Source: Bacteroidota bacterium (lineage in GTDB: Bacteria > Bacteroidota > Bacteroidia > JACCXN01). From it: a DNA stretch of 49,640 bases. Made by a program: the position numbers and the translations under genes. The DNA is taken from NCBI GenBank assembly GCA_013696965.1, contig JACCXN010000100.1, positions 1-49,640 of the forward strand, written 5' to 3'. Positions 1-49,640 of this stretch are shown in pieces (position 1 is the first letter of the stretch; every line of letters starts with the position of its first letter). Below the pieces are notes generated by a model, which saw only the letters and a list, made by a program, of their open reading frames with translations, was not told the origin of the DNA and did no database searches.

Positions 1-579
1 GTAACAGATGCAATGGGCTGTGTTTTTTCAGATACGGTAAGCATTAATGAAACAAACCCTGTCAAGGCCGGCTACCTTACACAAAAATTTAAAGACGATT
101 TGCTTAAAATTGGTTTTATAAACAACAGTAAAAATGCCACACATTACATTTGGGTGTTTCCAAACGGGGATACCCTTTATTCAGAAAACCTTAGCCAGCT
201 TTTTGATTCGGGGGGAACTTATGAGGTCATGCTAATTGCCTACAACAATTATCCCCATTGTGCAGATACTGTAATGCATACCATAACCATTGCTTCAACC
301 CTAGTGGTGCTTGCCCCCAATGTGTTCACCCCCAATGGAGATGGTAAAAACGATACTTTCACCCTGGTTGTAAAAGGGACAAAAACATTCAAGGTAAGTA
401 TTGTCAACCGCTGGGGCACACAAATTCACACTTGGGAAAAAGGAAACGATATGCACTGGGATGGAAATACAGTTACAGGCCAGGAATGCAGCCAGGGGGT
501 TTATTATTATACCATCACCGGAGTCTTGGAAAATGGAGAAGCCTTTCAAAAACAAGGTTCCCTGCATTTAATGAGATGA
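1..579 (+). CDS. Gliding-motility / T9SS C-terminal domain protein (3' part only)
   Basis: The open frame enters from the left edge, so only the last 192 codons are seen; the first ATG in the window (13) is probably internal. Codons about 35-95 look like a PKD-type beta domain (YIWVFPNGD, then an aromatic-rich strand and CADT). From about codon 104 comes the CHU_C domain: APNVFTPNGDGKND, then VSIVNRWG, WDG and GVYYYTITG, ending at the TGA at 577. In Bacteroidota this C-terminal domain marks proteins exported by the type IX system and attached to the cell surface, often large PKD-repeat proteins or adhesins. The function of the missing N-terminal part cannot be judged. The family call is strong. 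Confidence 0.9.
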   Translation, partial: VTDAMGCVFSDTVSINETNPVKAGYLTQKFKDDLLKIGFINNSKNATHYIWVFPNGDTLYSENLSQLFDSGGTYEVMLIAYNNYPHCADTVMHTITIASTLVVLAPNVFTPNGDGKNDTFTLVVKGTKTFKVSIVNRWGTQIHTWEKGNDMHWDGNTVTGQECSQGVYYYTITGVLENGEAFQKQGSLHLMR

Positions 580-615
580 TGTTAGGGGAAAATTTCTTTT
601 TTTTTTCTAAAAAAA

Positions 616-920
616 AACAAGCTGTTATTGAATCAAAAGGGAGGAACCTTTAGCAAATAATTCATGAAACAAACTTGCAATCAGAAAAGATTCCTCATTA
701 AGCTTTGCTTCATTTGGAATAATAACATTGGATCTCGTGCAAATAGTTCATACAAAGAACACTGGACTCAGGAAAGGGATTCCTCATTGCGCTTCGCTAC
801 AATCGGAATGACAGCATTGGGTGGTCAAGGAAGGGAAAGAAGGGGCGGCAAAGCCGCCCCTTCTTTCCCTTATCGTAAAAAAAACAAGCTGTCATTCCGA
901 CCAAAGGGAGGAATATCTTG
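616..920. repeat. Nested inverted repeats of the GAATGACA / ATTCCTC type
   Basis: Four related copies of a roughly 40-base element fill this gene-free gap: 616-654 (+), 690-730 (-), 778-820 (-) and 882-920 (+). The common core is CTGTCATTCC, a variable centre, then GGGAGGAA, or its reverse complement TTCCTC...GGAATGACAG. The inner pair (778-820 and 882-920) matches best; the outer pair has drifted (TTATTGAAT in place of TCATTCCGA). Each pair would fold into a long hairpin. Similar elements are scattered between genes in many Bacteroidota genomes. The 110-codon open frame through this block (664-993) is a by-product of the repeats. Confidence 0.75.
831..871. repeat. Perfect 19-bp hairpin inside the repeat block
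   Basis: Positions 831-849 and 853-871 are exact reverse complements separated by AAA. The inner half of the stem is GC-rich (GGGGCGGC / GCCGCCCC), in sharp contrast to the AT-rich surroundings. It sits at the centre of the inner inverted pair (778-820 and 882-920), so the whole unit is one nested palindrome. It could act as a bidirectional terminator between the convergent genes on either side, but no long T run follows the stem directly, and the repeat context suggests a mobile palindromic unit. Confidence 0.7.
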
Positions 921-985
921 CAAACAGCACAGGCAGAAAACCGATTGGCATTTAGGGAAGGAAAATGTATTTTTAGACTGGGAAT

Positions 986-2116
986 TCATTTAAAAACGTC
1001 TAAAACATAAAGTAAGATTCCCAGAATCAAGAGTCCTACAAAAACAGCAGAAGAAATTTTCATCCAACTATAAGGCCTTTCGCCTTGCACTTGTCCGGTA
1101 CGGCCATTTATAAGAAAACGATAAACTTTATTTTTATACTTAAAAGCACTTATCCAAATTGGTAAAAGAATGTGTTTGAATTTTATGTCTTTGTAGGTGG
1201 TATTGCAGGTGTAAATTCTTTGTTGATCTCCTCCGATTTGACTTTTTATGGCTTGTTCAATTTCATCGTGCATGATTGTTTTGGCAGTACCCAGGCCTTC
1301 TTTAACATCCACCTGGTAAGTCTCGGTGCGGAAACCGCTGAGATATTTTTCATTAAAAACAGCCAGATTTTCTGTATCCCAAGGACAAAGTTTATTGGCT
1401 TTGCTTTTTGGTAATGAGTGACTGGCAATTACAAGAATATCATCAAAAGCGCGTGAATGGTTGCCAGAAACAGAAGTCCACCTGGTTTTTTTTACGCTCC
1501 TTGTTTTTGTAACCGATTTACCATTTTCTGTTGAAGTGTAGGATTCATTTACATTATAATCATCGCCTCTTTGCCCGGTATAATCACTTGTTGTATCCGC
1601 ATCATAAGTCCAGTAAGGAGTATAAATTCCATTTAATTTATCGGTTTTGTTTGAAAACCTCCTAAGGTCACTTGGTGCCCACCACAATCCCTTTACCCAT
1701 TTTGAATAGGACTCAACTGCTTTTTTATTATCTATAAAAAAGGGAAGGATATATTGAGGTTTATGAACAGAACAAGTAGTACCATTAGAAATTATCAGGC
1801 TGGTATCACAAAAAGGACAATTATCAGAGCTAATGTTTGGCTTTAGTGTTGTAAAGGCCCCACATGAGGTGCAGCTTACGGATGAAATAATTTCTTTTTC
1901 ATCTTTTTCTAAACCTTCTTGAATGAATTTTTCAAAATCCAATTCCTCTATAACAAAGGGTTCTGCCGAACCTTCAATTTCATTTTCTGCTCCACAATGT
2001 CCACAGGCAAGATGATGAGTACCTGGCTTAAACTTTAATAAAGAACCACATCCCGTACAAGAATGTTGAAATGTTACTTCCCGAGTTGTTTCAGATGTAT
2101 CAAGAGTTTCAGCCAT
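986..2116 (-). CDS. Zinc-ribbon membrane protein (partner of SPFH protein)
   Basis: The start is taken as the ATG at 2116 (MAETLD), 28 bases after the stop of the SPFH gene; the longer frame would overlap that gene. The 376-residue product has two four-cysteine zinc ribbons: C20/C23/C38/C41 and C82/C85/C100/C103. A charged, Tyr/Thr-rich central region follows, and a single C-terminal membrane helix (SAVFVGLLILGILLYVLDVF) ends in a short tail, so the ribbons probably face the cytoplasm. Proteins of this type are often mislabelled as PriA helicase or TFIIB-type zinc finger because of the ribbons; no helicase motif is present. Next to SPFH/YdjI-like genes it is probably a membrane-associated partner. 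Function unknown. Confidence 0.8.
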   Translation of the reverse strand: MAETLDTSETTREVTFQHSCTGCGSLLKFKPGTHHLACGHCGAENEIEGSAEPFVIEELDFEKFIQEGLEKDEKEIISSVSCTSCGAFTTLKPNISSDNCPFCDTSLIISNGTTCSVHKPQYILPFFIDNKKAVESYSKWVKGLWWAPSDLRRFSNKTDKLNGIYTPYWTYDADTTSDYTGQRGDDYNVNESYTSTENGKSVTKTRSVKKTRWTSVSGNHSRAFDDILVIASHSLPKSKANKLCPWDTENLAVFNEKYLSGFRTETYQVDVKEGLGTAKTIMHDEIEQAIKSQIGGDQQRIYTCNTTYKDIKFKHILLPIWISAFKYKNKVYRFLINGRTGQVQGERPYSWMKISSAVFVGLLILGILLYVLDVFK

Positions 2117-2144
2117 GGAATAAAGTTTTTCCAAAAAATAATTT

Positions 2145-3248
2145 TTAAGATGGAATAGGAGGAGGGGATTGTTGGAAAAGATCTTTAATTTCAGGAACCG
2201 TTGAGGCAGCAATCCATTCCGCCATTCCTTGTTTCCACACCAAAGTTTCCTGTTTTAGGGTTCCTTGCTGAATCATTTGCTTTATAGCAGGGGCATCAAA
2301 TGGTCCGGTTTGTTGACCGTTTGTTGCCATAAAATATTGAACAGCAGCTGGAATAGGAGGAGGGCCTCCTAAATTTGTTTGTCCTTGCTGAGGCTGGTTC
2401 ATCATATTTCCCATTTGGTTTGCCATAGCAAATCCCATTCCCATACCAACACCTGCACCAGCCATTCCCCCGGGGTTTTCGGCTGCTTTTTCCATAGATT
2501 GTGCTGCCTGAAATTGTGAAAAAGAATTTAAATTTCCTAAAATTCCCATTGAGCTTCTTTTGTCCAGCATAGCTTCCACTTCTGAAGGAAGGGAAATATT
2601 TTCAACCAAAAATTTCGAGACTTCTAATCCAAGTTCATTAAATTCAGGATTTATTTTTTCTTTTACAAATGTTGAAAGTTCATTGTAATTGGCTGCCAGA
2701 TCAAGTGCAGGTATTTTACTTTCTGCTACTGCATCTGTAAATCTTGTGATAATTAAATTTCTTAATTGTTCTGTTATTCCATCCGTGGTAAAACTTTGAT
2801 TTGTTCCTGCAACTTCGGTAATGAATTTTGCTGGATCCTGAACCCTTAAAGAATAAGTACCAAATCCCCTTAATCGGATTGGTCCAAACTCAGCATCCCT
2901 TAACATTACAGGGTTTTTTGTTCCCCATTTCTGATCCGTGAAATTACGCATGCTCACAAAATAAACCTCTGCCTTAAAAGGACTCCTAAAACCATACTTC
3001 CAACCTTTTAAGGTAGACAATACAGGCATATTCTGGGTTTCAAGGGTATAAAGTCCGGGAAGAAAAACATCAGCAAGTTTTCCTTCATTCACAAATACTG
3101 CGGCTTGGGATTCCCTAACCGTAAGTTTTGCTCCCATTTTTATTTCATTTCCATGCCTTTCAAATCGATATACTAATGTGTCGCTGGTATTATCAGTCCA
3201 TTCGACAATATCAATTAATTCATTTTTTATTTTTTTCCAGATTGACAT
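2145..3248 (-). CDS. SPFH/Band 7 domain protein with C-terminal GYF_2 (DUF4339) domain
   Basis: A 367-residue protein of the YdjI / 'virion core' branch of the SPFH superfamily. Residues about 20-260 form the SPFH region (FERHGNEIKMGAKLTVRESQ, GFGTYSLRV). A Gly/Met/Gln-rich linker follows at about 260-300, then a GYF_2 domain near 305-350 (YFMATNGQQTGPFD, then LVWKQGMAEWIAA). Such proteins form membrane-associated oligomeric scaffolds; GYF-type domains usually bind peptides. There is no clear N-terminal membrane helix. It lies 28 bases upstream of the zinc-ribbon gene in the same direction, forming a two-gene unit. A promoter-like site lies at 3288-3317. The substrate or target is unknown. 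Confidence 0.85.
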   Translation of the reverse strand: MSIWKKIKNELIDIVEWTDNTSDTLVYRFERHGNEIKMGAKLTVRESQAAVFVNEGKLADVFLPGLYTLETQNMPVLSTLKGWKYGFRSPFKAEVYFVSMRNFTDQKWGTKNPVMLRDAEFGPIRLRGFGTYSLRVQDPAKFITEVAGTNQSFTTDGITEQLRNLIITRFTDAVAESKIPALDLAANYNELSTFVKEKINPEFNELGLEVSKFLVENISLPSEVEAMLDKRSSMGILGNLNSFSQFQAAQSMEKAAENPGGMAGAGVGMGMGFAMANQMGNMMNQPQQGQTNLGGPPPIPAAVQYFMATNGQQTGPFDAPAIKQMIQQGTLKQETLVWKQGMAEWIAASTVPEIKDLFQQSPPPIPS

Positions 3249-3287
3249 ATTTATGCAGTATTAAGTATTTTATATATGGATGAAATT

Positions 3288-3317
3288 CAAAAATAATAAA
3301 AATGACTTTAAAATCAA
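3288..3317 (-). promoter_or_regulatory. Bacteroidota-type promoter for the SPFH gene
   Basis: On the minus strand, TATTTTTG (3295-3288) matches the phylum's -7 pattern TAnnTTTG. A TTG (3317-3315) lies 19 bases further upstream, within the usual 17-23 spacing. The ATG is about 40 bases downstream. Confidence 0.5.
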
Positions 3318-3373
3318 CAATATGGTTTGTAAAAATTCTGTTTAATTTCGAGCATTATTAAAAATAAAACCTA

Positions 3374-4072
3374 ATGCAAAACAATAAAGCCGCATTATTC
3401 TGGAGTGGAGGAAAAGATTCTGCTTTTGCACTTTGGCAAATAAAAAAAGAGAATAAACTTGATGTAAAATATTTGGTTACTACCATCAACCGCAATTTTA
3501 AAAGAGTTTCTATGCATGGTTTGTCAGAGGAGGTTCTTGAAAGACAGGCTGCACAAACCGAAATTCCGTTAATAAAAATGTATGTTGAAGGAGCAAGCAA
3601 TAAGAATTATGAGGCAAGTTTAACGCAGGTTTTTGAAAACCTTAAAAAAGAAGGAATCAATAAAGTCATTTTTGGAGATATTTTTCTTGAAGATTTACGC
3701 AAGTACCGTGATGATTTGTTACATAAGTTCAAAGTTCAAGGCATTTACCCTCTTTGGAAACAGAATACATCCGAAATTTTCAACCAATTGAAAAGTGATG
3801 GCTTTAAAACCCTTGTTTGCTGTGTTAATGCCACTGTTCTTGATGAAAATTTTGTTGGTAAGGAGCTTACTGCTGATTTGATTTCCACAATGCCACAAAA
3901 TGTGGATATATGCGGAGAAAATGGTGAATTCCATACATTTTGTTTTGAAGGCCCTGTTTTTTCTAAACCTATACAATACAGTCTTGGTGAAAAAGTATTT
4001 AAGCCACTGGAAATAAAACAAACAGGTAAAAAAGCAATAAAGCCAGGGTTTTGGTTTATTGATATTATTTAA
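3374..4072 (+). CDS. ATP-pyrophosphatase, diphthine--ammonia ligase (DUF71/Dph6)-like
   Basis: At 232 residues it has the normal length for the ATP_bind_4 family (PF01902). The N-terminal PP-loop is SGGKDS at residues 11-16, followed by an HUP-type alpha/beta fold; GDIFLEDLRKYRD is the conserved mid-domain motif. In eukaryotes and archaea Dph6 amidates diphthine on elongation factor 2 using ATP and ammonia. Bacteria lack diphthamide, so the substrate here is probably another carboxylate and unknown. It stands alone between two minus-strand units and ends at a strong bidirectional terminator. Confidence 0.82.
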   Translation: MQNNKAALFWSGGKDSAFALWQIKKENKLDVKYLVTTINRNFKRVSMHGLSEEVLERQAAQTEIPLIKMYVEGASNKNYEASLTQVFENLKKEGINKVIFGDIFLEDLRKYRDDLLHKFKVQGIYPLWKQNTSEIFNQLKSDGFKTLVCCVNATVLDENFVGKELTADLISTMPQNVDICGENGEFHTFCFEGPVFSKPIQYSLGEKVFKPLEIKQTGKKAIKPGFWFIDII

Positions 4073-4124
4073 TTCCAGTATTTTTAAAAAAAAATTAAAC
4101 ATTTTCTTAAACAATGATCCCAAA

Positions 4125-4158
4125 AAAAGCCCTTTTACTTTGCAGCAAAAGGGCTTTT
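4125..4158. terminator. Bidirectional intrinsic terminator
   Basis: AAAAGCCCTTTT (4125-4136) and AAAAGGGCTTTT (4147-4158) are exact reverse complements around a 10-base loop, with A/T runs on both sides. It serves both the ATP-pyrophosphatase gene (+) and the M16 protease gene (-), which converge here. Confidence 0.85.
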
Positions 4159-4176
4159 ATAAAAATGGATTTCATT

Positions 4177-7131
4177 TTAATAACCAAATATTTCTTCTAG
4201 CGTAAGAAATTTCACCTTACCATACTTTTCAAGCGTCTTCATATCCAATTTGTCTTTATTGCCAAGAACCAGCAAAGTATATTTTTTGTTTTTAATTTGT
4301 TCTTTCTGGAAATTTTCAACATCATTCAAAGTCATCGTTAAGGTTTTAGTGTAGATGTCTTTTCTTATGTCATAATCAATCCCTAGCTTTTTAGCGCTTT
4401 CATACTGAAAAAGGATTTTGCTTTTTGTAATTCTTTCAGTATTTATTTTCTGAATTACAGCATTTTTACCGGCTTCAATTTTTTTCTCCTGTCTTGGCAT
4501 ATTATTTAAAAGATCAAACATCCCATCAAGAGCCTCAGGAAGCTTATCAACCTGTGTTCCTATATAAGCGCTAAGATAATGGGGCTTATTCATTCTATTA
4601 GGTGCATCATAAGAGGAAAATACAGAATATGCCAGGGCTCTTGATTCTCTCATTTCCTGAAAAAGGATTGAAGACATACCCTTTCCAAAATATTCATTGT
4701 AAAGAGTTAATACTGGAGTTAAATCTTTATTGTAATTAATCCCCTTGCTTATTACCAAAATTTCAGCCTGAGTCATATCATAATCAACTACATAAACCAG
4801 GTTTTCTTTATTTTCAAGTCTTGTAAAATTAGTTTGGGCTGGTATAGGTTTAAGGTTAGCAGGTGTTTTATGCAATTGTGTAATTGACTTTTTCAGGGCT
4901 TCAGTTTCAGAGGGCCCATAATAAAGAATCTTATGTTCATAGGATGTCAGACTTTTAATATTTGCTACAAGTTCTTCCGGCTTAAGTGCTTTTAACTCCT
5001 CAGTAGAAAGAATATTGGTAAAAGGAGATTTAGCTCCATAAATTCCATAATTATTCATTCCTGACCAAAGAATAGCCCTTTTAGAAAGTTTTGCATCTGT
5101 TCTTTCTTTTAGCATATCCTGCACAAGATTATCCAATGTTTCTTTATCAGGTTTTGCATCACTCAAAAGGTGTTCAAAAAGTGAAAGTCCCTTTTCGAAA
5201 TTCTCATTTAAACCGCTAAAACTAACATATACTTGCTCTTCTGAATTATAAACATCAAAGGAACAGCCTATTTTATAAAATTCTTCTTGTATCTGGGCCG
5301 ATGTATATTTTGAAGTACCAAGATAAGGCAGATAATTAATGGCAATATTCATTTTCTTGTTGTGAATGCTTCCCATTTCAAATATATAATACAATTTAAA
5401 GGTTTCATTCTCACTATTCTTAAGATAAGATAATGGAATCGTATTGTTTATTGTCAATTGCTTTATATCGGTTTTAAAATCGAGAAAAACAGGTTTTATA
5501 TCAGTTGTTGAAGCATTAAGAATGGAGCTTACAAAAGCAGATTCATCCTCACTGTTAACAGTTACGGGTGTTATTTGTGGCTTAGTTACTTTTTCCGAAT
5601 TGTTATCTGTGCCCGTTCTTTTGTAAACAACTACATAATTCTCTTTATAATTCGCTTTTACAAATTCAACAACATCATTTTTTGTTATTTTTGAGAGTCG
5701 GTTTATTTCATTGATGCGATCTTTCCATGAAGTGTTGCTGATAAAAGCAGAAACAAATTCATTGGCCCTGGAATTATTGTTCTCAAGTACTTTTATTTTC
5801 TCCAATTTTAAATCGTTTATAATAGCTGACAAAAGCCAGTCTGAGAATTCTCCCTTTTTTAAAAGTTCAATTTGTTCAAGCAATAAACCCTTAACCTCTT
5901 CAAGGGATTGTCCTTGTTTTGATTCACCAGATAAAATATGTCCTGAATAATCATTTAATGGCAAATCAAAGGAACTTGCATAAAGTACCTTTTGACTCTG
6001 GTTTAAATTAAGATCAATTAAACCTGCACGCTCGTTGAATAAAATTTTGTTTATCATTTTTATCATATCCGCATCCTTTGATCCTGTGCCACTGAATCTA
6101 AAAGCCAACATAACATTTTCAGCGTCTGGTCCTATAACCTCTTTTATTACAGGTTTAGTTAGTGGAACTTCAAGTGCAGGTGTAAATCCAGGAACCTTGC
6201 CTTGCTGGAGTTTGCCAAATTTCTGATCAATTAAAGCAATTACATGGTCTGGATCAAAATCACCTGACATACAAATTGCCATGTTATTGGGAACATAATA
6301 ATTGTTGAAATACTTGTTTATTTCCTTCATTGAAGGATTTTTCAAATGTTCAATTGTACCAATTGTAGTTTGAGTACCGTATTGATGTTTAACAAAAAGT
6401 CCTGCTAATAAAGCTTCCCAGGCCTTGCTGCCATCATTGTCAAGCGATCTGTTTTTTTCTTCATAAACAGCTTCAAGTTCAGTATGAAAAAGGCGCAAAA
6501 CAGGCTTTCTGAACCTTTCTGCTTCGATTGTTAACCAGTTTTCAATTTGATTTGAAGGTATGTCATTTACATAAACTGTTTGTTCTACCCAGGTGTAAGC
6601 ATTTGTACCTTTTGCCCCGATTGAAGTTAACATTTTATCATACTCCTGGGCAATAGCATAGGTTGCAGCAACCCCAGAAACACTGTCAATTTTGGTATAG
6701 ATTTCGGTTCGTTTTTTCTCATCCTTTGTCTGACGATAAACCTCGTAAAGATCCTCAATTTGCTTTACAAGTGGTCCTTCCTTTGCAAAATCAAGACTTC
6801 CATAAACATCTGTTCCTTTAAAAACCATATGTTCCAGGTAATGAGCAAGGCCGGTTGCATCGGCAGGATCATTCTTGCTTCCTGCTTTTACAGCAATATA
6901 AGTTTGAATCCTGGGGGCATCCTTATAAACAGAAAGGTAAACTTTCATTCCGTTTTCAAGGGTGTAAATACGGGCATTCATAGGATCATCAGCTACAGAT
7001 TCAAAGGTGTATTTCTTATCCTTTTCAGTTAAAACTGTTGATACTTTTTCTTTTGATGCCAATGCAAATTCGCTTGCATTAAAGTAAACAAGGGCCACCA
7101 GGGCCAGGGCAAATAGGTTTATTTTTCTCAT
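4177..7131 (-). CDS. M16 family zinc metalloprotease, two-repeat form, exported
   Basis: A 984-residue insulinase/pitrilysin-like protease. An N-terminal signal peptide (about residues 1-26) suggests a periplasmic or outer-membrane location. The inverted zinc motif HxxEH is H97-YL-E100-H101, and the third ligand is probably a Glu in the downstream EAVYEEKNRS stretch. The first half is the active M16 domain; the second (from about residue 540) is the inactive M16_C-type half with an RALAYSVFSSYDAP segment, as is usual for single-chain M16 enzymes. These proteases degrade peptides in a closed chamber. It starts 3 bases after dnaX, so it is very probably co-transcribed with it although the functions are unrelated. 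Confidence 0.9.
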   Translation of the reverse strand: MRKINLFALALVALVYFNASEFALASKEKVSTVLTEKDKKYTFESVADDPMNARIYTLENGMKVYLSVYKDAPRIQTYIAVKAGSKNDPADATGLAHYLEHMVFKGTDVYGSLDFAKEGPLVKQIEDLYEVYRQTKDEKKRTEIYTKIDSVSGVAATYAIAQEYDKMLTSIGAKGTNAYTWVEQTVYVNDIPSNQIENWLTIEAERFRKPVLRLFHTELEAVYEEKNRSLDNDGSKAWEALLAGLFVKHQYGTQTTIGTIEHLKNPSMKEINKYFNNYYVPNNMAICMSGDFDPDHVIALIDQKFGKLQQGKVPGFTPALEVPLTKPVIKEVIGPDAENVMLAFRFSGTGSKDADMIKMINKILFNERAGLIDLNLNQSQKVLYASSFDLPLNDYSGHILSGESKQGQSLEEVKGLLLEQIELLKKGEFSDWLLSAIINDLKLEKIKVLENNNSRANEFVSAFISNTSWKDRINEINRLSKITKNDVVEFVKANYKENYVVVYKRTGTDNNSEKVTKPQITPVTVNSEDESAFVSSILNASTTDIKPVFLDFKTDIKQLTINNTIPLSYLKNSENETFKLYYIFEMGSIHNKKMNIAINYLPYLGTSKYTSAQIQEEFYKIGCSFDVYNSEEQVYVSFSGLNENFEKGLSLFEHLLSDAKPDKETLDNLVQDMLKERTDAKLSKRAILWSGMNNYGIYGAKSPFTNILSTEELKALKPEELVANIKSLTSYEHKILYYGPSETEALKKSITQLHKTPANLKPIPAQTNFTRLENKENLVYVVDYDMTQAEILVISKGINYNKDLTPVLTLYNEYFGKGMSSILFQEMRESRALAYSVFSSYDAPNRMNKPHYLSAYIGTQVDKLPEALDGMFDLLNNMPRQEKKIEAGKNAVIQKINTERITKSKILFQYESAKKLGIDYDIRKDIYTKTLTMTLNDVENFQKEQIKNKKYTLLVLGNKDKLDMKTLEKYGKVKFLTLEEIFGY

Positions 7132-7134
7132 AAT

Positions 7135-8961
7135 TTAATAGTCTAATTCTAAATCTAAGGTATGTTTTAATTTAATAATATGCGGGTTTATTTCTGACAT
7201 TCTTTTGTATTTATCCCTTGAAGTAAATATTTTTTTTTCCCTTTCTACCTCAATTACACTTGCTGTAAACGTTAATTTGTAGTTTTTTAATTTGTTTTTC
7301 AGGAAGCTTAACAATTCAAATTGTTCTGCTTTTAGTTCATCTATTTGAAAATCGTTATCTACTAATAATGTAATAATATAATCATCTTCTATATTTGGTT
7401 TCCTTGAAGTTAGTGTTGTATATAAATTTTGTTTGGTTTGTTCCCTTACAATATCAGCATAATCATTCCAAACATTTAGGAATTCTTCGTAATTAAAGGG
7501 TTGTGAATTTGTTTCTTCTTGAGCATTCTCCCCGTTGTTTCCTATTTGGTTTTTCTTCTCAGGCTTATTTATTGAGGCAAGATGTTCCTTAATGGAAATT
7601 GGTTTGTTTACAGTAATTTTCGATGGTTTAGAATCAGGTACAAAATTACTTTTTCCATGTTCTATAGTTTGAAAAGAGGTTTGATTTGCAGCTTGAATTG
7701 TTTCCTTACCGTTTTGTTGACTCTCTACATTTTTATTCGAATCTAATACAACATCCTTATTATTAAGTGTTTGTGGAGCGGCTTGTAAAGTTTCAAATCC
7801 GTTTTGAGGTGAAAGGGGAGCTATTATTTTTATCAGGTCATTTTTTTTTTCAGCAGCTAAGCTGCTTCCTGTTGTAACTGAACAGAGGTTCATCAATGCG
7901 AGTTCAACAGTTAAGCGTTGGTTTTTGCTTAATTTGAATTGCTGATCATAAGTGTTAGCCACATTAAGTGCATCAAGTAAAAATTCTTGCTGGCAAAGTC
8001 CTGCTTGACTTTTATATTTTTCCTTGATGTTGTTTCCTACCTCAAGAAGTTTTATGGTAACTTCATCTTTACAAACAAGTAAATTTCTAAAATGAGCAGA
8101 AAGGCCGTTAATAAAATTATGGCCGTCAAATCCATTGTCAAGAATTTCGTTGAACAATACTAAAGAAGAAGGAATATCTTTTCCTAAAATAGCATCAGTT
8201 ACTTTAAAATAATAATCGTAATCAAGTATATTTAGATTTTCGATAACCGCTTTATAAGTAATAGCATCACCGGTATAAGTAACAATCTGATCAAACATGG
8301 AAAGGGAATCCCTTAAAGCTCCATCTGCTTTTTGAGCAATAATATGAAGAGCGTCTGATTCTGCATTGATGTTTTCCTTTTGTGCAATGCTTTGCAGATG
8401 CTTTACAATGTCATCAATTTGTATTCTGCTGAAATCAAAAATCTGGCAACGGGAAAGTATAGTAGGAATAATCTTATGCTTTTCGGTAGTAGCAAGAATG
8501 AAAATGGCGTGTGCTGGTGGTTCCTCAAGCGTTTTAAGAAATGCGTTAAATGCAGCCTGGGAAAGCATGTGAACCTCGTCAATTATATATATTTTGTGTG
8601 TTCCCAGTTGAGGAGCAAATCTTACCTGTTCAACAAGATTTCGAATATCATCTACCGAATTATTGGAGGCGGCATCAAGTTCAAAAACATTTAATGAGCT
8701 GCCGGTATTAAAAGAAACACAGGAATCGCATTTATCACAAGCCTCAATATTGGAGGTTTTATCCGGACAATTAATTGTTTTGGCAAGAATACGGGCACAG
8801 GTTGTTTTACCAACACCTCTTGGTCCGCAAAATAAAAATGCCTGGGCAAGGTGTTTGTTTTTTATGGCATTTTTAAGCGTGGATGTAATGGTTAACTGCC
8901 CAACAACAGTATCAAAGGTGGAGGGTCTGTACTTTCGGGCCGAAACAATAAAATTTTCCAT
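7135..8961 (-). CDS. dnaX: DNA polymerase III subunit gamma/tau
   Basis: The start is ATG 8961 (MENFIVSARKYRP), the usual DnaX beginning; the upstream 11 codons of the open frame are not family-like. In this 608-residue numbering, Walker A is GPRGVGKT (46-53), the zinc module is C65/C75/C78/C81 and Walker B is IIDEVH near 127-131, followed by the sensor and SRC (arginine finger) region. Domain III ends about residue 370, and the tau-specific part is Gln/Asn/Lys-rich with a conserved C-terminal block. It loads the sliding clamp as part of the replisome. Ten A's at the domain III/tau junction could give a short gamma form (listed separately). A consensus promoter lies just upstream, and M16 protease follows 3 bases downstream. 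Confidence 0.95.
   Translation of the reverse strand: MENFIVSARKYRPSTFDTVVGQLTITSTLKNAIKNKHLAQAFLFCGPRGVGKTTCARILAKTINCPDKTSNIEACDKCDSCVSFNTGSSLNVFELDAASNNSVDDIRNLVEQVRFAPQLGTHKIYIIDEVHMLSQAAFNAFLKTLEEPPAHAIFILATTEKHKIIPTILSRCQIFDFSRIQIDDIVKHLQSIAQKENINAESDALHIIAQKADGALRDSLSMFDQIVTYTGDAITYKAVIENLNILDYDYYFKVTDAILGKDIPSSLVLFNEILDNGFDGHNFINGLSAHFRNLLVCKDEVTIKLLEVGNNIKEKYKSQAGLCQQEFLLDALNVANTYDQQFKLSKNQRLTVELALMNLCSVTTGSSLAAEKKNDLIKIIAPLSPQNGFETLQAAPQTLNNKDVVLDSNKNVESQQNGKETIQAANQTSFQTIEHGKSNFVPDSKPSKITVNKPISIKEHLASINKPEKKNQIGNNGENAQEETNSQPFNYEEFLNVWNDYADIVREQTKQNLYTTLTSRKPNIEDDYIITLLVDNDFQIDELKAEQFELLSFLKNKLKNYKLTFTASVIEVEREKKIFTSRDKYKRMSEINPHIIKLKHTLDLELDY
7838..7851 (-). other. Putative dnaX frameshift/slippage site (A10 then UGA in -1 frame)
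   Basis: The coding strand reads G, ten A's, then TGA: codons GAA AAA AAA AAT GAC in frame, or GAA AAA AAA AAA TGA after a -1 shift or one extra A. The truncated product would have 374 residues and keep domains I-III while losing the whole tau part, as in the gamma subunit of E. coli (ribosomal frameshift) and Thermus (transcript slippage on a long A run). Confidence 0.6.
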
Positions 8962-8991
8962 GTTTTTTATGCGTATTTTCCACTGAGATGG

Positions 8992-9025
8992 CAAATATAT
9001 GATTTATTTATGGCAGCAATTCAAA
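8992..9025 (-). promoter_or_regulatory. Promoter for dnaX
   Basis: On the minus strand TATATTTG (8999-8992) is an exact TAnnTTTG -7 box. TTTG (9025-9022) lies 22 bases upstream and an alternative TTG (9019-9017) 17 bases upstream. The ATG at 8961 gives a leader of about 25 bases. The site is divergent from the rpsF promoter. Confidence 0.6.
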
Positions 9026-9077
9026 TGATTTTTCAACAATTTTGAATAATTAATGTGATACTCTGCTTAAATTTCCT

Positions 9078-9107
9078 TTTGTATGATAAAATAAATCACT
9101 ACATTTG
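9078..9107 (+). promoter_or_regulatory. Promoter for rpsF-rpsR-rplI
   Basis: TTTG (9078-9081), an 18-base spacer, then TACATTTG (9100-9107) is a clear Bacteroidota sigma-A-type promoter. It gives a leader of roughly 45-50 bases before the rpsF ATG at 9161. Confidence 0.65.
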
Positions 9108-9160
9108 GCGTCCTTAAAAAAGTAAGGTTCAATTAATAACAACAAAAACTAAGTTAAATT

Positions 9161-9529
9161 ATGTCAAATCGTTATGAAACCGTTTTCATTATGACTCCCG
9201 TTTTGTCTGAAGAACAGACAAAGGAAGCGGTAAACAAGTACAAGCAATATTTGCTTGACAATGGTGCTAAGATAAAGCACGAAGAAAATTGGGGCTTGCG
9301 TAAGCTTGCATATCCAATCCAGAAAAAAAGTACAGGTTTTTACCATCTTGTTGAATTTGAAGCAGAGGGTACTGTAATTGCAGGTCTGGAAGTACAGTTT
9401 AAAAGAGATGAGCGCATTTTGCGTTTTCTTACTGTAGCATTGGATAAACATGCTCTTGCTTATGCAGAGAAAAAAAGAAATAAATCAAAAAATTCCCAAC
9501 CGCAAGAGGCTAAATCAGCTGAAGCTTAA
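9161..9529 (+). CDS. rpsF: 30S ribosomal protein bS6
   Basis: At 122 residues it is a normal bS6 with a short charged tail. Family features are [19 protein letters not shown] at the N-terminus, the [15 protein letters not shown] strand and [12 protein letters not shown]. bS6 binds bS18 on the platform of the small subunit, and the next gene encodes bS18, an arrangement conserved across bacteria. The C-terminal Lys/Ser/Glu-rich extension (about residue 105 on) varies between species. There is no strong Shine-Dalgarno before the ATG, as is usual in this phylum. Confidence 0.97.
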
Positions 9530-9540
9530 ATTTATTAACT

Positions 9541-9807
9541 ATGTCGAATTCATCAGAAATAAGATATCTTACTCCTCCTAGTGTAGAGGTTAAGAAGAAA
9601 AAATATTGCCGTTTTAAAAGAAGCGGTATTAAATTTATCGATTATAAGGATGCTGATTTCCTTTTGAAATTAGTAAACGAGCAAGGTAAAATTTTACCAA
9701 GAAGGCTTACCGGAACTTCTTTGAAATATCAGAGAAAAGTTGGACAATCAATTAAAAGAGCGCGTCATTTGGCTTTAATGCCTTATGTAGCAGATATGTT
9801 AAAATAA
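9541..9807 (+). CDS. rpsR: 30S ribosomal protein bS18
   Basis: An 88-residue protein with the bS18 core: [18 protein letters not shown], then [16 protein letters not shown] and [12 protein letters not shown]. It begins 11 bases after rpsF and heterodimerises with bS6. Its TAA stop (9805-9807) overlaps the ribosome-binding site of rplI. Length and all core motifs are normal. Confidence 0.97.
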
Positions 9808-9812
9808 GGAGG
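9806..9812 (+). promoter_or_regulatory. Full Shine-Dalgarno before rplI
   Basis: AAGGAGG lies 7 bases before the rplI ATG and overlaps the rpsR stop codon. Full anti-SD complements are uncommon in Bacteroidota, where most genes, including rpsF and rpsR here, start without one. Confidence 0.7.
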
Positions 9813-9819
9813 AAAGAAA

Positions 9820-10269
9820 ATGGAAGTAATTTTAATAAAGGACGTTAAAAATTTAGGCTACGCAGATGATGTAGTGAACGTTAAACCTGGTTATGGAAGA
9901 AATTTTCTTATTCCACAAAAAGTAGCTATTATAGCGAACACTACAAACAAAAAAGTGCTTGCCGAAACACAAAAACAGCGTTCTTTCAAAGAGGCCAAAC
10001 TTAAGGAAAGTGCAGAAAAAAATGCAAAAACCTTAGAAGCAATGACTGTTGTTGTTCCTACCAAAGCTGGCGAAAGCGGCAAAATTTTCGGTTCTATCAC
10101 AACCATTCAGGTTGCTGATGTGCTTAAAAAACTTGGTGTGGATGTGGAAAGAAAATACATTACAATCAAAGAAGAACCAATTAAGAATCTTGGTACTTAC
10201 ACAGCCTCAATTAGACTTCACAAAGAAGTTACCATTGAAGTTAAATTTGATGTAGTAGAAGAAGCATAA
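9820..10269 (+). CDS. rplI: 50S ribosomal protein bL9
   Basis: A 149-residue bL9. The N-terminal domain has the signature DVKNLGYADDVVNVKPGYGRNFLIP, followed by the long connecting helix (Ala/Lys/Glu-rich, about residues 41-75) and the C-terminal domain with GKIFGSITT and IRLHKEVTIEV. bL9 spans from the L1 stalk base towards the small subunit and helps frame maintenance. It is the last gene of the operon and is followed by a strong terminator. Confidence 0.97.
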   Translation: MEVILIKDVKNLGYADDVVNVKPGYGRNFLIPQKVAIIANTTNKKVLAETQKQRSFKEAKLKESAEKNAKTLEAMTVVVPTKAGESGKIFGSITTIQVADVLKKLGVDVERKYITIKEEPIKNLGTYTASIRLHKEVTIEVKFDVVEEA

Positions 10270-10288
10270 TTGTAGCTAATACAACATG

Positions 10289-10321
10289 AAAAAAGGCTGA
10301 ACGTTTTGTTCAGCCTTTTTT
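10289..10321. terminator. Intrinsic terminator of the rpsF operon
   Basis: AAAAAAGGCTGAAC (10289-10302) pairs exactly with GTTCAGCCTTTTTT (10308-10321) around a 5-base loop, giving a T run on the plus strand and, by symmetry, on the minus strand. It also lies past the end of the minus-strand sensor gene and may end both transcripts. Confidence 0.88.
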
Positions 10322-10417
10322 GTTTGGCCAGTTTGTTTCAAACTTAGCATTCCAATAAATCAAAACACTTGGTGCTCCTATTAGCTTAAGCTTAGCAGCG
10401 TTCTTTGAGTAAAACAA

Positions 10418-13400
10418 TCATCCTAACCTTATTCCAATAACCAGAATATCATCTACTTGTTCCAGGCTCCCTTGCCAGTCATTTATAGTTTGTTCAAGAA
10501 TGATTTTCTGTTCATCCATTGTTTTGCTTTTAATAGAAAGCAATAAGGCTTTCAACTGACTTTTCTTGAATTTTTTTCCTTTATCGCCACCAAATTGATC
10601 TACATAACCATCTGAAAATATATATAAAGTATCACTTTGCTCCAAATGTATTTTGTGATTGGAAAACAAGAGGTTATGCTCAGAAACAAAAGATCCGATT
10701 GGTTTTTTATCTCCTTTGATTTCTATAAATTCCTCTGAAAGCGGAGAGGAATTCGACCTGTTTTTAATTATCCATAAGGGATTGTTTGCACCTGCAAATT
10801 GAACAATTTTTTGTTTTGAATCTATTGAACATAAAGCGATATCCATTCCATCCTTTACAGAAAAATCTTCTTGATTCTGTAGGGTTTTTGAAAGGTTTTT
10901 ATTCAATTCGTTTAAAATTAAATCAGGTCTTGAAATACCATGTTCATTTACCGCTTGGTTCAATATATTGTTCCCTACTATTGATAAAAATGCCCCGGGA
11001 ACACCATGACCTGTGCAATCTGCAACCGCTACTAAAATTACAGGTTCAGAATTGGAGTCCTCTGTTTCCTGAATGTTCTCATTTTTGGTTCCAGCCTCAG
11101 TCTTTTCCATCCAATAAAAATCACCACTTACAATATCTTTTGGTTTATATAAGATAAAAGATTGAGAAAATGCTTTTGCAAATGCATCTACAGGAGGAAG
11201 AATTGCTTGTTGAATTCTTTTTGCATAATTAATACTATCCGTAATGTCTTTGTTTTTTACTTCTATTATTTCTTTCTGATTCATTACTTCCTGAGTCCTT
11301 GTTCTTACAATATTTTCTAAAAGCCTTTGAGTTTGCCGGAGTTTAAGTGTTCTCCATTTAATAAATAAATAGAGCAATAAAATGGAACTTAGGATTATAA
11401 AAGAATAAAAAGTCTTTGTGAGGTAGAAGGGAGGTGTTATAGTGATCTTTATGGTTTTTCCTGTTTCTCCCCAGACATCATCATTATTTGAAGCATTTAT
11501 TCTAAAAAAATAAGTGCCAGGATCAAGGTTGGTGTAACTCACAAAGTGCTTATTACCTAGCATTATCCAGTCTTTATCGAACCCTTCCATTTTGCATGCA
11601 TATTGGTTTTTTTCAGGGGCGCGAAAGTCGAGAGCTACGAATTCAAATGACAAAAAATTTTGATCGTGTGCAAATGTTAATTCTGTTAAAAAGGCTTGGG
11701 ATGTATCTGTTGCTATTTCTTTTCCAAATAACTTTATCGATGTCAATAATACTTTAGGTCCCTTATTGTTTTTCTTTAAGTGGGAGGGAGAAAAAACAGA
11801 TAAACCATTTATCCCTCCGAAATACATTTTGCCACTTTTACCTTTAAAATAAGCACCCTGGTTAAATTCATTACTTTGTAAGCCATCACTTACATCATAA
11901 TTTTGAACAAGAAAACTGTGTTTATTAAACCTGCAAAGTCCGTTGTTGGTACTTAGCCATAAATTATCCTGGTCGTCTTCTAATATTCCATAAATTACAT
12001 TGTTTGGCAAGCCATCATCTTCAGTAAAGTGCCTAAAACTATAATCAGGATTCATTAAATTTAAACCTCCTCCATCTGTTCCAATCCATAATTTCCCTTC
12101 CTTATCTTCATATATTGATCTTACCCTGTCATTGCTAATGGAAGTGGAATCATTTGGATTGTGCCTTAAAACAGTGAAGGACCCAGATCCCTTTTCCAAT
12201 AAATTAAGTCCACCTCCATTTGTGCCTACCCATAAATTATTTTTGCTGTCATTCAAAAGAGAAATTACTTTGTCGTTAGATAATGAAGTACGCTGAGAAA
12301 CAGAATTAAGGTAACTGGTAAATGTTTCTGTTTTTCTGTCGAACCTATTTAAACCGCCTCCCAATGTTCCAATCCAAAGTATTTGGTCTTTGTCCTCTGT
12401 TATACACCAAATATCATTATTACTTATAGAAGAGGAATTCCCCACCTGATTTTTATACTGTTTAAACTTTCCGTTTAACCATAATGACAGGCCTCCATTG
12501 TAAGTTCCAATCCATAAATTGTTTTCGCTGTCCTTAAAAACAGCCCGTATGATATTTCCGCTAATAGAATAGGTATTGTCGTTGCTTTTATAATGAATAT
12601 AGGTATCCTTGGCCTGGTTATAATAATTTAAACCTCCCCCGTATGTCCCAATCCATAAATTTTCATTTTCATCCTCCAGTACAGACATAATTAAGTTTTC
12701 ACTTAAGCTGTTTTTATTAAAGGGATCGTTTTTGTAATGGGCAAAAGATGCTTCAATGGGATCAAAATAACTAAGCCCTCCACCCAGAGTTCCAATCCAA
12801 ACCAAACCTTTCTTATCCTTGTAGGAACATAATACAATATTGTTCCCAAGGGAAGTATTTTCAACAGGATTATTTATGTGCTGGCGGAAAATTTTCTTTT
12901 TTGGATCATAGCTATTCAGCCCGCAGCCATAAGTTCCAAACCACATAACACCCTTTTGATCTTCAAAAATTGTCCAAACATCGTTACTTTTTAAACTGTT
13001 GGTGTTTGCTTCCCCCTTTTTAAGATGAATAAATGACAGATCAACTGGATTAAAAATATTAATACCACCTCCCGAAGTCCCAATCCATAGTTTCCCATCA
13101 CGATCTTCGGAAAATGTTTGAACAAAATTATGACTTAAGTTATTGGAATATTTTGGATTGGAAGTAAATCTTTTAAAATTGTGGCTGTTTTTATTGAAAA
13201 GATTGAAGCCATTGTCTTTTGTTCCTATCCATATCCTGCCTTTACTGTCAAGAAAAACAGTTCGAATGTTATCACTGCTTATTGTTAATGAATCAGATTC
13301 GGAAAAATGAAAGCGTTCAAATTTCCCGGTTTTACCATCCAGCTTGTTTAAGCCGGAAACTGTGCCAATCCAAAGAAAATTTTCTTTGTCCTGAGTAATG

Positions 13401-13828
13401 GACATTACTACATTGTTGCTTAAAGAAGAAGTGTTTTTTTCATCGTATAAATAATGTGTAAATTTTTCTGTAACAGGATTAAAGCTGTTTAATCCCCCAC
13501 CATATGTACCTATCCAGATTATTCCCTCATTATCCTCATAAAGGGATTGAATAAAATTTTCGGACAGTGAGTTTGTGTTTGCTGATGAATGCTTGAATAA
13601 TTTAAATGAATATCCATCATACCTGTTTAAACCATCTTGTGTTCCAATCCATATAAATCCTTGTTGATCTTCAAGAATGCAATTCACCGTGCTTTGAGAT
13701 AATCCCTGAAGAAGTGAAATGTTTTTAAACCTAGTCTCCTGCTGGGCTTTAAGAATTGGAAAATGTAAAATAAAAAGAAGAAAAAGCAACAGACTAATCC
13801 TTTGAAAGAGCGTATATCTTAAAACCAT
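10418..13828 (-). CDS. Two-component-type propeller sensor with SpoIIE-family phosphatase output
   Basis: The 1136-residue product has a signal peptide (1-28), then 14 blade-like repeats spaced about 45 residues apart. Thirteen carry the Reg_prop pattern ED..G.LWIGT.GGGLN and one last diverged copy reads KMYFGGINGL; this is enough for two seven-bladed propellers. A Y_Y_Y domain follows (VALDFRAPEKNQYACKMEGF), then one membrane helix (about 800-822), a coiled coil, and a cytoplasmic PP2C/SpoIIE domain (VAVADCTGHGVPGAFLS, IFSDGYVDQFGG with metal-binding Asp). The periplasmic part should sense a ligand and control Ser/Thr dephosphorylation inside. The output is a phosphatase where hybrid sensors of this layout usually have a kinase. 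It starts one base after the ACP phosphodiesterase-like gene. Confidence 0.92.
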   Translation of the reverse strand: MVLRYTLFQRISLLLFLLFILHFPILKAQQETRFKNISLLQGLSQSTVNCILEDQQGFIWIGTQDGLNRYDGYSFKLFKHSSANTNSLSENFIQSLYEDNEGIIWIGTYGGGLNSFNPVTEKFTHYLYDEKNTSSLSNNVVMSITQDKENFLWIGTVSGLNKLDGKTGKFERFHFSESDSLTISSDNIRTVFLDSKGRIWIGTKDNGFNLFNKNSHNFKRFTSNPKYSNNLSHNFVQTFSEDRDGKLWIGTSGGGINIFNPVDLSFIHLKKGEANTNSLKSNDVWTIFEDQKGVMWFGTYGCGLNSYDPKKKIFRQHINNPVENTSLGNNIVLCSYKDKKGLVWIGTLGGGLSYFDPIEASFAHYKNDPFNKNSLSENLIMSVLEDENENLWIGTYGGGLNYYNQAKDTYIHYKSNDNTYSISGNIIRAVFKDSENNLWIGTYNGGLSLWLNGKFKQYKNQVGNSSSISNNDIWCITEDKDQILWIGTLGGGLNRFDRKTETFTSYLNSVSQRTSLSNDKVISLLNDSKNNLWVGTNGGGLNLLEKGSGSFTVLRHNPNDSTSISNDRVRSIYEDKEGKLWIGTDGGGLNLMNPDYSFRHFTEDDGLPNNVIYGILEDDQDNLWLSTNNGLCRFNKHSFLVQNYDVSDGLQSNEFNQGAYFKGKSGKMYFGGINGLSVFSPSHLKKNNKGPKVLLTSIKLFGKEIATDTSQAFLTELTFAHDQNFLSFEFVALDFRAPEKNQYACKMEGFDKDWIMLGNKHFVSYTNLDPGTYFFRINASNNDDVWGETGKTIKITITPPFYLTKTFYSFIILSSILLLYLFIKWRTLKLRQTQRLLENIVRTRTQEVMNQKEIIEVKNKDITDSINYAKRIQQAILPPVDAFAKAFSQSFILYKPKDIVSGDFYWMEKTEAGTKNENIQETEDSNSEPVILVAVADCTGHGVPGAFLSIVGNNILNQAVNEHGISRPDLILNELNKNLSKTLQNQEDFSVKDGMDIALCSIDSKQKIVQFAGANNPLWIIKNRSNSSPLSEEFIEIKGDKKPIGSFVSEHNLLFSNHKIHLEQSDTLYIFSDGYVDQFGGDKGKKFKKSQLKALLLSIKSKTMDEQKIILEQTINDWQGSLEQVDDILVIGIRLG

Positions 13829-13829
13829 T

Positions 13830-14414
13830 TTATAAAGTAATGCGGTTATGCTCTGAAAAAGCGATTAGTTCCTTAAAAAAAAGCGTGAACTCCTGCTCAA
13901 ACTCAAGGTAATATTCTTTAAGTTCATTTACAGATTCGCCCATTTTGGATTTGTAATTGGTCCGATGGTCCATTTGTAAAAGTATTGTTCTAATTCCATG
14001 GGTATATTGATAATTGAAAAGCCAGTTTCCTTTTTTCATATAAGGTAACATGTTCTGGGTTTTCAAAGTCAGGATTTCAAAATTAGCATCCAGGGATTTA
14101 TAAAAATCATTCACGAAAACTTCTAGTTTTTCATCTGAATAAATGCTCCAGTTTTTGGCCAGGAAATGATCGTAAAAAATATCTATTATCACTCCTGAAT
14201 AATGCCCGTATTTTTGTTGAAGTCTACGTTTGCTGATCCTGAATATAGAATGATTATCAGTAAAAGTATCAATTGCCCGATGTAGGATTATTCCTTTTTG
14301 AATATCTGCCGGAAAATGCAAATAATTTTTGCCGCGAATACCATCAGCCATCAAATTGCCAATTTTAATCAAGTCATTGTTTCCCGAAAGAAAAATATGG
14401 GCTAGAAAATTCAT
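13830..14414 (-). CDS. ACP phosphodiesterase-like protein (AcpH/DUF479 family)
   Basis: At 194 residues it has the family length. It begins MNFLAHIFLSG..., then IGNLMADGIRGKNY and GIILHRAIDTFTDNH. The clustered His/Asp residues match PF04336, whose E. coli member AcpH removes the 4'-phosphopantetheine arm from acyl carrier protein. Conserved H, D and DHFLA (near residue 105) suggest a metal-dependent HD-like hydrolase. It precedes the propeller/SpoIIE sensor gene with a one-base gap, so the two are translationally close. A TACCTTTG box on the minus strand at 14441-14434 may be its -7 element. Confidence 0.85.
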   Translation of the reverse strand: MNFLAHIFLSGNNDLIKIGNLMADGIRGKNYLHFPADIQKGIILHRAIDTFTDNHSIFRISKRRLQQKYGHYSGVIIDIFYDHFLAKNWSIYSDEKLEVFVNDFYKSLDANFEILTLKTQNMLPYMKKGNWLFNYQYTHGIRTILLQMDHRTNYKSKMGESVNELKEYYLEFEQEFTLFFKELIAFSEHNRITL

Positions 14415-14550
14415 TTTTTTAATTGCAGGGATTCAAAGGTAATAAAGTTTCAGCGTTTAAAATTGGGATTAAAAAAGTTTAAACGATTTATTTCAGAAAA
14501 ATAAGGAGTTTTTTTGACTTTTAAAAAGATATTTGTTGAGAATAAAAAAA

Positions 14551-15792
14551 TCAATCGGCTCTTAGTGCTTCAATTGGGTCAAGTTTAGCTGCTTTGATGG
14601 CAGGATAATAGCCGGAAACAAGCCCTACTACAAAACAAATTATTACCCCGGTTATAATCCAGGCCCATGGAATAATAAAACCTCCTCCAATAAGCATGGA
14701 AGTGGCATTTCCGATAATTATTCCAAGAATAATTCCTAAAAATCCTCCCAGTTGACAAATTACTATAGCTTCAATTAAAAATTGATTCTTTATTGTTTGC
14801 TGGTTTGCACCAATTGCCTTTCGTGTTCCTATTTCCTTTGTACGTTCACTTACAGAAACCAACATTATATTCATTAGCCCTACGGCAGCTCCTAAAAGTG
14901 TAATAAAACCTATAATAGTTGCTGCGGCAGTAACATATTTAATGTTATCAATAAGAATGTTTGCCAGGTTATCACTTTTTATAATTTCAAAATTTTCTTC
15001 ATCCTCCAAGGCTAATTTTCTAACAATACGGAAAAACCCAACGGCCTCGCCAATTGATTGATGAAGCTGTTCGGTGGTTGGAGATAACACGTTAATTACA
15101 AAGGATAAATCAGGTCTGGAAAAATATTGTCGCATGTTTGAGAGTGGAATAATACAATTCTTATCCCCTCCAAATCCCATGCTTGAACCTTTTTCCTTAA
15201 GCACTCCAATTATCTTGTATTTTCCGCTTCCAATGGTGATTTCCTTATTTACAGGATCTTCATTATTCAGAAAAAGCAAATCAGAAATACTTTTCCCTAT
15301 AAGGACTACATTTCTACTTAATTGAAGCTCCTGCTGGGAAAAATTTCTTCCCTTCTCAATTTCATATCCTGAAGTAACAATGTAATTTTCATCACCACCA
15401 AAAACAGTAATATTTGGATTGGTTTTATTGGATTTATATTTTATGGTGGCTGCCCATGTAGCAATTGCTGATACAGATGTTCCTGATCCTTGTTTGAATC
15501 CATCTTTAAAATCCATTGCTTCCTTGTATGAAATACTTCGAAAAACTTGAGGCTTTTTACCTGCTTTTCCAATTCTGATATTTGATCCTCTATTTCTTAT
15601 GGTAAAGGTATTTGCGCCCATATTGGTAAAATTGCTTGTAATTGAACTTTTAATGGCATCAATGGCAGTTAATATTCCAACAAGTGCGGTAATTCCTACA
15701 GCAATAATAAGCACAGTTAGAATGGTGCGAAGCAAATGGCCCCTTACCGATCCGAAAGCAATAAAAATATTTTCTTTAAAAACCTGGGTCAT
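14551..15792 (-). CDS. MacB-type ABC transporter permease (FtsX family)
   Basis: The 413-residue protein has the MacB layout: helix 1 near residues 20-43 ([20 protein letters not shown]), a large periplasmic MacB_PCD region (about 45-280), then three helices near 287-310, 335-360 and 375-398. Between helices 2 and 3 is [17 protein letters not shown], the cytoplasmic coupling segment of FtsX permeases, and the end is [19 protein letters not shown]. Such permeases work as mechanotransmission exporters for lipoproteins, peptides or drugs with a separate ATPase. No ATPase or membrane-fusion gene is adjacent, so the partner must be encoded elsewhere. The substrate is unknown. Confidence 0.92.
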
Positions 15793-15930
15793 TATATTTT
15801 CTTCTTAAAATACCTTAAAACAATTATTTTCTGTTAGTTATCCGGCCTTGAAATCTCCAATTAAAAAGCTCATAAATGTAAAAATAATAATACCAGAAAG
15901 GATAAACTTTTTTATGGTCGGTATATTTTA

Positions 15931-15938
15931 TATATTCG
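15931..15938 (+). promoter_or_regulatory. Possible -7 box for aconitase
   Basis: TATATTCG differs from TAnnTTTG at one base. It is preceded at about 18-20 bases by a T-rich segment in place of a clear TTTG. The aconitase ATG is 51 bases downstream. This is a weak call by pattern only. Confidence 0.35.
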
Positions 15939-15989
15939 TGGCAAAATCACTAGAATTATTTAAAAGATAACACATAAACTTAAACAACT

Positions 15990-18284
15990 ATGGCATTTGA
16001 TTTTGAAATGATTCAGACAGTTTATAAAAATCTGGCTGAAAGAATTGATATAGCAAGAGAAGTGGTAGGAAGACCTCTTACCTTAACAGAAAAAATCCTT
16101 TATTCACATCTTGATGTTGAAGCAGAAGATAAAGCATATGCAAAATCCGGAATTAAGAAGGCTTATGCAAGGGGAGTGGATTATGTTGATTTTAGGCCGG
16201 ATAGAGTTGCCATGCAAGATGCAACTGCCCAAATGGCGCTTTTACAATTCATGCAAGCTGGAAGAAGTAAAGTGGCAGTTCCTTCAACTGTTCACTGCGA
16301 TCACCTTATTTTAGCTAAGGCTGGAGCAAAAGCCGATTTGGAATCTGCGGTTAAATCAAATAAAGAAGTTTTTGATTTTCTTTCATCGGTTTCAAATAAA
16401 TATGGAATTGGGTTCTGGAAGCCAGGTGCAGGTATTATTCACCAGGTAATTTTAGAAAACTATGCTTTTCCAGGTGGAATGATGATAGGAACGGATTCTC
16501 ATACAGTAAATGCAGGCGGATTAGGAATGGTAGCAATTGGTGTAGGTGGGGCAGATGCCTGTGATGTTATGGCGGGCTTACCATGGGAACTTAAATTTCC
16601 TAAATTAATTGGGGTAAAACTAACAGGTAAATTAAATGGATGGACATCTGCAAAAGATGTTGTTTTAAAAGTTGCTGGAATACTTACTGTAAAAGGCGGA
16701 ACAGGTGCAATAGTTGAATATTTTGGCGATGGTGCTGAATCTCTCTCATGCACTGGAAAAGCTACCATTTGCAATATGGGTGCTGAAATAGGCGCTACAA
16801 CATCCATTTTTGGTTATGATCAGAAAATGTCTGATTACCTTAGATCAACAGATAGAATGGATATAGCCCGGGCAGCTGATTCAGTAGCCATTCAGTTAAC
16901 CGGAGACGCTGACGTTTATGCTAATCCTGAAGGTTATTTTGATGAATTAATAGAAATTAACCTGGATGAATTAGAACCTCATATTAATGGTCCTTTTACT
17001 CCGGATTTAGCCTGGCCAATATCTCAGTTTGCTCAAGCAGTAAAGGATAACAACTGGCCTTCAACTCTTGAAGTAGGACTTATAGGGTCATGCACAAATT
17101 CCTCTTATGAGGATATTTCCCGTTCTGCAAGTATTGCAAAACAGGCTGTGGAAAAAGGATTAAAAGCAAAAGCAGAATTTACTATTACACCAGGCTCAGA
17201 ACAGGTTAGGTATACAGTTGACAGAGATGGATTTTTAGATACTTTTTACAGCATGGGGGGAATTGTACTTGCAAATGCCTGCGGACCTTGTATTGGACAG
17301 TGGGCCAGACATTCTGATGACCCCAATAGAAAAAACTCTATAATAACATCTTTCAACAGAAATTTTGCCAAACGGAATGATGGAAATCCAAATACGCATG
17401 CATTTGTTGCTTCCCCAGAAATTGTAACAGCATTGGCAATTGCCGGTGACCTTACTTTTAACCCCTTAACAGATACTCTTGTAAATGAAAGTGGCGAGCT
17501 TGTAAAACTAGATGAACCACAAGGATTGGAACTTCCAAAGAAAGGATTTGCAGTAGAGGATGCCGGATTTCAAGAACCAGCCAAAGATGGTAGCAAAGTA
17601 CAAATTATTGTAAATCCAACCTCTGACAGGCTTCAGCTTCTTGCTCCTTTTGCTCCTTGGGAAGGAACGGATATTTCAGGATTGAAACTTTTGATTAAAG
17701 CTAAAGGAAAATGCACTACTGATCATATTTCCATGGCTGGTCCCTGGTTGAAATTCAGAGGACACCTGGATAATATTTCTAATAATATGCTTATTGGTGC
17801 TGTAAATGCCTTTAACGAGAAGACTGATAATGTAAAAAACCAATTAACCGGGGAATATGATTCAGTACCTGCCGTTCAGCGTGCTTATAAAGCCGAGGGC
17901 ATAGGATCCATTGTTGTTGGAGATGAAAATTATGGAGAAGGTTCTTCAAGAGAACATGCTGCAATGGAACCAAGGCATTTAGGTGTTAGAGCAATTCTTG
18001 TTAAATCTTTTGCCCGTATTCATGAAACAAATCTTAAAAAGCAAGGTATGCTTGGTTTAACCTTTGCAAATAAAGCTGATTATGACAAGATACAACAGGA
18101 CGATACAATTGATATTCTGGGATTAACTACATTTGCTCCTGATTTGGCCCTAACAATTGTGCTTCATCATACAAATGGTATTACCGAAGAAATAACAGCT
18201 TACCATTCATACAACCAGGCACAAATTGAGTGGTTTAAAGCAGGTGGTGCTTTAAATATCATACGCTCGAAAGTAAGTGCATAA
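15990..18284 (+). CDS. acn: Aconitate hydratase (mitochondrial-type)
   Basis: A 764-residue aconitase of the ACO2-like branch that is common in Bacteroidota. The 4Fe-4S ligands are C368 ([11 protein letters not shown]) and C431/C434 ([10 protein letters not shown]). Other family motifs are [15 protein letters not shown] near 163-177, the swivel domain with [22 protein letters not shown] and the C-terminal [16 protein letters not shown]. It interconverts citrate and isocitrate in the TCA cycle. The length is normal and no active-site changes were noticed. It forms a single-gene unit closed by a strong terminator. Confidence 0.96.
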
Positions 18285-18297
18285 TTAACTTTTAAAT

Positions 18298-18336
18298 AAA
18301 AAAAGCTGCTTTAGGATTTCTTAAAGCAGCTTTTTT
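18298..18336. terminator. Intrinsic terminator after aconitase
   Basis: AAAAGCTGCTTTA (18301-18313) pairs with TAAAGCAGCTTTT (18322-18334), loop of 8 bases, followed by further T's. It lies 17 bases past the aconitase stop. Confidence 0.88.
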
Positions 18337-18487
18337 ATTTTGTTTAAAACTACTTTTCCCTTTTAACAAATTTCATTCATTTGATTGTTATTTTTGAATG
18401 CGCTGAAACACCATGAATTAAAGCTTTACAAAGTAGTGTAGAAATTTAATGATGTGTACATGATTTTAAAAAACAAATTACTCCAGG

Positions 18488-20866
18488 ATGAAAGTTTGTA
18501 TTGCCGAAAAACCCAGTGTAGCAAAAGAAATAGCTTCAGTACTTGGTGCGGGAGCTAGAAAAGACGGCTATTTTGAAGGCAATGGTTACCAGGTTACCTG
18601 GACTTTTGGTCATTTATGCACTTTAAAAGAACCACACGAATACAATGAAAATTGGAAGTGGTGGAATATAAATACCCTTCCCATGTTACCTCCTCGCTTT
18701 GGAATAAAGGTATTAGCCAATAAAGGAGTTGAAAAACAATTCAAAACCATTGCTACTCTGGTTTTAGGAGCAAGCGAAATCATAAATTGTGGTGATGCTG
18801 GGCAAGAGGGAGAATTAATCCAAAGATGGGTTTTAAGTCTGGCAAAAAACACAAAGCCATTAAAAAGGCTTTGGATTTCATCCCTTACAGAAGCCGCCAT
18901 TAAAGAAGGTTTTAAAAATCTAAAAGAAGGTAGCGAGTTTGATAAGCTATACGCTGCAGGTAATTCAAGGGCAGTTGGAGACTGGCTTTTAGGAATGAAT
19001 GCCACAAGGCTTTATACACTTAAATATGGACAGGGGAAGCAGGTTTTGTCCATTGGCAGGGTTCAAACTCCAACTCTTGCACTTATTGTAAACAGGCAAC
19101 TTGAAATAGAGGATTTTAAATCGCAGACTTTTTGGGAACTTAAAACTAAATACAGGGAGGTAATCTTTAATTCAGTTAAAGGAAGGTTCCTGGATCAAGA
19201 AAAAGCAGAAAAAGCACTTGAAGCCATTATTGATTTCCCATTTTCCATTACAGGTGTTGAAATTAAAAAAGCAAAAGAAGCACCTCCCAGATTATTCGAT
19301 TTAACCTCTCTTCAAGTAGATTGTAACAAGAAGTTCGGATACTCGGCTGATGATACTTTAAAAACTATTCAAACCCTTTATGAGAAAAAGTTTGTTACCT
19401 ATCCAAGGGTTGATACAACTTATCTTTCCAACGATCTGTATCCTAAAATATCTGGTATTTTAAAAAGCCTTAATGATTACCAACAATTAGCAGCGCCCTT
19501 GCTGCAAAAACAAATAAAAAAATCAAGCAAAGTATTTAACGACAATAAAGTAACAGATCACCATGCCATAATTCCCACTGATGTTACTGCTCGTGGCTTA
19601 GGTGGATATGAAGCAAATGTGTATGATATGATTGTGAGAAGGTTCATTGCCGCTTTTTATGCGGATTGCGAAGTTTCAAACACAACAGTAAAAGGCCAGG
19701 CAGCAGATACTGAATTTAAAGCTACTGGAAGGCAGATTCTATCTGAAGGCTGGAGAATAGTTTATCAAAAAGAAACATTACCCTCAAATGAGGATGAGCA
19801 GGAGGATACTCAATTGTTACCATCCTTTAACCAAGGAGAATCGGGCCCACATCTTCCATTGCTACAAGAAAAGCAAACTCAGCCACCAAAACCATTTACA
19901 GAAGCACTTTTACTTAGGGCAATGGAAATGGCAGGTAAAACAATAGACGATGAGGAGTTAAGGGAAGCAATGAAGGACAATGGAATTGGCAGGCCATCAA
20001 CAAGAGCGGCAGTTATTGAAACATTGTTTAAAAGAAATTACATAAAAAAAGAAAGGAAGGTTTTAGTAGCCACTCCAACAGGAATCGCACTTATTAAATC
20101 CATACACAATGATTTGCTAAAATCTGCAGAACTTACTGGCCAATGGGAATTTAAACTTAGGCAAATTGAAAAAGGAGAATATGAAGCTTTGGTTTTCCTT
20201 GAAGAAATGAAACAAATGGTTTCTAACTTAGTTCTTCAGGTTAAAAATGAGACAGGAAGTATTATTCCTGTTGAAAATTCAGATTCAAAAGAAAAAGATT
20301 CAAAAAAGCACAAAAAAGCTACTTCAAATTCCATAACAACACTTGAGGATTTAAAATGCCCAAAATGTAAAGTTTCCCATATTGCAAAAGGAAAAACAGC
20401 CATAGGCTGTAGAAATTACAATGAATGTGGGTTTAAAATTCCCTTTAATACAGAAGTTTTTCAATTAAATGAGGATCAAATTCACTTGCTTTTAATAAAT
20501 GGAAAGATTGAATTTATTAAGGAAAACAGTCCCGGTTTTATCGAACTCAACAAGAGTTTTGAATTAGTATTTAAACAAACTAAAGAAAAGAAAAAAGCAG
20601 CAGTTAATGCAGTAGAATTTATATGCCCAAAATGTAAAGCAAACCTGATAAAAGGTGCTAGGGCATGGGGATGCATCAAATGGAAAAGCGGATGTGATTT
20701 CAGACTGCCTTTTGAATTTATGGGAAAAAAATTATCATCTATTCAAATTGATCTTCTTTTAAGCAAAGGTGAAACCAAGCCAATAAAAAATATTTTAACC
20801 CTAGAGGGCACATCAAAAAACGGTAAATTTTACCTGGATGAGAAAAAAGAAATAGGATTTAAATAA
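18488..20866 (+). CDS. topB: DNA topoisomerase III
   Basis: A 792-residue type IA topoisomerase. The Toprim domain starts MKVCIAEKPSVAKEIA and holds INCGDAGQEGELIQRW. The nucleophilic tyrosine is Y305 in VTYPRVDTTYLS. ATDNGIGRPSTRAAVIETL-type residues near 500 complete the DNA-binding core. The C-terminus carries two similar zinc-ribbon-like repeats (CPKCK...GC...CGF.IPF near 620-660 and CPKCK...GC...CDFRLPF near 710-750). It decatenates single-strand-linked DNA during replication and recombination. It converges on the small lipoprotein gene with only 2 bases between stops. Confidence 0.95.
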   Translation: MKVCIAEKPSVAKEIASVLGAGARKDGYFEGNGYQVTWTFGHLCTLKEPHEYNENWKWWNINTLPMLPPRFGIKVLANKGVEKQFKTIATLVLGASEIINCGDAGQEGELIQRWVLSLAKNTKPLKRLWISSLTEAAIKEGFKNLKEGSEFDKLYAAGNSRAVGDWLLGMNATRLYTLKYGQGKQVLSIGRVQTPTLALIVNRQLEIEDFKSQTFWELKTKYREVIFNSVKGRFLDQEKAEKALEAIIDFPFSITGVEIKKAKEAPPRLFDLTSLQVDCNKKFGYSADDTLKTIQTLYEKKFVTYPRVDTTYLSNDLYPKISGILKSLNDYQQLAAPLLQKQIKKSSKVFNDNKVTDHHAIIPTDVTARGLGGYEANVYDMIVRRFIAAFYADCEVSNTTVKGQAADTEFKATGRQILSEGWRIVYQKETLPSNEDEQEDTQLLPSFNQGESGPHLPLLQEKQTQPPKPFTEALLLRAMEMAGKTIDDEELREAMKDNGIGRPSTRAAVIETLFKRNYIKKERKVLVATPTGIALIKSIHNDLLKSAELTGQWEFKLRQIEKGEYEALVFLEEMKQMVSNLVLQVKNETGSIIPVENSDSKEKDSKKHKKATSNSITTLEDLKCPKCKVSHIAKGKTAIGCRNYNECGFKIPFNTEVFQLNEDQIHLLLINGKIEFIKENSPGFIELNKSFELVFKQTKEKKKAAVNAVEFICPKCKANLIKGARAWGCIKWKSGCDFRLPFEFMGKKLSSIQIDLLLSKGETKPIKNILTLEGTSKNGKFYLDEKKEIGFK

Positions 20867-20868
20867 TA

Positions 20869-21036
20869 TTATCCTATTCTTGAAAATATCCAAATAATTA
20901 ACCCTACAACAACTATTACGAGAAAAATCCCAACAGCTACACCTAAATTAAAAATCCCTTCAATAAATTCACAACCGGTTAATGTCATTAACATTACTAG
21001 AAGTGCTGCTATTGATATGTTTTGCATGTATTTCAT
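20869..21036 (-). CDS. Small lipoprotein with C-terminal membrane helix
   Basis: The start is taken at the ATG at 21036 (MKYMQNIS), giving 55 residues. A hydrophobic signal ends in a lipobox LTGC, followed by EFIEGIFNLG and a second hydrophobic helix (VAVGIFLVIVVVGLIIWIF) ending SRIG. This tiny two-part protein (lipid-anchored Cys, amphipathic stretch, membrane helix) is widespread in Bacteroidota and often carries the unlikely label phosphatidate cytidylyltransferase. Its role is unknown. Confidence 0.7.
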   Translation of the reverse strand: MKYMQNISIAALLVMLMTLTGCEFIEGIFNLGVAVGIFLVIVVVGLIIWIFSRIG

Positions 21037-21219
21037 AATTCGATTTATTAAAAACAATGTTTTTAATTTTAAGTCAAAAATCCATGCCGAATTATTTAAA
21101 TTAGGCTGATTATTTGAATTCTTTACTCCTATAACCCAGTTAACCTAATAAGATGAAGTGTTGGAGTACGATTATAAAAAACAGGAATGGTTCTTAAATT
21201 GGGAAAAAAGTTCCTTTTA

Positions 21220-21729
21220 TTACCATCCCATAAATGGAGAGGTTCCTGGAGCAAAAGACCCTCCTCCAAAGGATTGGCCAAATTGTCCTAAAGGTTGTTG
21301 AGATGGATACATGCCGTTAGACATTTGAAAACCTGCTCCTATACTAACATTTTTACTGATTTTATAATCCATGGAAACCAAAAGGCTTTTATTGTTAAAT
21401 GACTGCCTGGTATTTTGCTCTCCGGTATAATTGAATTGAGTGCTACTAAATATTGCTGCAGCATTTACTTTTACCCGTGGAGAGAGACTATATGAAAGGT
21501 TGGGAGCTATGAAAGTACTTGAAAATGAATTTCTTCCGCTAAACATTCCTACACTGGTTCCAGCAATAAAACCCAATCTTGGTTGGTTCTTTACTGGCAC
21601 TTTTTCTTTAACCGTAGTTTCTGAATCACTTTCCTTGGGATTGTAATATTCATAATCTGTATCCAAAGTTTGGGCATTAAGAATAGTAGTGGCAAGGATA
21701 AAAACAATAAATGCAGTAAGTTTTTTCAT
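21220..21729 (-). CDS. Predicted outer-membrane beta-barrel protein, small
   Basis: This 169-residue protein starts with a signal peptide cleaved near residue 19 (ILNAQ). After an acidic linker, alternating strands appear: LGFIAGTSVGMFSG, NLSYSLSPRVKVNAAAIF, SLLVSMDYKISKNVSIGAGFQM. The C-terminus is Gly/Gln/Phe-rich and ends in MGW. It is probably a small beta-barrel or surface protein. I do not recognise a named family. It is a single gene with a gap on both sides. Confidence 0.65.
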   Translation of the reverse strand: MKKLTAFIVFILATTILNAQTLDTDYEYYNPKESDSETTVKEKVPVKNQPRLGFIAGTSVGMFSGRNSFSSTFIAPNLSYSLSPRVKVNAAAIFSSTQFNYTGEQNTRQSFNNKSLLVSMDYKISKNVSIGAGFQMSNGMYPSQQPLGQFGQSFGGGSFAPGTSPFMGW

Positions 21730-21851
21730 CTCCAGTTATTTAATACAAAGATAACAAATAAACCTTGTTATTTATTCCAATCCGGCATTTAATAAAAGAT
21801 TATAATGTTGTAATACCTGTATTATCAGTCAAATTGATTAAATTTGCAAGT

Positions 21852-22346
21852 ATGAAAAGTAAGATTTTTGTAAAATTGTTAATTTTATTCTTGATTGCAA
21901 ATGCAACAGATGTAATTGCACAACAGCAGCCCTATGGGAACTGGGGTTGTTATGATTCACTGCTTGTTTCACCTGGCACCTACTGTTACCCTGAATATGA
22001 TCCTGTTTGTGCTTGCAATGATACTACATACAGGAACAATTGCTTTGCCAGGATTGCAGGATTTCAGCAATATGTTAGCGGTATTTGTGAGGCAGTTGAT
22101 TTTAATATTGATGTAAATCCTGTTTATTATGCACTTGATCTGGATATTATTCTTAAACAGGAAGGCCCTGTAACAGTATATGTTTTTGACTGGTTTGGCA
22201 AGGTGTATTACCAGGACTATTTTACAAATGTAAAAAGAATGGATCTTTATATAGATGCCGGTAGTTTCAAACAGGGGATGTATCTTGTTGCCGTAAAAAA
22301 TTACGAAGAACAAGTGATTAAGAAATTCGTTAAAATTGACCGTTAA
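21852..22346 (+). CDS. Secreted Kazal-domain protein with T9SS-like C-terminal domain
   Basis: The start is ATG 21852 (MKSKIF), which gives a good signal peptide ending at IAQ near residue 24; the 29 upstream codons of the open frame lack this. The 164-residue product has a Kazal-type module with C33, C45, C53, C55, C64 and C79, the spacings C45-x7-C53-x10-C64 and the typical EYDPVCAC and TYRNNC. The last 80 residues resemble the type A sorting domain of the type IX system: short strands, DWFGKVYYQD, then GMYLVAVKNYEEQVIKKFVK. It may be a secreted or surface protease inhibitor. A TAAATTTG box ends 5 bases before the ATG. Confidence 0.75.
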   Translation: MKSKIFVKLLILFLIANATDVIAQQQPYGNWGCYDSLLVSPGTYCYPEYDPVCACNDTTYRNNCFARIAGFQQYVSGICEAVDFNIDVNPVYYALDLDIILKQEGPVTVYVFDWFGKVYYQDYFTNVKRMDLYIDAGSFKQGMYLVAVKNYEEQVIKKFVKIDR

Positions 22347-22355
22347 TAGAAATAT

Positions 22356-22404
22356 TTTTGCATTCCAAATACCTTACCTATTTAATTGACCCAGGAATGC
22401 AAAA
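22356..22404. terminator. Inverted repeat after the Kazal gene
   Basis: TTTTGCATTCC (22356-22366) and GGAATGCAAAA (22394-22404) are exact reverse complements with a 27-base loop. It lies just after the Kazal gene and beyond the minus-strand aminotransferase stop. The long loop and lack of a T run on the plus strand make terminator function uncertain. Confidence 0.45.
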
Positions 22405-22517
22405 GGATTTGTTTTTGTAAACTTGGTTTTTTTCTTTATCCGTGCCCTTTTTCTGAAGAAATTTTATTTTCATGGTTATTTAAAAACCACTTGTCTTTTG
22501 AATGATTTAGTTTGCAT

Positions 22518-23705
22518 TTAAACTGATTCTTCAATACTTTTTAAAATTACGGTACATGCTTCAATTATTTCTTTTTTAGTAATGCTAAGTGGAGGAGCAA
22601 TTCTCATGGAATTATCACAAAACAGGAACCAGTCAGTTATTATTCCTTTTTCAATGCATAAATCGATTACTTTTTTATTGAATTCAAAATCATCAAATTC
22701 AAGGGCTATCATAAGTCCTAAGGATCTGATGCTTTTTATTTTAGGATGAATTAATAACTCCCTGAACTGAATTTCTTTTTCTTTTACCTGTTGAATTAGT
22801 TCTTCTTCAATTAAAACTTCAAGACATGCTTTTGCTGCTGCGCAACTTACAGGATGGCCCCCAAAGGTGGTTATGTGACCAAGGACCGGGTTTTCAGAAA
22901 GGCTTTTCATTATTTCATTGGATGCTACAAAAGCCCCAATTGGCATTCCACCGCCCATTCCTTTGGCTATTGTTAATAAATCAGGAACAACATCAAATTG
23001 TTCAAAGGCGAATAAACTGCCGGTTCTTCCAAAACCTGTTTGAATTTCATCAAAAATCAACAATGTTCCTGTTTCATTGCATTTATTGCGTAGTTTTTTT
23101 AAAAAATCATTATTAGGAACTATAATTCCCGCTTCACCCTGTACCGGTTCAACAATAACACAAGCAGTATTGGTTGTGATAATTTCTAAATCAGCTGAAT
23201 TATTAAATTCCAGAAAACGAATTCCTGGTAAAAGAGGCCTGAAAGCATTTTTAAAAGTCTCATTTCCCATTACGCTTAAAGCACCTTGGGTACTACCATG
23301 GTAAGCATTTTTAAAAGCGATAATTTCACTTCGGCCAGTAAACCTTTTTGCAAGCTTTAATGCGCCTTCATTTGCTTCGCTTCCTGAATTTGTAAAGTAT
23401 ACTGTATTAAGTGAAAAAGGAAGCAGATTGGTAAGCATTTTAGCGTAAACAACCTGTGGAGATTGAACATACTCTCCATATACCATTAAGTATAGATATT
23501 TGTCCAATTGATCCTGTATTGCTGCCAGTACTTTTGGATGTCTGTGGCCAATGTTACTAACTGAAATTCCGGATATCAAATCCATGTATTTTTTACCCGA
23601 AAAATCTTCAAGGTAAAGACCTTGGGCTTTAACAATTTCAAGTCCAATTGGAGCCGGAGATGTTTGTGCCAAATGATTTAGAAACAATTGCCTTTGTGAA
23701 ACCAT
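22518..23705 (-). CDS. Class III PLP-dependent aminotransferase (ornithine/acetylornithine type)
   Basis: The start is ATG 23705 (MVSQRQLFL); an in-frame TTG two codons earlier is unlikely. The 395-residue enzyme has [16 protein letters not shown] (phosphate site), [17 protein letters not shown] and [15 protein letters not shown] with the Schiff-base Lys. This group transfers amino groups from omega positions (ornithine, acetylornithine, 4-aminobutyrate, lysine), and the exact substrate cannot be set from motifs. It is the only ArgD-like gene in the window, but it lies far from the arginine-like cluster at 36443. It may follow the transketolase/VWA gene series in the same direction, 127 bases downstream. 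Confidence 0.88.
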
Positions 23706-23832
23706 TTGCAAAAGTATATTTAATAATCAAAAAGGGATATATAAAGCCTGATATTATTGCAGTTAAACCAGGTGAATAAAAGTTAAACAAAATTAAATGA
23801 ATTTTTATTCCTGTAGTTTTGTTAACAAGCAA

Positions 23833-24516
23833 TCATTCACTCAATACTATTGAAATTCCACATAGTATATTTATTCCTGTAAAATTAATATTGTAATTCT
23901 TTCTTGAATAATTAATTTCATTTTTGTCATCTATGCGGTAAGTATTTATTTGATAGGAGCTGTTGTTGTAATTTACTCCTAGAAATACTCCCGTTCCTTG
24001 AGTTATATGAATTTTAACTCCTGAGGATACCAAATAGGCAAAACCACCTCCTTTTATTAAAGTTTCGTTTCCTGTACTATTTGCAGCTCTGTATTTATAA
24101 GTACCAAAACCATAGGAAATACCAAAATATAAATCAATAAGATCGTCATTTAAAAAATGAAGGGTATTGCTAAATAAAAAAGTGTGGGAAGAAATATTTG
24201 ATTGAATTGCAGAATCAGAAGAACTATATCTACCCCATTGATATTGTCCTCCAAGCCCTACCTGATTCAGCAATCCATATTCATAATTTAAAGGGATGAT
24301 AAAAGAACCAGCATCTTTTTCAGAAACTTTGTCCCCAATTTGGGTTGTAACGTTATAAACTCCAAATCCTAGTCCCGAATTCAAATAATGGCTTCCTTTT
24401 TTGAATCCCTGCGCTTGATTTTCAGAATTAATTCCACAAATAAAAAAAGCAAGCAGGAATAATATAAATTTATTACCACAACAAATAGCTAATATATTGT
24501 TGTAACCATAGCTCAT
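23833..24516 (-). CDS. Predicted outer-membrane beta-barrel protein
   Basis: A 227-residue protein with a hydrophobic N-terminus (ILFLLAFFICG, cleavage near QAQG). It then has about ten alternating amphipathic strands, such as YLNSGLGFGVYNVTTQIG, GLGGQYQWGRYSS and INFTGINILCGISIVLSE, ending in a strand. This is typical of small porin-like barrels. There is no named family by eye. It begins 15 bases after the transketolase C-terminal gene, so it is probably on the same transcript. Confidence 0.65.
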   Translation of the reverse strand: MSYGYNNILAICCGNKFILFLLAFFICGINSENQAQGFKKGSHYLNSGLGFGVYNVTTQIGDKVSEKDAGSFIIPLNYEYGLLNQVGLGGQYQWGRYSSSDSAIQSNISSHTFLFSNTLHFLNDDLIDLYFGISYGFGTYKYRAANSTGNETLIKGGGFAYLVSSGVKIHITQGTGVFLGVNYNNSSYQINTYRIDDKNEINYSRKNYNINFTGINILCGISIVLSE

Positions 24517-24531
24517 AAGAGAAACAACAGT

Positions 24532-25488
24532 TTAGATTTTTCTTTTTATGACCTTTTCAACCGCTTCAACAATTTTTTCTGTGCTTAAGCCATATTTCTC
24601 CATTAATTCATCAGGAGTTCCGCTTTCTCCGAAACTATCATTAACAGCCACCATTTCTAGGGGAGAAGGGAAATTTCTACCTAGTAATTGAGCAATACTA
24701 TCTCCAAGTCCACCATTCATTTGATGTTCTTCAGCGGATACAACACATTTTGTTTTCCTTACCGAATTCAAAATAGCTTCATTATCCAAAGGTTTAATTG
24801 TATGGATGTTAATTACTTCTGCACTAATACCTTTTGATTCAAGTATTTCAGCTGCCTGAAGTGCTTTCCAAACCAAATGCCCTGTTGCAAAGATGCTTAC
24901 ATCAGTACCTTGATTTAATACTATTGCTTTACCAATAATAAACTCCTGATCCAAGGGCATAAAAACCGGTACTTTTGGTCTGCCGAAACGAAGATAAACA
25001 GGACCTTCATGATCAGCAATAGCAAGCGTTGCAGCTTTAGTTTGGTTATAATCACAAGGATTAATAACAGTCATGTGAGGAAGCATTTTCATAAGTCCTA
25101 AATCCTCAAGGATTTGATGAGTTGCTCCATCCTCACCTAATGTGAGTCCAGCATGAGAAGCGCATATTTTTACATTTTTACCAGAGTAAGCAATGGACTG
25201 TCGTATTTGATCGTATACCCTACCTGTAGAAAAATTTGCAAAAGTTCCGGTAAAAGGAATTTTTCCCCCAATAGTAAGTCCTGCTGCCATGCTCATCATA
25301 TTGGCCTCAGCAATTCCAACTTGAAAAAACCTATCAGGAAATTCTTTTTCAAATGCATCCATTTTAAGTGATCCGGTAAGATCTGCACAAAGCGCCACAA
25401 CATTTGGGTTTTTTCTGCCAAGTTCAAGCAATCCCGCTCCAAACCCTGAACGTGTATCCTTTTCTTCAGTATAAGTGTATTTTTTCAT
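24532..25488 (-). CDS. Transketolase, C-terminal subunit
   Basis: The 318-residue protein covers the pyrimidine-binding and C-terminal domains of transketolase. [14 protein letters not shown] opens it; CADLTGS and [16 protein letters not shown] hold the catalytic Glu that activates thiamine diphosphate, and [12 protein letters not shown] follows. In Bacteroidota transketolase is commonly encoded as two genes. Here the N-terminal half lies upstream in the same direction but is separated by a 467-codon VWA gene. Together the halves would transfer two-carbon units in the non-oxidative pentose phosphate pathway. A 1-deoxyxylulose-5-phosphate synthase role is less likely given the two-gene format. 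Confidence 0.9.
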
Positions 25489-25566
25489 TGTAATTTTTAC
25501 TTTTATTTAAATCGTGAAACGTAATAATGTATTGGCAAATAACAGTCTAAATATTTTCAATAATGT

Positions 25567-26970
25567 TTACAATTGAACAGAAATAGAACCACCTGGTTCC
25601 ATTTTAAAAGATCGTTCAGAAGTATAAATGGATTCTTTTGCGTTTATGGAACGGTAAATAATGCGGTAACTTCCTGGTTGAAGTGTTATGTTTTCCCTTG
25701 ATTTTGTTTCATCAAGGTTGTAGATCCATTTTAACCCTGAATTATCCTCAAGGTAAATGCTTGCAAAACCAATTGAGGGCAATACAACTGAGGCAATTCC
25801 AGGCTGAGGAATTTCAATTGTTGTTGTGTGACTTTGTTTAATTTCGATGTCACTCACATAAATACGTGGAAGAGTTAAAACCTCCAAATCATATTTTCCA
25901 GTAAGATATTTCTGTAATTTGTTTGTTTCCTGTATGTTAATTGTTTCCATTTTGCCATTTAACCTTACAATTGCTTTTAAATTTTTATAATCTGTGTATC
26001 CGCTAACCTTAAGGGATAAACTTCCTTGTGGTGTACTACTTATAATGGTATTGTGTTTACCCTGAATTAATTTGATGTTTTCTTTTTCAACAGTGGGTAG
26101 GGTGTAAACAATCATTTTATAGCTGTATTCATGTTCAATAATGAGTGTATCAGGATTTCCTTTATGATTAAGCGAATGAACATAATTGTATTTTATCTTT
26201 CCTGTTGCATTGTTGTATAAGGCCATTACAACATTTGTTTCGGTAGGATTATTTCTATCATCAAGAAGATTTACTTGTGCTGTAGTTGCATTTACAGCCT
26301 CATCAATTACAGTTTTAAGCACTTTTGTAAAAGTTTCTTCATTTTCGGTGTCATAATATTTTCCCACACATTCAAATTCTTTCATAATCTCAGGACCTAG
26401 GCCCATTCCAATTATAAAAGGCTTTAAAAATACACCTTTTTGATAAAGTGCAAGTGTTACAGCACATGGATTACCTTCACATTCTTCAATTCCATCTGTA
26501 ATTAGTATAATAATATTTTTACAAGAACTGCATTGAGGGAAATCATTGGCTGATTGTCCCAGTGAATAAGCAATTGGAGTGGTTCCCTTTGGTACTATTT
26601 CCATTAATTTTGCTTTTATTTTTATATGGTTGGATGCTGCAAAGGGTACTTCCAAATGGCTGTCTTTGCAATCTTTTGTATAACTTGATTTGCCATTGGG
26701 TTGGTTACCATAAACTCTTAAGGCAATTTCAACATTGTTAACATGCTTTAAACTGTCAACCATTTGGATAAGCAATTTTTTAGCACTGTCTATTTTTTTT
26801 CCCGTTTGCCAATAAGAAAGCATACTTTGAGAAGCATCAAAAATAAACAGGATTCTTACTTTTTCAGCAGCAGGAGCAGTAATAGCAATTGCTTCAGAAC
26901 CATCAATGGCAGTACCCATCTTTAAAAAAAAGACCAAACTTAAAAAGATGTATTTCAAATTAGATAGCAA
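25567..26970 (-). CDS. Exported VWA-domain protein
   Basis: A 467-residue protein probably starting at a TTG (26970), which gives a signal-like N-terminus (LKYIFLSLVFFLK). The VWA domain spans about 38-230: MIDAS motif D45-A-S47-Q-S49, the Thr in PKGTTPIAYSL and the Asp in ILITDGIEEC. Paired cysteines (CKDC-type and CSSCK) are scattered in it. The C-terminal 230 residues form repeated beta-sandwich-like segments resembling PEGA or Ig-like modules. It is probably periplasmic or surface-located and binds a protein through the metal site. It sits between the two halves of transketolase with no evident functional link. Confidence 0.82.
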   Translation of the reverse strand: MLSNLKYIFLSLVFFLKMGTAIDGSEAIAITAPAAEKVRILFIFDASQSMLSYWQTGKKIDSAKKLLIQMVDSLKHVNNVEIALRVYGNQPNGKSSYTKDCKDSHLEVPFAASNHIKIKAKLMEIVPKGTTPIAYSLGQSANDFPQCSSCKNIIILITDGIEECEGNPCAVTLALYQKGVFLKPFIIGMGLGPEIMKEFECVGKYYDTENEETFTKVLKTVIDEAVNATTAQVNLLDDRNNPTETNVVMALYNNATGKIKYNYVHSLNHKGNPDTLIIEHEYSYKMIVYTLPTVEKENIKLIQGKHNTIISSTPQGSLSLKVSGYTDYKNLKAIVRLNGKMETINIQETNKLQKYLTGKYDLEVLTLPRIYVSDIEIKQSHTTTIEIPQPGIASVVLPSIGFASIYLEDNSGLKWIYNLDETKSRENITLQPGSYRIIYRSINAKESIYTSERSFKMEPGGSISVQL

Positions 26971-27076
26971 GTGTAATTCTTTTAATAAAAATCAAATCTC
27001 AAATTATTTACAACAAATGGCTAAAATTGGCATCAGCAAATAAGCCATCAATAAACCAAATCTGCAATTATCAATT

Positions 27077-27925
27077 TTAATAATCTCCCAAGGTTTCTTT
27101 TAATTGAGATAAGGCATTAGCAAGTTGTTCATTATTAGGTGGAATACCATGCCATTTATGACTTCCCATCATAAAATCAACTCCATAACCCATTTCGGTT
27201 TTCATTAAAATCATAACTGGTTTGCTTTTTCCTGTTTTTTCCTGAGCTAACTTTAGGGTACTGATAACAAGTTCTATATCATTTCCATTTGCATTTTCAA
27301 GCACATCCCAACCAAAGGCCTCCCACTTGGCTTTTAAGTCTCCCAGGTTTAATACGTCATTGGTATCACCATCAATTTGGCGTCCATTAACATCAATGCT
27401 AACAATTAAGTTATCAACTTTATTAGCAGAGGCATACATTGCAGCTTCCCATATTTGTCCCTCTTGCAATTCACCATCTCCTAAAAGAGCATAAACAAGC
27501 CTGTTGTCCTTGTTCAATTTTTTTGACAAAGATGCACCAATTGCAACGGATAAGCCTTGTCCAAGGGAACCAGAGGCTATTCTTATTCCTGGTAATCCTT
27601 CCTCAGTAGCAGGATGGCCTTGAAGACGAGAATTTAGCTTTCTAAAAGTGGAAAGTTCTTTTACATTAAAATAACCCGAACGGGCCAAAACGCTATACCA
27701 AACTGCGGAAATATGGCCGTTGGAGAGAAAAAACAAATCTTCTCCATGTCCATCCATAGAAAATTTTTCAGGGTTATGTTTTAAAATTTTAAAATAAAGG
27801 GCTGTAAAAAATTCAGAACAACCCAATGAACCTCCTGGATGTCCCGATTGAACTGCATGTACCATTCTTAGTACATCTCTTTTTACCTGGGATGAAATTT
27901 TTTCTAATTCTTGTGTTGAAGACAT
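27077..27925 (-). CDS. Transketolase, N-terminal subunit
   Basis: At 282 residues this is the thiamine-diphosphate-binding half. GHPGGSLGCSEF near 28-39 carries the active-site His, and GDGELQEGQIWEAAMYA followed by IVSIDVNGRQIDGD is the GDG...N metal-binding motif. HKWHGIPPN is near the end. The length matches other N-terminal transketolase subunits. It is the first gene of the downstream minus-strand series (VWA protein, C-terminal subunit, beta-barrel). A TATTTTTG box at 27965-27958 (minus strand) may be its -7 element. Confidence 0.92.
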   Translation of the reverse strand: MSSTQELEKISSQVKRDVLRMVHAVQSGHPGGSLGCSEFFTALYFKILKHNPEKFSMDGHGEDLFFLSNGHISAVWYSVLARSGYFNVKELSTFRKLNSRLQGHPATEEGLPGIRIASGSLGQGLSVAIGASLSKKLNKDNRLVYALLGDGELQEGQIWEAAMYASANKVDNLIVSIDVNGRQIDGDTNDVLNLGDLKAKWEAFGWDVLENANGNDIELVISTLKLAQEKTGKSKPVMILMKTEMGYGVDFMMGSHKWHGIPPNNEQLANALSQLKETLGDY

Positions 27926-28070
27926 AACTGATATTAATTTACTGATACTTTTGGCTGCAAAAATAGGTTATTAATATGGAAAAGGTTTTTCATTGTTAAT
28001 AACTTTGGAAGCTTAGTTAATATTATTTTTGGCTCATTGTATTTTCAGAGATAGCTAATAAATTAGTTAT

Positions 28071-28078
28071 TATATTTG
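28071..28078 (+). promoter_or_regulatory. -7 box for ychF
   Basis: TATATTTG is an exact TAnnTTTG match 30 bases before the ychF ATG. No clear TTTG is found at the expected distance upstream. Confidence 0.4.
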
Positions 28079-28108
28079 CGGCCTTTTTAACACAATAAAT
28101 AAAAACAA

Positions 28109-29206
28109 ATGGCTTTAAAATGTGGAATTGTTGGTCTGCCTAATGTAGGTAAATCAACTTTATTTAATTGTTTATCCAATGCAAAGGCTCAGGCAGCAAA
28201 TTTTCCTTTTTGCACTATTGAGCCAAACATAGGTGTGATTACTGTGCCGGATGAGAGATTAACTCAGCTTGAAGCTATAGTTAATCCTGAAAGAGTTGTA
28301 CCTACAACCGTAGAGATAGTGGATATTGCAGGCTTGGTTAAAGGTGCTAGCAAAGGGGAGGGTTTGGGAAATAAATTCCTTGCTAATATTAGAGAAACGG
28401 ATGCAATTTTACATGTTTTGCGTTGCTTTGACAATGATAATGTTGTTCACGTTGAAGGAAGTGTGAATCCTGTACGTGATAAAGAAATCATAGATATTGA
28501 ACTTCAGATAAAGGATTTAGAGGCTGTTGATAAAAAAATACAAAAGGTTGAGAAATCTGCCAAAACAGGGGATAAAGATGCAAAAAAAGCCCTGGAAGTA
28601 CTCCTGGTTTATAAATCTCACTTAGAACAAGGCAAATCTGCTCGTTCTGCCCCAGTTTTAGCTGATGATAAAAAGCACATTGAAGATATAATGTTACTTA
28701 CTGCCAAACCCATACTGTATATTTGTAATGTAGATGAGGCCTCTGTTAAAACAGGTAATAAGCATGTTGAGGCTGTAAAAGAAGCCATTAAGGATGAAAA
28801 TGCTGAGATTTTAATGATTGCTGCTGCTATTGAAGCAGAAATTTCGGAACTTGAAACCTTTGAAGAAAGACAAATGTTCCTGGAAGAACTTGGTTTGAAT
28901 GAGCCTGGTGTAAACAAGCTAATTAGTGCAGCATATAGGTTGCTTAACCTGTATACTTATTTTACTGCAGGGGTAAAGGAAGTAAGAGCATGGACCATTG
29001 AAAAGGGAATGACTGCCCCTCAGGCAGCAGGAGTAATCCATACAGATTTTGAAAAAGGATTTATTCGTGCTGAAGTAATTAAATTTAATGAATACGTTAA
29101 GCTAAAGTCAGAACAGGCTTGTAAAGAAGCTGGTAAAATGGCAGTTGAAGGAAAAGAATATGTAGTTGCTGATGGTGATATCATGCATTTTAGATTTAAT
29201 GTATAG
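28109..29206 (+). CDS. ychF: Redox-regulated ATPase YchF (OBG-family)
   Basis: A 365-residue protein of standard length. The P-loop is GLPNVGKST (8-16); G3-type [20 protein letters not shown] follows; NVDE replaces the NKxD of GTPases, which is why YchF prefers ATP. A coiled-coil insert lies near 130-165, and the C-terminal TGS domain ends with [30 protein letters not shown]. YchF binds ribosomes and affects stress responses and translation start choice. It is a single gene, closed by the inverted repeat at 29296-29340. Confidence 0.96.
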
Positions 29207-29295
29207 TGCCGGATTGAAATAATTTCCATTTTAAGGGTTAATATTTCTAAAAACAGAAAGCAATATCATTCAAAGCTATATAGTAACCTTACATA

Positions 29296-29340
29296 CCAAT
29301 AAAAATAGAGGGTAATTATTTTATCCTCTTTTTTTATTGG
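29296..29340. terminator. Terminator after ychF
   Basis: Positions 29296-29315 and 29321-29340 pair over 20 bp with two mismatches (core AGAGGGTAA / TTATCCTCT) around a 5-base loop, and the right arm contains seven T's. It lies 90 bases past ychF. Confidence 0.7.
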
Positions 29341-29414
29341 TGCATATCCCAATTTCAATAATTTCTTCCTTCATTTATTGACTAAAATTCCTTTATCCTG
29401 CATGAATTGTTTAT

Positions 29415-29422
29415 TATCTTTG
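29415..29422 (+). promoter_or_regulatory. -7 box for the OmpA-family gene
   Basis: TATCTTTG matches TAnnTTTG exactly, about 43 bases before the proposed GTG start at 29466. The -33 element is not clear. Confidence 0.4.
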
Positions 29423-29465
29423 TAAGAAGTAATATTTTTTTTTAAAGATAATAAATTCTTTATCC

Positions 29466-31481
29466 GTGCGATTTTACCAGCATTTTATACTATATGTTTT
29501 AGTTCTGTTTGTTTTCAGTAATTCTACTTTTGCCCAAAAAAAACAAGCAAAAGTAGAAAAGGAAAGTTGTGTTGAGATATCAGATAAAAAAGCAATTAAA
29601 CTTTATGAACAGGGCAAGGATAAAAAAAAATACGAAAAAAACAAGAGGATGGAATTCCTCAAGGAAGCCATTGAAACTGAACCTGATTATGTAGAGGCTT
29701 TATCCCTTTATGCTGAGGAATTAATTAAAACCGCCAGGGCTGATGGTACATCTTTTAAGCATGTTGAAAAATATCTTCTGAAAATTGTTGTATTATGCCC
29801 CGAATATGACAATTACGCTTATTTTTATCTGGGTCAGATTGCATACAATTCAAATAAATATACAGATGCTGCAAAGAATTTTGATAAATTTTTAAAATAT
29901 CCCGATGAAATTAAAAATGATGCTGATTTAAATCTTGCATCGGAATCAAGTAAAAAAGCAAAGGAATACGCTGAAATTTTTGAAAAGCCTGTTCCGTTTA
30001 ATCCCATTTGCGTTGAACATGTAAGTACAAAGGATGATGAATACCTTGCAATCATTTCTCCCGATAATGAACTGATGTTTTTTACCCGAAGAATGGCTAT
30101 AAAATCAGAATTTAATGATCAGGCCTGGCAATCCGATAAAGAAAAACTGGTTGAAAGGTTTACTATGAGCAGGCGCAATGAAAATATATTTGAAAAAGGA
30201 CAATCTCTGCCAAGTCCTTTCAATAGGGGTGATAACTATGGAGGGGCAACTGTTACTCCTGACAATAAACACATGTACCTTACTGTATGTAAGGATACAT
30301 TACTTCCCAAGAAATACCTGAATTGTGATATTTATACTTCCGACTTTATAAATGGGGAATGGGGCCCACTTCGTAACTTAGGAACAAACATAAATACTGC
30401 AGATGGTTGGGAATCTCAACCGAGCATTTCCTCAGATAATAAAACGCTTTATTTCTCAAGTTTTAGGGAAGAAAGCCAGGGAATGGATATTTATTCATCT
30501 TCCAAAACTTCTGATGGAGTGTGGCAAAAGGCCAAAAACATGGGCTCTCCTATAAATTCGGAAAAACATGAAAAGTCTCCTTTTATTCATTCTGATAGCC
30601 ATACATTATATTTTTCTTCGGATGGCCATACCGGAGTTGGAGGACTCGATATTTTCATGGTGAAAGATAATGGAAAAGCAGGATGGACAAAGCCAAAAAA
30701 TCTTGGCTTTCCTATTAATACTGAAAATGATGAAGTTGGTTTTTTTGTTTCCACCGATGGCAAAACTGGTTATTTTTCCTCCAATTCCTTAAAGGGCAAA
30801 TGTAAAGGTGGTTATGATATTTTTTCTTTTGATCTTTATAAGGAGGCCAGGCCAGAAGAGGTAATGTTTGTAAAAGGAGAAGTGAAATCAGATAATGGAG
30901 ACTTTTCCAGAGCGAATGTTAAAATCAGGAATATTAATACAAAAAATATCGTAGAGGTGGAGGTTGACTCCATTGATGGAAAATATGTAGCCATAATTGT
31001 TGCAAAAAAAGAGGATAACCTTGTATTGTCCGTAAAAAAAGAAGGAAAAGCATTTTCATCTGAAATTATCCACGTAAAAGAGGAACTTCTAGGAAAACCA
31101 CGCGACTTTTCTTCTCAAATAAAAGAAGTGATTGTGGGAGCTGCATATAAATTAAATAATATCAATTACGCTACTAATAGCGCTGAGCTTACCTTCGAGT
31201 CAAAGGAAGTGTTAAATGATTTTATACATTATCTTGAAGAAAACCCTTCAATTTCAATTGCAATTCATGGGCATACAGACGATGTGGGAAATGATGCCGC
31301 TAATTTGGCCTTGTCAACAGATAGGGCATTTTCCGTTTTGGCTTACCTTCAGGAAAAAGGAATTGATAGAAAAAGATTAACTTTTAAAGGCTTTGGGAAA
31401 AACAACCCTTTAGTTCCAAATACAAGTGAGCAAAATAGAGCAGCAAACCGCAGAACGGAGTTTTTAATTATTTCTAAATAG
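29466..31481 (+). CDS. PorE-like OmpA-family protein (TPR, PD40 propeller, OmpA C-terminal domain)
   Basis: The 671-residue product probably starts at GTG 29466, as no ATG precedes the signal peptide (cleavage near TFAQ, residue 24). Order of parts: TPR-like helices (about 30-160), a PD40/WD40-like propeller (about 185-450, with repeats such as DNKTLYFSSFRE, DSHTLYFSSDGH and DGKTGYFSSNSL), a short carboxypeptidase-regulatory-like segment (about 465-550), and an OmpA domain (560-671) with HGHTDDVGN and LSTDRAFSVLAYL, the peptidoglycan-binding Asp and Arg. This matches T9SS protein PorE, but Bacteroidota have many paralogues, so assignment to PorE itself is not secure. Confidence 0.88.
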   Translation: MRFYQHFILYVLVLFVFSNSTFAQKKQAKVEKESCVEISDKKAIKLYEQGKDKKKYEKNKRMEFLKEAIETEPDYVEALSLYAEELIKTARADGTSFKHVEKYLLKIVVLCPEYDNYAYFYLGQIAYNSNKYTDAAKNFDKFLKYPDEIKNDADLNLASESSKKAKEYAEIFEKPVPFNPICVEHVSTKDDEYLAIISPDNELMFFTRRMAIKSEFNDQAWQSDKEKLVERFTMSRRNENIFEKGQSLPSPFNRGDNYGGATVTPDNKHMYLTVCKDTLLPKKYLNCDIYTSDFINGEWGPLRNLGTNINTADGWESQPSISSDNKTLYFSSFREESQGMDIYSSSKTSDGVWQKAKNMGSPINSEKHEKSPFIHSDSHTLYFSSDGHTGVGGLDIFMVKDNGKAGWTKPKNLGFPINTENDEVGFFVSTDGKTGYFSSNSLKGKCKGGYDIFSFDLYKEARPEEVMFVKGEVKSDNGDFSRANVKIRNINTKNIVEVEVDSIDGKYVAIIVAKKEDNLVLSVKKEGKAFSSEIIHVKEELLGKPRDFSSQIKEVIVGAAYKLNNINYATNSAELTFESKEVLNDFIHYLEENPSISIAIHGHTDDVGNDAANLALSTDRAFSVLAYLQEKGIDRKRLTFKGFGKNNPLVPNTSEQNRAANRRTEFLIISK

Positions 31482-31566
31482 CCCATATTTCACTTTCAAA
31501 GATTAAAAGGAGTTACTATTAACTTTATTATTTTTGACAAATATTATTTGTTTTAGTTTAGTACTT

Positions 31567-32583
31567 ATGAATGCTTCCAATAAAAACGTAATAAATGTTA
31601 CTCCATTAAAAGCAAGTGAATATTTCAATGGAATTATTTCCGGTAACAGGGTTTCATTAAGCAGGGCTATAACACTAATTGAGAGTAGTTTAGAGAAGCA
31701 TCAGGCAATGGCCCGGGAACTTGTTGAACTTTGTCTTCCGTATTCTGGAAATTCAATTCGTATAGGAATTACAGGTGCACCAGGAGCTGGAAAAAGCACT
31801 TTTATTGATTCCTTCGGATCATATCTTACTTCACACAATAAAAAAGTAGCTGTTTTAGCCATTGATCCTAGTAGCAGTAAAGCTAAAGGGAGTATATTGG
31901 GAGATAAAACAAGGATGGACAGGCTTGCCATTGATCCTTCTGCATTTATTCGGCCTTCCCCCTCATCTGGTTCATTGGGTGGTGTTGCTAAAACCACCAG
32001 GGAAACTATAATACTTTGTGAAGCTGCAGGTTTTGACTTTATTATTGTGGAAACCGTTGGTGTTGGACAATCTGAAATAGCTGTGCATTCCATGGTTGAT
32101 TTCTTTCTATTGATAATGATTGCAGGGGCAGGGGATGAGCTACAGGGAATAAAACGTGGCATTATGGAAATGGCTGATGCCATTGCAATTAATAAGGCTG
32201 ATGGAGATAACCTGACTAAAGCAAAAGCCGCAAGAGCTGAATTTTCTCATGCTCTTCATCTTTTTCCTCCCTCTGAATCAGGATGGGTGCCCAGGGTTGA
32301 AACTTGTTCAGCACTTAGCGATATGGGGATAGATAATATCTGGAAAATCATTGAAGAACATCACCTTGCTGCTGTTACAAAAGGATACTTTGATTTTAAC
32401 AGAGAACAACAATCCATTTTTTGGATGTATGATACCATAACAGAAAATTTAAAATCATCCTTTTTTAACCAACAAAAAATAAAAGATGCTTTGCCTTTAT
32501 TTGAGAGGAAAATCAAGGATAAAACGATTTCTTCTTATGCTGCAGCTGTTGAATTATTGGAACTTTTTAAAAACCGGAAGTAG
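31567..32583 (+). CDS. meaB: Methylmalonyl-CoA mutase-associated GTPase MeaB
   Basis: The ATG at 31567 (MNASNKNV) is preferred to the upstream TTG, giving 338 residues. It is a G3E-family P-loop protein: GAPGAGKST (Walker A), AIDPSSSKAKGSILGDKTRM, IRPSPSSGSLGG and VETVGVGQSE, then NKADGDN for base recognition. MeaB guards adenosylcobalamin loading of methylmalonyl-CoA mutase. No mutase gene is in the window. C-terminal helices (about 260-338) are the dimerisation arm. Confidence 0.94.
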   Translation: MNASNKNVINVTPLKASEYFNGIISGNRVSLSRAITLIESSLEKHQAMARELVELCLPYSGNSIRIGITGAPGAGKSTFIDSFGSYLTSHNKKVAVLAIDPSSSKAKGSILGDKTRMDRLAIDPSAFIRPSPSSGSLGGVAKTTRETIILCEAAGFDFIIVETVGVGQSEIAVHSMVDFFLLIMIAGAGDELQGIKRGIMEMADAIAINKADGDNLTKAKAARAEFSHALHLFPPSESGWVPRVETCSALSDMGIDNIWKIIEEHHLAAVTKGYFDFNREQQSIFWMYDTITENLKSSFFNQQKIKDALPLFERKIKDKTISSYAAAVELLELFKNRK

Positions 32584-32639
32584 TTTCTACACCTCTATTA
32601 AAAGTAGTTTGGCAAGAGTTTGAAATTGAAAATCAATGA

Positions 32640-33575
32640 TTAAATAAGACTTTTTTCCGAAACAATAAGGCTTGTACCCTGGAAGCTTTTCTTTGATTTT
32701 CTTCTTTCAAAAAAGAAATCAATTCTTCCAAGCCTTATTCCTGCCCAACCTACCTGGCTTACTACCACCTCCTGATTGTCGGAATTGTTATATATTAATG
32801 GTTTTTCCAAAAAACTATGGGTATGGCCTCCAATAATTAAATCAATGTTTTTAGATTTCTTTGCCAGTATAACATCACTTATTTTATTGCTGTTATATTT
32901 AAATCCTAAATGAGACAAGCAAATTACAAGATCACAATGTAGTTCATGCTTTAACATATAACTCATTTTTGCTGCATATTGCATAGGATCCATGTAAACA
33001 GTATCACCATATAATTTTTTATCAACCAGGCCTGCTAATTCAATCCCAAGTCCGAAAATTCCAATTTTTAAACCATCCTTAATAAATATTTTATATGGAA
33101 TTGTTTTATCTTTCATTATGGTATTGGAAAAATCATAATTGCTGCAGATAAGGGGAAAATTAGCATGAGGCAACATTTTTTCAAGGCCTTCCAGTCCATT
33201 ATCAAAATCATGATTTCCTATGGTGGAAGCATCGTAACCCATCTGGCTCATTAATTTAAGTTCTAACTCTCCTCCATAAAGATTAAAATAGGGAGTACCT
33301 TGGAAAATATCACCAGCGTCAAGCAATAAAACATTTTCTTCTTCATTTCTTATCTTTTTAACCAACGCGGCTCTTCTTGCAGCCCCTCCCAAACCACCAA
33401 ATTTTGGATCATTTGCAGGAAATGGGTCAATATGGCTATGTACATCATTTGTATGTAAAATGGTGAGCTTTACAATTTCCTTTTTAGCAAAAGCATCAAA
33501 TGCAATAGCATTAAGGCCTAAAAATCCAGTGCCTCCTATTATAGCCTGTTTTAAAAAGTTTCTTCTATTGCTCAT
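32640..33575 (-). CDS. 5'-nucleotidase metallophosphatase half, Tat-type signal
   Basis: The start is ATG 33575 (MSNRRNFLKQ), whose RRNFLK is a twin-arginine motif followed by a hydrophobic stretch to about residue 29. The 311-residue product has calcineurin-like metal motifs: D44-V-H46 in HTNDVHSHID, LLDAGDIFQG, STIGNHDFDNG, CLSHLG and GGHTHSFL. It lacks the C-terminal substrate-binding domain of classic 5'-nucleotidases; that domain is the separate upstream gene, overlapping by 11 bases. The pair probably hydrolyses nucleotides or UDP-sugars in the periplasm. Confidence 0.9.
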   Translation of the reverse strand: MSNRRNFLKQAIIGGTGFLGLNAIAFDAFAKKEIVKLTILHTNDVHSHIDPFPANDPKFGGLGGAARRAALVKKIRNEEENVLLLDAGDIFQGTPYFNLYGGELELKLMSQMGYDASTIGNHDFDNGLEGLEKMLPHANFPLICSNYDFSNTIMKDKTIPYKIFIKDGLKIGIFGLGIELAGLVDKKLYGDTVYMDPMQYAAKMSYMLKHELHCDLVICLSHLGFKYNSNKISDVILAKKSKNIDLIIGGHTHSFLEKPLIYNNSDNQEVVVSQVGWAGIRLGRIDFFFERRKSKKSFQGTSLIVSEKSLI

Positions 33576-34323
33576 GATAAATCCTTTGATCAAGTTTAGA
33601 TTTCAACCTGTTTCCCTTTCCGTTTTCCTCTTTCATATATTCAATAATGGCATCACGCAGTTTTTTATTCAAATTTTCCATTCTAACCGGTTCATTGAAA
33701 AAAGACATTTTGTCTCCTCCTGCAGCTAAATAATCAGATGTTACTACTTTGTAGGTTTTATTTTCATCAAAAGGTATTTCATTAATAAGAATATTCACAG
33801 CTTTGCTTTTTAAAATACCCATTTTAATTCCGGAAACAGGCATTCCTTCGGCACTTGCTATATAATTAAAAAGCATTTTTACTTTTTCTCCTGAAAGCGT
33901 TAGCACCACTAACTCATTTTCAAAGGGCATTAATTCAAATATTTTACCCCTGGTTATTTCTCCCTCTGGAAGGGATGACCTTAGACCGCCATTGTTTAAA
34001 AGGCAAAAATCAATTGGCTCCCCCTTATTCTGATAATATTCATTTGCTTTTTTTAAAATTAAATCAGCCACTAAATTCCCCAGCAAACTCTCAGGCTGTC
34101 CTTTTACAAAAGCCATTTCAGAATGTATTAAAATTCCATACATTTCATCATCAATCCTTTTTTTATATGGACTAATTAGAGCTATGGTAGTTGAATCAGG
34201 AGAAATTAAAGTATCGTTCAATTCAATAAAATTTCTCTCAACAGAAGCTAATTTTGGTGAAAATGAACAGGCTGAAAAAAAGGCGAACAAACCTGGAAGG
34301 GCAAACAACTTTAAGTTCTTCAT
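33565..34323 (-). CDS. 5'-nucleotidase C-terminal domain lipoprotein
   Basis: A 252-residue protein with a signal ending in a lipobox (FSAC, Cys about residue 19). The body is the 5_nucleotid_C domain: NLVADLILKKAN, LLNNGGLRSSLPEGEITRG, LMPFENELVVLTLSGEKVK and YLAAGGDKMSFF. This domain normally binds the nucleoside part of the substrate and lies on one chain with the metallophosphatase; here it is separate, with the partner gene directly downstream (11-base overlap). It should be anchored in the periplasm. TATACTTG at 34360-34353 (minus strand) is a one-mismatch -7 box. Confidence 0.88.
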   Translation of the reverse strand: MKNLKLFALPGLFAFFSACSFSPKLASVERNFIELNDTLISPDSTTIALISPYKKRIDDEMYGILIHSEMAFVKGQPESLLGNLVADLILKKANEYYQNKGEPIDFCLLNNGGLRSSLPEGEITRGKIFELMPFENELVVLTLSGEKVKMLFNYIASAEGMPVSGIKMGILKSKAVNILINEIPFDENKTYKVVTSDYLAAGGDKMSFFNEPVRMENLNKKLRDAIIEYMKEENGKGNRLKSKLDQRIYHEQ

Positions 34324-34647
34324 CAGGGGTTATTTTTATGCTAAATCCTTTACAAGTATAATGAATTCTAATTTAAAAATGGATTAATAAACATTTATAA
34401 AAATTATATAAAACAAACATGTACAATGAAGTTGTTTTAAATTTTCCACAAAATCCTCTAAACTGTTTAAACATATTCTTTTGAAAAAATAATAGTTTTA
34501 AAAAATCATCATTATCTTACCTTTCACTTATATTCATCTTTCGAAATTATAATTTTTACATTACAGGGATTAAAAAAAGGATGTATTACAAGCATATTTA
34601 TTAAGTTTACATCGCTAACAAACGCAAGATTATTTAAAATATTTACA
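34324..34647. other. Gene-free AT-rich stretch between divergent genes
   Basis: This 324-base gap separates the 5'-nucleotidase unit (-) from the thioesterase gene (+). It should hold promoters for both; only weak -7 matches are seen (TATACTTG on the minus strand at 34360-34353, TAAGTTTA on the plus strand at 34602-34609). No open frame of note, RNA gene or strong hairpin was found. Confidence 0.5.
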
Positions 34648-35052
34648 ATGTACTCAACAGAGACAAAAATAAGGGTAAGATATGCTGAAACAGACCGAAT
34701 GGGATATGTTTATTATGGAAATTTTGCTGAATATTTCGAAGTGGGAAGGGTAGAATCCTTGCGTGAACTTGGCTTAAGTTACAAGGATATGGAAGATAAT
34801 GGAATAATAATGCCAGTTTTGGAAATGAATGTGAAATACTTCAAGCCTGCCTATTATGATGACCTACTTATTATTCGTACCACAGTTGCTGAATTTCCTA
34901 CAACTCGAATAAAATTTATTTGTGAAACATACAATGAAGCAAATGAATTACTCAATAAAGGAGAAATAGTATTGGTTTTTGTTAACAGCACCACAAAAAA
35001 GCCTTGTTCACCTCCTGAAAATTTTATAGAAAAAATACAGCCCTTTTTTTAA
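34648..35052 (+). CDS. Acyl-CoA thioesterase, YbgC/4-hydroxybenzoyl-CoA thioesterase family
   Basis: A 134-residue single hot-dog domain. The active-site motif is YAETDRMGYVYYGNFAEYFE, with catalytic Asp at residue 16, and VKYFKPAYYDDLL completes the fold. E. coli YbgC hydrolyses short-chain acyl-CoA and works near the Tol-Pal system, but no tol genes are nearby. The length and motif are typical. The natural substrate is unknown. Confidence 0.92.
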   Translation: MYSTETKIRVRYAETDRMGYVYYGNFAEYFEVGRVESLRELGLSYKDMEDNGIIMPVLEMNVKYFKPAYYDDLLIIRTTVAEFPTTRIKFICETYNEANELLNKGEIVLVFVNSTTKKPCSPPENFIEKIQPFF

Positions 35053-35155
35053 ATGATATTTTAGTGATTGCGTGTTTGGAAATATTTACTTTTAAATTTT
35101 TCAATTATTTATTATTTTCTTGGTTTTTCAGTATTAACTACTCAATACAATTTTT

Positions 35156-35163
35156 TAGATTTG
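35156..35163 (+). promoter_or_regulatory. -7 box for yebC
   Basis: TAGATTTG is an exact TAnnTTTG match, 22 bases before the yebC ATG. No TTTG is seen at the expected upstream spacing. Confidence 0.4.
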
Positions 35164-35185
35164 CATTTAATTATCAAGAACCACT

Positions 35186-35893
35186 ATGGGACGAGCATTT
35201 GAATTTCGCAGGGCACGTAAGGAAAAAAGATGGGGACAAATGGCCAAGTCCTTTGTTAAACTAGGTAAGGAGATTGCCATTGCTGTAAAACAAGCTGGAC
35301 CGGATCCTACAATGAATTCCAGGTTAAGGGTTGCAATGCAAAATGCCAAAGGGGTAAACATGCCCAAAGACCGCATTGAATCAGCTATAAAAAGAGCATC
35401 ATCTAAGGATGAAAAGGATTATCAGGAAATGATATATGAAGGATACGGCCCACATGGTATTGCTATACTTGTTGAGTGCGCAACTGACAATCCTACCCGA
35501 ACTGTGGCTAATATTCGTATGTATTTCAACCGATCAGAAGGTACTTTAGGTAAAACAGGTTCACTTGAATTTTTATTTGACCGAATTGGAGTATTTAAGT
35601 TTCCAAAAGAGGGTATAAGTCTTGATGATATTGAACTCGATTTAATTGATGCAGGTGCTGAAGAGGTTTTTGAAGAAGAAGGTGAAATTGTTGTTTACAC
35701 TGATTTCACAGCATTTGGAGCCATGCAAAAACTACTTGAAGAAAAAAATATAAATGTAAGCAGTGCAGAATTACACCGTTTCCCCCATAATGTTGTAGAG
35801 CTTAATGAGGAACAACAAGAAGATATTAATAAGTTGATTGAGAAGTTTGAGGAGGATGAGGATGTTCAGGCTGTTTTTCATAACATGAAATAA
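35186..35893 (+). CDS. yebC: YebC/PmpR (TACO1) family protein
   Basis: At 235 residues it is of standard length. It begins MGRAFEFRRARKEKRWGQMAKSF, then GPDPTMNSRLRVAMQNAK and NMPKDRIESAIKRA, followed by YEGYGPHGIAILVECATDNPTRTVANIR and an acidic C-terminal tail. Members act as DNA-binding regulators or, as shown for TACO1-type proteins, as ribosome-associated translation factors for difficult sequences such as polyproline. The Bacteroidota form has RAFEFR in place of the GHSKW start seen in enterobacteria. It is the last gene before a long empty stretch. Confidence 0.95.
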   Translation: MGRAFEFRRARKEKRWGQMAKSFVKLGKEIAIAVKQAGPDPTMNSRLRVAMQNAKGVNMPKDRIESAIKRASSKDEKDYQEMIYEGYGPHGIAILVECATDNPTRTVANIRMYFNRSEGTLGKTGSLEFLFDRIGVFKFPKEGISLDDIELDLIDAGAEEVFEEEGEIVVYTDFTAFGAMQKLLEEKNINVSSAELHRFPHNVVELNEEQQEDINKLIEKFEEDEDVQAVFHNMK

Positions 35894-36442
35894 GGATAAT
35901 TGCATTTCTCTTAATATTTGCATCCTTAATTCTACTTTTTTAAAGCTGGCTCATAGCTTCTTTTGTTTTTTTACCATTTAAATGTGTAATAAAAGGATTA
36001 TTTCTAGTGGAATAAATTTATTTATCTTCCTTTTAATTCTTAGCAAATTTTTATTTTCCTTTTCACTTTCATACTAAAGCTGCTGCAATTGACAATTGTA
36101 TGGAGTTTTTGCTATTAAATCCTTTTCTTAAGGTTAATTTGAATTGCCACAAAGCTTAAACTGGGCATAAAAATAAACAAAGGCTTAGGCTTATCCTTTT
36201 CTAAAAAAAAAATCTTCCATCAGTTTTTTTATTATTTAATCTTTAAAGTTTTTCACCCTTTTCATTCTTAATATAAAGAAAAAATTTATGATTTTCGATC
36301 ATGCATTATTTCTATTTTCTATTTAATTTTAAATAAACGGAAAAAAATACCTGAAAAAACTGAAGGGAATTTATAATTCATAATTATGTTGAATTGAAAT
36401 GCACTTAGGAATGGTATCAATAACCAATATAAAAAATAAATT
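35894..36442. other. 549-base gene-free AT-rich stretch
   Basis: No open frame, tRNA, repeat unit or strong terminator is visible. It has many T and A runs. A weak pairing TAAGGAT...ATCCTTA close to the yebC stop may act as its terminator. I did not find an exact TAnnTTTG box for the following arginine-like cluster. It could be the remains of a lost gene, a long leader, or plain spacer. Confidence 0.5.
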
Positions 36443-37714
36443 ATGAGAAAAAAGGTAGTATTAGCATTTAGTGGAGGAATAAGTTCCTGCTATTGCGCTA
36501 AATTTTTGATTGAAACAAAAAAGCTGGAAGTTCATGCTGTAACAGTAAATACAGGAAATTTCACGCAGGAGGAATTAAAAGAAATTGAAAAAAAAGCATT
36601 GCTATTAGGGGCAAAAGATCATACTGTTTTAGAAGAAACAAATAAATATTATGAATCATGCATCCGGTACTTGATTTTTGGAAATTTACTTAAAAACAAT
36701 GCTTATCCCTTGTCTTTAAGCTCACAAAGGGTTTTTGAGGCTATTTCAGTGGCAGGTTATGCTAAAACCATACATGCGGATTTTTTGGCCCATGGCTGCA
36801 AAGGCAAAGGCAATGACCAGGTTAGATTCGATTTAATATTTAACACCCTTGTGCCTGGAATAGAAATATTAACTCCTTTAACGGAAAAATTAATTTCAAG
36901 GAAAGAAGAAATAATGTTTTTGCATTCTTTTAACTTTAATGTTGAGGGATCTAAAAACAAGTATTTTGTGAATAAGGGATTATGGGGAACTTTAATTGTT
37001 GGGAAAGAAACATTAACATCAAAAGAGAATCGTCCAGAAACTGCATTTCCAAACGAATTAACCGATACTAATGCTCAGGATATTATCTTAACATTTGAAA
37101 AAGGGGAGATAAAGGCAATTAATGGAGTGTTTTTCAATTCACCTGTTGAAGCAATTTATGAACTCGATATGCTTGCAACTCCTTTTGGAATTGGAAGAAA
37201 TATACATGTAGGAGAATCAATAATGGGGATTAAAGGTAGAATTGCTTTTGAAGGGGGAGCACCATTGGTAATAATAAAAGCCCATAACATGCTGGAGAAA
37301 CATGTGCTCGCTAAATGGCAATTGTATTGGAAGGAGCAATTATCGGCCTGGTATGGAAATTTATTGCATGAGGGGCAATTTCTTGATCCAGTGATGAGAA
37401 ATATTGAAAGATTTTTAGAGGACACACAAAAAAATGTGAGCGGAGAGGTTTATGTTTCTCTTGCTCCACAACGCTTTACTGTTACAGGAGTGAAATCACC
37501 TTTTGATTTAATGTCAGATAAATTCGGGAGTTTTGACCAGATGGAAAGCACCTGGACAAGTGATGATGTGAAGGGATTTTCAAAAATAACAGGAAATCAT
37601 GTCTCCATTTGGCATAAGGTAAATGGAATTAAAATGAGTATAGAAGGTCAATTAAATCAATCAAATGAATCAACTGTTCAAATAAATAATCATTCAAGCC
37701 TGCTTGAGGACTAA
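36443..37714 (+). CDS. argG: Argininosuccinate synthase-like protein (ArgG family, altered active site)
   Basis: A full-length 423-residue ArgG homologue: AHG...GNDQVRFD, VNKGLWG, LGIKGR-like MGIKGRIAFEGGAPL and YWKEQLSAWYGNLLHEGQFLDPVMRN are well kept. The catalytic loops are not. The P-loop is A8-FSGGISSC16 where the family has AFSGGLDTS, and the aspartate/citrulline loop is HGCKGKGNDQVRF (117-129) with Lys120 in place of the conserved Thr. GLWGTLIVGKET has Leu184 where the usual Bacteroidota form has Ser. No stop or frameshift is present. Synthase activity is therefore doubtful; it may be a pseudoenzyme or have a new substrate. argB-like starts 10 bases downstream. Confidence 0.85.
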   Translation: MRKKVVLAFSGGISSCYCAKFLIETKKLEVHAVTVNTGNFTQEELKEIEKKALLLGAKDHTVLEETNKYYESCIRYLIFGNLLKNNAYPLSLSSQRVFEAISVAGYAKTIHADFLAHGCKGKGNDQVRFDLIFNTLVPGIEILTPLTEKLISRKEEIMFLHSFNFNVEGSKNKYFVNKGLWGTLIVGKETLTSKENRPETAFPNELTDTNAQDIILTFEKGEIKAINGVFFNSPVEAIYELDMLATPFGIGRNIHVGESIMGIKGRIAFEGGAPLVIIKAHNMLEKHVLAKWQLYWKEQLSAWYGNLLHEGQFLDPVMRNIERFLEDTQKNVSGEVYVSLAPQRFTVTGVKSPFDLMSDKFGSFDQMESTWTSDDVKGFSKITGNHVSIWHKVNGIKMSIEGQLNQSNESTVQINNHSSLLED

Positions 37715-37724
37715 AAAAAAATCA

Positions 37725-38510
37725 ATGAAAAAGAAAAAATTATATATAATCGCAATAGGTGGGAATATTCTCGATGATCAAGACAGACTCAATAATTTTC
37801 TATTGGATTTTTCACAAATAAGGACAAATAAGATTCTTGTTCATGAAGGTGGAGTTATGGTGAATGAAATTTGTAAAAAGTTAGGTGTGGATCCAGAAAA
37901 AAGTCATGGAAAAAAATCACTGGATCAAAATGCTTCTAAAATTAGTGCTATGGTTTATGCAGGGCTAATAAATAAAAGTATTGTTGCTAGGCTTCAAGCA
38001 AATCAATGCAATGCAATAGGCTTGTCTGGAGTGGATGCAAATATAATTCCCGCGGTTAAAATAGAAGAGAATAAAGAAGGATATGTGGATAGTGAAACCA
38101 TAAATGTTTCTGTTATTGCTGCACTTATTGAAAATTGTTTAATTCCTGTAATTGCCCCAATTTCCCATGATGGTAATGGTAATTTTAAAAATCTTGATCC
38201 TGACAATGTTGCATCTGAACTGGCCGTTGCTTTCACTAATTTATATGATGTTCATCTAATTTATTGTTTTGAAAAGAAAGGGATTTTAAAGGATATTTCA
38301 GACAATAATTCTGTTATTCCCAAAATCACTCTTGAAAATTACAATCATTTGAAAAAGGATGGAGTAATAGCAGAGGGAATGACCCCAAAGCTAGATAAGG
38401 CTTTTAGTGCATTAAAAAGGAAAGTACTATCTGTTCGAATTTGTTCCGTTGATAAATTACTGAATACTGTTAACTCTCCGGAGAGGGTTGGAACGGAACT
38501 TTATGTTTAA
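37725..38510 (+). CDS. argB: Acetylglutamate kinase-like protein (ArgB family, altered active site)
   Basis: The start is ATG 37725 (MKKKKLY), 10 bases after argG-like; the longer frame overlaps that gene. The 261-residue amino acid kinase fold is clear: AMVYAGLINKSIVARLQA, NAIGLSGVDANII, SELAVAFTNLYDVHLIYCFEKKGIL, GVIAEGMTPKLD. The N-terminal motif is IIAIGGN, so the catalytic Lys (K8 of E. coli NAGK, KxGG) is Ala10. The glycine loop is HEGG (40-43) in place of HGGG. The GRRIT/GLRVT segment that binds acetylglutamate is GKKSL (62-66). The ATP-side Lys in GMTPK and the Asp in NLDPDNVA remain. Kinase activity as in normal ArgB is unlikely. Confidence 0.82.
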   Translation: MKKKKLYIIAIGGNILDDQDRLNNFLLDFSQIRTNKILVHEGGVMVNEICKKLGVDPEKSHGKKSLDQNASKISAMVYAGLINKSIVARLQANQCNAIGLSGVDANIIPAVKIEENKEGYVDSETINVSVIAALIENCLIPVIAPISHDGNGNFKNLDPDNVASELAVAFTNLYDVHLIYCFEKKGILKDISDNNSVIPKITLENYNHLKKDGVIAEGMTPKLDKAFSALKRKVLSVRICSVDKLLNTVNSPERVGTELYV

Positions 38511-38567
38511 AAACGGTTTATACAATATAAAATGTATTTTTCTAATCCATTAAAAACATAAAAGATG

Positions 38568-38575
38568 TAGTTTTG
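38568..38575 (+). promoter_or_regulatory. -7 box for proC inside the cluster
   Basis: TAGTTTTG matches TAnnTTTG exactly and lies 21 bases before the proC ATG (38597), overlapping the longer possible open frame. It suggests that proC and the downstream gene can be expressed apart from the two upstream genes. Confidence 0.4.
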
Positions 38576-38596
38576 CCGAAAAAAACAGATTTAAAA

Positions 38597-39400
38597 ATGA
38601 CTACAAAAAACATAGCTATTATAGGAGCTGGCAATATTGGAATTTCTTTGGCAAAAGGGCTTGTTTCTTCTGGAAAATTTAATGCAAATCATATTGCTCT
38701 TGTAAAAAGAAATACAGCAACAATTGCGGAATTCACCAAAATGGGATATTTGGTAAGTAATAACATTGAGCATGCAATTTCAAAAGCGGATATAATTGTA
38801 CTTGCCGTTTTGCCTCAGCAGTTGGATACAATGTTAAAGGAGTTAAAAGATTACACTGTTCCTGAAAAACACCTTATTGTTTCGGTTGTTTCAGGTGCTC
38901 CAATATCAGGAATTTCTGGCTTTTTAAATCCGGAAATTCAGATTATAAGGGCAATGCCAAACACGGCTATAGCAATAGGCGAATCAATGACTTGTATTGC
39001 TTCTGGTAATGCCAATGCTGAGAATATGGCTTATGTAAAGGCAATGTTTAATGCAGTAGGGGAAACAATTGAAATAAAGGAAGAATTAATGACATCCGCA
39101 ACTGCATTATGTGCATGTGGAATAGCATTTTTCTTAAGGGCAATCAGGGCAGCATCTCAAGGAGGTATCGAACTGGGTTTTCATGCTGATGAAGCGCTTA
39201 AAATGGCTACACAAACTGCAAAGGGAGCAGCTTCATTACTGAAAATTTCGGGTGGGCATCCGGAAAATGAAATTGATAAAGTTACCTCGCCTAAAGGATG
39301 TACAATTGCAGGATTGAATGAGATGGAATACAAAGGTTTTAGTGCAGCAATGATAAAAGGAATAAAAGTATCAGCAAAGAAAGCAGGAGAATTGTATTAG
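38597..39400 (+). CDS. proC: Pyrroline-5-carboxylate reductase
   Basis: The start is ATG 38597 (MTTKNIAIIG); a TTG 24 bases upstream overlaps the promoter box. The 267-residue enzyme has a Rossmann motif GAGNIGISLAKGL, AVLPQQ, RAMPNTAIAIGESMTC, ACGIAFFLRAIRAASQGGIE and the P5C reductase signature VTSPKGCTIAGLNEMEYKG, which fits the recalled PROSITE pattern throughout. It reduces P5C to proline with NAD(P)H. Unlike its three neighbours it shows no active-site loss. It is 86 bases after argB-like and 25 bases before the M20 gene. Confidence 0.93.
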   Translation: MTTKNIAIIGAGNIGISLAKGLVSSGKFNANHIALVKRNTATIAEFTKMGYLVSNNIEHAISKADIIVLAVLPQQLDTMLKELKDYTVPEKHLIVSVVSGAPISGISGFLNPEIQIIRAMPNTAIAIGESMTCIASGNANAENMAYVKAMFNAVGETIEIKEELMTSATALCACGIAFFLRAIRAASQGGIELGFHADEALKMATQTAKGAASLLKISGGHPENEIDKVTSPKGCTIAGLNEMEYKGFSAAMIKGIKVSAKKAGELY

Positions 39401-39425
39401 GATAAATAATTTAAAAAAAAAATAA

Positions 39426-40526
39426 ATGGAGAACGTGTTGAAACAAGAGAAAGGGATACCCATAATTAATTACACAATGGATGAATTATACCGCGAATCC
39501 TTAAACTTGTTAAAAGAACTTATTGCGGTGGAGTCTTTTAGCAAACAAGAAGATAAATCAGCAGAAATTTTAAGTGATTTTTTTAGTAGGAAAAGAATTT
39601 CACATCAACGCAAGTCTAATAATTTATGGGCTTTTAATAGAAATTTCAATCCCAAATTACCTACTATTCTCTTAAATGCTCACCATGATACAATAAGACC
39701 CGCATTTGGATGGAGTATAAATCCATTTTTTCCCCTTATTGAAAATGGAAAAATTTATGGCCTTGGGAGCAACAATGCAGGAGCTGCTTTGGTTTCTCTA
39801 ATCACTACTTTTTTATATTTTAACGAATATGAAAATCTTAAGTACAATTTAGTATTTGCAGCAACTTCGGAAGTTGAAATTTCTGGCAACAATGGAATGA
39901 AACAGATATTTTCTAAATTAGGTGAAATTGATTTTGCAATAATAGGAGAACCAACCAAAATGCAGTTAATTATTGCTGAAAAAGCCTTACTTGTACTTGA
40001 ATGTGTTGCCCATACAAAACCAGGATTTTCCATACAGGAAAATGAAGGAAATGCAATTGAAATCGCAATGAATGATATTGCCTGGTTTAGAAATTTTAAG
40101 CATTCTAACCTTTTAAGTCCATTAAAAATAGTACTTACCAATATAGAAACAACAAATACAGGTGATAATGTTTCTAAATCATGTAAATTCACAGTAGAGG
40201 TAAGAACAGGGGAGACTTTTGACATAGATGAATTGCTTGAACTTATTGGCAAAAACATTTTTTCAGAAATAAAGGTGCTATCTTCCGGGTTAAATTCAGA
40301 TATTATTGATAAAAGTCATCCTTTAATTAGTGCTGGAACAGCATTGGGAAGAAATATTCTTTCTTCACGCGGTACCAGGGACAAAGCATTAATTGATGTT
40401 CCTTCCTTAATCCTTGGACCAGGAGATCCAGCTCGATCATATACCTGTGATGAATTCGTTTACCTCTATGAAATAAACGAGGGAATAAGCATGTATATAG
40501 CTATGTTAAGTAAGCTTTTACAATAA
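39426..40526 (+). CDS. argE: M20 family hydrolase-like protein (ArgE type, metal site lost)
   Basis: A 366-residue homologue of the Bacteroidota ArgE deacetylase: LLNAHHDTIRPA, GKIYGLGSN, IIGEPTKMQL, AGTALGR, LGPGDPARS and CDEFVY are present. Several key positions are changed. The bridging metal Asp (usual GLGSNDAGG) is Asn117. The catalytic Glu of the EE pair is Val150 (TSEVEIS for AEEEIS). The dimer-interface His is Phe201. The final metal His before TADEF is Tyr339 (RSYTCDEF). H86, D88, E151 and E175 remain. With two metal ligands and the general base gone, deacetylase activity is very doubtful, yet the reading frame is intact. It is the last gene of the cluster. Confidence 0.83.
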   Translation: MENVLKQEKGIPIINYTMDELYRESLNLLKELIAVESFSKQEDKSAEILSDFFSRKRISHQRKSNNLWAFNRNFNPKLPTILLNAHHDTIRPAFGWSINPFFPLIENGKIYGLGSNNAGAALVSLITTFLYFNEYENLKYNLVFAATSEVEISGNNGMKQIFSKLGEIDFAIIGEPTKMQLIIAEKALLVLECVAHTKPGFSIQENEGNAIEIAMNDIAWFRNFKHSNLLSPLKIVLTNIETTNTGDNVSKSCKFTVEVRTGETFDIDELLELIGKNIFSEIKVLSSGLNSDIIDKSHPLISAGTALGRNILSSRGTRDKALIDVPSLILGPGDPARSYTCDEFVYLYEINEGISMYIAMLSKLLQ

Positions 40527-40613
40527 CCAGGAATTGGGTTTATTTTGAAATGAGAAATTTTTTCAATGATTTGAGAAGTTTTGGTCTAATCCTAAATTAG
40601 TACACCCAGCTGT

Positions 40614-42911
40614 TTAATTAAAAACTTTTTTAATGTTTTCCATAAAACGTTTTTTCTTTGGGTGTGCATTTTTTATTGTAGGCTTAATCCTTTTATCCCT
40701 CTTTTTTCCAATTATTAAATCCCAAATATTATTGTTGTAGGGGTTTTTTTTCACAAAAGGGGGGCAATTTAATTTTAATGCTGTTTCTTCTGGCAAAGGC
40801 GGAAATGTAAGTTTTTTCTTATGTTTAAAATCTTTATCTCCATAAACATTATTCATGAAATTGGCCCAAATAGGAAGAGCCATTTTTGAGCCTTGGCCTA
40901 ATTGGGAATTTTTAAAATGAACACTAGGATCATCATGCCCAACCCATACTCCTGCAACAATATCGGGGGTGTAACCAACATACCACCCATCCACCTGATT
41001 TTGGGTAGTTCCTGTTTTGCCAGCCATTTCATTTTTAAAACCGTATTTATACCTCAAACTTATTGCCGTTCCGCTATCCACAACGCATTTTAAAAAATGA
41101 GTTATTATGTCCGCTGTTTCAGCTTCCATTGCCTTGTTTTTTAGGGGAAAATCAGATGAGAAATCTTTAATTATTTCACCGCTTGAAGTTTCTATTCTTT
41201 CTATATAAACCGCTTGTGTTCTTTCACCCCCATTTGCAAAACTTGTATAAGCGCTTACTATTTCTTCCAGTGAAATATCTGCTGTTCCCAATGCAAGAGA
41301 TGGAACAGCAGGAAGCTCACTTGTAATGCCCATTCTTTGAGCCATATTTATTACTGGTTTGGTTCCGGTTTGCATGATTATTTTTGTGCTTATTGTATTG
41401 AGAGATTTAGTTAAAGCCCCCTGCAATGTATAGTATCCTTCATATTCTGAATTTGAATTCTCTGGAGACCAATTTGCAAATTCTTTATATATTTCCCTTT
41501 CATTGGAAATGTAATGGCAAGGATCTATACCATGCTCAATTGCTGCTGCATATACAATGGGTTTAAATATAGAGCCAACTTGTCGTTTTGATCGGATATG
41601 ATCATATTTAAAATAGTTATAATCAATTCCACCCACCCAGGCTAAAACTTTGCCTGTTTGGGGTTCCATTGCAAAAAAACCGGCATTAAAAAAATTACGG
41701 TAATAACGAATGGAATCCATAGGACTCATTTGCGTATCCAATTCTCCGTTCCAACTAAAGACTTTCATAGGAATAGGCTTTTCAAAAATCGCATTGATTT
41801 TTTCCTCGGATAAATTTTTACTTTTCAACTCTTTATACCGTGAACTTCGAAATTTAGCTTTTACTTCACTCTCATTTTGTGCTGATTGTTTTTTTACATT
41901 TAAAGTACTAAAAAATGCCTTTTGCAATTCTTTTAAATGGGTATTAACCGCTTTTTCCCCATGCTTTTGCATTTTTGAATTTATGGTTGTAAAAATTTTA
42001 AGACCATCTGTATATAAATTATAAACGGACCCATCTTGTTTTGGATTTTCTTTTAGCCATTTTTGAATTTCAAGTCTTAAACTTTCCCTGAAGTAGGGTG
42101 CAAGGCCATCATTGTGAGTAATATTTTTGTAGCGTAAATTTAATGTTTGTTGTTTTAAGCTATCCACTATTTCTTTTTCCAAAAAGTTGTATTTAAGCAT
42201 TTGATTTAATACTATATTTCTTCTATGAAGAGCCTTTTCTGCATTGGTTCTTGGATTGTAGGAAGAAGTTGCTTTTAACATACCTATTAAAACTGCGGCT
42301 TCATTTAAATTTATGTTTTTTGGGGTAGTACTGAAATACCTTTCACATGCTACTTCAATCCCAAACACATTTTCCCCAAAAGAAACTGTATTTAAGTATA
42401 GAGTTAAGATTTCTTCTTTTGAATAAATTTCTTCTAAACTCACTGCGATAAATACTTCTTTTATTTTATTAATGGTTAAGGAAAGATAATTATGTCTTTC
42501 ACGGGGATAAAGGTTTTTTGCAAGTTGTTGACTTATTGTACTACCGCCACCGGAGCTTTCATTTTGCAAAATGAGCGATTTTACAAGAACTCTAAATAGA
42601 CTCCTTTTATCAATTCCTTGGTGATCAAAAAAACGTATATCTTCTGTTGCGATCAGGGCATTGACAATATTTGGAGATATTTGTTGCCAGCTGGTATTTG
42701 TTCTGTTTACAAGGTAATATTTGCCCAATAAAACACTATCGGCAGAGTAAACCTCTGAGGCTACATGATTTTCAATTTGTTTTAGTTGATTGTGATCAGG
42801 CAATTCTCCAAAGCTTCCATTTTTAATAGAAAAAATAAATAAGGTTAGGCCAGCGCTGACAAGGATAAAAAAAGCAGCAAATAAAATAAGAATTTTTTTT
42901 AACAGGGGCAT
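40614..42911 (-). CDS. Class A penicillin-binding protein (PBP1A type)
   Basis: A 765-residue bifunctional peptidoglycan synthase. It has one N-terminal membrane helix (about 5-28). The glycosyltransferase domain has E90-DIRFFDHQGID and GGGSTISQQLAKNLYPRE. The transpeptidase has SIFK (S447-K450), SLN (503-505) and KTG (632-634). A basic, Lys-rich tail of about 70 residues follows. The periplasmic enzyme polymerises and crosslinks glycan strands. It converges with the arginine-like cluster. CAAACGTA at 42935-42942 (TACGTTTG on the minus strand) is a possible -7 box. Length and motifs are normal. Confidence 0.94.
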   Translation of the reverse strand: MPLLKKILILFAAFFILVSAGLTLFIFSIKNGSFGELPDHNQLKQIENHVASEVYSADSVLLGKYYLVNRTNTSWQQISPNIVNALIATEDIRFFDHQGIDKRSLFRVLVKSLILQNESSGGGSTISQQLAKNLYPRERHNYLSLTINKIKEVFIAVSLEEIYSKEEILTLYLNTVSFGENVFGIEVACERYFSTTPKNINLNEAAVLIGMLKATSSYNPRTNAEKALHRRNIVLNQMLKYNFLEKEIVDSLKQQTLNLRYKNITHNDGLAPYFRESLRLEIQKWLKENPKQDGSVYNLYTDGLKIFTTINSKMQKHGEKAVNTHLKELQKAFFSTLNVKKQSAQNESEVKAKFRSSRYKELKSKNLSEEKINAIFEKPIPMKVFSWNGELDTQMSPMDSIRYYRNFFNAGFFAMEPQTGKVLAWVGGIDYNYFKYDHIRSKRQVGSIFKPIVYAAAIEHGIDPCHYISNEREIYKEFANWSPENSNSEYEGYYTLQGALTKSLNTISTKIIMQTGTKPVINMAQRMGITSELPAVPSLALGTADISLEEIVSAYTSFANGGERTQAVYIERIETSSGEIIKDFSSDFPLKNKAMEAETADIITHFLKCVVDSGTAISLRYKYGFKNEMAGKTGTTQNQVDGWYVGYTPDIVAGVWVGHDDPSVHFKNSQLGQGSKMALPIWANFMNNVYGDKDFKHKKKLTFPPLPEETALKLNCPPFVKKNPYNNNIWDLIIGKKRDKRIKPTIKNAHPKKKRFMENIKKVFN

Positions 42912-42967
42912 TTGCTTTTTTTGTTGTTATTTTTCAAACGTATCTAATGTAATTTTATTGATAGGTT

Positions 42968-44116
42968 TTATATTACAATTGCTGCAGAATGGTCCAGTTC
43001 TCTTTCATAAACAACCTCTATCAAGGCATCTTCATTTATAAAACCTTTGTCAACAGCATGTTTAGCTGCAAGTAATGTGTCTTTTATCAATAGCATTTCT
43101 ACTCCAACATGGTTTAATTGTTTACCAATTAATGTAACTTTTTTTGCCTTTGATTTCTTAATGTCCCGAATATAAATTGCGAGTATTCTACCAGGAAATT
43201 CAAAACAGATGCTTTTATAAATTTCGGCATCCTTTTGTCCACTATCCCCAATTAGGATAAAATTCAGAAAGTCAAAAGTAGTTAAAAGATGCCTTATTTT
43301 TTTGATTTTATGCACATGTTTGTCCAACTGGTTTTTTCCTTTAAATAGATGCTTAAGCTTTAATGGATGGAAGTGCTGAAGCAAAAAAGGACCATCAGGA
43401 ATATTTCGATGGCGACAAAAATCCAAAAGCAAATCATAAACATTCCATTGACTGCTTGAAACATAAAAGATAGGATTTTGATTATTGTCTCCTTTTCCAC
43501 GTGAAAGTGCATTGTAAAAACCAGCTACTCCCTCAAATGGAAGTCTGGTAATGGCGTTTTTAAAAAGCATTAACCTTGTTTTTTTTATACTATTGGTAGC
43601 ATGAGAAACAAGAACAGTGTCGTCAATGTCTGATATTACACCAAACTGCTTTTCGTTTTCTTTAAGAATAAGTACCTCTCCTGTTGCTGTTGTTTTTTTC
43701 TGCAAGGGTATTATAAAATCCAGTAGTTCGAGTTCCACAAATTGCCAATTTAAGTCTGGAATTTCCATCCCTATCAAATCAAATTTAAAATGAAAAAAAC
43801 CGCGCTCATTTGTAATGCCAGTCATTTGCTTTCCCATAAAAGTTGCTTTTACTCTTACTCCTGGTATCTCATCGCTTATAAAACGCTTTATCATAGCCCT
43901 CATGTTTTCCCAAATGCTATGTTCCTCTATGGGCTTAGCCAAGCCTTTGTCTTCGGAAACAGTTCCTGAAATATAAAGAGACAACCTATTGCCATAGCCA
44001 CGGTATGGAATAATCACAGGAATGCCAAGCCAGCCCATCTTTTGCTTGGTCCACAATCCTAATTTTCTGAAGGGATTTATTTTTTTCGCCCAGATACCTA
44101 TTGATTTTTTTACCAC
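42968..44116 (-). CDS. App1-type phosphatidate phosphatase domain protein (DUF2183)
   Basis: A 382-residue protein probably starting at GTG 44116, with no closely spaced ATG in frame. The N-terminal 150 residues hold YRGYGN and a beta-sandwich-like segment. The phosphatase half has VISDIDDTVLVSHATN (D163, D165, T167), then FYVSSSQWNVYDLL and LIGDSGQKDAEIY, which is the DxDxT / S-S / GDS.QxD pattern of the HAD-like App1 family. Yeast App1 converts phosphatidic acid to diacylglycerol. It has no signal peptide. It is divergent from a lipid kinase gene, which suggests a shared link to phospholipid turnover. Confidence 0.85.
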   Translation of the reverse strand: MVKKSIGIWAKKINPFRKLGLWTKQKMGWLGIPVIIPYRGYGNRLSLYISGTVSEDKGLAKPIEEHSIWENMRAMIKRFISDEIPGVRVKATFMGKQMTGITNERGFFHFKFDLIGMEIPDLNWQFVELELLDFIIPLQKKTTATGEVLILKENEKQFGVISDIDDTVLVSHATNSIKKTRLMLFKNAITRLPFEGVAGFYNALSRGKGDNNQNPIFYVSSSQWNVYDLLLDFCRHRNIPDGPFLLQHFHPLKLKHLFKGKNQLDKHVHKIKKIRHLLTTFDFLNFILIGDSGQKDAEIYKSICFEFPGRILAIYIRDIKKSKAKKVTLIGKQLNHVGVEMLLIKDTLLAAKHAVDKGFINEDALIEVVYERELDHSAAIVI

Positions 44117-44332
44117 ATTTCCTGTTGTTGGGAATGGTTCAATTTACTAAATTACTCCTAACATTGCAAATCGCACTTGATTTAAATGAATCTGCTTTTT
44201 TTCCATCACCTGAAATAATTTTTTTAATGTAAAATAAATTTGATAAAAATCAGGGTCTTTATGGTATATTTAGCAGAGAATTTTATACCTGCTGGTTTAA
44301 AATATATTTAATTTTTACTGAGTTCAAAAATA

Positions 44333-45220
44333 ATGATTGTCGATAAAAAAAAAGTTTTGTATGTTATTAATCCATTGTCAGGTGGTAATGACAAAACTCC
44401 CTTTGTTGATTCCCTGCAAAACTTCTCCATGGAAAATAACATGGAATACAAGGTTTTTTATACTACGGGAAACAACGATTTCATTTTACTTAAAGAACAA
44501 ATTCTTGATTTTAATCCTGAAATAATAATTGCAGTGGGTGGTGATGGAACATGCAATTTAGTTGGTAGTACAATTGTAAATACAAACAAGGTAATGGCAC
44601 TAGTACCTTTTGGATCTGCAAATGGGATGGCAAGTGAGCTTAATATTCCTGTGAATGTCTCTCAGGCGCTTCATATTTTAATTCACGGCAGGGTTAAAAT
44701 AATTGATACCATTACAATTAACAAAAGGCTTTGCATACACCTTTCAGATATTGGATTAAATGCAAAAGTGATAAAACGTTTTGAAGAGGAGAAAGTAAGG
44801 GGAATTTATGGATATGCAAAACAGTTTTTCAAAGAGTTATGGTATTATAAGCCTTCCCGGTATGTGTTTTTGTATAATAATTTAAAGTTTAAAAAAAGAG
44901 CCCATGTAGTAGCAATTGCTAATGCCACACGTTATGGAACAGGGGCAGTAATTAATCCAAACGGAAAAATTGATGATGGCAAATTTGAAGTTTGCATTGT
45001 TAAGCCCTATCCTTTTTGGGGAATTTTTACAATAACCGCAGCTATCTTCCTTGGTTATTTAGATAAAATAAAGTATGCAGATATCAGGAGCTTTACAAAA
45101 ATAACGATCATAAATAAGAGCAATCAACCCTTACATATAGATGGCGAAATTATTGAATTAGCAAGTGTAATTGAAGCGGAAATAAATCCCTTAAGCCTTA
45201 AAATAATTGTACCCTTATAA
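44333..45220 (+). CDS. Diacylglycerol kinase-family lipid kinase (YegS/BmrU type)
   Basis: The 295-residue protein has the DAGK catalytic domain: VLYVINPLSGGND at the N-terminus, GGDGTCNLVGS at 69-79 and PFGSANGMASELNIP. The C-terminal beta domain has HLSDIGLNAKVIKRF, NATRYGTGAVINPNGKIDDGKFEV and HIDGE. It phosphorylates a lipid such as diacylglycerol with ATP on the inner face of the membrane. It is 26 bases upstream of a predicted esterase and divergent from the App1-type phosphatase, giving a small lipid-related locus. The substrate is unknown. Confidence 0.88.
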   Translation: MIVDKKKVLYVINPLSGGNDKTPFVDSLQNFSMENNMEYKVFYTTGNNDFILLKEQILDFNPEIIIAVGGDGTCNLVGSTIVNTNKVMALVPFGSANGMASELNIPVNVSQALHILIHGRVKIIDTITINKRLCIHLSDIGLNAKVIKRFEEEKVRGIYGYAKQFFKELWYYKPSRYVFLYNNLKFKKRAHVVAIANATRYGTGAVINPNGKIDDGKFEVCIVKPYPFWGIFTITAAIFLGYLDKIKYADIRSFTKITIINKSNQPLHIDGEIIELASVIEAEINPLSLKIIVPL

Positions 45221-45246
45221 GGATTATTACAAAAAAAAATTTGAAA

Positions 45247-45897
45247 ATGAATGAGCGACACATATCCATAAAAAAAACTGCAAGGTATTTTGTTTCAGGA
45301 GAAGTAACTAATGCAATCAATTCTGTTTGGATTGTTTGCCATGGCTACGGGCAATTGGCCAATTATTTTCTGCGAAAATTTGAAGTGCTTAACAATGGTA
45401 AAAACTTAATAGTAGCACCTGAGGGTTTGCATCGCTTTTACCTTGGAGGGTATTCTGGCAGAGTTGGGGCATCCTGGATGACAAAGGAAGATAGAATGAA
45501 TGATATTAAGGATTATATTCATTTTCTGGATGATTTGTATTTGGAGATATTAAATTCATTTAATGGTAGGAAAGTAAAAATTAATGTATTGGGATTTTCA
45601 CAAGGGACTGCTACTGTTTGCAGGTGGCTTGTAAATAAAAAATCAAAAGTAAACAATCTCATAATATGGGCAGGAGGATTTCCTTCTGATCTTGCCTTTG
45701 AACCTGACAAAACCCTATTTGATTCCATGGGGATATATATGGTATTTGGCGATAAAGATGAGTTTATTAGTGCAGAAGAATTTGAAAGTCAGGAAAAAGT
45801 ATTAAAACAGCATAAGATTGAATATAATTTAATCAGGTTTGAAGGAAAACATGAAATAAATTCCCAGGTATTGACAGAGCTTTCTAAAAAGATTTAA
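45247..45897 (+). CDS. Alpha/beta hydrolase (phospholipase/carboxylesterase-like)
   Basis: The start is ATG 45247 (MNERHISI) in place of the TTG six bases earlier. The 216-residue alpha/beta hydrolase has the oxyanion strand WIVCHGYGQ, the nucleophile S118 in GFSQG, the acid Asp in VFGDKDEFIS and the His in GKHEIN. It resembles the YpfH/acyl-protein thioesterase group. There is no signal peptide. It follows the lipid kinase gene closely and probably shares its transcript, so a lipid or acyl ester substrate is plausible. Confidence 0.83.
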   Translation: MNERHISIKKTARYFVSGEVTNAINSVWIVCHGYGQLANYFLRKFEVLNNGKNLIVAPEGLHRFYLGGYSGRVGASWMTKEDRMNDIKDYIHFLDDLYLEILNSFNGRKVKINVLGFSQGTATVCRWLVNKKSKVNNLIIWAGGFPSDLAFEPDKTLFDSMGIYMVFGDKDEFISAEEFESQEKVLKQHKIEYNLIRFEGKHEINSQVLTELSKKI

Positions 45898-46013
45898 ATT
45901 CTCTTTAAAAAATCAAAATAAAATTTGTTGGTTAAAGTATTATCTCTGAATTTATCCTTAATTCACCAACCTCATAGCCATTAATAAAAGGCCAACTTGC
46001 CAATAATTCCTAA

Positions 46014-46049
46014 ATAAAAAAAAGGGAACAACAACAATGGAGTTCCCTT
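46014..46049 (-). terminator. Terminator of the porin-like gene
   Basis: Reading the minus strand, AAGGGAAC (46049-46042) pairs with GTTCCCTT (46029-46022) and is followed by a run of T's. It lies just past the stop of the minus-strand gene at 46068. Confidence 0.75.
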
Positions 46050-46067
46050 CTATTTTTAAAAGCGTCA

Positions 46068-46649
46068 TTATGATTTATGACTGAATAAATAAAACAAGCC
46101 TAATTGAAATCCTCTGTTGGATGAATTTACACTGCTATTATTGTAAATATCACGCAATCCATGATTGTATCGTGCATCTATTCCGAAATTTGATTTAAAC
46201 ACATAACTCATACCTAAAGTTATACCAAAGTCAAGGAAGTTTATATTCTTGTTTTGATATACATTAATATCATTATGTTTTGTTTCTGAGTTAACAAGAA
46301 AACCTATTTGAGGTCCAGCGTGAAGCCTAAATCCGTCATTTATCATATATTGAAATAAAACAGGAACATTAACATAATTTAAGTTTAAAGTAGTAACTCT
46401 ATTGTTGAATGTATGTCTTGCACCCTGGTTAGAATAATAAACTTCCGGCTGCAGTCCAAAATGTTTACTCATATGGAAATGCCCAAGCAAGCCTGCATGG
46501 AAACCTACTTTGGAATCATGTCTTGTACCATTTCCGTATTTGATATTGTATAAATTTGCTCCTCCTTTAACCCCAAGGTTAAAATGCTGTGCACCTACAG
46601 TTCCAATCATTGTTATTGCAGTCAATGCTGCGATTAAATAATTTTTCAT
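46068..46649 (-). CDS. Outer-membrane beta-barrel protein (porin family, OMP_b-brl_2)
   Basis: A 193-residue protein with a signal peptide ending at VGAQ (about 21), then eight amphipathic strands typical of PF13568-type barrels: FNLGVKGGANLYNI, VGFHAGLLGHFHMS, FGLQPEVYYSNQGAR, LNYVNVPVLFQYMI and FRLHAGPQIGFLVNSE. It ends in GFQLGLFYLFSHKS. It is an outer-membrane protein of unknown role; many paralogues exist in this phylum. It forms a single gene with its own terminator. Confidence 0.85.
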   Translation of the reverse strand: MKNYLIAALTAITMIGTVGAQHFNLGVKGGANLYNIKYGNGTRHDSKVGFHAGLLGHFHMSKHFGLQPEVYYSNQGARHTFNNRVTTLNLNYVNVPVLFQYMINDGFRLHAGPQIGFLVNSETKHNDINVYQNKNINFLDFGITLGMSYVFKSNFGIDARYNHGLRDIYNNSSVNSSNRGFQLGLFYLFSHKS

Positions 46650-47119
46650 AATTTTTTGTGTTTGGTTAAGTTACTTGTCTTTAATTAATTTAAAGAGTCC
46701 TTTTTATTTAAGGCAAAGGTGAGGCTTGTTTCTTGTTTGCATGTTATACAATTTCAATTATAACTTGCACTATTCACACATTAAGGGTAGCAAAATAAAA
46801 GGAGTCAAATCCTTAAAAATTGGCTTTTAATTTGTTTTATTAGGAATAAAGTTTTGATTATTAAATAGACATGACAAAAAAATACACCTATAAATGCGTG
46901 GCTCTCACCTAATATAGAAGAAGTAATTGAAATATTTTTTAATTCCAAGTGCTAAAATTGGACTAGAGCAAGCCTTTGATATAGCAGATTTTGGGAAATT
47001 AATAGGCAGAAGGTAACTTATTACCTGGTATAAAAATAATTAGCGGGAGTGATTTTGTTTTGCCTGATCTTAAATTTAAATTAGTCAAGTTTCACTATCT
47101 ATAACATGTTGAATATTTT
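46650..47119. other. Gene-poor AT-rich stretch with possible coding remnant
   Basis: No intact gene is seen. A short open segment near 46945-47016 (plus strand) reads PSAKIGLEQAFDIADFGK before a stop and may be the relic of a lost gene, but I cannot name it. The left part should hold the promoter of the porin-like gene; CACCTTTG on the minus strand (one mismatch to TAnnTTTG) is the best candidate. Confidence 0.35.
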
Positions 47120-47386
47120 CTATGAGCGAATTAAAGCGAAAATTATCTTGAATTTCATATGTATATAATTTGTTTTTTTAAGGTCATATGGTATAGCCAT
47201 GTTATATTCATTAGCGTTTGTGAACGGTTCGTGCATGGCTATTTCATAGATAGATTTACCAACATCAGAGGGATGAAAATTAAATTGCTTCATTGCTGGA
47301 GGTGTGAATTTTCTTAACACTAAATTTGCATAAATAAATAATTGCGGAATTATAGTAATTAAAAAAATAATTTTCAAATTCTTCAT
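47120..47386 (-). CDS. Hypothetical exported protein, 88 residues
   Basis: The start is taken at ATG 47386 (MKNLKIIF), giving a signal-like N-terminus (IIFLITIIPQLFIYANLVL) and a short polar remainder with KFTPPAMKQFNFHPSDVGKS. I recognise no family. It lies in a degraded stretch beside a truncated gene, so it may be a fragment itself. The signal-like start and the plain amino-acid mix are the only support. Confidence 0.35.
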   Translation of the reverse strand: MKNLKIIFLITIIPQLFIYANLVLRKFTPPAMKQFNFHPSDVGKSIYEIAMHEPFTNANEYNMAIPYDLKKTNYIHMKFKIIFALIRS

Positions 47387-47450
47387 TAAGATCAATTAGA
47401 TTTTTAATGACTTCCTTAGAATGCATGATTATCATTTTTTTAAGTGAAAA

Positions 47451-47642
47451 TTAATTCAGATAATTCAATATTAAATAAAACAATCTCAAATAATACTTAA
47501 ACACTTTACTTAATAGTGAAGTATATACCCATTTTAATCCATCTATTTCAGGATGTTTTTTGCCAAATGCTTGGATTAATTCCAGTGTTTTTAAATCTAA
47601 AGGAATGGCAAGAAATAACCTTGTTTTCTTATCATTATTCAT
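47451..47642 (-). pseudogene. thpR: 5' remnant of an RNA 2',3'-cyclic phosphodiesterase (ThpR/LigT) gene
   Basis: The first 41 codons read KTRLFLAIPLDLKTLELI ... IDGLKWVYTS, which fits the start of ThpR/LigT proteins (RLFIAIPL ... WV.PENLHLTL). The expected HxTL catalytic motif and the rest of the roughly 180-residue protein are missing. After WVYTS the frame turns to an unrelated Leu/Tyr/Phe-rich tail of 22 residues and stops. It looks like a truncated gene whose 3' part was deleted. The family call rests on a short stretch. Confidence 0.5.
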
Positions 47643-47820
47643 CTTTTTTACAAAACATATTTTACGCCCTAGTTTATTTGAAAAAATTCACTTTCAATTT
47701 CATATATATTGAGGATAAATTGCTATTAATTGGGTATTTTAATTCTTGGAGGCATGGTAAAATACTTTATAAAATAAGGCAATTACATGTCAAATATAAC
47801 ATTGGCAAAATAATTTCATT

Positions 47821-48144
47821 TTGAAAAAGGAAATAAAAGTACCAATGATCTTTATTGAATTGCTAATAATATTGTTCATTGCTTTTATTGTTTCAGGGAT
47901 GTTTTATTACATATTTAAAAGCAAAAGTAATTGTCCAGGAAATGTTCTATTGTTTTTTGTTGTCATTTTTCTTGCATCAGTGGCAGAAAGGTTATGGATT
48001 ATACCCGTAGGCCCTGTTTTTTTTGGTTTAGCCTGGGTTCCAATTCTAATAGTGGGTGCCATATTCGCTTTTGTTTTATACGCTGCATCAATGAGTCCAG
48101 TAAACTATAAATCAGTTGAAAAAAAATACAGAAATAATGAATAA
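47821..48144 (+). CDS. Small integral membrane protein
   Basis: The 107-residue frame begins at TTG 47821 (KKEIKVPMIF), with an ATG available at residue 9. It has three predicted helices: about 10-32 (FIELLIILFIAFIVSGMFYYIF), 42-62 (VLLFFVVIFLASVAERLWIIPVG) and 65-88 (VFFGLAWVPILIVGAIFAFVLYAA), then a basic tail. I recognise no family. Its end overlaps the start of a 36-codon membrane ORF, which suggests translational coupling and supports both. Confidence 0.6.
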   Translation: MKKEIKVPMIFIELLIILFIAFIVSGMFYYIFKSKSNCPGNVLLFFVVIFLASVAERLWIIPVGPVFFGLAWVPILIVGAIFAFVLYAASMSPVNYKSVEKKYRNNE

Positions 48145-48247
48145 ACATGAAAAAACTTCATTGGCAATAAGTGGGTTTATTTGGATTTTGCTGGCAATTT
48201 TACTTGTTGCGGTAATAATTGGATATACTATGGATTGGATGCCATAA
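48137..48247 (+). CDS. 36-residue single-helix membrane ORF
   Basis: ATG 48137 overlaps the last codons of the 107-residue membrane protein by 8 bases. The product is MNKHEKTSLAISGF followed by a hydrophobic helix (IWILLAILLVAVIIGYTM) and DWMP, so it should be a one-helix membrane peptide. The tight overlap and clean helix are the evidence; I know no family for it. Confidence 0.5.
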   Translation: MNKHEKTSLAISGFIWILLAILLVAVIIGYTMDWMP

Positions 48248-48316
48248 AAAAACCTGATAAACTCAATATATCACTATTCAATTTAACATGAAACAAAATA
48301 TATTCATTAAATAATT

Positions 48317-49261
48317 ATGAAGGCAGTAGTGATCTATAAATTCGGTGGACCCGAAGTTTTGAAGGTAAGTGAGGTTGAATATCCAAAGTTGAGAAATGAT
48401 GGAATAATTATTAAAGTGTTGGCCAGTAGTGTAAATCCAATTGATTGCAAAATCCGGGAAGGATTTCACACTAAACAGGCATTGCTAAGGCCTTTGTTTA
48501 TGGGCTATGATATAGCCGGAGAGGTTATTGAAATAGGAAATGATGTAAAGAAAATTAAGGTTGGGGATTTTGTTTATGGTAACCTTGAGAGTGACTCCGC
48601 GGGAGCTTATTCCCATTTTGCACAAGTAAGGGAAAATGCAATTGCAAACAAACCTGACAATATTTCCTTTTTTGAAGCTGCTTCTATTCCATATGCTGGT
48701 TTAACTGCATTACAATCTTTGAGAGATTATGCAAATTTACAGGCAGGAGAAAAAATATTGATAAATGGAGCTTCAGGAGGAGTAGGAAGCTTTGCTGTTC
48801 AATTGGCTAAGGAAAAAGGAGCTAAAGTAACAGCGGTTTGCAATGCAAAGCACACAACAATGATGCAGGAATTAAACCCCGATTATTTTCTAGATTACAA
48901 CACTACTGATTTTACAAAACAGAAAGAAAAATACGATGTGATTTTCGATGTTAAGGGCAACAAGAACTTTGACAGCTGTTATCATTTGCTTAATAGCAAT
49001 GGTAGGTATGTTACTACTGAACCAACAAAGGGTGGGGGGATTTATAATTTGTTTTTAAAACTCACTCAGGGAAAAAGTGCAAAATATGTTAAAATGAAAA
49101 GCAATGCTGATGATCTTGATTTTTTGACCAAAATGGTTAAGTCAAATAAAATCATTGTTTTTGTAGATTCTGTATTTCCACTGGATGCCTTGCCACAGGC
49201 ACATTATTACCTTGAAAACAATCATCCTAATGGAAAAGTAGCAATTGATATTGGTCATTAA
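48317..49261 (+). CDS. Zinc-independent MDR oxidoreductase (quinone oxidoreductase-like)
   Basis: A 314-residue medium-chain dehydrogenase/reductase. The GroES-like part is MKAVVIYKFGGPEVLKV, SSVNPIDCKIREG and MGYDIAGEVIEIGNDV. The Rossmann part is INGASGGVGSFAVQLAKEKGAKV, the NADPH-type glycine motif, and DYNTTDF and DVIFDVKGN follow. The Cys/His ligands of the catalytic and structural zinc sites are absent, which places it with quinone oxidoreductase/enoyl reductase-type enzymes. The substrate is unknown. It is a single gene downstream of the two small membrane ORFs. Confidence 0.9.
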   Translation: MKAVVIYKFGGPEVLKVSEVEYPKLRNDGIIIKVLASSVNPIDCKIREGFHTKQALLRPLFMGYDIAGEVIEIGNDVKKIKVGDFVYGNLESDSAGAYSHFAQVRENAIANKPDNISFFEAASIPYAGLTALQSLRDYANLQAGEKILINGASGGVGSFAVQLAKEKGAKVTAVCNAKHTTMMQELNPDYFLDYNTTDFTKQKEKYDVIFDVKGNKNFDSCYHLLNSNGRYVTTEPTKGGGIYNLFLKLTQGKSAKYVKMKSNADDLDFLTKMVKSNKIIVFVDSVFPLDALPQAHYYLENNHPNGKVAIDIGH

Positions 49262-49303
49262 ACCGGTTTTGGAATCATCTCCAATGGAATAATAAATTAT
49301 TGC

Positions 49304-49513
49304 TTAGCACCTAGGAAATTTTTTCCTTGTCCAAGAAAAAGAATCAGCAATTTGAATTTTTATATGATAGCGTGTGATTTCGGAGAGACAGAATAGTCCA
49401 CAATCCTTTAGATAGAAGCATTTAACACCTTTTGTATAACTCTCAAAAACTGAGCAGCCAAACGTTTCGTGCTTTATCCTTTTTACCTCGCGCACAAAAT
49501 TTAAAATTGCCAT
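49304..49513 (-). CDS. Doubtful 69-codon ORF abutting the insertion sequence
   Basis: The frame starts at ATG 49513, only 7 bases from the probable left end of the insertion sequence. The product is Cys/Lys/Phe-rich with no recognised motif. It could be a gene fragment whose upstream region was displaced by the element, or chance. Codon makeup gives no clear support. Confidence 0.2.
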   Translation of the reverse strand: MAILNFVREVKRIKHETFGCSVFESYTKGVKCFYLKDCGLFCLSEITRYHIKIQIADSFSWTRKKFPRC

Positions 49514-49519
49514 CTGTCT

Positions 49520-49640
49520 TGTCCTGAAATAGGTTTACACTAAAAAAGTGTAAAATGGACAAAAAAATCATTCAAAAATCGAATAGACTTTTCAGCGAGT
49601 CGGAGAAACATGAAATTATAAAAGAGCTGTTTGCAAACCA
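49520..49640 (+). mobile_element. Left end of an insertion sequence (IS3-like), cut by the window
   Basis: TGTCCTGAAATAGGTTTACAC (from 49520) looks like the TG-starting terminal inverted repeat of IS3-family elements seen in Bacteroidota. It is followed by an 8-bp hairpin (49534-49541 and 49547-49554) directly before a transposase start codon. The other end lies outside the window, so the target duplication cannot be checked. Confidence 0.6.
49555..49640 (+). CDS. Transposase OrfA-like helix-turn-helix protein (5' part only)
   Basis: Only 28 codons are in the window: MDKKIIQKSNRLFSESEK, then HEIIKELFAN. This resembles the start of Bacteroidota IS3-type OrfA proteins (SESEKH.II.E at the first helix of the HTH). 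ATG 49555 follows directly on a hairpin (TTTACACT / AGTGTAAA) that could limit translation by hiding the start or could be part of the transposase binding site. The gene runs off the right edge. Confidence 0.55.
   Translation, partial: MDKKIIQKSNRLFSESEKHEIIKELFAN

Follow-up and report, generated by a model that had tools for sequence, protein, structure and literature searches.

A relic arginine operon with three active-site-altered arg homologues around an intact proC in a Bacteroidota genome

The window analysed here is a stretch of 49,640 nucleotides from contig JACCXN010000100.1 of the Bacteroidota assembly GCA_013696965.1. Between positions 36443 and 40526 it carries four intact open reading frames, all on the + strand and without internal stops, listed at 36443-37714, 37704-38510, 38573-39400 and 39426-40526. 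The original prediction described them as four co-directional, full-length genes resembling argG, argB, proC and argE, and both the open frames and the family assignments held when the translations were compared with NCBIfam and Pfam profiles, in which equivalog cut-offs were passed only by ProC and, narrowly, by the ArgB homologue. The three arg homologues are marked below with a prime. The first gene, argG' (36443-37714), encodes an argininosuccinate-synthase homologue of 423 aa, recognized by profile score, alignment and AlphaFold model. As listed, it overlaps argB' by 11 nt; the listed start of argB' is a TTG at 37704, and a likelier one is the ATG at 37725, 11 nt past the argG' stop, which leaves a homologue of N-acetyl(succinyl)glutamate kinase at 37725-38510 (profile score and alignment). 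The listed start of proC is also a TTG (38573) with a likelier ATG at 38597, and its product (38597-39400) was identified as pyrroline-5-carboxylate reductase by profile score, invariant columns and phylogenetic tree. The last gene, argE' (39426-40526), encodes a homologue of the M20 acetyl(succinyl)ornithine/citrulline deacylases, as judged from alignment and an AlphaFold model. The intergenic leader 5' of argG' (549 bases, 35894-36442) is long and very A+T-rich, and a search of it against Rfam gave no family match.

To measure how far the four proteins depart from their families, we counted differences at columns that were at least 97% invariant among 102 Bacteroidota ArgG homologues, and at near-invariant columns in sets of 38 ArgB, 38 ArgE and 16 ProC homologues taken from operon loci. 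ArgG' differed at 23 of 119 columns, ArgB' at 13 of 45 and ArgE' at 29 of 77, and the worst of the other homologues in each set differed at 12, 4 and 8 columns, respectively. ProC served as the control: it kept 50 of its 51 columns (the worst other ProC differed at four), scored 220.7 bits against a cut-off of 196.75 and has the features of a pyrroline-5-carboxylate reductase. The active-site changes in the three arg homologues are thus real and far outside the range of any homologue compared, and the claim that catalytic residues were replaced in these three genes with the ProC signature kept was borne out.

In ArgG', which at 246.7 bits fell below every ArgG equivalog cut-off (334 for the profile concerned), the P-loop SGGLDTS has become SGGISSC, with the Asp and Thr replaced. 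The aspartate-site Thr is a Lys (T120K), in a segment reading HGCKGKGNDQVRF where the family has HGxTGxGNDQVRF, and R147T, S175F and S184L were further changes, the last two at the serines of the citrulline/ATP site. The protein therefore lacks the SGGxDT/S P-loop, the HGxTGxGNDQVRF motif and the citrulline/ATP serines of argininosuccinate synthase. Yet it is a full-length, two-domain protein with both the N- and C-terminal Pfam domains, and its AlphaFold model (mean pLDDT 81) matched solved ArgG structures, best of all 4xfj, with a TM of 0.80. Compared with ArgG of known structure (4xfj/4u7j, 2nz2), most structural invariant columns were kept and the differences lay at the P-loop Asp and Thr, the aspartate-site Thr, S175, S184 and R147. 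Human ASS tolerates substitution least at residues that include D16, T17, T119 and S180, and its variants T119I, S180N and S180I had little or no activity (PMC13289927); the equivalents in the family numbering of ArgG' are D14, T15, T120 and S175. This mapping was made by hand from motif alignment, with the list of ligand-binding and variant-sensitive residues taken from the same paper (PMC13289927). Changes were found at 16 of 32 active-site-equivalent columns and at 7 of 87 elsewhere (p=1.8e-6), and the bias persisted in a conservative set from which family-permitted and uncertain positions were dropped (11/27 against 7/87, p=2e-4). One correction applies to a few of the altered residues of ArgG', which are not losses: S119C, A122K and G365D have the same letters at the same positions in ArgG of Mycobacterium thermoresistibile (4u7j).

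Two side observations concern the same protein. Its C-terminal extension of about 25 aa (37640-37714), missing in most homologues, was predicted to be disordered (pLDDT <50). In alignment to 4u7j, the ArgG proteins of Bacteroidota generally seem to be without the canonical citrulline contacts made in the human enzyme by Glu270 and Tyr282, with Gly and Phe in their place, which may be linked to the acylated-ornithine version of the pathway; in ArgG' the positions concerned are 257, 258 and 269.

For ArgB', the key residues are those of acetylglutamate kinase, namely the catalytic Lys8, the GGG loop, Arg66, Asp162 and Lys217. Although its score of 155.5 bits was slightly over the TIGR00761 cut-off (151.3), three of these have changed: the equivalent of Lys8 is Ala17 (K17A), the GGG loop reads EGG (G48E) and the equivalent of Arg66 is Lys71 (R71K), in addition to N165D and substitutions in the substrate loops. 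The equivalents of D162 and K217 are present as D167 and K229, and some residual chemistry might conceivably persist. ArgE' scored only 87 bits against a cut-off of 217.6. The M20 ArgE/DapE site consists of dinuclear metal ligands H, D, E, E and H with a Glu as general base. Here the bridging Asp (D117N), the general base (E150V), one metal-ligand His (H339Y) and the dimer-domain His (H201F) have been replaced, as well as H246, N247 and T316 (H246G, N247D, T316G), though H86, D88, E151 and E175 remain, and judging from these residues some chemistry or metal binding is conceivable. The AlphaFold model of ArgE' (mean pLDDT 81) was closest to the Bacteroides ArgE 3ct9 among solved structures (TM 0.82, 37% identity in the structure alignment), an M20 deacylase that differs from ArgE' in having the general base, bridging Asp, metal His and dimer-domain His.

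The order and strand of the four genes point to their origin. In Pontibacter harenae the operon runs argG-argC-argD-argF-argB-proC-argE-argH, and the cluster has the same order and strand minus argC, argD and argF in the argG-argB gap and argH after argE. No remnant of these four genes was detectable when the P. harenae operon proteins were searched against the window with tblastn, including at the argG'/argB' junction (37704-37740, + strand), the site of the ancestral argC-argD-argF. ProC is 61-62% and ArgG 57-58% identical to the P. harenae counterparts, but argG, argB and argE are altered here at invariant active-site residues. In the trees, ProC was the sister of P. harenae ProC (support 1.0) and ArgB' grouped in a Pontibacter/Adhaeribacter clade (support 0.85). 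The tip branches of ArgG', ArgB' and ArgE' were 0.68, 1.19 and 1.18, against medians of 0.10, 0.36 and 0.30. The cluster is the leftover of an arginine operon of the Cytophagales type (Cytophagales/Hymenobacteraceae) from which argC, argD, argF and argH have been cleanly removed. Orthologues with the same substitutions, for which the original prediction had proposed a search, were found neither among the three genomes of its order, nor in 395 genomes of the class, nor in a contig scan over 84,980 species; the closest identities in these searches were 60% for ArgG' and 49% for ArgE'.

The absence of argC, argF and argH from the cluster, as originally described, extends to the whole genome (3.86 Mb, 106 contigs, completeness 100%). 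Profile searches gave only weak, off-family matches below cut-off for argH and argC, and nothing above cut-off for proA, proB and trpB. The carbamoyltransferase family has a single gene of 315 aa, which we read as aspartate carbamoyltransferase because there is exactly one such gene per genome; with this assignment no ornithine carbamoyltransferase (OTC/argF) was found. An intact arg operon elsewhere, another proposed check, was not found either: argG and argB are single-copy, and argC, argH and OTC are missing. The supposed argD-like gene on the other strand is indeed a class III aminotransferase (22518-23711, - strand), but its 363 bits are below the argD cut-off of 410. It is also below the ornithine-aminotransferase and GABA-transaminase cut-offs, and both of the organism's relatives in the order have genes with similar scores.

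This gene content suggests that the organism is an arginine auxotroph. Arginine taken up from outside would be converted to ornithine by an arginase-family enzyme, genes for which are present, and ornithine to P5C by the ornithine aminotransferase encoded elsewhere in the genome (675 bits); ProC would then reduce P5C to proline. Proline synthesis from glutamate would be impossible in this genome, and proline is plausibly made from arginine or ornithine via P5C. Such a route would explain why proC alone is intact. The link of the cluster to proline, for which the original prediction had considered a pathway on a different substrate, is better explained by a continued need for proC, because proA and proB are missing and an ornithine aminotransferase is present; that P5C-linked pathway, like the complex of the altered proteins that was also suggested, is speculative. 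More generally, argH, argC, proA, proB and trpB were not above cut-off in any of the three genomes of this small order. The order as a whole seems to be auxotrophic for a wide range of amino acids, and this suggests a protein-feeding or host-dependent life.

The lost pathway and the long branches would fit plain neutral pseudogenisation under way, or perhaps an artefact of assembly. Several results make both of these highly improbable. We evolved each frame under an AT-biased neutral model until it reached the observed fraction of amino-acid change, which was measured on the invariant columns and taken as the gene-wide neutral level, in 400 runs per gene. The expectation was 7.4 stops in argG', 5.7 in argB' and 11.0 in argE', about 24 in total, and none was observed, in agreement with the earlier remark that stops and frameshifts are missing; not one of the 400 runs for any of the three genes ended without a stop. 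The codon-position GC pattern was normal, ProC on the same contig is nearly unchanged at its invariant columns, and changes spread over three genes cannot be sequencing error.

The position of the substitutions is also informative. Novel residues were commonest at the most conserved columns and rarer at moderately conserved ones (for example, 27/76 against 9/57 in ArgE'). The active-site enrichment seen in ArgG' was not significant in ArgE' (7/12 against 22/65, p=0.10) or ArgB' (4/12 against 9/33, p=0.48), perhaps because these two proteins offer few invariant columns, most of them close to the site. In ArgE', two of 65 variable hydrophobic columns were broken, whereas missense changes accepted freely would be expected to break 10.3 (p=0.003). 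The corresponding values were 3 against 5.4 in ArgG' (p=0.18) and 7 against 6.2 in ArgB', whose hydrophobic columns showed no protection beyond the level of free missense change and whose breaks were concentrated in two substrate loops. The structure models indicate compatibility with the fold and are not proof of folding, because the underlying alignments include normal homologues. The missing stops, the positions of the changes, the hydrophobic-core counts and the models, taken together, are strong evidence that these are not simple neutral pseudogenes, and they favor selection for intact, folded proteins.

Taken alone, the stop, position, core and model tests are compatible both with a new function and with selection that acts against misfolding or polarity. 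A serious rival, though one to which we give the smaller chance by a clear measure, is that the three proteins are functionless and co-expressed with proC during a slow loss of the pathway, and that selection removes truncated or misfolding variants for their toxicity or their polar effect on proC. Active-site changes would then be free and may even stabilize the fold, so that no new function is needed to account for the open frames, the retained folds or the bias toward active sites; the missense pattern of ArgB' matches free change. The broad auxotrophy, with argC, argH, OTC, proA, proB and trpB not found, is in line with such a slow loss. Likewise, argG, argB, proC and argE were undetectable in both remaining genomes of the order, but these are just 81-86% complete. 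Polarity cannot explain the retention of argE', which lies downstream of proC and is unprotected by it, and this gene has the most changes and no stops where about 11 were expected. Moreover, many changes imply a long time, and bacterial deletion bias usually clears useless genes; yet these three were not deleted, while argC, argD, argF and argH were cleanly removed.

The remodelled sites might instead catalyse new ligase, kinase or hydrolase reactions on ornithine-, P5C- or proline-related substrates. The ArgG scaffold has been repurposed before: nitrile synthetase ArtA (PDB 9lei/9leh) is an argininosuccinate-synthetase-like, active ATP-dependent enzyme (PMC13060819). ArtA thus shows an ArgG fold with another job, and ArgG' superposes on it with a TM of about 0.74, but ArtA is active, and the two have no close sequence relation. 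The pocket of ArgG' has gained definite new residues (K120, K122, F175 and L184), the counterparts of D162 and K217 are still present in ArgB', and ArgE' retains four metal-site residues. However, any chemistry on these folds would need general residues that are gone here, including the P-loop Asp, the NAGK Lys8, the M20 base, the bridging Asp and a metal His, and we consider new catalysis improbable.

Our preferred reading, to which we give a probability of roughly 0.58, is that argG', argB' and argE' encode remnants that are dead as catalysts, whose folds selection maintains and which are retained, probably as pseudoenzymes, beside a working ProC. The lineage would have lost arginine synthesis, and its operon would have been reduced to argG'-argB'-proC-argE'. 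To judge from the replaced residues, the three proteins would be dead for their old reactions, and purifying selection has probably kept them whole and folded; their most likely, though putative, roles are in binding, regulation or scaffolding, with expression alongside ProC. The original prediction offered repurposed pseudoenzymes and the first stage of pathway loss as alternatives. The preferred reading combines them, since the pathway has been lost and no pseudogene-like decay is seen; the loss is beyond a first stage, however, because argC, argD, argF and argH are gone and the three survivors are long-branched. A more specific version, in which three enzymes of one operon became pseudoenzymes that sense or regulate the flow of arginine, ornithine or proline after the pathway was lost, for example by controlling ProC and binding ligands related to arginine, is a tentative suggestion that we hold to be rather unlikely.

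Enzyme scaffolds with catalysis lost or co-opted are familiar from delta-crystallin/argininosuccinate lyase and antizyme inhibitor. Single pseudoenzymes are common; unlike those cases, the present one seems to involve three members of one operon, and three whole proteins from one operon, with four genes excised and a useful neighbor intact, would amount to a natural experiment of a rare kind. Such a case would show whether scaffolds outlive their pathway through another use or merely because misfolding is costly. No relevant case of arg-pathway pseudoenzymes was found in the literature searched. Annotation pipelines would probably label these genes argG, argB and argE, and a partial arginine pathway would then be scored as present. 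Elsewhere in the window, within 24532-27925 on the - strand, transketolase is split into an N-terminal gene (27077-27925) and a C-terminal gene (24532-25488), and a VWA-domain gene of 467 aa (25567-26970) sits between the two halves.
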